A stretch of 27,291 bases of DNA from a virus, in the IMG/VR virus record IMGVR_UViG_3300025927_000419, positions 1 to 27,291 of that record; one strand, given 5' to 3'. A model generated the notes under the pieces. That model did not search any database, was not told the origin of the DNA, and saw only the letters and a list, made by a program, of their open reading frames with translations. Position numbers and translations under genes: made by a program. Positions 1-27,291 of this stretch are shown piece by piece (within the stretch, counting starts at the first letter, position 1; each line of letters opens with the position of its first letter).

Positions 1-768
1 GCAACACAGGAACCGGCTGCGGGCCTTGCCACCGTGTCAGCCGAGGAACCGGCCCCGCTCCCCAAAGGGGTTCTTTCCTTCTACAGCGATGGGATCCTCG
101 AATGCTCGGTCAACGTGGGCGGAGGTGCGACCGGCGATGAATGCCCGGTGGAATACCAGGCGCTGGGCGTTCACAGAGTCACGACGCTCTACACGGCTGG
201 CGAAGAGTCGGCGACCGTTACCGAAACCGAGACGATTGAGCCGTTGTCAACCAGCGTACTGCTCAATGTGAGCTACGAACCGCTCCCTGTGACCCAGAGT
301 GACTTTGGATGCGGCGACCTTTCGGAATGTTTTCAGGAAAACGGCTGGCGCGAAAATGGCTACTTCCATATCGGTACCTTGACCGTGAGTGGCAACGTGC
401 AGCCCTGGGGCACCCCACCACTGTCTGCGTGCCCGAGCGGTGAAACCGCCTGCCATACACTCGCGCTGGGTAAAGATGGAACTGAGAGCTTCCCGGTCTA
501 TGCGATGGCAAACGTAACCGTGCTGGAAGAAAAGGCGTTGACGATTGGGGACACGCTGGCGCTTGAACCGGAAGCGATCAAGAACGTGACATTGCAAGGC
601 CTGCCGGGCTTCAACCAAATCCCGCTTGCTGACGTTGGATCAGGCATAGAGCACTTCCAAGTGGCCGCGCCAGATAAAGCTGGGTATCGCAGCTCTACCG
701 CCGTTGCATCGGTGCACTTCGGCCCGAGCATTACTGGCTCAGTTGAACGGGTTGCCTGTGGCTGTTAA
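1..768 (+). CDS. Bacterial Ig-like domain protein, 5'-truncated by window edge
   Basis: The frame is open from base 1 with no stop upstream, so the gene probably begins outside the window. GTG at 34 is a possible but unproven start. 255 codons are visible. The first ~75 residues fit the bacterial Ig-like group 3 pattern (Big_3_5): a Gly-Val-x-Phe strand, two cysteines flanking a Gly/Ala turn, then a Gly-x-His-x-Val strand and a Thr-x-Tyr strand. The rest is beta-rich and Cys-containing with no motif I recognise, ending in a Cys-Gly-Cys tail. It is the only clear plus-strand gene here, and its stop (766-768) overlaps the stop of the minus-strand tail gene (765-767). The role is inferred: such Ig domains on phages often sit on virion surfaces, so a fibre or decoration protein is plausible. 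A host surface protein next to a prophage is the alternative. Confidence 0.65.
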   Translation, partial: ATQEPAAGLATVSAEEPAPLPKGVLSFYSDGILECSVNVGGGATGDECPVEYQALGVHRVTTLYTAGEESATVTETETIEPLSTSVLLNVSYEPLPVTQSDFGCGDLSECFQENGWRENGYFHIGTLTVSGNVQPWGTPPLSACPSGETACHTLALGKDGTESFPVYAMANVTVLEEKALTIGDTLALEPEAIKNVTLQGLPGFNQIPLADVGSGIEHFQVAAPDKAGYRSSTAVASVHFGPSITGSVERVACGC

Positions 769-3320
769 GCAGCCTCTCGCGCGAACAAGAACGCGGGCCG
801 GTACTTCACTACGCAGCTCGGCCTGTTGGCGCCTTTGTCTGCGAGTTCCCCAAGGTCGCCTTGGCTCGGCGTGAAGATCCCGCGAACGATTCGTTTCTCC
901 ATCCCCGACGGCGGCGCGTAGGGCAAGAACCCCTCCGGCACCACCGAACCCCAAACGTCTTCGCTGGGGTGCTGGCGGATAACTTCATCGGTGCGAAGCT
1001 CCGCCGAGCGAGTGGCAAAGCAGACCAGGTTTTCATCTGCCGCTTCCGTGTAGTAGACGGTGACTTTGATCGCGTCGACCGAGGCAGTGACGGAACCGGC
1101 TGCAATTACTTCTGCGCGGAGGGCGAAGCCGAAGCCTTCGGCGTTGACATCCGAAGGAGTCAAAGTTTCCCCCCAGAGGTCATCCGCTGCACCGTAGATA
1201 CGGACGGTGTCGCTTGTCGGCCACCACCCCGCCGCCGCCCTATTGGTCGTGCCAATCAAGCCGCCCTTCACGATCCGGGCCTCTAGGTCGCTCACATGGA
1301 AGCTACCTGATTCTTTTGACGCTTTCCTCTCAACAGAGGCCATGATGCCGATAATGGTGGCCCCTACTGGGATAGCGAAGCCAAGTTTTTTGGCGAGGAG
1401 GTACTGGCTTGCTGCCGGTATCGTAGAAGTGAGCGTCGCATAGGAATTATCGGAGGATGCCGCACTTGCCGGGTTGGTCCATGCAGCTTCACCTGCCGAT
1501 GTATTATTTTCCACTGTACTTGGGGCTTTTGATGCTTGGTTGTCTGCGGCAGGAGCCACATAAGGCGCCCGCAGGACCGCCATCTGCTCAGCCGGATAGA
1601 TCCGCACCCGCGCCAGGTCAACGCTCCCCGCGCCGTTCACGGCACGAGCTTGAACCTGCCACTCCCACCGCTCGCTCCCCACCGCCGCCGGTTCCGGCCT
1701 TGCTTCACCGAGGTCCAGGATCGACCAGCCCCCTACCAACGGGGTCGGCACGATCTTGTTTTCAGACCACTGGAGCGTTCCCAGCGCCCTCCACCGCAGC
1801 TGAAGCTGCACGTTGCCCGCGACGGCACCCGGATCGTAGACCCGGAAGTGCATCCGCCGCACACCCTTGTGCGTCATGTAGCCGGAGGCGGCGATTTTCG
1901 AATCGAGGATCGTCAACCAGCCAGCCGTAAGTTCTTTGTGCCGCACCACGTAGGGGGCATTGATCGCGATCGAGATGACGCCGCGTTCGGCTTCAGTCAC
2001 GGCCGTGCAGGTCGTCGCGCTGTAGGCGCCTTTTGCGGCCTTAATTCCACCGACCGCATAGATCGCCCCGCCGTCCCCTGCCGTGACCGTGTTGTCGATC
2101 AGCTCCGTGAGGCCCGTGAGGCTGGCGTTGGTCGCTTCGCCGAACTCGGCGGTCGTCGTCGCATCGGGGAGGTTGCCCGACGCAAGGGCGAGGATGTAGC
2201 AACGGTCGCGGGTCGTGGTCCCGCCGGGGATCGAGACCGCTTTGGTCGCAGCCTGCGTCCCGACTGCCGCCGTGTTGAAGGGATTTTCCGAGTCGAAGGT
2301 GCCAGCTTCGTACCCGATGATCCGCGCCACTTGGTGGTCTCCGGTGTCATTGGTGGTCGTCGCATCTCCACCGGAGGCGATCTTGTAGAGGGCGGTGAGG
2401 CGGGTATTGCCTTTCTTTTGCGCTTCGGCCCCTGGGATCGGGGACCAGCCGGCGGCGGTCAGGGCTGTGTTGGCTTCTGTTTTTTCTGTAGCCCCACCCG
2501 ACTCCGCCTCCATGATCAGCAGATCGCCTTGGACTGTCCCCGCAGGCAGGCCCGGCGAGACCGCCCCTGTGCCGCTGGCGACGGCTCCCACCGCCCGCAC
2601 TTTCGGTTCGATCCCGCCCGTCGCTTCGGCGCCGCCCTTCGGCGTCAGGTCCGCGCAGCGATAGGCGAGCGCGGCCGTGGTGTTGGCCGTGGCGTCTTGG
2701 GGATGGTCGCGGGACTCGATCGCTGAGACCAGCGCCCGCCAGTCGCCCGAGGTGTTGTTGTTTTTGACGATGATGCGGATCAGACCCGGTGCGGTTCCGA
2801 GCACTTCGGAGAGTTCCCAGATCAGCTCGCGCTTGGTGTTCTCCGTGAATTCTTTGCTTTCGACTTCGGTGGTCGCATACCAGTAGGGCCCAGTTGCCAG
2901 CGTCAGCGTGACATCGGGGGATGAGCCCTTTTGCCATGCGCCGAGACCTGCAAGCCCAGCCTTGAAGACCCTCCGTCCGAGTGAGCCCGCAAAGTCCCCG
3001 CCGGTCACGAAATCGCGTCGTAGCCAGTGTTCCGTCCCTGCCTCGTTGCATTCGCCGACCTTCTGCGCAAGCTGGTAGGCGGCCGTCGGGAGGTCCACTT
3101 TGCCCTCTTCACGGACCACCAATTTCAGCATCGTCACCGTGTTCGGAGGATGCCAGTTCGTTGGTATCTCGCCCAGCGCGTGGCGCTGCATGTCCAGTTC
3201 GATGTCGGTCTCGCCGAAGTCGGCCTCAACGACCTGGAAGCCAGCTGCGCTCAGGTCAAGCTCTGCCCCCGTGGGCTTGAACTCTTTGGGGTCGAGTACG
3301 ACCGGATCTGCTACCAGCAT
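765..3320 (-). CDS. Minor tail protein (distal tail / tail tip, multi-domain)
   Basis: This 851-aa protein is encoded directly after the tape measure gene: ATG at 3320 immediately follows the TAA at 3321-3323. The position after the tape measure is where distal tail and tip proteins lie in siphophages. The N-terminal ~215 residues look like a Dit-type baseplate domain. A Gly/Ala/Thr-rich middle (about 230-450) contains a module with a Gly-Asp-Leu-Leu-Ile strand. Residues ~470-600 look like a beta-sandwich that could bind carbohydrate. Residues ~610-770 match a module common in phage tail proteins, with Ile-Pro-x-Gly-Ala-Thr-Ile, Asp-Leu-Trp-Gly and a Val-Tyr-Tyr end. Host adsorption is likely. 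No tail-tip protein other than this one is visible, so several functions may be merged. Domain limits are by eye. Confidence 0.8.
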   Translation of the reverse strand: MLVADPVVLDPKEFKPTGAELDLSAAGFQVVEADFGETDIELDMQRHALGEIPTNWHPPNTVTMLKLVVREEGKVDLPTAAYQLAQKVGECNEAGTEHWLRRDFVTGGDFAGSLGRRVFKAGLAGLGAWQKGSSPDVTLTLATGPYWYATTEVESKEFTENTKRELIWELSEVLGTAPGLIRIIVKNNNTSGDWRALVSAIESRDHPQDATANTTAALAYRCADLTPKGGAEATGGIEPKVRAVGAVASGTGAVSPGLPAGTVQGDLLIMEAESGGATEKTEANTALTAAGWSPIPGAEAQKKGNTRLTALYKIASGGDATTTNDTGDHQVARIIGYEAGTFDSENPFNTAAVGTQAATKAVSIPGGTTTRDRCYILALASGNLPDATTTAEFGEATNASLTGLTELIDNTVTAGDGGAIYAVGGIKAAKGAYSATTCTAVTEAERGVISIAINAPYVVRHKELTAGWLTILDSKIAASGYMTHKGVRRMHFRVYDPGAVAGNVQLQLRWRALGTLQWSENKIVPTPLVGGWSILDLGEARPEPAAVGSERWEWQVQARAVNGAGSVDLARVRIYPAEQMAVLRAPYVAPAADNQASKAPSTVENNTSAGEAAWTNPASAASSDNSYATLTSTIPAASQYLLAKKLGFAIPVGATIIGIMASVERKASKESGSFHVSDLEARIVKGGLIGTTNRAAAGWWPTSDTVRIYGAADDLWGETLTPSDVNAEGFGFALRAEVIAAGSVTASVDAIKVTVYYTEAADENLVCFATRSAELRTDEVIRQHPSEDVWGSVVPEGFLPYAPPSGMEKRIVRGIFTPSQGDLGELADKGANRPSCVVKYRPAFLFAREAA

Positions 3321-6300
3321 TTATCTCGCCCCCCCTGGGGTTCTCAGGCCTACGCCCTTGACGCTCCGTACGTTCGCCTCGAACTCGCGCCCCCCGTGAC
3401 GGACCAGGGCTCGGCGCTCGCCCTCGTAGAAGTGGATCTCGATGCTTGGGTCTGCTTCCCCGCCGCCGAGCCCGTGGATGGCCTGAGCCAAGGCCAGCTC
3501 TTGCTCAGGGGTACGAATCCGCTCCCGCCCGAGCGCCATGATCGGTGACTCTTGGCTCGACGCACCGGGGACCGTGCCACCGGAGTGGAACTTCGGCAGC
3601 TTCGCGAAGAGGCCCTCGCGCATTTTGTCCCAGTTTTCGAGCGTGACTTTCTGAGCATCGGAGACAGCGGTGCGCTGATTGGCCTGGCGGATCAGTTCTT
3701 CGAGGGCGCTGTTGTCGGTGCCTTCTTCGCTTGAACCGCCGGAGCCCAGGCCGTTGACGGCCGAGTTGATCTTCACCCCGAGTTCTTCGATCGAGGTCTG
3801 CACATCCCAGATCACGCCGCCGAACTTCCCGGCCACGCGGGGGGGCATGAGCGATGAAGCACCGAGGAGTTCATGGGAATCGGGCCAGTGGATGCCCTGC
3901 ACGTCCCTCAGGGATTCCTCGAGCGACCCGGAGCCCGGCAGGGGCAGCGCGGGGATGCCTTTGGAGTTCGGCCCGATGCGGTTGTCCCCGCCGGGGAAGA
4001 ACTTTTCGCGCGCTTCGCCGATCGCTTTGCGCAGCTCGCTGTCTTTGAGCTGGAGGATCGGAAGTTCTTTGAGCATCGCCGCCCGTTCCGCGACCTGCTT
4101 CTGGAGCCAATCCGGGAGCGCTTCTTTGGGATGCCCGGCTTTGTATTTGGCCAACCGCTCGCCCACCGCTTTGGCGAACGCCTTGATCTGGTCGATCTTG
4201 TTGGTGGTCTGGCGGTCTTCGCCTTCCCAGAGCGTCTCCATGCCCGCAACGGATGGCCTGCCTTTGCCGAACCCGAACATCTCTGCGCGCAGGATCGTGT
4301 TGCGCCAACCAGCGACCTTGTCGAGAAGACCCCCGTAGGCGGGACGCTCCCGTGTTTCGACGTAGTTGCTGAAGTTCGCTACGTAGGCCTTTTCTGCTGC
4401 TTCGCGCTGGGCGTCTGAGGCGCTGGCGGGGAGTTCAGGCTGCTGGGGCTCCAGTTCGACCAGCTGTTGCGTGTCCTGCGCGGCACGTTCGTAGCCGCCC
4501 TGAGCGCCTTCGATCAACTGCTCATAGCCGGCGAACTGTTTGAATCGCTTGCCGAGGCGCTTCTTCAGGTTTTTCTTGACGCCCTCAAGGCGCAAGCGGG
4601 AGCGAAGTGAGCGAAGGCCGCTGAGCCGTTCTTCGATGATGCCGACGTTCCTGCCGACCGCCTGGGCTATCCCTGGTTTGCCCTGCTTTTCTGCATAGCG
4701 TTTCGCCTTGCGATAGGTGCCGATCTCTCCCTGGAGACGAGCGATTTCCTTGTTGACTTCCTCAAGGGTTTTCGGCATCTGGCCAAGGCTGAGGGGCTGG
4801 GTGCTCGCACCGCGATATTTGGCCGGGATGTTTTCCTTGGGAGCTGCTCCGGGGATTGCCCCGCTCGCGCCGGCTTCTGGGGCAAGTTCGGGGTGCCGGG
4901 GGGTAAAGCCGCCGGTCGTATGAGTGTGGTAGCCAAGGCCGTTAGAGGAGTTGGTCCCCCACTCCGTACCTTCGATCTCAGCAAACGTGTGGCCCGGGTT
5001 TGACCAGAGCGTGAACAGGTCGCCCCTGCCCGGCATGAGGCGGCTCATGTATTCGCCCGATACCCCGACCGCAAAGTCAGACCAGCCCGACTCCTGCATG
5101 AGCTTGGCTATCGCTCCAGAGCAGTCGAGGCCATTGGCGGTGACATGCGTGCCTTCGCCGTGCCCGCCTCCCCAGACATAGCCGGTGAAGGCAGAGGCGA
5201 TCTCTTGGGCCTTTGACTTGATCCGGCCGATCGTCTTCGGCTTGAAGCCGCCCACGGCCGCCGAGAGCAGAGAGGCCGGGCCGGACGACGGGCCACCGCG
5301 CATGAGAGTCGGGTTGAAGGGCTGGCCTACCTTCCCGCCTCGAGCAAATCCCTTTAGGAGCCCACCAGCTTGCATCCCGGTCACGAATTTCGTCCCGTAC
5401 CAGGCTCCGATGCCCGACTGGTCATAGATCTCTTTGCCGGCCAAGGCATTGACGAGCGGGTTGAACATTGCCTTCGGGCCGCCGTAGCGGGCGATCATGG
5501 CGTCGTTGCCCACACCGCTGGTGATCTGGAGTAGGCCGCGCCCGATGCTCCCACCGGGATCGATACCGAAGATGCCGGGGTAGAAGTCAGACTCGCCGTG
5601 AGCGATCTGCGCGAACAGCTTCCCCGGCAGCCCAGCCCAGCGCATGATCCGTTCAACGAGCGCTTCGGAAAAGCGCGCCTTACCGGCGAGGTTTGAGAGC
5701 GTGTGGCTCGGGAAGATCCGGTTGAACTGCTGGAGCGGACCGGCGTTGGCGATATTCCCGCCACCGGCCGAGCCCTGCTTGCCAAGGAAGTGCTTCGCCC
5801 CTTCAAAGACCTTGTGGATAGCCGACTGCCCTAGCTTGTGGAGTGAGCCCTGGTCTCCACCGATCTTCGGTTCCGCCATGCCGCCCCTGCGGAGCTTCTG
5901 GACCAGGCCACCTTCCTGAAAACGCGGCACTGCGGCATTCGCCGTCTGAAGGGCACCCATCAGGTTGCGGTTCCCGACGAAGATGCCCTCTTTGGACTCG
6001 ACCTTCGCCACTGGCCGGCCGTTCAGCGAGAGCGTGTGGCGGTCGCCAGCGGTGTTGCCGGGGACGACGCTGGCGAGGCCGCCCGTCGCGAAGGCAGGTA
6101 CCAAGCCTCCCTCCTGGCGTCCGAGCGGCGGAAGTTCGGAGATCTTCGGCAGGCTGTTGACGAGCTTTTTGAGGTTGAAGCGCGGCGCCTTGCCGGCGTT
6201 CAGCCCTTTGAGCGCGCCGCCGACGTTCGTTTCGATGTTGCCGAGTGCGTCTTTGACCGCTTCGGCGAGGCTCCCGAATGAGCTGCTTACGCGCCCGGCG

Positions 6301-9300
6301 AACGCCTCACCCTTTTGTCCTCCCTGGGTGGCCATAGCGCCAAGACGTGGAACCGTCTGCTGGTAGGCCCCCTTACTACTGCGCTCGGCAATATCCGGAA
6401 TCTGCTCAACCGGGTCCTTGAACCCCTTGCGAGCTCGCTTACCTTCACGCGCTACAGTGTCGGCATAGGCGTGTAGCTTCGATTCGGCTTTGTCCGTCTT
6501 GGGGGCTGGGATTTCTGAGTCCTGACCGTACGCCTTCGAGATGATGAGGTCCGCAGCAGGTAGCCCGGTTTTCACATGCCCGGCGACAAAGTCCTGCGCT
6601 GAGGTGATCGCGTGCCCGACAGCCCCCAGCTTTTCCTCGATGAACGACTGCCCCGGTTCGACTACGTACTTCTTAAGCGCATCGGCAATCGTGGGGGCCA
6701 GAGTGGCTAGGCCCAGAACGACGCCGGCAGCGAGGCCGCGGCTAAAAATCCGCCCAAGCCTTGCGCCCCCGGCCTGGGACGCTTTCCCGAGCCTGCCTCC
6801 GGGGGCTGCCAAATCCTGAATCCGACCGATAAGGCCAGCGCCAGCCTCCGTACCCGCAAACCAAGCGGCGGCCTTCTCGACCATCGCCTTGCCAAACCTC
6901 GCGCCAGCCTCAGCGCCAACCTTGGCGAATGCCTTAACTCCGCCGAACCGAGAGAACAGCCACCCCGCGATTGCGAGCTTCCCAAGGATGCTGGCGTTCA
7001 GAAATCCCTTGACGAGAGCCTTGGCGATCGTCCACCCGGCTTGACCTGCATGTTCGGCCAGAACCTGAATGAACGCATCGAAGGTCGGCACGCCTTCCTT
7101 GCGCAGCGAGGCGAACTGCCGGATGAAGTCACTTGCCCAGCCGGTGATGAACCCGGCTCCGTCTCGAAGCGCGGGCACGAGCTGGGTACGGATGAGCTTG
7201 AGGAGCGTGGCAACGCCGTTTTGCTTGCCGAGTTCGAAGAACGCCGTGCCCGCATCCCGCACAAGTCGCCCGAGCTCGAAGATGGCGGGTTTCGTTTCGG
7301 TGAAGTACTGCTTGAGGCGATTCTGTCCCTTGGTGCTATCGGTCCATTTGCGCCACCCTTCCGCTGCACCACCAAGCGATTTAAGGATTTCGTTCCCGAG
7401 CGGCTTCGCGGCTGCGCTGACATTGAGGAGCCCGCCCCCGACACCTTTGAGGATCGGGCCGAGCAGTTCCATCGTCCTACGGGTGCGGTCGAAGAATTCA
7501 GCAAGGGCGCCTGACTTCTGCCCAGCTTCAGCCTCGTTTTTGATCCACCCCGAGAACTCCTTGGTGCTTTCGCTCAGCCAGTCAAGAAACGGTTCGGCAG
7601 AGATGAGGACATGGCGAAACGCATCGGCGAGGTTCAGGGCCGAGTCGCCCATCCGCCCGATGATCCGCGTGTTCAGTTTGCCTATGCGCGTGAGGTCTTT
7701 CCCCCACACTGCGGAGCCCAGCTTCTTGCCCGTCTTGGCGGCGATCTTCCCGAGCGCACCCGCAGTCTCGGCAACCACGCCTTTGACGACGCCGAAGTTC
7801 CGCATCAGGCCCTTGAGCCCAGCTTCGGCGCCGGGGAAGAACCCGCTCGCGGCCGTTGCCCGCAGTTCATCGAGGCGCGGTTTCAGAGAGAGTAGGACGC
7901 GCACGAATTTCTGCGCGGCCGGGGGCAGCATGGCCATTTTCTCCTGAAGGGTGGTGGCCGCCGACCCCTGTTCTTTCATCGTTTCCGAGTTGTCTCGGAT
8001 GGCCTTATTGAGATCGCGCTCGGCTTCGGTAACGGAGCGGTTCGCGTCAGCCTCGGCTCGCTTTGCAGCGACTACTTCCGGCATCTTTTCGACGCCGCCC
8101 TTCTGGGCTTTGGTGTAGTCCTCGCGAGCGCGTTTGGCGTCTAGGCGTGTCTGCTGAAGGTCGTTACGGGCTTGGTCTACGGCCTCTTCGGCGAAGCGCA
8201 CATCAAGCCCGGTGGCAGTTGGGTCTCGGAGTGTTTTCGCCAGTTCCTTGCGGGCCTGACGAAGCTGAAGCGCGCCCTGCTGTTCGGAGTCACGGGAATG
8301 TTCAGACTCCAACCGCATGTCCTGCAGGGTGCGGACTGCTTCTTTCCGTGCTTTGGTGAGGTCTTGCTGCGCAAAGGTCGCATCGCGCTGAACACTGGTG
8401 AGGTTGCGCTTGGCATCGGCAACGCGTTCCGCAGCGTCCCTTTGCTGGCGCATGGTCTGAACGGCCTGCGTTCCGCCTTGTGTCTCAGCGCTGTAGGCAG
8501 CTTTCAGCGCCCCGCCTATCCCGGCCGTAGCGAGCTTCAGCACGCCGAAGGCCTGGGCAGCGGCTAGAGCACCGGCAGGCAGCGCCACGAGTGCCCCTGC
8601 CAGGGGCCCGAGAGCCGAAGCGGTTGCAATGGCAGCGGCAGCGAGCGCTGAAAGGGCCTGCGCGAGGAGACCCGCCCCCGCAACCAGCGTCGGCCACTTC
8701 AGGGTCCGAAGGATGTTGCCGAAGAACGAGAAACCGCGGTTGACCCTGGCCATCACGCCGTCAAAGCCGGAGAACCCACCTGAGCTGGTCCGAATGCCGC
8801 GGGCTACCGAGCCAAACTCATATCCGAGACCTCGCAGGCGTCCGAATAGCTCCTTGGCCCCGCCCTCCGCCTTGCGGGCGCCGACATGCCAGGCGTTCAG
8901 TTCGGCCCGGGCAGAGAGAATCTTTTTGCCGGATTCCTTCGCCGCTTTGGCGATTCCGAACATGTCATTGCTGAGCATTTTTGAGGCCGTCGAGGCCTTC
9001 TTGGATCGCCTCTCGACCTCCGCGACCGCGCCGGCAAGGCCAAACATGTCGCCTTTGGCTCTGGTCGACCCCTTGCCGATTTTGTTGGCGATGACTTTGC
9101 CCGCGTCATCCCCGAAGCGCTCAAAGCGCCGGAGCAGCGGGGAGAGAGCCTGGCCGAGACCACCCTGGTCAAGCCCACTCGCCATGTTCTTGCCGGCGTT
9201 CCGACCGGCTTTCCTCATCGCGGGGGTGAGCGCCTGGCTTAGCCGCCTGCCGAGTTTCTCTTGGAACTTCGAGAAGTCAGGCTCGATCTCGACGTAACCG

Positions 9301-9332
9301 GTTCCCAGCTTTGCTCCGGCTGCTATTGCCAT
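3321..9332 (-). CDS. Tape measure protein with lytic transglycosylase and NlpC/P60 domains
   Basis: This 2003-aa protein is the longest gene in the window and lies directly after the tail assembly chaperones, the standard place for a tape measure protein. ATG at 9332 follows a G-rich ribosome site. Residues ~211-285 are a long hydrophobic Ala/Leu/Gly stretch, and ~290-470 are charged coiled coil. Around Glu1247 (His-Gly-Glu-Ser-Asp, then Gly-Leu-Leu-Gln-Ile) there is a lysozyme/SLT-type fold with that Glu as likely catalytic acid. An NlpC/P60 cysteine peptidase follows: Cys1404 in Asp-Cys-Ser-Gly and His1448 in Gly-His-Thr-Phe. The C-terminal ~500 residues are helical and charged. Its length sets tail length; the usual ~1.5 Angstrom per residue gives at most about 300 nm. 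The enzymatic domains presumably open the cell wall during DNA injection. Confidence 0.95.
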   Translation of the reverse strand: MAIAAGAKLGTGYVEIEPDFSKFQEKLGRRLSQALTPAMRKAGRNAGKNMASGLDQGGLGQALSPLLRRFERFGDDAGKVIANKIGKGSTRAKGDMFGLAGAVAEVERRSKKASTASKMLSNDMFGIAKAAKESGKKILSARAELNAWHVGARKAEGGAKELFGRLRGLGYEFGSVARGIRTSSGGFSGFDGVMARVNRGFSFFGNILRTLKWPTLVAGAGLLAQALSALAAAAIATASALGPLAGALVALPAGALAAAQAFGVLKLATAGIGGALKAAYSAETQGGTQAVQTMRQQRDAAERVADAKRNLTSVQRDATFAQQDLTKARKEAVRTLQDMRLESEHSRDSEQQGALQLRQARKELAKTLRDPTATGLDVRFAEEAVDQARNDLQQTRLDAKRAREDYTKAQKGGVEKMPEVVAAKRAEADANRSVTEAERDLNKAIRDNSETMKEQGSAATTLQEKMAMLPPAAQKFVRVLLSLKPRLDELRATAASGFFPGAEAGLKGLMRNFGVVKGVVAETAGALGKIAAKTGKKLGSAVWGKDLTRIGKLNTRIIGRMGDSALNLADAFRHVLISAEPFLDWLSESTKEFSGWIKNEAEAGQKSGALAEFFDRTRRTMELLGPILKGVGGGLLNVSAAAKPLGNEILKSLGGAAEGWRKWTDSTKGQNRLKQYFTETKPAIFELGRLVRDAGTAFFELGKQNGVATLLKLIRTQLVPALRDGAGFITGWASDFIRQFASLRKEGVPTFDAFIQVLAEHAGQAGWTIAKALVKGFLNASILGKLAIAGWLFSRFGGVKAFAKVGAEAGARFGKAMVEKAAAWFAGTEAGAGLIGRIQDLAAPGGRLGKASQAGGARLGRIFSRGLAAGVVLGLATLAPTIADALKKYVVEPGQSFIEEKLGAVGHAITSAQDFVAGHVKTGLPAADLIISKAYGQDSEIPAPKTDKAESKLHAYADTVAREGKRARKGFKDPVEQIPDIAERSSKGAYQQTVPRLGAMATQGGQKGEAFAGRVSSSFGSLAEAVKDALGNIETNVGGALKGLNAGKAPRFNLKKLVNSLPKISELPPLGRQEGGLVPAFATGGLASVVPGNTAGDRHTLSLNGRPVAKVESKEGIFVGNRNLMGALQTANAAVPRFQEGGLVQKLRRGGMAEPKIGGDQGSLHKLGQSAIHKVFEGAKHFLGKQGSAGGGNIANAGPLQQFNRIFPSHTLSNLAGKARFSEALVERIMRWAGLPGKLFAQIAHGESDFYPGIFGIDPGGSIGRGLLQITSGVGNDAMIARYGGPKAMFNPLVNALAGKEIYDQSGIGAWYGTKFVTGMQAGGLLKGFARGGKVGQPFNPTLMRGGPSSGPASLLSAAVGGFKPKTIGRIKSKAQEIASAFTGYVWGGGHGEGTHVTANGLDCSGAIAKLMQESGWSDFAVGVSGEYMSRLMPGRGDLFTLWSNPGHTFAEIEGTEWGTNSSNGLGYHTHTTGGFTPRHPELAPEAGASGAIPGAAPKENIPAKYRGASTQPLSLGQMPKTLEEVNKEIARLQGEIGTYRKAKRYAEKQGKPGIAQAVGRNVGIIEERLSGLRSLRSRLRLEGVKKNLKKRLGKRFKQFAGYEQLIEGAQGGYERAAQDTQQLVELEPQQPELPASASDAQREAAEKAYVANFSNYVETRERPAYGGLLDKVAGWRNTILRAEMFGFGKGRPSVAGMETLWEGEDRQTTNKIDQIKAFAKAVGERLAKYKAGHPKEALPDWLQKQVAERAAMLKELPILQLKDSELRKAIGEAREKFFPGGDNRIGPNSKGIPALPLPGSGSLEESLRDVQGIHWPDSHELLGASSLMPPRVAGKFGGVIWDVQTSIEELGVKINSAVNGLGSGGSSEEGTDNSALEELIRQANQRTAVSDAQKVTLENWDKMREGLFAKLPKFHSGGTVPGASSQESPIMALGRERIRTPEQELALAQAIHGLGGGEADPSIEIHFYEGERRALVRHGGREFEANVRSVKGVGLRTPGGAR

Positions 9333-9350
9333 ACACTCACCCCCTTCCGC

Positions 9351-10081
9351 TCAGCTAAAGAACGCCGCGATTTGGCGCGGGTCCGTAATCACGTGGTCTT
9401 TGGCCTCCTGCGCCTCGCCAGGGCGCGGGAGTTGCATTGATTTCGTCGGGAGGTGTTTGGCTACTTTGGGGTTGGCGCTGAGGCGAGCCTGCACGAGCCC
9501 CCAATGGTCGATTCGTTCAAGCGTCGTGACGAGCAGCTCGTCTCGAACCGTCCACTGCTGACCGTCGACACGCCAGACGGCAGCCTCCGGTGGGAGGCCG
9601 TTCATCCACACCCACAACTTCCGGCAGCCTGCTCGCTCGAACTCCTCGGCGAGATCCCGGCCGTAGTACCTCTCCAGGTCGGCCTCGAACAGATCCCACT
9701 TCTCAGTGACGACCTGCGCGAGGCGGGCTATTCCCCCAGGGTCAGCCCCGCCGCCTCAAAGACGTTCTCCAGCAGACCTTCAAGGGCCTCGAAGGTCTCC
9801 TCGAGGTCGAGATCGTCTTCACGCACCTTGGCCTTGATCGCGACGTTCTGCTCGGCTCCAACAAGGGACTCAAGTAGGCCGATGAAGCCCGAGAAGCTTC
9901 GCTCATCGCCCGACATGAGTTCGTTGAAGTCCCAGAGCAGCGTGCCCGCGATCTTCGCCGGCATCTCCAGCTTCAGGCCGCGGAAGTCAACAACCTTCGG
10001 CTCGTTTTTCTTCTCGGAGCGAGCAGCCTCCCCCTTTTTCGAGGGGGAGGCTTTCTTCGCGCCGGCTTTAGTGGTGCTCAC
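9351..10081 (-). CDS. Tail assembly chaperone, long form made by -1 frameshift
   Basis: A programmed -1 slip at GGGGGAA (9731-9737), just before the short form's TAG at 9730-9728, joins the upstream frame to a second frame that stays open to TGA at 9351-9353. The joined product is about 243 aa. The downstream part contains a Tyr-Tyr-Gly-Arg-Asp-Leu segment followed by Leu-Trp-Val-Trp-Met-Asn-Gly-Leu-Pro-Pro-Glu and then an Arg-rich helix, the usual C-terminal style of siphophage T-type chaperones. I checked the frame from the slip site through 9617 and found no stop. The downstream frame has no good start of its own. The long and short forms together are known to coat the tape measure and recruit tail tube subunits, in the manner of lambda G and GT. 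The gene ends 18 bp before the tape measure start. Confidence 0.9.
9728..10081 (-). CDS. Tail assembly chaperone, short (G-type) form
   Basis: The 117-aa unshifted product starts at GTG 10081, sharing GTGA with the stop of the major tail protein (10078-10080). The N-terminus is Lys/Ala/Ser-rich and is partly encoded by a strong hairpin (10025-10052). The middle has an aromatic/acidic Leu-Leu-Trp-Asp-Phe-Asn-Glu segment, and the C-terminus is an acidic helix ending in Leu-Thr-Leu-Gly-Glu. Size, position between tail tube and tape measure genes, and the frameshift at its end all fit the G-type tail assembly chaperone. It is expected in the host cytoplasm during assembly and not in the finished virion. 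Confidence 0.9.
   Translation of the reverse strand: MSTTKAGAKKASPSKKGEAARSEKKNEPKVVDFRGLKLEMPAKIAGTLLWDFNELMSGDERSFSGFIGLLESLVGAEQNVAIKAKVREDDLDLEETFEALEGLLENVFEAAGLTLGE
9731..9737 (-). promoter_or_regulatory. -1 ribosomal frameshift slippery site GGGGGAA
   Basis: The minus strand reads CTG GGG GAA TAG. Slipping back one base after GGG gives GGA ATA GCC and enters the downstream chaperone frame. Re-pairing of the GGG codon after a -1 shift is perfect. G-run slippery sites at this gene pair are well known in actinobacteriophages. The stop codon directly downstream may add pausing. I did not identify a clear downstream pseudoknot. Confidence 0.87.
10025..10052 (-). repeat. Very stable hairpin inside the chaperone N-terminus
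   Basis: A perfect 11-bp stem (AGCCTCCCCCT pairing with AGGGGGAGGCT) closes a 6-nt loop. It begins about 30 nt downstream of the GTG start of the chaperone gene. It codes for an ordinary Lys/Ser/Glu-rich stretch, so it is compatible with coding but looks selected as RNA. It could slow ribosomes or partly terminate transcription after the abundant major tail protein message. There is no U-run after it on the minus strand, so a classical terminator is unlikely. Confidence 0.8.
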
Positions 10082-10656
10082 GAACCGACCCCGTAGGCGG
10101 CGTCGTCATTAGACAGGTAGTACCACGGCTTGCTTTTCCCGTCAGGGGTCAGCGCCGCCAGAGCCACCGGCAGCATCATCGCCGCGTTGCGGACCGCCTG
10201 GGTCTCGACGTCGCCGGTGATGTTGCACTTTTCGATCACGTAGCGATCCTTACGTTCGCCGTCGATCGTCTCCAGCACCGCCACCCAGTCGGTGAGCGGA
10301 TCGTAGTCGTTGGGCGGGTCGAACCTGTAGACGCCGGCTTTCGGTTCGCTCCACGAGCCACCGCCAAAGGCGAGCGCGACGGTATCGCGGTTCCACTGGG
10401 CGAGGCTGGTCGACGCGCCGAAGTCGCGTTTCGTGACGAGCTTGCGGGCAGCGGTCTGCTTCTGCCACACCATCACGTCCTCGACCTCTTCGCTCTTGTT
10501 GAACGTCACGCCGTCCTCACTGGCGAAGCCCACTTCGTTGAAGGCTTTGTCCAGCGCGGTTTCGACGTCGGTGGGGAGTTTCGGTTCGCTGTCGAATTTG
10601 GCCAGGTAGAGGCCGCCGTTGGCGGCAACCTTGATCTGTTCGGAATTCTGCGCCAA
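10078..10656 (-). CDS. Major tail protein (tail tube subunit)
   Basis: This 192-aa protein is encoded just before the frameshifted chaperone pair, the canonical place for the tail tube protein. The chosen start is TTG 10656, with a good AAGGAGG-type ribosome site upstream. The sequence is beta-rich with the features of tube proteins: an N-terminal Gly-Gly-Leu-Tyr-Leu strand, a Gly-Phe-Ala-Ser-Glu-Asp-Gly segment, a Val-Trp-Gln-Lys strand and a Tyr-Arg-Phe-Asp-Pro strand. It should polymerise into the tail tube around the tape measure. The start lies in a short inverted repeat (10648-10661), and two larger hairpins sit upstream, suggesting message-level control of a highly expressed gene. Confidence 0.88.
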   Translation of the reverse strand: MAQNSEQIKVAANGGLYLAKFDSEPKLPTDVETALDKAFNEVGFASEDGVTFNKSEEVEDVMVWQKQTAARKLVTKRDFGASTSLAQWNRDTVALAFGGGSWSEPKAGVYRFDPPNDYDPLTDWVAVLETIDGERKDRYVIEKCNITGDVETQAVRNAAMMLPVALAALTPDGKSKPWYYLSNDDAAYGVGS

Positions 10657-10661
10657 GGCAG
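10648..10661 (-). repeat. Inverted repeat over the TTG start of the major tail gene
   Basis: The minus strand reads CTGC, CTTGGC, GCAG: a perfect 4-bp stem whose loop holds the TTG start codon. It is one of five structural-gene starts in this window that fall inside a short inverted repeat. The stem is weak, so confidence that it matters is modest. Confidence 0.45.
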
Positions 10662-10682
10662 TACCTCCTTACGCCCTCCTTA

Positions 10683-10719
10683 GAGCAGGGCGGTTGATGA
10701 ACATGGAGCCGCCCTGCTC
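10683..10719 (-). repeat. Strong 11-bp hairpin upstream of the major tail gene
   Basis: GAGCAGGGCGG and CCGCCCTGCTC form a perfect 11-bp stem with a 15-nt loop. It ends just before the ribosome binding site of the major tail protein. No U-run follows on the minus strand. It could be an mRNA 5' stabilising element, a processing site or a weak terminator for messages from upstream. Confidence 0.75.
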
Positions 10720-10732
10720 GAGCGGCGAGTTG

Positions 10733-10760
10733 CCGCCAAGGCCCATTCGGGCCGTGGCGG
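10733..10760 (-). repeat. Hairpin with GAAT loop upstream of the major tail gene
   Basis: CCGCCA, one A/G mismatch, then GGCCC, a 4-nt loop (GAAT on the minus strand) and the matching GGGCC and TGGCGG arms. The core at 10740-10753 shares GGCCCGAATGGGC with the start region of the small terminase gene. Here the ATG inside it begins only a 25-codon frame (10746-10669) with no ribosome site, so this copy is probably purely structural. Confidence 0.7.
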
Positions 10761-10783
10761 GTGCTGGTCAGGGAAGTCGAGAG

Positions 10784-11080
10784 TTAGGGCTTTGGGTAGA
10801 CCACGAGCCGAAGCCCAGCTGCGCGGAAGCCGCGCCGAAGCGGCGCCTGCGGCGTATTGTTGACCGAGCCGAACTCGATCCAATGCCAATAGGAGTCGTC
10901 AGCCTCAACCCCGGCGCCCACTGCTTTCACGTGCTCTTTGTAGTAGCCAGTGCGCTCAGGGGCGGCAGCTATTACAAACGCCGCCACGGCTTTGGCGATG
11001 CTCCGTAGACCTCGCTGGAACCTGGGCTGGGTCCGCACTTCCTCCTCAAAGAACGGGTTCGGCCGGTAGCGAAGCGTCAC
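10784..11080 (-). CDS. HK97 gp10-like neck / head-tail protein
   Basis: This 98-aa protein starts at GTG 11080, sharing GTGA with the preceding gene's stop. It has an N-terminal charged helix, an Ala-rich helix with Ala-Pro-x-x-Thr-Gly, and Tyr-Trp-His-Trp-Ile-Glu-Phe-Gly-Ser followed by Pro-Leu-Arg. The last motif is typical of the HK97 gp10 family (minor tail or neck completion proteins). It lies between the tail terminator and the tail tube genes, as in many siphophages. Confidence 0.8.
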   Translation of the reverse strand: MTLRYRPNPFFEEEVRTQPRFQRGLRSIAKAVAAFVIAAAPERTGYYKEHVKAVGAGVEADDSYWHWIEFGSVNNTPQAPLRRGFRAAGLRLVVYPKP

Positions 11081-11502
11081 GGCTTGGGGTGCATGAAGAC
11101 TTCGGCGTCGAGGATAAAGCGCTCGCGTGCCGGCTTGAGGTCCGTATCTGGCACGCTGGGCATCGACATAAATCCAACGTCGGTCGCGACCGCTTCGGCA
11201 AGGTCTGCCGCAGTGATTGCCACCAAGGCGCCTCGCACCGCTATCGCCAAATCGGAAGCTTCGGCGAATCGATTGTCATCGCCCGCATAGCAGTCGATCT
11301 GCAAGTAGTAGGAGACGAGATGCTCGACCTTGCGCGTGGGTGTCTCATTGCGCGCATCGAGCTGCGTGATCCGCACCCAAGGCTCGCCGAAATCTTCAGG
11401 GGACTTGTGGCTGACCCGCTCTCCAACAAGGTCCGAGATCGGTTTGAGCCCTCGGAGATAGCCGCCGACGATCGCCACCGCGTCGAGTAGTTCACCGCTC
11501 AT
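11077..11502 (-). CDS. Tail terminator-like protein
   Basis: This 141-aa protein starts with ATG 11502 in an ATGA overlap with the head closure gene. Size, order (head closure, this gene, gp10-like, tail tube) and an alternating beta/alpha pattern with Tyr-Tyr-Leu-Gln-Ile-Asp-Cys-Tyr-Ala in the centre fit a tail terminator or tail completion protein (DUF3168/gpU-like). The C-terminal Phe-Ile-Leu-Asp-Ala-Glu-Val-Phe strand is typical for that fold. Assignment rests mainly on gene order. Confidence 0.65.
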   Translation of the reverse strand: MSGELLDAVAIVGGYLRGLKPISDLVGERVSHKSPEDFGEPWVRITQLDARNETPTRKVEHLVSYYLQIDCYAGDDNRFAEASDLAIAVRGALVAITAADLAEAVATDVGFMSMPSVPDTDLKPARERFILDAEVFMHPKP

Positions 11503-11843
11503 GACGAAGCCCCGCTCGTACGCCGCACGTCAGCCTCGACGTGCCAAAGGCTGCGACTGCCTTCTTCGGCGTTCCAGGGCTCCCCCACGACCTCGTACTG
11601 ATGGCCTTGCACGCGGACCGCAGCCCCCGCGTCGAGTTCAATGCCCCAGGGAAGGGACAGGAGCCAGGCCGTGTCTGAGACCTCGCCGCCGCTTTCATGC
11701 TCGGTACCTCGTACCTTTTGGAGTGAGCAGCGGGTCTCCACTTCGACAGGTTTGGTAACTGCATCCCCGTGGCGATCCGTTTCCCCCGTAGGGACCCTCT
11801 GGATGACCGTGCACGGAGTTTTCATCATGCGCTCTGCGGACAT
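11499..11843 (-). CDS. Head closure / head-tail adaptor protein
   Basis: I place the start at ATG 11843 because an AAGGAGG site lies 4-5 nt upstream. That gives 114 aa and a 19-bp overlap with the galactosyltransferase-like gene. The ATG at 11828, in an ATGA overlap, is the alternative. The sequence is a small beta-barrel type with Asp-Ala-Gly-Ala-Ala-Val-Arg-Val and Gly-His-Gln-Tyr-Glu-Val-Val-Gly near the end, as in SPP1 gp16-like stopper or adaptor proteins. It would close the portal after packaging. It is separated from the head-tail connector by the whole glycosylation cassette, which is unusual. Confidence 0.7.
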   Translation of the reverse strand: MSAERMMKTPCTVIQRVPTGETDRHGDAVTKPVEVETRCSLQKVRGTEHESGGEVSDTAWLLSLPWGIELDAGAAVRVQGHQYEVVGEPWNAEEGSRSLWHVEADVRRTSGASS

Positions 11844-12505
11844 CGGCCCTCCTTGAGCAGCGCTCGCATCGCCTCCGGTTTGCGACGAGCCTCCCAGTAG
11901 CGGCGCCTCAGCTTCCACGACTCTCTTGAGCCTTTGCGTCGACTCACTCTCGACTGCGGTGGATGCCAAAGGTGGACCAAGTCGGCCGTGCCTCGCCAGG
12001 GATCGCCGTACAACGCATTGAGGCCGAGCGCGTGGGCTTCATCGTCTTGCCCCCACCCCACGAACCGGCTGTCGAGTGGAACGTCTAGCAGAACGTCTCT
12101 GCGCGCCACGACTATTCCACCGCCGAGGATTCCTTCGTAGGGCTTTTGGTCCATGGGCTGCCCCCGCCAATCGGCACCCGCAAGCACGGCCTCTGTGCCG
12201 TCCTCAGAGAGCCGATGCACAAGCTTGTGCGGGACGGCCCACCCTGCGCCGGCCTCGACCGCGTCGACGGCCTCTCTGAGGCCATCGCACCAAACATCTG
12301 CGTCGGCTTGAATGACTATCTCGGCACGGCTCACCTCAATGGCCGGGTTCACCGCGCCGCCCTTGCACCATTCGCCCGGCGGCGCGCTAGCTCTAGTCAG
12401 TCGCCATCCCGGATACTGCTCGGCGTATCGCTCTCTAACCCACGCCCAGGCGTGCTCGCGATGGGGGCAACCAGGCCGCCAAGGGACGATGACTGCGACG
12501 GTCAA
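11825..12505 (-). CDS. Galactosyltransferase-like glycosyltransferase (GT-A fold, GT7-C-like)
   Basis: TTG 12505 shares TTGA with the previous stop, giving 226 aa; GTG 12529 is a longer alternative. The N-terminus Val-Ala-Val-Ile-Val-Pro-Trp-Arg is a GT-A nucleotide-sugar strand. Asp-Ala-Asp at ~68-70 is a DxD metal/sugar-nucleotide motif. Gly-Gly-Gly-Ile-Val-Val-Ala-Arg-Arg-Asp (128-137) followed by Phe-Val-Gly-Trp-Gly-Gln-Asp-Asp-Glu (148-156) is the hallmark of the galactosyltransferase C-terminal domain (Glyco_transf_7C). It is the last gene of the five-gene sugar cassette. The acceptor cannot be read from sequence; a virion protein or host surface glycan are the main options. Confidence 0.85.
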   Translation of the reverse strand: MTVAVIVPWRPGCPHREHAWAWVRERYAEQYPGWRLTRASAPPGEWCKGGAVNPAIEVSRAEIVIQADADVWCDGLREAVDAVEAGAGWAVPHKLVHRLSEDGTEAVLAGADWRGQPMDQKPYEGILGGGIVVARRDVLLDVPLDSRFVGWGQDDEAHALGLNALYGDPWRGTADLVHLWHPPQSRVSRRKGSRESWKLRRRYWEARRKPEAMRALLKEGRCPQSA

Positions 12506-13221
12506 GACATCTGGTACTCGCGCAAGCACACCCGCTTGTCATCCCAGAGGATCGACTGCAAATGCTCGCTGGCGTGAAATTGCCCGTCGTCGTGCTCAAA
12601 GTAGCGGGCTGCCCTGGCCGCGCGTTCGGCCGGGTTGGACCAGCCCAGGTGGATGAGGTCGATTGGGAGATGGCAGTGCCGGCCCAGGCGACGAAACATC
12701 CCAGCGACAGCAACCGGCTCTCGTGGACAGGCAAGCCGAAGGTCGACACGCGCGTGCCAATCGTCTCCGCGATCGTCGGGCACGCGGTAGAGGACCGGCG
12801 CCCACCGCGGCCGCCAGCCACCATCAACCCGGATCCTGGCTGGGTCGGTCTTCCACAGCTCGACCACCCGGAGCGCCCAAACGTCAAGCCGGGATGCTCC
12901 AAGATTCGCCTTGATGTCGGCGCCCTGCAGGACAAGCTCATCCGCATCAAGCGACAGGACATGTGTGGGCTCGCCCTCCAGAACGTGCTCAAGCAAGGCT
13001 TGCCGAACCGCTCCCTCGTGCCCTCCGTTCTGCGACCAGCCGGGACCTTCGAGGCGCTTGACGGCGACCCGTTCTTGCGCTTCCAGCCACTCAACGCCGC
13101 CGTCCTCGGAGCCGTTGTCAAGAACGCGCACTTCATCGCAGTAGGTCAAAGCATGCTCGACCGAGCGCTTGAGATAGCGGTCCATCTCGTTGCGGACGGG
13201 CATTGAGGCAATCAGCTTCAT
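12502..13221 (-). CDS. Family 2-type glycosyltransferase
   Basis: ATG 13221 overlaps the methyltransferase stop as ATGA and gives 239 aa starting Met-Lys-Leu-Ile-Ala-Ser-Met-Pro-Val-Arg-Asn-Glu, the classic GT2 opening. Asp-Asn-Gly-Ser-Glu-Asp-Gly-Gly (35-42) is the nucleotide-binding turn, and Leu-Asp-Ala-Asp-Glu (91-95) is the DxD motif. A late His-Leu-Gly-Trp segment also occurs in related bacterial enzymes. Predicted soluble, inverting, using a nucleotide sugar. Tightly coupled to the genes on both sides. Confidence 0.88.
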   Translation of the reverse strand: MKLIASMPVRNEMDRYLKRSVEHALTYCDEVRVLDNGSEDGGVEWLEAQERVAVKRLEGPGWSQNGGHEGAVRQALLEHVLEGEPTHVLSLDADELVLQGADIKANLGASRLDVWALRVVELWKTDPARIRVDGGWRPRWAPVLYRVPDDRGDDWHARVDLRLACPREPVAVAGMFRRLGRHCHLPIDLIHLGWSNPAERAARAARYFEHDDGQFHASEHLQSILWDDKRVCLREYQMS

Positions 13222-13748
13222 GCTCGCCTCCGCAACACGTAGATCTCTGATAGCTCTGAGGGCTGGGAGAGCGACTGGTATAGCTCCCAATCGTCGTCAA
13301 CGAATAGACCGGGCAGCTCGCCAGGCTCAAAGTCGCGGCGGTGGTATGGGTTCTGGCCCACCGTTGGGACCACGGGGCAGGAGAGGATGATCCAGCGCCG
13401 GGCGCGCTTGGCAGCGCGAACGTAGGCTGAGCAGTCCTCTAGATGCTCGATGGTCTCGAAACCGATGAAGAGGTCGAAGTCGAAGTCGGGTTCCCAGTTT
13501 TCGAGGTCCGCATTCCAGAAAGCCCACTGGGTCGGCTGCGGCACGTCGGCGAGGTCGCGATCGACCCCGTTGTACTGAAGCGGGCGCCCGGCAGCCAGGA
13601 GCGCCGCCCCGTAGCCGCCGCCACAGGCCGCATCAAGGATCTTGTCGCCACTTCGGCAGAATCCCGCCGCCAGCCGATACCGAAACTCATGCCCACGACG
13701 ATCGCCCTCTGGCGTCTCTGCGGTGATCCTCTCCCCCGGACCCGCCAT
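13218..13748 (-). CDS. SAM-dependent methyltransferase (class I)
   Basis: This 176-aa protein has motif I Leu-Asp-Ala-Ala-Cys-Gly-Gly-Gly-Tyr-Gly at 38-47, motif II Gly-Val-Asp-Arg-Asp at 61-65, and Phe-Asp-Leu-Phe-Ile-Gly-Phe-Glu-Thr-Ile-Glu-His-Leu as the post-II motif. The Phe-Glu-Thr-Ile-Glu-His-Leu form is typical of small-molecule or sugar methyltransferases (Methyltransf_11/23 type), and no DNA methylase motif (DPPY or PC dipeptide) is seen. Being inside a glycosyltransferase run, it probably O-methylates a sugar, which is inference. ATG 13748 follows the upstream stop by 1 bp. Confidence 0.85.
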   Translation of the reverse strand: MAGPGERITAETPEGDRRGHEFRYRLAAGFCRSGDKILDAACGGGYGAALLAAGRPLQYNGVDRDLADVPQPTQWAFWNADLENWEPDFDFDLFIGFETIEHLEDCSAYVRAAKRARRWIILSCPVVPTVGQNPYHRRDFEPGELPGLFVDDDWELYQSLSQPSELSEIYVLRRRA

Positions 13749-13749
13749 C

Positions 13750-14415
13750 TCAGTCTTCCCTTCGGTGGGCGCTTACTGTGACCCAGCCCATATCGCGGAA
13801 GGAGCGGGGTAGGACACCGGGCTCATAACCAAGGCGCCAGAGGCAATAGGGGAAGCTAACCTGGTCCTGCACGGACCAGGTCTCGACCTGCGAGGCCCAG
13901 AGTGCGCCAAGCTCGCGTACCTTCGGGTGCGTCATGTCTCGCGCCGACACGCCGCACTCGTAAAGCCCAAACCGCTCCGGGAAACCTTCGGAGCGATAGT
14001 GGGCCGCTTGCTCGCTGAGCGGCTCGTCCGCGTACTTGGCCGGCCGGATCGTCGCCTCGCCATACGCGCAGTCGCGGCCATCAAAGTGAGGAGAAACGGC
14101 CATGCCATCTGCGATGTGGCTGAGGAATTCTTGAACAAAAGCCGACGAGCAGATTGAGATGCCGCCGTCGACCCAGATCACGTAGCGATAGGCGGCCAGC
14201 TCGGGGATCGCATGTGGGTTCAGCTTCGGCAGCTTCGCCCGACGACGCGGGCCGCCCTCATGAGGAGGCAACAACAATGGTTGCCAGCCCGCTGGCGGCG
14301 CAGTCACCTCATCATGGAAGAAGAGGTAGTCAACGCCGTCCACGAAGACATCTGAGCGAGGGTGGTCATAATCACCGGCAACCGCAGTGACTACAGCCGT
14401 GTTGCTCACGTCCAT
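13750..14415 (-). CDS. DUF616 / TOD1-MUCI70-like glycosyltransferase
   Basis: A 221-aa protein with an N-terminal beta strand Ala-Val-Val-Thr-Ala-Val-Ala-Gly-Asp-Tyr-Asp, Ala-Lys-Leu-Pro-Lys-Leu-Asn-Pro-His (60-68), and Tyr-Val-Ile-Trp-Val-Asp-Gly-Gly-Ile-Ser-Ile (78-88). This order (Lys-x-x-Pro-His, then Trp-x-Asp-Gly) is that of the DUF616 family, now treated as glycosyltransferase-like. Tyr-Gly-Glu-Ala and Trp-Ser-Val-Gln-Asp-Gln further on fit the family. ATG 14415 is used; GTG 14409 would give a GTGA overlap like its neighbours. Function is inferred from family and cassette. Confidence 0.78.
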   Translation of the reverse strand: MDVSNTAVVTAVAGDYDHPRSDVFVDGVDYLFFHDEVTAPPAGWQPLLLPPHEGGPRRRAKLPKLNPHAIPELAAYRYVIWVDGGISICSSAFVQEFLSHIADGMAVSPHFDGRDCAYGEATIRPAKYADEPLSEQAAHYRSEGFPERFGLYECGVSARDMTHPKVRELGALWASQVETWSVQDQVSFPYCLWRLGYEPGVLPRSFRDMGWVTVSAHRRED

Positions 14416-15062
14416 AGATGCTGCCTCGCCTGGTAAACCCGAAGGCCTTCGCGCATGCGTTTCCCGGAAGCGGCGTAAAGGTCATCCATCGGCGCCTTCC
14501 CGGCCATCGGGTGGAGGTGCTCAACGATCGCCTCGTCTGAATGAGCGTAGGCACCACGGTGTTTCGCCGTTTCGATTAGCTCGTTGTCGACGTACTCGTG
14601 TGGATAGCCCTCGAAGAGCGGCCCTCTCGAGCCGTCGATGCACGGCCGTCCAGCGTACTCACGGGTCATCAGAAAATGGGTTGCGTGTTCGCCAGCGATG
14701 ACGCGAGGGTTGCAAAGGTCGTTTGTACCGACGACGCCGATCCCATCGGCCAGCTTGGCCAGAGCCGCCTCAAGCCACCCCGCGTGCGGCCGCAGGTCAT
14801 CGGCACCCGTGAAGACATACGGCTCGTCGGTTAGCTCAACGCCGGAGTTGATCTTGGTGGCGTAGTTGCCACCGCTGGTGTCGAGCTCGGCCTGCACGCC
14901 AGTTCGGCCCAACTCGCGTTCGATCGCCTCATGCTCAGGACGGTCATAGTCGTCAGCTAGGAAGAGGACGCGAGCGCCCGGCGTCGTCGCCTCGATCGCG
15001 TCAAGCAGCGGCGCTACCCGGTGAGGGCGAGCGAGGACAGGGACCAGGAAGGCGAGGCTCAC
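14406..15062 (-). CDS. Glycosyltransferase, GT-A fold (GT2-like)
   Basis: GTG 15062 shares GTGA with the head-tail connector stop and gives 218 aa. Ala-Phe-Leu-Val-Pro-Val-Leu-Ala-Arg-Pro opens a GT-A domain. Asn-Tyr-Ala-Thr-Lys-Ile-Asn (66-72) and Phe-Thr-Gly-Ala-Asp-Asp-Leu (84-90) mark the nucleotide-sugar site, with Asp-Asp in place of DxD. Asp-Asn-Glu-Leu and a His-Leu-His-Pro segment later in the protein may form the acceptor side. It is the first gene of the sugar cassette and is translationally coupled to a virion gene, so cassette expression should follow late structural expression. Confidence 0.85.
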   Translation of the reverse strand: MSLAFLVPVLARPHRVAPLLDAIEATTPGARVLFLADDYDRPEHEAIERELGRTGVQAELDTSGGNYATKINSGVELTDEPYVFTGADDLRPHAGWLEAALAKLADGIGVVGTNDLCNPRVIAGEHATHFLMTREYAGRPCIDGSRGPLFEGYPHEYVDNELIETAKHRGAYAHSDEAIVEHLHPMAGKAPMDDLYAASGKRMREGLRVYQARQHLWT

Positions 15063-15499
15063 GAACCATCTCCATCAATCGGCCAGAAGTCCAGCGGGTT
15101 CGCCGCCTCTGGATCGCCCGAGTACGGCGTCTGAACCGGAATCGACTTGACAGAAGGGACGCTCGCCGCCTTCTTCACCAGCCGAACCTCGTTCTTCGTC
15201 AGCCACAATGCGTCGGACTGATTACCGCCCCGGTAGGTTCGGGCGGCTTGCCCGAGCGTCTCCTGGGCGACGCTGTCGGGGTTACTCCACGCTCTGTACG
15301 CAGCTTGGATGCAGACGGCCTTGACGACCGCCGGGGTGGCCTCTTTGGGGTCATCTTCGAGCCAGGCCGCTTCTGAGCCAGAAAGCTCGCCCAAGATGAG
15401 TGCAGAGGCATCGTCTAGCGCCGCTTCGACAATCTCAATCTCGTCGTCGCTCAGCACCCCGTGCCGGGCTTCGAAGTCTTCAAGGGTCGCGAGTGCCAT
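15059..15499 (-). CDS. Head-tail connector protein (gp6-like / Gp19-Gp15-Gp42 type)
   Basis: A 146-aa protein encoded directly downstream of the major capsid gene. The N-terminus is Ala-Thr-Leu-Glu-Asp-Phe-Glu-Ala-Arg-His-Gly followed by an acidic helix and an Ala-Val-x-Ala-Val-Cys-x-x-Ala-Ala-Tyr-Arg-Ala helix, as in the small helical ring connectors under the portal. The Asn-Pro-Asp-Ser segment and the Trp-Leu-Thr-Lys-Asn-Glu helix also fit. ATG 15499 has no recognisable ribosome site, so initiation may depend on the capsid message and its hairpin. Confidence 0.8.
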   Translation of the reverse strand: MALATLEDFEARHGVLSDDEIEIVEAALDDASALILGELSGSEAAWLEDDPKEATPAVVKAVCIQAAYRAWSNPDSVAQETLGQAARTYRGGNQSDALWLTKNEVRLVKKAASVPSVKSIPVQTPYSGDPEAANPLDFWPIDGDGS

Positions 15500-15515
15500 G
15501 AGCGGGCAGGCAGCA

Positions 15516-15546
15516 GCGGGGAGAGGCCGCTAAAGCCTCTCCCCGC
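15516..15546 (-). repeat. 12-bp perfect hairpin just after the capsid gene
   Basis: GCGGGGAGAGGC and GCCTCTCCCCGC pair perfectly over a 7-nt loop, 12 bp past the capsid stop. It lies between the capsid and connector genes. There is no U-tract, so it is more likely an mRNA 3' stabiliser, processing point or partial terminator that keeps capsid message high relative to downstream genes. This is inference from structure and position. Confidence 0.8.
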
Positions 15547-15558
15547 ATTTGCCGACTG

Positions 15559-16530
15559 CTAGGAACCGACCTCGTCAAAGGCCGTGAAGTCGACCTTGAC
15601 GGCGCGGACGTTCTCTTCGGTGAGTGCACCGAATTCTTTGCTGTCCTCGACGAGGTCGCGGCCGTCCTCAACCGAGACAGCACCCGCGAACGCCGAGTAG
15701 ACCGAGCGATCACGGAGGTGGTCCGCGTCGTAGTCACGGATCCACCGCATCGCGAGGGAGTCAAACGTCAGCGTCGCGCCGGCCTTCGCACCCTCCGGCA
15801 CGACCGGGGCAACGTTGCCCAGGGCGAACGCGGTCGGGTGGAACGCCACCGCGAAGTCCGGGTCGATCGAGTTGCAGTTCCCGATCACCGTGAACCCAGC
15901 GATCCGGCCGATGACCGCCTCGCGCAGGACGCCATCGGTGCCCGACTTGTCGGCCTCCAGGAGGTGCTTGGACTGAAGCGCAGCTTCCTCGGCGTTAGCC
16001 CCGACCAAAAGGACACGACCCTCGGCGGGGACATTCTCGGTATTCAGGAACTTCCGGCACTTGGTGGCCGTGTGCCAGAACGACCGATCGTCCGCATCGG
16101 GATCGCCCTGTTCCCAGGTAACCGTGTGCCGGTATTTGGCGTCGGTTTCCATCGCGACCGCGACGTAGCTCTCCAGCTTCTCCGCAACTGCACGGATCTG
16201 CGGGCGGGCAACCTGTTCGCCCCACGAGTTGATGTCGAAGGTCATCTCCTCGTCGGTGATCTGAACGGCGCTGTAGGGGTGCTTGTCCAGCGTGATCGGG
16301 ACGCTGAACTCCTCAAGTTCATCCGTTTCGATGGCTTTGGTGCGCGTACGCCACTCGTACTCGCGAGCTTTGAGAATCGAAGGGATCTTGATGTCTACGG
16401 TGGTGTTTTTCGCACCCTTGTATTCATCAATGCCCTTCCGGGCAACGAGGCGGGGCAGGATCAGCTCGCGCTGCAGCAGACCCAGCCCCTGAGAGACGAG
16501 CTTCTCGGGGTTCAGGAATTTGTTCGCCAT
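15559..16530 (-). CDS. Major capsid protein (HK97 fold)
   Basis: A 323-aa protein encoded directly after the scaffold gene. An N-terminal helix, then Val-Asp-Ile-Lys-Ile-Pro (46-51), an acidic Glu-Leu-Glu-Glu-Phe segment, then Leu-Asp-Lys-His-Pro-Tyr-Ser-Ala-Val-Gln-Ile-Thr-Asp-Glu-Glu and a long helix with Pro-Gln-Ile-Arg-Ala-Val-Ala-Glu are typical of actinophage capsid proteins with the HK97 fold (P22 coat-like or Gp5-like subgroups). No long cleaved N-terminal delta domain is visible, matching the separate scaffold. ATG 16530 is preceded by AGGAG 9 nt away and lies inside an inverted repeat (16524-16536). Confidence 0.92.
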   Translation of the reverse strand: MANKFLNPEKLVSQGLGLLQRELILPRLVARKGIDEYKGAKNTTVDIKIPSILKAREYEWRTRTKAIETDELEEFSVPITLDKHPYSAVQITDEEMTFDINSWGEQVARPQIRAVAEKLESYVAVAMETDAKYRHTVTWEQGDPDADDRSFWHTATKCRKFLNTENVPAEGRVLLVGANAEEAALQSKHLLEADKSGTDGVLREAVIGRIAGFTVIGNCNSIDPDFAVAFHPTAFALGNVAPVVPEGAKAGATLTFDSLAMRWIRDYDADHLRDRSVYSAFAGAVSVEDGRDLVEDSKEFGALTEENVRAVKVDFTAFDEVGS

Positions 16531-16536
16531 TGGCGA
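16524..16536 (-). repeat. Inverted repeat over the capsid start codon
   Basis: The minus strand reads TCGCC, AAT, GGCGA: a perfect 5-bp stem around a 3-nt loop, and the ATG spans loop and stem. Directly upstream are GCGATCGC (a palindrome) and the near-palindrome CCTACCTATAGATAGG (16542-16557), which overlaps the ribosome site. Together they make the capsid leader highly structured. Confidence 0.65.
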
Positions 16537-16541
16537 TCGCT

Positions 16542-16557
16542 CCTATCTATAGGTAGG
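16542..16557. repeat. 16-bp near-palindrome in the capsid leader
   Basis: The plus strand reads CCTATCTATAGGTAGG. The two 8-nt arms match except at one position, which is a G/U pair in RNA. It overlaps the AGGAG ribosome site of the capsid gene on the minus strand. It could be an RNA hairpin controlling initiation or a protein-binding site. No convincing -35 element accompanies its TATAGA core. Confidence 0.5.
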
Positions 16558-16601
16558 GGTGACTCGCGAGCGACCGCCGATGACGGTTCGTGCGAGGTGA
16601 A

Positions 16602-17174
16602 CTAAAAGCCGCGAGGCACGGCCTCGGCCAACTTGGCCGGGTCCATCTCCTCGGGGTCAGTGACGCCAGTAGCGCCGGTTTTCGTTCGCTCTTTGGGCCG
16701 ACGCCTGGTCTCGGGCTGTTTGTCCTCTTCGGACTCTTCGCCGCCTTTGTCGTCGTCGTTTCGGAACGAATCGAGAAGCTCGTCAGCGTCAGCTTCAAGC
16801 TCCTCTTCGGTCTCACCAACCAAGCGCTTGGCCTGTACGTCAGTGAGCCCCTTTTTCAGTGCGACCCGCAGCCTTGCCGCTTCGGATTTGGCTGAAGCCG
16901 CTTCCTGCTCTGCCGTCGATGCCTTCTCGGTGAGTTTTTCGCTCTCCGACTTGTTGGCATCTTCGAACTCTTTGACCTTCTTCTCAGCCGCCTTGAGCTT
17001 CTTCTCAGCCGCCTTGGCCCGGTCCTCGTTCTTCCGGGACTTGGCCTGCCAGTCATCCTTCGGATCGACCGGGTCGGGCTCAGGAGTGGGCTCGGGGTCA
17101 GGGGCCGGCGTCGGATCAGGGTCGGGCTCAGGAGCCGGAGCAGGATCAGGCGTCGGGTTCGGGTCGTCGGCCAT
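16602..17174 (-). CDS. Scaffolding protein, acidic, Pro/Asp/Glu-rich N-terminus
   Basis: I start at ATG 17174 because GAAGGAGG lies 4 nt upstream; the frame is open further but without a ribosome site. The 190-aa product has a Pro-alternating tail (Pro with Asp, Glu, Ala, Thr) over residues ~4-37, a long charged helix rich in Lys/Glu/Ala (about 40-105), an acidic Asp/Glu segment, and a short basic Pro-Arg-Gly-Phe end. This layout just upstream of the capsid gene is typical of actinophage scaffolds. It should guide procapsid assembly inside the head and then leave or be degraded. No protease gene is seen beside it. Confidence 0.85.
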   Translation of the reverse strand: MADDPNPTPDPAPAPEPDPDPTPAPDPEPTPEPDPVDPKDDWQAKSRKNEDRAKAAEKKLKAAEKKVKEFEDANKSESEKLTEKASTAEQEAASAKSEAARLRVALKKGLTDVQAKRLVGETEEELEADADELLDSFRNDDDKGGEESEEDKQPETRRRPKERTKTGATGVTDPEEMDPAKLAEAVPRGF

Positions 17175-17180
17175 TCGGCC
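17169..17180 (-). repeat. GAAT-loop inverted repeat over the scaffold start codon
   Basis: The minus strand reads GGCC, GAAT, GGCC. The ATG is formed by the loop end and the first G of the second arm. It belongs to the same family as the sites at 21508-21519, 17194-17209 and 10740-10753. Confidence 0.6.
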
Positions 17181-17193
17181 TCCTTCTCTAGAC

Positions 17194-17209
17194 GGCACCA
17201 TTCGGCGCC
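17194..17209 (-). repeat. GAAT-loop hairpin upstream of the scaffold gene
   Basis: The minus strand reads GGCGCC, GAAT, GGTGCC: a 6-bp stem with one G/U pair. It repeats the loop of the start-codon hairpin about 25 nt downstream. No gene begins at its ATG. Confidence 0.6.
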
Positions 17210-17221
17210 GGGCTTTGGTCG

Positions 17222-17236
17222 TGCGCCCCGTTCGGG
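17222..17236 (-). repeat. 15-nt repeat shared by the scaffold and terminase leaders
   Basis: CCCGAACGGGGCGCA (minus strand) occurs here and again at 21537-21551 upstream of the small terminase gene. It contains its own short inverted repeat and is followed in both places by a ribosome site and a GAAT-loop start hairpin, 23 nt or 47 nt later. This suggests a duplicated leader element. Confidence 0.65.
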
Positions 17237-17288
17237 GCACACGCTCGGTCCTTGCGCCGCGTTAGGGCAGCGCGAAGCTCGTGCCGGA

Positions 17289-18035
17289 TTACTGTGCGTT
17301 CAGCTTCCGGCGGAAGGCGTTAAGAAGATCGTTGCGCGTGCCGCGCCGGAGTTCTCCGGCCTGCTCCGCCTCGAGCACCGCTTCGTTGTAGAGGTCGTGG
17401 TACTCGCGCGCTCGCCCCGGCCATTCTGATTTCCCATAGACGGGCTCGGCAGAGCAGCCGCAAGCATCGTGGGCTTCGAAGTCAACCGTGTCGGCCTTGT
17501 ACGCCGGCCCACGGGAGGCCAATAGCGCGCAAAAGGCGCACGGATCGCCATCCGTAACCCGTGCCCATCCCCGCGCTTCTTTGTCCTCGGCGACCGAACG
17601 CAGGATCGTCTCACGCCCACCGTTGAGCACCTGGCGCGTCACGCTCCCCGACGTTCGGGTAAGCGCCGCGTTGCGGGCGTCCTCTGGCGTTCGGCCGGCA
17701 GCTAGAGCCTTGGAGACCGATTCACGCCCGGTCACGTGCAGCCCGGCCACAACCTTGTCGGTGTCTATGGGGCCCGCGAGCCTCGTAACTGCCTCACCGT
17801 CGACACCCTCGGCTTGGCGAAAGCTCTGGAAGTAGCTCCCCGACAGGTTCGCCGAGAGGCCGTTGTATGCCCTCACCAAGACGATGGAAGCAAGGGCCAG
17901 TTTGCCGAAGGACTCTTCGTCGCCCTGCCAAATAGGCCAGAGCGCCAGGTAATCGCGGAGCGCCCGCGAGCGAAGCTGAAGCTGAGCTTGACGGTGTTGC
18001 TCGGTGAGGATGCGGCCAGCCGCAGTCCGAGCCAT
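17289..18035 (-). CDS. MuF-like minor head protein
   Basis: A 248-aa protein encoded directly after the portal gene: ATG 18035 follows the portal TAG with no gap. The N-terminal half is helical. The C-terminal half has Asp-Gly-Asp-Pro-Cys-Ala-Phe-Cys (Cys166, Cys169) and, after 20 residues, His189 with Cys192 and Cys194, a Cys/His cluster seen in MuF-type minor head proteins of actinophages. Such proteins sit near the portal, may enter the capsid and may help packaging or ejection. In many relatives this domain is fused to a capsid protease; no protease domain is recognisable here. A perfect TGCGGC/GCCGCA inverted repeat lies within codons 4-9 (18011-18024). Confidence 0.82.
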   Translation of the reverse strand: MARTAAGRILTEQHRQAQLQLRSRALRDYLALWPIWQGDEESFGKLALASIVLVRAYNGLSANLSGSYFQSFRQAEGVDGEAVTRLAGPIDTDKVVAGLHVTGRESVSKALAAGRTPEDARNAALTRTSGSVTRQVLNGGRETILRSVAEDKEARGWARVTDGDPCAFCALLASRGPAYKADTVDFEAHDACGCSAEPVYGKSEWPGRAREYHDLYNEAVLEAEQAGELRRGTRNDLLNAFRRKLNAQ

Positions 18036-19406
18036 CTACGCAGGGATTGGGTTGGGTTTGTTCTGGCGATCCAGGATCGCGGTGAGAGCGTCGAAGGAAT
18101 TGCCCTGTTCCGCAGCGGCCTTCCAGGCTTCGATGTCCTTTTTGGTCACGCCGGGAATCCGCTCCCACAGTTCCTGCGGCGGGACCTGGAGCATCTGGGC
18201 GATCTTCCCGAGACCGTCGACCGTGGCAGCGAAAGCGCGGGCGGAGGTATCGCGCCACTTCACCTCGGCATCAGCCGGAACGTCGACTCCCTTGGCGCAG
18301 CCGACCAACCAGAAGGTCTGCTCGTGGGACTCGCCGAGACTGGTATGGCGCTCACCTACCTTGCGATCCCGGCCAGCCTCTGCTGCTGCCAGCGCCTCAG
18401 CAGAGAGATTGATGAGCTCGCCAATTAGCTCATGGACTGGCGTTTGGGAGAGCGTCGCGGCGTGGCGAAGAGAGGCCTCCCGCGATTCGATGAAGCCTTT
18501 GAGATCAGTCTGGGTGAACTCCCCGACCTTGACCGCGTCTTCACCCTCCGAGGGCTCGTCTATCGCGAGGATTCGACCCGCCCCGACCTTGAGCGTCTCG
18601 GCCTCGGTCTCAGCGGTCCAGCCGATGATGTAGCGCTGCCGGAAGCCCGTGTAGTGCTGGGCTATCTGGAGGCCGAACGTGGTGAGGTCGATCTGGTCCT
18701 GAAGTGGCATGAGTGGGGCCACCTGGCCTCGCGTCGGCGGATACTGTTTGCCGTCTTCGGGCTCAACCTCGTCGTCTTCGTCTAGGTCGTGCTCATCCAG
18801 ATACCGAACCACCGGGCAGACACCCAGGCCGTGCTCGCGGGTTTCGATGAACTCGGCGGCCTTGCCTCTCGCGTCATCGAATTCGATGTGGTAGATCGCC
18901 TTGTCGTCGTAGAGCTTCCAGAGTCCGTTGCCGGCACGCTCAAGCGCCCACATCGGCCAATCCGGGTCCTCGCCGTACATGGTCATCAGGGACCGCGGCG
19001 AGACGCCCCGAATGACCGGCTCGGGGTCGCCGGGCAGGACGATCGCATAGGCCGCCCCGTAGGAATACGTCGCGCGATGGATAGCCGTCTGCCGGGCATC
19101 CATGCGATTGGCCTGCCACGCCTGCCACACATCCGTGTCTTCGTCGGCGCCTTTGGCCCGAAAACCCTCCACGAAGGTGGACTGCACGAGCGAATTGACG
19201 ACGATCGGCATGATGTTGACCCGCGAGCTGCGGGCCATCACGCGCACCTCTCCCGGCGTACCAACCGGGATCACGGCGGGCAACTTCTGCCGCCCCTTCA
19301 AGTAGCGACGGATCTGGTCCAACTGATCGCGCTCGGTGAGGTGATAGCCGTACAGGCGTTTGACTTGCTCAACGGCCTGGTCGCCGCTCAGTGGCTTATT
19401 TGCCAC
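18036..19406 (-). CDS. Portal protein (SPP1 gp6-like)
   Basis: A 456-aa protein between the large terminase and MuF genes. GTG 19406 follows GAGGAGGTAAGG. Features of the SPP1 Gp6-type portal family include the N-terminal Leu-Tyr-Gly-Tyr helix, Asn-Ile-Met-Pro-Ile-Val-Val-Asn-Ser-Leu-Val-Gln, Trp-Gln-Ala-Asn-Arg-Met-Asp, the Gly-Val-Ser-Pro-Arg-Ser strand, and a long helical stem after Leu-Gln-Asp-Gln-Ile-Asp-Leu-Thr-Thr. It forms the dodecameric DNA channel at one capsid vertex and docks the terminase. The start lies in a perfect inverted repeat (19391-19406). Confidence 0.92.
   Translation of the reverse strand: MANKPLSGDQAVEQVKRLYGYHLTERDQLDQIRRYLKGRQKLPAVIPVGTPGEVRVMARSSRVNIMPIVVNSLVQSTFVEGFRAKGADEDTDVWQAWQANRMDARQTAIHRATYSYGAAYAIVLPGDPEPVIRGVSPRSLMTMYGEDPDWPMWALERAGNGLWKLYDDKAIYHIEFDDARGKAAEFIETREHGLGVCPVVRYLDEHDLDEDDEVEPEDGKQYPPTRGQVAPLMPLQDQIDLTTFGLQIAQHYTGFRQRYIIGWTAETEAETLKVGAGRILAIDEPSEGEDAVKVGEFTQTDLKGFIESREASLRHAATLSQTPVHELIGELINLSAEALAAAEAGRDRKVGERHTSLGESHEQTFWLVGCAKGVDVPADAEVKWRDTSARAFAATVDGLGKIAQMLQVPPQELWERIPGVTKKDIEAWKAAAEQGNSFDALTAILDRQNKPNPIPA
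19391..19406 (-). repeat. Inverted repeat beginning at the portal GTG start
   Basis: The minus strand reads GTGGC, AAATAA, GCCAC: a perfect 5-bp stem whose first three bases are the start codon itself. The ribosome site is just outside the hairpin, so pairing would hide the start codon but not the ribosome site. Confidence 0.6.
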
Positions 19407-19418
19407 GTCCTTACCTCC

Positions 19419-21068
19419 TCAGCCAACATGCACTCGGCCGGTTCGCTTTCGGCGGCGACCCTTCTTGGTGAGCACTGCCCGTCTCGCCGAGCGTGCTAGG
19501 GAAGTCGAAAAGACTCCATCGACCTTGCGGGCCGACTCCCGGTGCTCCTTGCCCACCGACACGCCCCATTGATCCGGTCGGCGCCGGGCGTTGTGAAAGT
19601 GCTGGCGCACCATTGGATGCCCATCGTGTTTGAAAGCTCCCTCGACAACCTCGTCGTAGAGGCGCTCAACCTCGATGGTCGTCTCCTTCTTATGCACCCG
19701 CATGTCCCACGCAATTGCGTGTTTCGGCGAAGCCTTGACCACGTAGCCGCGCCCATATTTCTCAGCCCACTTGTCGACATAGGACTCGAGCGGATGCAGG
19801 TCGGAGCGGAAGGCGAGCACCTTGTAGCGGCCATGCGCCGCGTCGACCGCCTCGTCTAGCTGATCGCGTGGGATTTCCCCGCCGTATTTGGCCGGGTCCC
19901 AAGCGCGCAACGTGACCGTGTAGCCATCCTCGACCCTGCAGGCCGTCAGGACTGTGTGATCGTCGGACTTCGAAGGGTCAAGACCAAGGGTGACTTCATC
20001 GCCCTCTTCGAGCGGCTCGCCAGTCTCGCCGCCTTGCGGGCCAAGTGCGTCGTACTGGTTCGGTTCGATCCAAGCGTCCTCGGCCGCAACGATCTGGTTG
20101 AGGTAGAAGCGACGGGAAGACGACGGGCTATTGCGAGGGTCGTAGATCTCCTCGACATGGCGATCCTCATCAAGCCACTCGGAATCGCCCTTCGCCGCCT
20201 TAAGGCCGGCTCGCAGTTGGTCTTCATCGGCGAGGTCGATGCTGGGCGGTGCCTCGAGCGAGTCGTAGAGGAACCCTTTCGCCCGGGTCCGCCCCTGTTC
20301 GATCTGCTGCCATGCCTCCCAGTCATGCTCCGCGACTGAGTCCTCACCCGGCATGTGGGCGTTGGAGATCGCGAGCGCCCGGGCCGAGCCATCCCTCGAC
20401 TTGACGAGGTTGCGGTTGATGACCTCGGCCATCTTGTGGCCCTCGTTAGTCGAGAGCCAATGCTGCGTCTCGTTCTCAAGCGTGAAGCTTCCTCGCGCGC
20501 CCTCCAGCGCACGGGGTGAGGAGGTCACCGCATCCAGGCGGCGTTTGCCGCGGTTGGCATAGATGACCTCCTTCCCAAGGTCGATCGACTCCTCATCGAT
20601 CAACCGCGGGGAAAGAAGCGACGGGAACAGCGTCATCGTGTTCCGCGTCTGGTCGAGCGATACGGCGGCCGTCAGAACCCAGGCGGCGGGGTGCGTGATT
20701 GCAACTGGCTCGCCCTCGGCGTCCCATCCGCCGAATCTGCACGGGCCGACGAACTCGACGGCGCAGAGGGTCGCACCGACCGGGTCCTTGCCCCATCCCT
20801 TGACTCGCCGCAACATGCCGTTGCGATAGAGCCAGCGGCCAGTCTCATCGACGGCGAACCACCAGAGGATGAAGCGCGCCTGCTCGGGCGTGTACCTCCA
20901 GCGCTTCCCAGCTTCCGGCCCATCGGGTTGTAGCAAGTACTCCGCAGTCCACTGAAGGACCTGCCAGCCCAGCGTCTTCTCTGGTAGTAGCCAAGAGCCG
21001 CTCTCTGTGCGCTCCCAAGTTGGCCCGAGCGTTACCGGCTCAGCCAGTGAGCTCGCGGCGGTACTCAT
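19419..21068 (-). CDS. terL: Terminase large subunit
   Basis: I start at ATG 21068, 12 nt after GGTAGGAG; an upstream TTG at 21080 is too close to that site. The 549-aa ATPase-nuclease has a Walker A variant Lys-Gly-Trp-Gly-Lys-Asp-Pro at 90-96 (Lys94), as in many actinophage terminases. The Walker B region reads Phe-Thr-Leu-Glu-Asn-Glu-Thr (195-201), with Asn where Asp is usual. The C-terminal RNase H-like nuclease starts at Leu-Gly-Leu-Asp-Pro-Ser (Asp364, Asp369, Asp370). It cuts concatemeric DNA and pumps it through the portal. It overlaps the small subunit gene by 29 bp. Confidence 0.95.
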   Translation of the reverse strand: MSTAASSLAEPVTLGPTWERTESGSWLLPEKTLGWQVLQWTAEYLLQPDGPEAGKRWRYTPEQARFILWWFAVDETGRWLYRNGMLRRVKGWGKDPVGATLCAVEFVGPCRFGGWDAEGEPVAITHPAAWVLTAAVSLDQTRNTMTLFPSLLSPRLIDEESIDLGKEVIYANRGKRRLDAVTSSPRALEGARGSFTLENETQHWLSTNEGHKMAEVINRNLVKSRDGSARALAISNAHMPGEDSVAEHDWEAWQQIEQGRTRAKGFLYDSLEAPPSIDLADEDQLRAGLKAAKGDSEWLDEDRHVEEIYDPRNSPSSSRRFYLNQIVAAEDAWIEPNQYDALGPQGGETGEPLEEGDEVTLGLDPSKSDDHTVLTACRVEDGYTVTLRAWDPAKYGGEIPRDQLDEAVDAAHGRYKVLAFRSDLHPLESYVDKWAEKYGRGYVVKASPKHAIAWDMRVHKKETTIEVERLYDEVVEGAFKHDGHPMVRQHFHNARRRPDQWGVSVGKEHRESARKVDGVFSTSLARSARRAVLTKKGRRRKRTGRVHVG

Positions 21069-21513
21069 CGAGCGCCACAACTCCTACCGGCGTCTTGTCA
21101 GCCTCGCTGGCGCCAGCACGCTCTAGCTCGATCCCGGCTCGGCGCCGGTCGCCCTCTGACACCATCAAGGCGGTCATTGCTTTCAGGTATGCCGAGAGCG
21201 AAGCGCCCTTCATCGGCACCTTCTCCATCACGGCTTCGCCAGTCCGCTCCGCAATGCCAACTACCTGCGGTTCGAGGTCTCGGTGTATCGACTCGGCAAC
21301 GATCAGCGCCATCGCCCAATCCGAAGGCTCGTAGAACTCACTCTGGCCCGAGTCAGCCAGGGACTTGTACCAAGCCTTGGCAATCGGATGCCACTCACGT
21401 TTCGCCGCTGGCGGTTTGACGTTGGGGGCAGCCTTCCCCTTGGTCGGCTTCGAATCCTTGTTTCGGCGTCGGCGCTCCTGCGAGCGCTTCGGCGTTGGTC
21501 CGCGAGAGCCCAT
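21040..21513 (-). CDS. terS: Terminase small subunit
   Basis: A 157-aa protein with a strongly basic N-terminus Met-Gly-Ser-Arg-Gly-Pro-Thr-Pro-Lys-Arg-Ser, the typical opening of actinophage small terminases. It then has a Trp-His-Pro-Ile-Ala-Lys-Ala-Trp-Tyr segment and helices that would build the DNA-binding ring. ATG 21513 has GGGAGG 5 nt upstream and lies in a GAAT-loop inverted repeat. It overlaps the large subunit gene. It should recognise the packaging site and regulate the large subunit ATPase. Confidence 0.9.
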   Translation of the reverse strand: MGSRGPTPKRSQERRRRNKDSKPTKGKAAPNVKPPAAKREWHPIAKAWYKSLADSGQSEFYEPSDWAMALIVAESIHRDLEPQVVGIAERTGEAVMEKVPMKGASLSAYLKAMTALMVSEGDRRRAGIELERAGASEADKTPVGVVALDEYRRELTG

Positions 21514-21519
21514 TCGGGC
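21508..21519 (-). repeat. GAAT-loop inverted repeat over the small terminase start
   Basis: The minus strand reads GCCC, GAAT, GGGC. The ATG lies at loop and second arm. GGCCCGAATGGGC is also found at 10740-10753, and the shorter GGCCGAATGGCC at the scaffold start. Confidence 0.6.
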
Positions 21520-21686
21520 CTCCCTTTCGGTCTGCCTGCGCCCCGTTCGGGTGCGTCAGGCATGGTCAGGCGGCTCAGCAACCCCTCAAACAGGGGACGA
21601 GCCCAAACGTCAAAACCCGTACAGGTTCTCTGGTGCTATGGCTCCGGTCGGGTGGCCGCCAGGCGTTGGGGGTACCCCCCAGGGGG
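21514..21686 (-). promoter_or_regulatory. Terminase leader, 173 bp, no gene, several hairpins
   Basis: No coding frame is supported. It contains the palindrome GGGGGTACCCCC (21668-21679) just after the upstream gene, a hairpin CCCCT-CAAAC-AGGGG (21582-21596), and the 15-nt repeat CCCGAACGGGGCGCA (21537-21551 on the minus strand). TTGACG on the minus strand (about 21611-21616) resembles a -35 box, but no good -10 lies at the right distance. This is the best place for a late promoter or a terminator-antiterminator switch before the structural genes, though I cannot prove either. Confidence 0.5.
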
Positions 21687-21974
21687 CTAGCCGCGTAGCT
21701 CGTCCGACTGGTCCAGCGGGGGTTCAGTGTCGATCATCGTGACCGCCACGAGCCTGGTGCAATCGAAGTTCCTTAGGGCTTCCGCCCCGCGTTCCAGGTC
21801 AGCCGTATTGCGCTCGCGGTCGATGCCGACCAACTCCGCTCGGGTGGAGCGCCCATCGTCTAGCTCTAGCTTCAGCACGATGGGCGCAAGCCGACCATGC
21901 GTCAGCGCATCGATGAGGGATGCACCCTCGCCGTCCTGAACCTCGTAGCGCGTGTCGAACGTGTAGTCAGGCAT
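21687..21974 (-). CDS. Hypothetical protein, 95 aa
   Basis: ATG 21974 overlaps the upstream 54-aa gene by 8 bp. The protein starts Met-Pro-Asp-Tyr-Thr-Phe-Asp-Thr-Arg-Tyr and has alternating strands and acidic turns, including Ile-Val-Leu-Lys-Leu-Glu-Leu-Asp-Asp-Gly-Arg and a Val-Ala-Val-Thr-Met-Ile-Asp strand. I recognise no family. A small soluble beta-rich protein seems likely. It is the last gene before the terminase leader. Confidence 0.7.
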   Translation of the reverse strand: MPDYTFDTRYEVQDGEGASLIDALTHGRLAPIVLKLELDDGRSTRAELVGIDRERNTADLERGAEALRNFDCTRLVAVTMIDTEPPLDQSDELRG

Positions 21975-22131
21975 CGCGATCCCTCACGAAGTAGGTAGCC
22001 CAGCCAGCATGTGTTCGTGACCAAGCGCTCAGCCGTGCGCGCCAGCGCCAACGGTAGGAGTCGCGCTGGTCCATGGACGCCGATAGCTCACTGCCGCGCC
22101 ATACCTGCCAGCGGTGGGCGGTCTCAGTCAC
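21967..22131 (-). CDS. Small Trp/Arg-rich protein, 54 aa
   Basis: GTG 22131 starts a frame ending at TGA 21969-21967, overlapping the next gene's ATG by 8 bp. The product is rich in Trp and Arg (Trp-Gln-Val-Trp-Arg-Gly-Ser, Tyr-Arg-Trp-Arg-Trp-Arg-Ala-Arg) and ends Ala-Thr-Tyr-Phe-Val-Arg-Asp. It fills the only gap in an otherwise coupled run. The repeated Trp-Arg pattern resembles small DNA- or membrane-contacting proteins, but no family is recognised. Confidence 0.6.
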   Translation of the reverse strand: MTETAHRWQVWRGSELSASMDQRDSYRWRWRARLSAWSRTHAGWATYFVRDRDA

Positions 22132-22165
22132 GGTCCGTAGACCTCAGCGGGTGGGGACCGCTCAC
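22124..22165 (-). CDS. Possible 13-aa coupling mini-ORF
   Basis: GTG 22165 shares GTGA with the stop of the upstream gene. The frame ends at TGA 22124-22126, overlapping the start of the 54-aa gene. The peptide is Met-Ser-Gly-Pro-His-Pro-Leu-Arg-Ser-Thr-Asp-Arg-Asp. Its value is probably to carry ribosomes from one gene to the next. It may be chance. Confidence 0.3.
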   Translation of the reverse strand: MSGPHPLRSTDRD

Positions 22166-22371
22166 AGGTCAGCCTCCGCTGGGCCTTCTATCAACCGGAA
22201 TTTGATCTCAAGTGGGTCGCCGACCTCAATGCCTGTTCCCTTGAGAGACAGGCGGACATCAACGATGAGCGTGTCGTCTGACTCCCCACGCTCAAGCACG
22301 AGACGCTTGCAGCCAGCATTGACCGGCGTGCCGTTATGAAGGGCTTCGATCTCTATCTCCATGCCCTGCAT
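22162..22371 (-). CDS. Hypothetical beta-rich protein, 69 aa
   Basis: ATG 22371 has GAGGT 4 nt upstream; a second ATG three codons later is possible. The protein alternates charged and hydrophobic residues (Glu-Ile-Glu-Ile-Glu-Ala-Leu, Arg-Leu-Val-Leu-Glu-Arg-Gly-Glu, Leu-Ile-Val-Asp-Val-Arg-Leu, Leu-Glu-Ile-Lys-Phe-Arg-Leu), as in a small beta sandwich. It lies between the HNH nuclease and the 54-aa gene. No known family is recognised. Confidence 0.75.
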   Translation of the reverse strand: MQGMEIEIEALHNGTPVNAGCKRLVLERGESDDTLIVDVRLSLKGTGIEVGDPLEIKFRLIEGPAEADL

Positions 22372-22384
22372 TCTACCTCGCGGG

Positions 22385-22687
22385 TCAGCCGATAAGACCC
22401 GGGTGCTTCTCAGCCTTGCGCCGACGTTGCGGCCTACGACTCGCCGTCCCTCGGTTGCACCTCATGTGCTCTGGGCCACGGGTGATGGAGCGGTCCTTGT
22501 CGTCGTGACCTAGGTCCCATTGGTCCGCTGGTGTGTCGGGTGAGATGAAGGCTTCGTCCTTGGTCTTGCCTTCAGCGAGACAGCGCCAGCAGTAGGCCTT
22601 GCCTTCGCGGACGAGTCGGGCTGCTCGCTTGCGTTCCTTTTGGTGAGCGTGCCCGTAGCCCCTCTGGGTGCTGGTCGGGCGAGGCAC
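22385..22687 (-). CDS. HNH endonuclease
   Basis: GTG 22687 has GAGGA 8 nt upstream and gives 100 aa. The protein has a basic N-terminal helix, a Cys-Trp-Arg-Cys zinc knuckle (33-36), then Trp-Asp-Leu-Gly-His-Asp-Asp (57-63) and Gly-Pro-Glu-His-Met-Arg-Cys-Asn-Arg (71-79), the standard HNH order with His61, His74 and Asn78. HNH nucleases encoded near terminase genes are known partners in DNA packaging in HK97-like phages. Its position less than 1.2 kb upstream of the small terminase supports that role over a homing function. Confidence 0.9.
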   Translation of the reverse strand: MPRPTSTQRGYGHAHQKERKRAARLVREGKAYCWRCLAEGKTKDEAFISPDTPADQWDLGHDDKDRSITRGPEHMRCNRGTASRRPQRRRKAEKHPGLIG

Positions 22688-22691
22688 CCGC

Positions 22692-22964
22692 TCAGTCCTC
22701 GTCGTCCGCTTCCGCTGATCCCCTTGCGTCTTCCACTGCGTCGGCCCCACGGCGGAGCATCGCTCCGATGAGCCAGTCGGGATCAGACGAGTGGTTCCAG
22801 CCGCCCTGCTCGCGGATACAGCCGTCCTCGTCTTTCTTGTGGACGGAGTAGACGACTGCCACGTGGCGGACCTCAGCGTCCATCTCTTCCTCGATCTCGC
22901 CGATTGACTCGAGTGCACTGAGGAGGACGTACTTGGCCTCGGAGAGCACTTCGGTCTCGTTCAA
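22692..22964 (-). CDS. Hypothetical acidic protein, 90 aa
   Basis: TTG 22964 shares TTGA with the preceding stop and has GGAGG 5 nt upstream, which fixes this unusual start. The product starts Asn-Glu-Thr-Glu-Val-Leu-Ser-Glu-Ala-Lys-Tyr after the initiator. It has an amphipathic helix with Ile-Gly-Glu-Ile-Glu-Glu-Glu-Met, a Val-Ala-Val-Val-Tyr-Ser-Val strand, then Trp-Asn-His-Ser-Ser-Asp-Pro-Asp-Trp-Leu-Ile-Gly and a strongly acidic tail. I recognise no family. Confidence 0.75.
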   Translation of the reverse strand: MNETEVLSEAKYVLLSALESIGEIEEEMDAEVRHVAVVYSVHKKDEDGCIREQGGWNHSSDPDWLIGAMLRRGADAVEDARGSAEADDED

Positions 22965-23065
22965 CCCAGCCTCCACTGAATCAGCACGATGGCTGCCAGG
23001 CTTCCTATGGCTATAGCGGTGAGACAGAAGGACTCGATGTCGTAGCGGGGGAGCGACCGCATCAT
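22961..23065 (-). CDS. Single-helix membrane protein, 34 aa
   Basis: ATG 23065 overlaps the stop of the 41-aa gene as ATGA, and its own stop overlaps the next TTG as TTGA. A short basic N-terminus (Met-Met-Arg-Ser-Leu-Pro-Arg) is followed by an acidic turn and a hydrophobic helix (Ala-Ile-Ala-Ile-Gly-Ser-Leu-Ala-Ala-Ile-Val-Leu-Ile), ending Gln-Trp-Arg. Its size and single helix resemble small phage membrane proteins, but function is unknown. Confidence 0.65.
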   Translation of the reverse strand: MMRSLPRYDIESFCLTAIAIGSLAAIVLIQWRLG

Positions 23066-23187
23066 CCGCAGTACCAAGTCGGAGCCGGTAGACCAACAGC
23101 AGCAGCGAGAGCACGGGTGCGAGGCGAAACTGCCTGTTCGTAGCTGGGCCGTTGACGGCGGTGATGGGTGCGCCTCCACCACTTCAC
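23062..23187 (-). CDS. Basic small protein, 41 aa
   Basis: GTG 23187 shares GTGA with the zinc-ribbon gene stop, and the TGA at 23064-23062 overlaps the next ATG. The product begins Met-Lys-Trp-Trp-Arg-Arg-Thr-His-His-Arg-Arg and continues with an Ala-rich helix and Pro-Ala-Pro-Thr-Trp-Tyr-Cys-Gly. Overlap on both sides is the main evidence that this frame is translated. Function unknown. Confidence 0.55.
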   Translation of the reverse strand: MKWWRRTHHRRQRPSYEQAVSPRTRALAAAVGLPAPTWYCG

Positions 23188-23405
23188 GCCGCCAGCCCTT
23201 CAACCCGCGAGCCAGCAAGAGCCATGGCGATCCGTCTCTCCTCTAGCTCGTCAGGGGTACGCCACTCGCCACCTTGACACGGAGCACAGTAGTCGCCAGC
23301 GTGGTAGCGAGACAGTGGCTTTGCTCCGCAGCCCTTGCATTCCCTATCTGCTGGGTAGGGGCCGGGCTTGCGTTCATGACGCTTGGCTGCCTTGACGACG
23401 GACAT
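23184..23405 (-). CDS. Zinc-ribbon protein, 73 aa
   Basis: ATG 23405 begins 5 nt after the 31-aa membrane protein gene. The ribosome site is weak. The basic N-terminus (Lys-Ala-Ala-Lys-Arg-His-Glu-Arg-Lys) is followed by Cys-Lys-Gly-Cys and, after a Tyr-His-Ala-Gly-Asp-Tyr turn, Cys-Ala-Pro-Cys, giving a compact two-knuckle zinc ribbon. A helix with Glu-Leu-Glu-Glu-Arg-Arg-Ile follows. Such proteins usually bind nucleic acid or another protein; which one is not visible. Confidence 0.78.
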   Translation of the reverse strand: MSVVKAAKRHERKPGPYPADRECKGCGAKPLSRYHAGDYCAPCQGGEWRTPDELEERRIAMALAGSRVEGLAA

Positions 23406-23410
23406 CGCAC

Positions 23411-23506
23411 TCAGTTGCCCGTGCTGTCCGTCCAGAGCTTGGCGACCGCGTACCAGAGGACTACGACCCCTACGGCTCCTGTGGCTACTCCTGCGATGAA
23501 GGACAT
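23411..23506 (-). CDS. Single-helix membrane protein, 31 aa
   Basis: ATG 23506, end TGA 23411-23413. The product is Met-Ser-Phe-Ile-Ala-Gly-Val-Ala followed by a Gly/Val-rich hydrophobic helix ending Leu-Trp-Tyr-Ala-Val-Ala-Lys and a short polar tail. A GGGGA ribosome site lies upstream. The 80 bp between this gene and the next upstream gene (23507-23586) holds no convincing frame. The function is unknown; a holin is possible but much too short to claim. Confidence 0.55.
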   Translation of the reverse strand: MSFIAGVATGAVGVVVLWYAVAKLWTDSTGN

Positions 23507-23586
23507 GGCTCAGTCCCCTGTGTTGTCGTCTTGCCGCGTCTCGGCGTTTGGGGCACCTGCTCGGCACCTACCGATTCGCTGGAGCG

Positions 23587-23814
23587 CTACTCCCAGAACA
23601 GACCGTGTGCGCCTTGGCTCTCCTTGTGGACAACCGAGGTGTTGCGCTTGATCTGGCGGCCGTACTGGTCGGTCTCGCTCTCTTCGGGCGAGACGTAGAC
23701 GAGGTTCAGGCTGGGCTGCGTCGCGCCGACTGGCGGACTCCAGACCTGAGTGACGATCGCGGCGTGCTGCTTGCCGTGCGCGTCGGTGTAACGGACTGCG
23801 TCTCCTATCTCCAT
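23587..23814 (-). CDS. Hypothetical small beta-barrel protein, 75 aa
   Basis: I use ATG 23814 because AGGAGG lies 5 nt upstream; GTG 23820 lies too close to the site. The protein starts Met-Glu-Ile-Gly-Asp-Ala-Val-Arg-Tyr-Thr-Asp and has Ala-Ile-Val-Thr-Gln-Val-Trp, Leu-Asn-Leu-Val-Tyr-Val-Ser, Asp-Gln-Tyr-Gly-Arg-Gln and Ser-Val-Val-His. This resembles a small phage family with an SH3-like barrel, function unknown. A hairpin (CCTCTT/AAGAGG) overlaps its ribosome site. Confidence 0.82.
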   Translation of the reverse strand: MEIGDAVRYTDAHGKQHAAIVTQVWSPPVGATQPSLNLVYVSPEESETDQYGRQIKRNTSVVHKESQGAHGLFWE

Positions 23815-24097
23815 GCTCACCTCCTCTTGTTGGAAGAGGGTGCTGCGAAGGGGCGCGCCGGCTCAGGGCTAGCCGACAGCGAGTCGTACGCCTCGCTTGA
23901 CCGGCGCATGAAGAAGCGGCCAGCAAAGACCCACCACCCAGGCTTTCGCCCTATGGGATGGGGGTCTTCGCTGGTCCGTTGTGCTCGCGGTGAGACGAGC
24001 GGAAGAAGCGGGCAGGTAGAGGGTGCGCACGTCACCGCCGCAGAGTGCAGCGGCTCTACCTGCCCTGGGCCTCGCAACCATTCGGCGAGTGCCTTAG
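23815..24097 (-). other. 283-bp gap without a convincing gene
   Basis: Two overlapping minus-strand frames (24081-23869 and 24077-23817) are open, but neither has a ribosome site or protein-like composition. The strongest content is the three-way-junction inverted repeat at 24010-24065. A further hairpin, CTCGC/GCGAG (24071-24089), surrounds an ATG. The gap may be a processed spacer next to tRNA-Gln. Confidence 0.55.
24010..24065 (-). ncRNA. Candidate structured RNA: compact three-way junction
   Basis: A perfect 12-bp stem (GGGCAGGTAGAG with CTCTACCTGCCC) encloses two small hairpins with no unpaired linker except one base. On the minus strand these are CCGC-8 nt-GCGG and GGTG-7 nt-CACC. All 56 nt are accounted for. 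It lies 33 bp downstream of the tRNA-Gln gene. It could be a terminator, an RNA processing element, a small RNA or a protein/DNA cruciform site. The strand is assigned from neighbours only. Confidence 0.55.
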
Positions 24098-24170
24098 ATC
24101 CGGGGGCAAGAATTGAACTCGCATCTCACGGTCCAGAGCCGTGCGTCCTGCCTGGTTGGACTACCCCGGA
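24098..24170 (-). tRNA. tRNA-Gln (CTG)
   Basis: The minus strand folds into a full cloverleaf of 73 nt. The acceptor TCCGGGG pairs perfectly with CCCCGGA, the D stem is GTCC/GGAC with GG in the loop, the anticodon stem is CACGG/CCGTG with loop CTCTGGA (anticodon CTG, reads CAG), and the T arm is GCGAG-TTCAATT-CTTGC. The discriminator is T and CCA is not encoded. Phage tRNAs usually offset codon-usage differences with the host. Confidence 0.93.
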
Positions 24171-24178
24171 GTGAAGCT

Positions 24179-24679
24179 CTATGCGGCCTGTGGCGGTGGG
24201 TAGGTGAGGCTGACTTTGCCGCGAGCGGCAGCTTCGGCTTGTGCGATGGCAGCGGAGTCCAGTCTGGTGGTGCTGCTGTTTTCCTGGCTGGGCAAAACGA
24301 TAAGCCCTGCCGACTTCGCGTCCTCACGCTGGCGGGTCAGCGCATCCCCAGCCACTACCGCGTAAGCGTGGCGGGCGTGCTGATAGGCAGCCCAGGTTTG
24401 CTGAACGGCCGTGTCGAGCGCCTCGATCTGAGCGCGTAGCGGGTCGCTCATCTCCTCCTCGGAGATGTCATCGAAGCCGGCTCGCTTCTTGCAGGCGATG
24501 GAGAACGAGTCCGATGCAGCGGTCGCTGCCTGTCCGAGCAAGCGAACAGTCGATGCGAGACCGCCATACAGCAGGATCTCGGCTTGAGTCACTTTGGGCT
24601 CGGGTGCCCACTTCGCCTCGCCGCCTACAGCTACCAAGCGCGGGGCGTCTCCTACCTCTGGTCCTTCGTGCTGGCTCAT
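24179..24679 (-). CDS. Hypothetical helical protein, 166 aa
   Basis: ATG 24679 has a perfect AAGGAGG 5-6 nt upstream, which decides the start over longer options. The protein begins Met-Ser-Gln-His-Glu-Gly-Pro. It is mostly helical: Ala-Glu-Ile-Leu-Leu-Tyr-Gly-Gly-Leu-Ala, a segment with Gln-Ile-Glu-Ala-Leu-Asp-Thr-Ala-Val-Gln-Gln-Thr-Trp, and a later Ala/Gln-rich helix. It ends with Tyr-Pro-Pro-Pro. Flanked by two tRNA genes. No family recognised. Confidence 0.8.
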   Translation of the reverse strand: MSQHEGPEVGDAPRLVAVGGEAKWAPEPKVTQAEILLYGGLASTVRLLGQAATAASDSFSIACKKRAGFDDISEEEMSDPLRAQIEALDTAVQQTWAAYQHARHAYAVVAGDALTRQREDAKSAGLIVLPSQENSSTTRLDSAAIAQAEAAARGKVSLTYPPPQAA

Positions 24680-24716
24680 CCCAACCTCCTTCGGGTCGTT
24701 TATGGGTATGGCCAAG

Positions 24717-24803
24717 CGGAGGGGGCAGGAGTCGAACCTGCAAGCGGCCGTGAAGCCGCTACGCCCTTAGCAGGGGCGCTGACTCGCCAGTGTCAGCCCT
24801 TCC
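24717..24803 (-). tRNA. tRNA-Ser (GCT), slightly degenerate
   Basis: The minus strand gives an 87-nt serine-type cloverleaf with a long variable arm (AGCGGC/GCCGCT). The anticodon stem CGCCC/GGGCG has loop CTGCTAA, anticodon GCT. The T arm is GCAGG-TTCGACT-CCTGC. The acceptor GGAAGGG/CCCCTCC has one A-C mismatch. The normally conserved U8 appears to be C and the D stem may extend into that place (CTGAC/GTCAG). The class is clear, activity less so. Confidence 0.8.
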
Positions 24804-24827
24804 GTGAAGCTGTTAGAGAACCGAGGG

Positions 24828-25046
24828 TCACCAGTAGCGCGTGAAGCGCTCGACAACCTCAGCGGGCGAGGCGGCGACACGCAGTTTTCGAACCCGCCTT
24901 ATGCCCGAGTGGACCCCTTGGACGTAGCCGCCGTGGCGGGCGCTGTGGTCTTCGACAGCGCCGAAGGCGTGGTAGGCGTCGTAACCAAGTTCGCGCAGCT
25001 CGCGGCGCAAGAGGCGAAGGCCAAGCGCGATCCGGAGGTTCTGCAT
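24828..25046 (-). CDS. Hypothetical basic helical protein, ~72 aa
   Basis: ATG 25046 has GAGGA 8-9 nt upstream and gives Met-Gln-Asn-Leu-Arg-Ile-Ala-Leu-Gly-Leu-Arg-Leu-Leu-Arg-Arg-Glu-Leu. GTG 25103 in the same frame has no ribosome site. The N-terminus is an amphipathic basic helix, followed by Gly-Tyr-Asp-Ala-Tyr-His-Ala-Phe-Gly-Ala-Val-Glu-Asp-His, a Gly/Tyr turn, and a C-terminal Val-Val-Glu-Arg-Phe-Thr-Arg helix. No family recognised. A plus-strand frame covers the same DNA but has no ribosome site. Confidence 0.55.
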   Translation of the reverse strand: MQNLRIALGLRLLRRELRELGYDAYHAFGAVEDHSARHGGYVQGVHSGIRRVRKLRVAASPAEVVERFTRYW

Positions 25047-25253
25047 CAGCACCGTCCTCATCGTGGGTTGGTTTGCTGCCGGCCGGGACTTCCGATTCGT
25101 CACCCGGCACTACGCGCTGAGCAGTCCGCGATCTCGCCAACCCCGTTTCGGGACCGCTTTGGTCGCTATCCGCTCGTTCTGGGAGTTCTTTCGAACGCGC
25201 GTGCTCTCTTGTTGATCGGCTCGTTACACCACGGCAGCAAGTAGAAAGAGGGG

Positions 25254-25288
25254 GCTGCGACGCCGGTCGTTATCCCCGACGCCGCAGC
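25254..25288 (-). terminator. Possible intrinsic-type terminator
   Basis: On the minus strand, GCTGCG and further partly paired bases form a ~13-bp stem (two mismatches) over an ~8-nt loop, followed by CCCCCTCTTTCT. The weak U-run makes it a moderate terminator candidate for the accessory operon to its right. Confidence 0.4.
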
Positions 25289-25569
25289 GCATTCATGTGT
25301 GCGAGCGAGACGAGCGGCAGGACGCTCCCTTGGTGCCTCGGCTCTTTCAATTGCCAGCTTCCCGGCTCTCAGTCCGGGCCGGGGTTCTTGGATCCCGGTG
25401 CTGTCCTGCAGGGTTCGAGGGAGTCGGCGCCGGCCGGCTTCTTTGCGTACACGCGGCCCTGCGCGGATTGGCTACCGAACAGGAGTGCCCGCGCACGAGC
25501 CGTCCCTCGAAGTGTGAGACCGAGTGACCGAGAAAGGTCTACGTCGGCCCTGAAGACCGGCGCGGTGAT

Positions 25570-25602
25570 CCCGTCAAGATGATCCGTTCACACGGAGACG
25601 GG
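25570..25602. repeat. Two-level hairpin in the intergenic region
   Basis: CCCGTC/GACGGG encloses, after a 7-nt bulge on one side, TCCGT-TCAC-ACGGA. The nested perfect stems suggest a folded RNA, but the strand is not determined. Confidence 0.5.
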
Positions 25603-25695
25603 GCCGCTTGGCCAGCAGCGCATGGCTGCCTTTGTCGGGTCCGTGGCAAGTCATCAGCCCGACAGGTGCCCATGAAAATTGGAGCGGGAACGAAT

Positions 25696-25710
25696 GCGAT
25701 CAAGGATCGC
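25696..25710. repeat. Short perfect inverted repeat (operator-like)
   Basis: GCGATC-AAG-GATCGC, 6-bp arms with a 3-bp centre. This spacing fits a dimeric repressor half-site pair or a small hairpin. No repressor gene is seen in the window. Confidence 0.4.
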
Positions 25711-25792
25711 GAGAAACTTTTACCCCAGTCGTGCGGCCCATCTGCTCATGGAAGCGGAGCGGGCTTATTGGGCACGGGAGTTGGTGAGCATT

Positions 25793-26467
25793 CTAAACAG
25801 CGACTGCGGCGGAATCCAGAGCGGCCCGTTTCTTTGCCCTCTCCAGGGCAATCCGAGTGCGCTTGCCGGGCTTGCCGCGGCGACGTTCGGCGGCCAGCTT
25901 GCGCTCTAGGCGAGCGATCTCCGCTGAGTCGATGCTGACCACATGCTCGACCCGTAGGGCCTCGTCTTCGTCTTCCCGTTCTGTGCGGCTCGGGGCAACG
26001 ATGATCTGCTCGGGCTCTGTCTCCACCTTCTCGTGAATCTCCTCAAGCGGGTGCGGACCGGCGGGAACGCGCGCCGCCATGTGCAGATGGCGGACCGGGT
26101 CGACCGGCTCATGCAAGGCGACCGTTGCCTCCCATTGGTTCCGGCCAACGGGTCCAACCGGCTCTATGCCCAAGACGATGATGCGATCCTCTTCGGTGAG
26201 CGGCCGGGTGGCGAGGCGACGTCGGCGTGGCTTCTTGTAACCGGCAGGCTTCTTCCCATAGTGGCGCTCGTGCATCTGCGCCATGACCTCGCGGCAGGTA
26301 TCAGGAGACTCGATGCGGTCTTTCTTGGCCCGCTCGTATTCCTCGAGGCTCTGGACCCGGTAGGTGCGGCCCTCCTGTGGTTCTTCTGCTCCCGCCGGCC
26401 ACTTGATCGTCACGGAGCCCGGAGCGGCCTCGCGAATCTGGGTGCGGGTCTCTTTGTCGAACCTCAT
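25793..26467 (-). CDS. Hypothetical protein, 224 aa, possible ASCH/PUA-like
   Basis: ATG 26467 overlaps the preceding stop as ATGA; the frame is open upstream but the overlap decides the start. The N-terminal half has Ser-Val-Thr-Ile-Lys-Trp-Pro, Glu-Gly-Arg-Thr-Tyr-Arg-Val-Gln, a basic Arg-Arg-Arg-Arg region, Arg-Ile-Ile-Val-Leu-Gly-Ile-Glu and Trp-Glu-Ala-Thr-Val-Ala-Leu. This strand order resembles ASCH/PUA-like RNA-binding domains, which is a guess. The C-terminal part is charged, ending in a Lys/Arg-rich helix. It is last in the five-gene accessory operon. Confidence 0.75.
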   Translation of the reverse strand: MRFDKETRTQIREAAPGSVTIKWPAGAEEPQEGRTYRVQSLEEYERAKKDRIESPDTCREVMAQMHERHYGKKPAGYKKPRRRRLATRPLTEEDRIIVLGIEPVGPVGRNQWEATVALHEPVDPVRHLHMAARVPAGPHPLEEIHEKVETEPEQIIVAPSRTEREDEDEALRVEHVVSIDSAEIARLERKLAAERRRGKPGKRTRIALERAKKRAALDSAAVAV

Positions 26468-26685
26468 GCGGCCATGAACTCCTTTGCGAGGGGTTTGCTC
26501 TCTCGAAGCGAGCAGACGGGGCACGTGCAGCAGTTGGCGTAGCCCAGGCAGCGGGATGGCGAGGGGAGCTTCTGGCCCTTGGCGTCCAAGACCGCCTCTA
26601 GGGCGAGCACGCGATCGGCTGGGAACTCGGGTGGGCGAAAGTCCGAAGCGGCTGCCGCCTTCCCCTCCTCTCGGGTGAGGTTCAT
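26464..26685 (-). CDS. Cys-cluster small protein, 73 aa
   Basis: ATG 26685 overlaps the preceding stop as ATGA and gives Met-Asn-Leu-Thr-Arg-Glu-Glu-Gly-Lys. The central part is helical. The C-terminal part has Cys-Leu-Gly-Tyr-Ala-Asn-Cys-Cys-Thr-Cys-Pro-Val-Cys, five cysteines in 13 residues, which probably bind zinc or an iron-sulfur cluster. Frames open further upstream are not used because the upstream gene fills them. Confidence 0.72.
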   Translation of the reverse strand: MNLTREEGKAAAASDFRPPEFPADRVLALEAVLDAKGQKLPSPSRCLGYANCCTCPVCSLRESKPLAKEFMAA

Positions 26686-26855
26686 GGGGCATCTCCAGCA
26701 ATAACGCCAGCCATAAAGGCGAGCCAGAGAGCGCCCGCGATGTCTATGCCGCCGACCCAATGAGCCAGCGTTCCATTGCAATTCAGCAGCAGGAACGCGC
26801 TGTCCCCGGCAAGGAAGAACGCTCCGACTATGAGAATGACCAGAGCCGCCTTCAC
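26682..26855 (-). CDS. Small membrane protein, 57 aa, two helices
   Basis: GTG 26855 shares GTGA with the preceding stop; the TGA at 26684-26682 overlaps the next ATG. The product starts Met-Lys-Ala-Ala-Leu-Val-Ile-Leu-Ile-Val-Gly-Ala-Phe-Phe and has a second hydrophobic stretch Ile-Ala-Gly-Ala-Leu-Trp-Leu-Ala-Phe-Met-Ala-Gly-Val-Ile. The first stretch could also be a signal peptide. Size and two-helix form fit holins or superinfection-exclusion proteins, but no lysin is in the window and the assignment is open. Confidence 0.7.
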   Translation of the reverse strand: MKAALVILIVGAFFLAGDSAFLLLNCNGTLAHWVGGIDIAGALWLAFMAGVIAGDAP

Positions 26856-27124
26856 GCAGTCCCCCTAACTGCTGGCTGGGTGGGGGCGGGCTCAAGGTCG
26901 TATTCGGTGACTTTGCCGTCAGGGTCGATGACTGCTTCGAAGTCCAGCCCGAGCGCGTGGAACTCAACCTGAATCCCCCCATCGCTCATAGGCACGTAGG
27001 CGAGAGCGCGATCGAAGCCTCGGAGACGATCTAGGGCCTGCTCAGTCGGCGGCTCTCCCCCGTAGCTATCCCAACCCTTGGACAACCCTGCGAGCTGGGA
27101 AATCCGGACCGGATCGCTCGTCAC
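26852..27124 (-). CDS. Phage-type hypothetical protein (Gly-Trp-Asp-Ser-Tyr-Gly motif), 90 aa
   Basis: GTG 27124 shares GTGA with the preceding stop. The Leu-Ser-Lys-Gly-Trp-Asp-Ser-Tyr-Gly-Gly-Glu-Pro motif (residues ~14-25), then Gly-Gly-Ile-Gln-Val-Glu-Phe-His and Val-Ile-Asp-Pro-Asp-Gly-Lys-Val, belong to a small family recurrent in phages and mobile elements. Its function is unknown. The conserved Trp-Asp-Ser-Tyr-Gly is presumably part of a protein-protein contact. Confidence 0.82.
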   Translation of the reverse strand: MTSDPVRISQLAGLSKGWDSYGGEPPTEQALDRLRGFDRALAYVPMSDGGIQVEFHALGLDFEAVIDPDGKVTEYDLEPAPTQPAVRGTA

Positions 27125-27291
27125 TGCTCCGCCCCTTCATCCCGTTCCCGATCAGCAAGCACCTTGGAGAGATAGGCCTGCCTCTCATCCCCTTTGAGTT
27201 CCCCGACTCGTCTCTTTACTGCCTTGTAGGTATGGGTGGGGAGCTTTAGCTGTAGGGCTAGTAGGGGGTTTGTGGCGGGGGTGGTTGTCAT
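27121..27291 (-). CDS. Small helical protein, 56 aa, start at the window edge
   Basis: ATG occupies the last three bases of the window (27291-27289), so upstream control cannot be seen, and a longer form with an upstream start is possible. The product reads Met-Thr-Thr-Thr-Pro-Ala-Thr-Asn-Pro-Leu-Leu-Ala and continues with a basic helix (Thr-Tyr-Lys-Ala-Val-Lys-Arg-Arg-Val) and an acidic end. It overlaps the next gene as GTGA. No family recognised. Confidence 0.62.
   Translation of the reverse strand: MTTTPATNPLLALQLKLPTHTYKAVKRRVGELKGDERQAYLSKVLADRERDEGAEQ

Follow-up and report, generated by a model that had tools for sequence, protein, structure and literature searches.

Genes and features of the locus

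The window, that is, the whole stretch of DNA analysed here, comprises 27,291 bases of a virus record (IMG/VR) with a GC content of 63%. The minus strand carries its head and tail genes, which run from small terminase through large terminase, portal, MuF-like protease, scaffold and major capsid to adaptor, with the major tail protein located later. The closest relatives of the window phage were environmental phage contigs; the cultured phages linked to it through the capsid protein have actinobacterial hosts, and a query of bacterial genomes with the capsid protein returned two loci.

The scaffold stop and the capsid start are separated by 71 nt in the window (median of 65 in the relatives), and the elements of this leader are listed in Table 1 together with the genes and the repeats at other starts. 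No Rfam match was found for the leader, no sigma-70-like promoter was found at it, and no intrinsic terminator (GC-rich hairpin plus U run) was found on the minus strand between 16400 and 17300.

Table 1. Positions of the genes, start repeats and leader elements in the window
Feature	Sequence or assignment	Positions	Strand	Remark
Small terminase start repeat	GCCC-GAAT-GGGC	21508-21519	minus	read in sequence
Portal start repeat	GTGGC-AAATAA-GCCAC	19391-19406	minus	read in sequence
Scaffold start repeat	GGCC-GAAT-GGCC	17169-17180	minus	read in sequence
Scaffold gene	PHROG 1793 head scaffolding protein, E 5e-22	16602..17174	minus	upstream of the proposed switch
Scaffold stop codon	TAG	16602..16604	minus	upstream edge of the leader
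P1 local hairpin	CTCGC-AC-GAACC-GTCATC-GGCGGTC-GCTC-GCGAG	16563..16596	minus	begins 5 nt past the scaffold stop
P2 left arm	CGTCATCGGCGGTCGCTC	16568..16585	minus	P1 loop and P1 3' strand
P2 right arm	GAGCGATCGCCAATGGCG	16525..16542	minus	3' half of the Shine-Dalgarno, spacer, start codon and codon 2
Shine-Dalgarno	AGGAG	16540..16544	minus	partly within P2
Capsid start codon	ATG	16528..16530	minus	inside P2
Capsid short start repeat	TCGCC-AAT-GGCGA	16524-16536	minus	read in sequence
Major capsid gene	PHROG 283, E 3e-58	15559..16530	minus	proposed regulated gene
Tail gene start repeat	CTGC-CTTGGC-GCAG	10648-10661	minus	read in sequence

Short inverted repeats at gene starts

The initial annotation had suggested that short hairpins around the start codons of a number of virion genes may form a control system for late genes. 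All five inverted repeats were present where they had been placed, and a sixth (TGCC-CGCTCAT-GGCA), absent from that list, was found at the adaptor start at 15499. Under a rule demanding perfect arms, a loop of 3-8 and the start codon within the span, arms of at least 4 bp were counted at 6 of 16 starts versus 4.1 expected (binomial P = 0.21), the expectation being derived from 938 internal ATG/GTG/TTG triplets on the coding strand, 25.6% of which carry such an arm. Arms of at least 5 bp were found at 2/16 starts versus 1.6 expected (P = 0.47), and a first version of the count based on shuffled flanks gave P = 0.12. As a class, start hairpins were thus not above the chance level set by internal triplets, and the mean fold energy from -30 to +30 was -17.4 kcal/mol at starts versus -19.8 kcal/mol at internal triplets, meaning that starts were on average less structured.

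An arm-swap test was then applied, in which the start was located in the relatives and the pairing of each upstream arm with its own downstream arm was compared with its pairing with the downstream arms of other relatives, a design that preserves base composition together with the constraints from the Shine-Dalgarno and the codons. Applied to the short hairpins, the test was null at the small terminase (P = 0.57), portal (P = 0.83) and capsid (P = 0.13) genes, weak at the tail gene (P = 0.06) and positive at the scaffold gene (P = 0.005, among ten genes). The scaffold arms (AGGAGGCC...ATGGCC) were identical across near relatives and offered no covariation to count, so that their pairing is indistinguishable from the constraint imposed by the Shine-Dalgarno and an Ala codon. 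In the relatives, four of the five short repeats showed no convincing conservation or covariation of pairing, and the fifth, at the capsid gene, overlaps the longer structure described below. The repeats do exist and one of them passes a swap test, but with a count at chance level, the null swap tests and the invariant scaffold arms, a common hairpin system is very unlikely.

The sequence CCGAAYGG was considered as a start-linked motif and rejected: it matched exactly at seven sites, each of them on the minus strand, versus 3.2 expected, and seven were reached in 2 of 100 shuffles, but there was no excess at one mismatch. Several of these copies are intercistronic hairpins and not start elements, and hairpins between cistrons are common in the window genome.

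Pairing of the capsid start with its leader

As judged from the comparison of sequences, the true signal at the capsid start is a longer predicted structure, separate from the short repeat, extending over 16525-16596. The pairing partner of the start was located in the leader about 50 nt upstream, and not in the adjoining short arm: the MFE fold of the leader pairs 16568-16585 with 16525-16542 (P2), with a z of -5.1 in the window relative to shuffled leaders. At the capsid gene, pairing was lost in relatives for the short repeat and kept for the long leader structure, and the proposal that a start codon within an inverted repeat serves translational control, which fails as a shared late-gene system, is strongly supported for the major capsid gene.

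The capsid leaders of the relatives also contained a longer inverted repeat, whose sequence differed from phage to phage (CATTGGTGGTC/GACCACCAATG in L006, CGCCATTGGTGGTCC/GGATCACCAATGGCG in L005, GGTCATGGG/CCCATGGCC in L003 and GTTCACGGTGGT/ATCACCGTGAAC in L033), and single-sequence folding gave a pairing probability above 0.9 between start codon and leader in many of them. In 60 leaders the own arms paired at -19.9 kcal/mol versus -15.9 kcal/mol for swapped arms (0/10000 permutations), and in 138 leaders the own-versus-swapped z was -14.8, whereas five control regions, taken from later capsid codons, the scaffold end and the linker, ranged between -2.3 and +1.6. Long-range pairing of the start was a property of the capsid gene alone among the 13 genes screened, the 12 others having no comparable signal (four of these had five or fewer relatives and were little informative). 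Two further scans provided an independent test set of 80 leaders, less than 85% identical to the earlier ones and unselected for pairing, in which the swap z was -10.2 and strong loop:start matches numbered 26 versus 5.0 expected, a strong match being present in only about a third of the leaders. Extension of P2 into the Shine-Dalgarno spacer, which had not been a selection criterion, also exceeded that of swapped arms in the test set (P = 0.002).

Individual base pairs were counted in 45 leaders (29 distinct discovery and 16 test-set leaders) on ungapped, loop-anchored arms, because the MAFFT alignment A2 shifts ATG-type relative to GTG-type leaders by one column. Pairing was observed in 82.9% of the cells versus 67.2% after shuffling, and fell to 34-51% when the arms were slid by 1 to 3 positions. 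The covariation score was 0.460 versus 0.187 for shuffled arms (sd 0.017), changes on both sides occurred in 102 cells versus 37, and 11 of 13 pairs showed a both-side change. Pairing had been one of the grounds for picking these leaders, and in the 30 discovery leaders the loop was anchored by hand, so the unselected swap tests carry more weight. P2 pairing was poor in L044 and L063.

Covariation of the start codon with the loop

The identity of the start codon was associated with that of the facing loop base. Among the 30 discovery leaders, 11 combined ATG with U and 17 combined GTG with C, with one case each of GTG-U and ATG-G (P = 3e-7, ignoring kinship). The start codon changed at least nine times on the capsid protein tree, and in eight independent tree contrasts the facing base shifted along with it 7-8 times and never against it (sign test, P = 0.008-0.016); each of the sister rows L053/L054, L065/L063 and L225/L231 places an ATG-U leader next to a GTG-C one. 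Changes in codon 2 were likewise matched by the loop, as in GTGAG/CTCAC (L075), GTGTC/GACAC (L056), GTGCC/GGCAC (L045) and GTGAA/TTCAC (L047). Test-set leaders picked on seven other positions comprised 13 GTG-C, five ATG-U, five ATG-C and no GTG-U cases (P = 0.007), the ATG-C cases belonging mostly to one group in which the register is shifted. The alternation of ATG and GTG at the capsid gene suggests that the start codon would follow its pairing partner.

Two mutually exclusive folds

The left arm of P2 is made up of the apical loop and the 3' inner strand of the local hairpin P1. In the window, P1 has the outer stem CTCGC/GCGAG and carries GTCAT in its loop, opposite the start codon; folded alone, it reached -15.5 kcal/mol. 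The outer stem was CCGC/GCGG in relatives, or CTCGC/GCGAG in those near the window, with a much conserved core (CGC/GCG), while the inner stem appeared as GACC/GGTC, GGTC/GACC, GGCC/GGCC, CGTTC/GAACG or TCCCTC/GAGGGA. The P1 swap test gave -16.7 kcal/mol for own versus -13.3 kcal/mol for swapped strands (0/10000), and -17.5 versus -14.1 kcal/mol in the test set (0/5000). On this comparative evidence, P1 and P2 are both backed by compensatory change. Two properties of switches that sequester the ribosome-binding site were found at this locus, namely a pairing between start and leader kept by compensatory change and, from the P1 swap tests, a second conserved fold in which the start is unpaired.

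P1 and P2 are not nested. One strand is common to the inner stem of P1 and the outer half of P2, which makes the folds mutually exclusive in the inner stem; the start region duplicates one P1 strand (in L059, GGTCACC occurs both in P1 and before the start). P2 was favoured over P1 in 29/30 leaders, by a mean of 8.3 kcal/mol in model energies that take no account of ribosomes or proteins. Given this greater stability, the start would be closed at equilibrium and would have to open transiently or on a signal. Equilibrium partition functions of the growing transcript placed P1 before P2 in four of six leaders (the window, L059, L064 and L093), with P2 appearing after the start had been made; for L041 and L053 a distinct P1 stage was not evident. 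The relatives varied little in leader length and in the position of the loop, the loop base opposite the start lying a median of 22 nt past the scaffold stop (9-32, n = 45).

Distribution among phages

The leader was present in the cultured phages Footloose and vB_MoxS-R1, both of them Microbacterium phages, and in environmental phages with capsid protein identities down to about a third. It was absent from the cultured Mycobacterium, Arthrobacter and Curtobacterium phages examined; in most of the Streptomyces phages examined a hairpin of another kind left the start unpaired, and Attoomi was a marginal case for leader pairing. The pairing is thus not universal, which counts against a switch.

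Interpretation of the leader

We consider it likely, from the patterns of pairing described above, that the leader between scaffold and capsid acts as a bistable RNA switch closing the major capsid start, and that synthesis of the capsid protein, the most abundant of the virion, is probably under the control of an RNA switch. P1 would arise just past the scaffold stop, and the P1 loop, together with a single strand of the inner stem, would later re-pair with the Shine-Dalgarno flank, the start codon and codon 2 to give P2. As P1 would be finished before the start region is transcribed, the nascent RNA would be transiently open and ribosomes could load, while on unoccupied or older RNA a strand exchange proceeding from the loop would shut the start. 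It runs against intuition that the protein most abundant in the virion should have a sealed start, and this counts against a switch.

The trigger given the highest probability, slightly short of an even chance, is a kinetic window on the nascent RNA; the order of synthesis and the energies would be compatible with delayed folding of the kind known from the MS2 maturation gene. Termination of a ribosome at the end of the scaffold gene is a distinctly less probable trigger. In such translational coupling the terminating ribosome would sit on the 5' strand of P1 and so determine which of the two folds is adopted; this agrees with the start of P1 a few nucleotides past the scaffold stop and with the median of 22 nt to the start-facing loop base, but the steady spacing could equally come from a compact leader, and the predicted sign (a blocked P1 leading to a closed P2) is opposite to that of ordinary coupling. 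Slightly less probable again is a bound protein, for instance capsid or scaffold protein, acting on P1 or P2 as a translational operator in a feedback that adjusts the ratio of scaffold to capsid; comparable cases are MS2 coat protein at the replicase start and T4 gp32 and gp43, each on its own mRNA. The leader sits exactly between two genes whose ratio matters and the core of the outer stem is much conserved; the loop and inner stem, however, diverge widely while their pairing is kept, leaving little sequence for recognition beyond the outer stem. Some other trigger was given a small probability.

Explanations that dispense with control of initiation were rated far lower. An element of mRNA processing or stability, whose stems shield or expose an RNase site, would be in keeping with the frequency of intercistronic hairpins in the window genome, but it does not predict the covariation of the start codon and is improbable. 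Long imperfect inverted repeats are typical of operators, and a protein could bind this one in DNA as an operator or promoter element; this reading is extremely improbable, since relatives have diverged in their arms without losing complementarity, a strand with two alternative, exclusive partners is meaningful in RNA only, G-U outnumbers A-C by 30 to 15 on the mRNA strand, and no sigma-70-like site was found.

Returning to the RNA switch, it is possible, although we hold this tentatively, that the leader represents a widespread and undescribed class of strand-exchange switches by which a large group of dsDNA phages regulates its capsid synthesis, with the start codon as one strand and complementarity selected through ATG-GTG exchanges. 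A class of this kind may time capsid versus scaffold synthesis without a ligand. The balance between scaffold and capsid in tailed phages is an old question, and a switch between both genes would make it directly testable in Footloose and vB_MoxS-R1. Swapping arms between relatives told real structure from chance repeats in this GC-rich DNA.

Comparison with known systems

Start-occluding RNA and metastable leaders are already known as mechanisms; an earlier description of a capsid leader switch in tailed phages was not found in the literature searched, the coverage of which is far from complete. Toehold riboregulators also operate by strand exchange between exclusive helices at the ribosome-binding site, but they are designed and driven by a trans RNA, whereas the capsid leader has both strands on one natural RNA. 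In the aapA3 and hok toxin mRNAs, successive exclusive folds similarly govern the ribosome-binding site (PMC6733600); these mRNAs belong to toxin-antitoxin systems that involve an antisense RNA and processing at the 3' end, and the transient hairpins of aapA3 close the site instead of opening it.

Inverted repeats near starts are known in actinobacteriophages from cluster K. There, the SAS has an invariant 13-bp sequence (GGGATAGGAGCCC), lies directly ahead of starts and occurs near non-structural genes, and the ESAS consists of consensus-bearing repeats upstream of the SAS; its authors saw little evidence that these repeats form hairpins in the mRNA (PMC3203893). The capsid leader differs in having a variable sequence with conserved pairing and in belonging to a structural gene. 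The view that the window repeats are unlike the cluster K sequences was borne out: SAS matches at three or fewer mismatches were at chance level in the window (13 versus 11.9 expected), with none at the starts discussed, and the SAS was discarded as a candidate.

The MS2 replicase operator resembles the capsid leader in that the start site lies within a hairpin of a phage mRNA (PMC6071253), but it is a single local hairpin bound by coat protein, whereas the leader combines a long-range pairing with an alternative fold and has no known protein. The same two-fold logic as proposed for the leader is found at the MS2 maturation (A) gene, where a stable structure closes the start and a shorter, transient hairpin of the nascent RNA leaves it open (PMC6733600, PMC6071253). 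That gene encodes the maturation protein at the 5' end of the genome of an RNA phage, whereas the capsid leader is intercistronic and precedes the capsid gene of a dsDNA phage, and in the capsid leader, unlike the A gene, it is the start codon itself that would pair with the loop of P1, the putative transient hairpin.

Hairpins in other virion gene leaders

Beyond the leader between the scaffold stop and the capsid start, hairpins were located next to other virion genes of the window (see the table below). In those with C(GAAN)G tetraloops, compensatory stem changes were observed among the relatives compared with the window (L-numbers), for example GGCGCTGAATAGCGCC (L075), GTCCCGAACGGGAC (L006) and GTGTCCCCGAAAGGGGGCGCAT (L002). 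The capsid-adaptor hairpin, which resembles a terminator but lacks a U run, was also present, with an altered sequence, in six relatives (L002, L004, L005, L006, L007 and L029), and hairpins like that of the major tail gene, with different loops, were detected in L002, L006, L011 and L025. In the Streptomyces phages L079, L081, L082, L086 and L094, the scaffold-capsid gap held a different strong hairpin, one that kept the start of the capsid gene free.

Hairpins and tRNA genes in the window
Feature	Position	Strand	Location
Intercistronic hairpins capped by C(GAAN)G tetraloops	17194-17209, 17221-17242, 21536-21556	minus	5' of the start codons of the small terminase and scaffold genes
Strong 12-bp hairpin, GCGGGGAGAGGC/GCCTCTCCCCGC	15516-15546	minus	capsid stop to adaptor start
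Hairpin CGCCCT...AGGGCG	about 10670-10695	minus	immediately 5' of the major tail gene Shine-Dalgarno
tRNA-Gln and tRNA-Ser genes	24097-24803	minus	

Gene content and annotation

Several genes without a clear virion role occupied the adaptor-to-tail interval (12435-14415); their products appeared, from inspection of the translations by eye, to be methyltransferase- or glycosyltransferase-like, and a PHROG comparison of 13218-13748 yielded no match. Two database names are likely misannotations: "minor tail protein" for PHROG 226, which was matched by the putative small terminase (21040-21513), and the RefSeq "major tail protein" for the capsid protein of the cultured Microbacterium phage vB_MoxS-R1 (L095, NC_070775 gp49).

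Small terminase leaders of distant relatives

In the small terminase leaders of more distant relatives (L016, L017, L018, L019 and L022), the Shine-Dalgarno often formed the loop of a small hairpin of the form NCC(CAGGA)GGN, with variable arms (GGCC, AACC, GCC), a layout that recalls the start-associated sequence (SAS) of cluster K mycobacteriophages.
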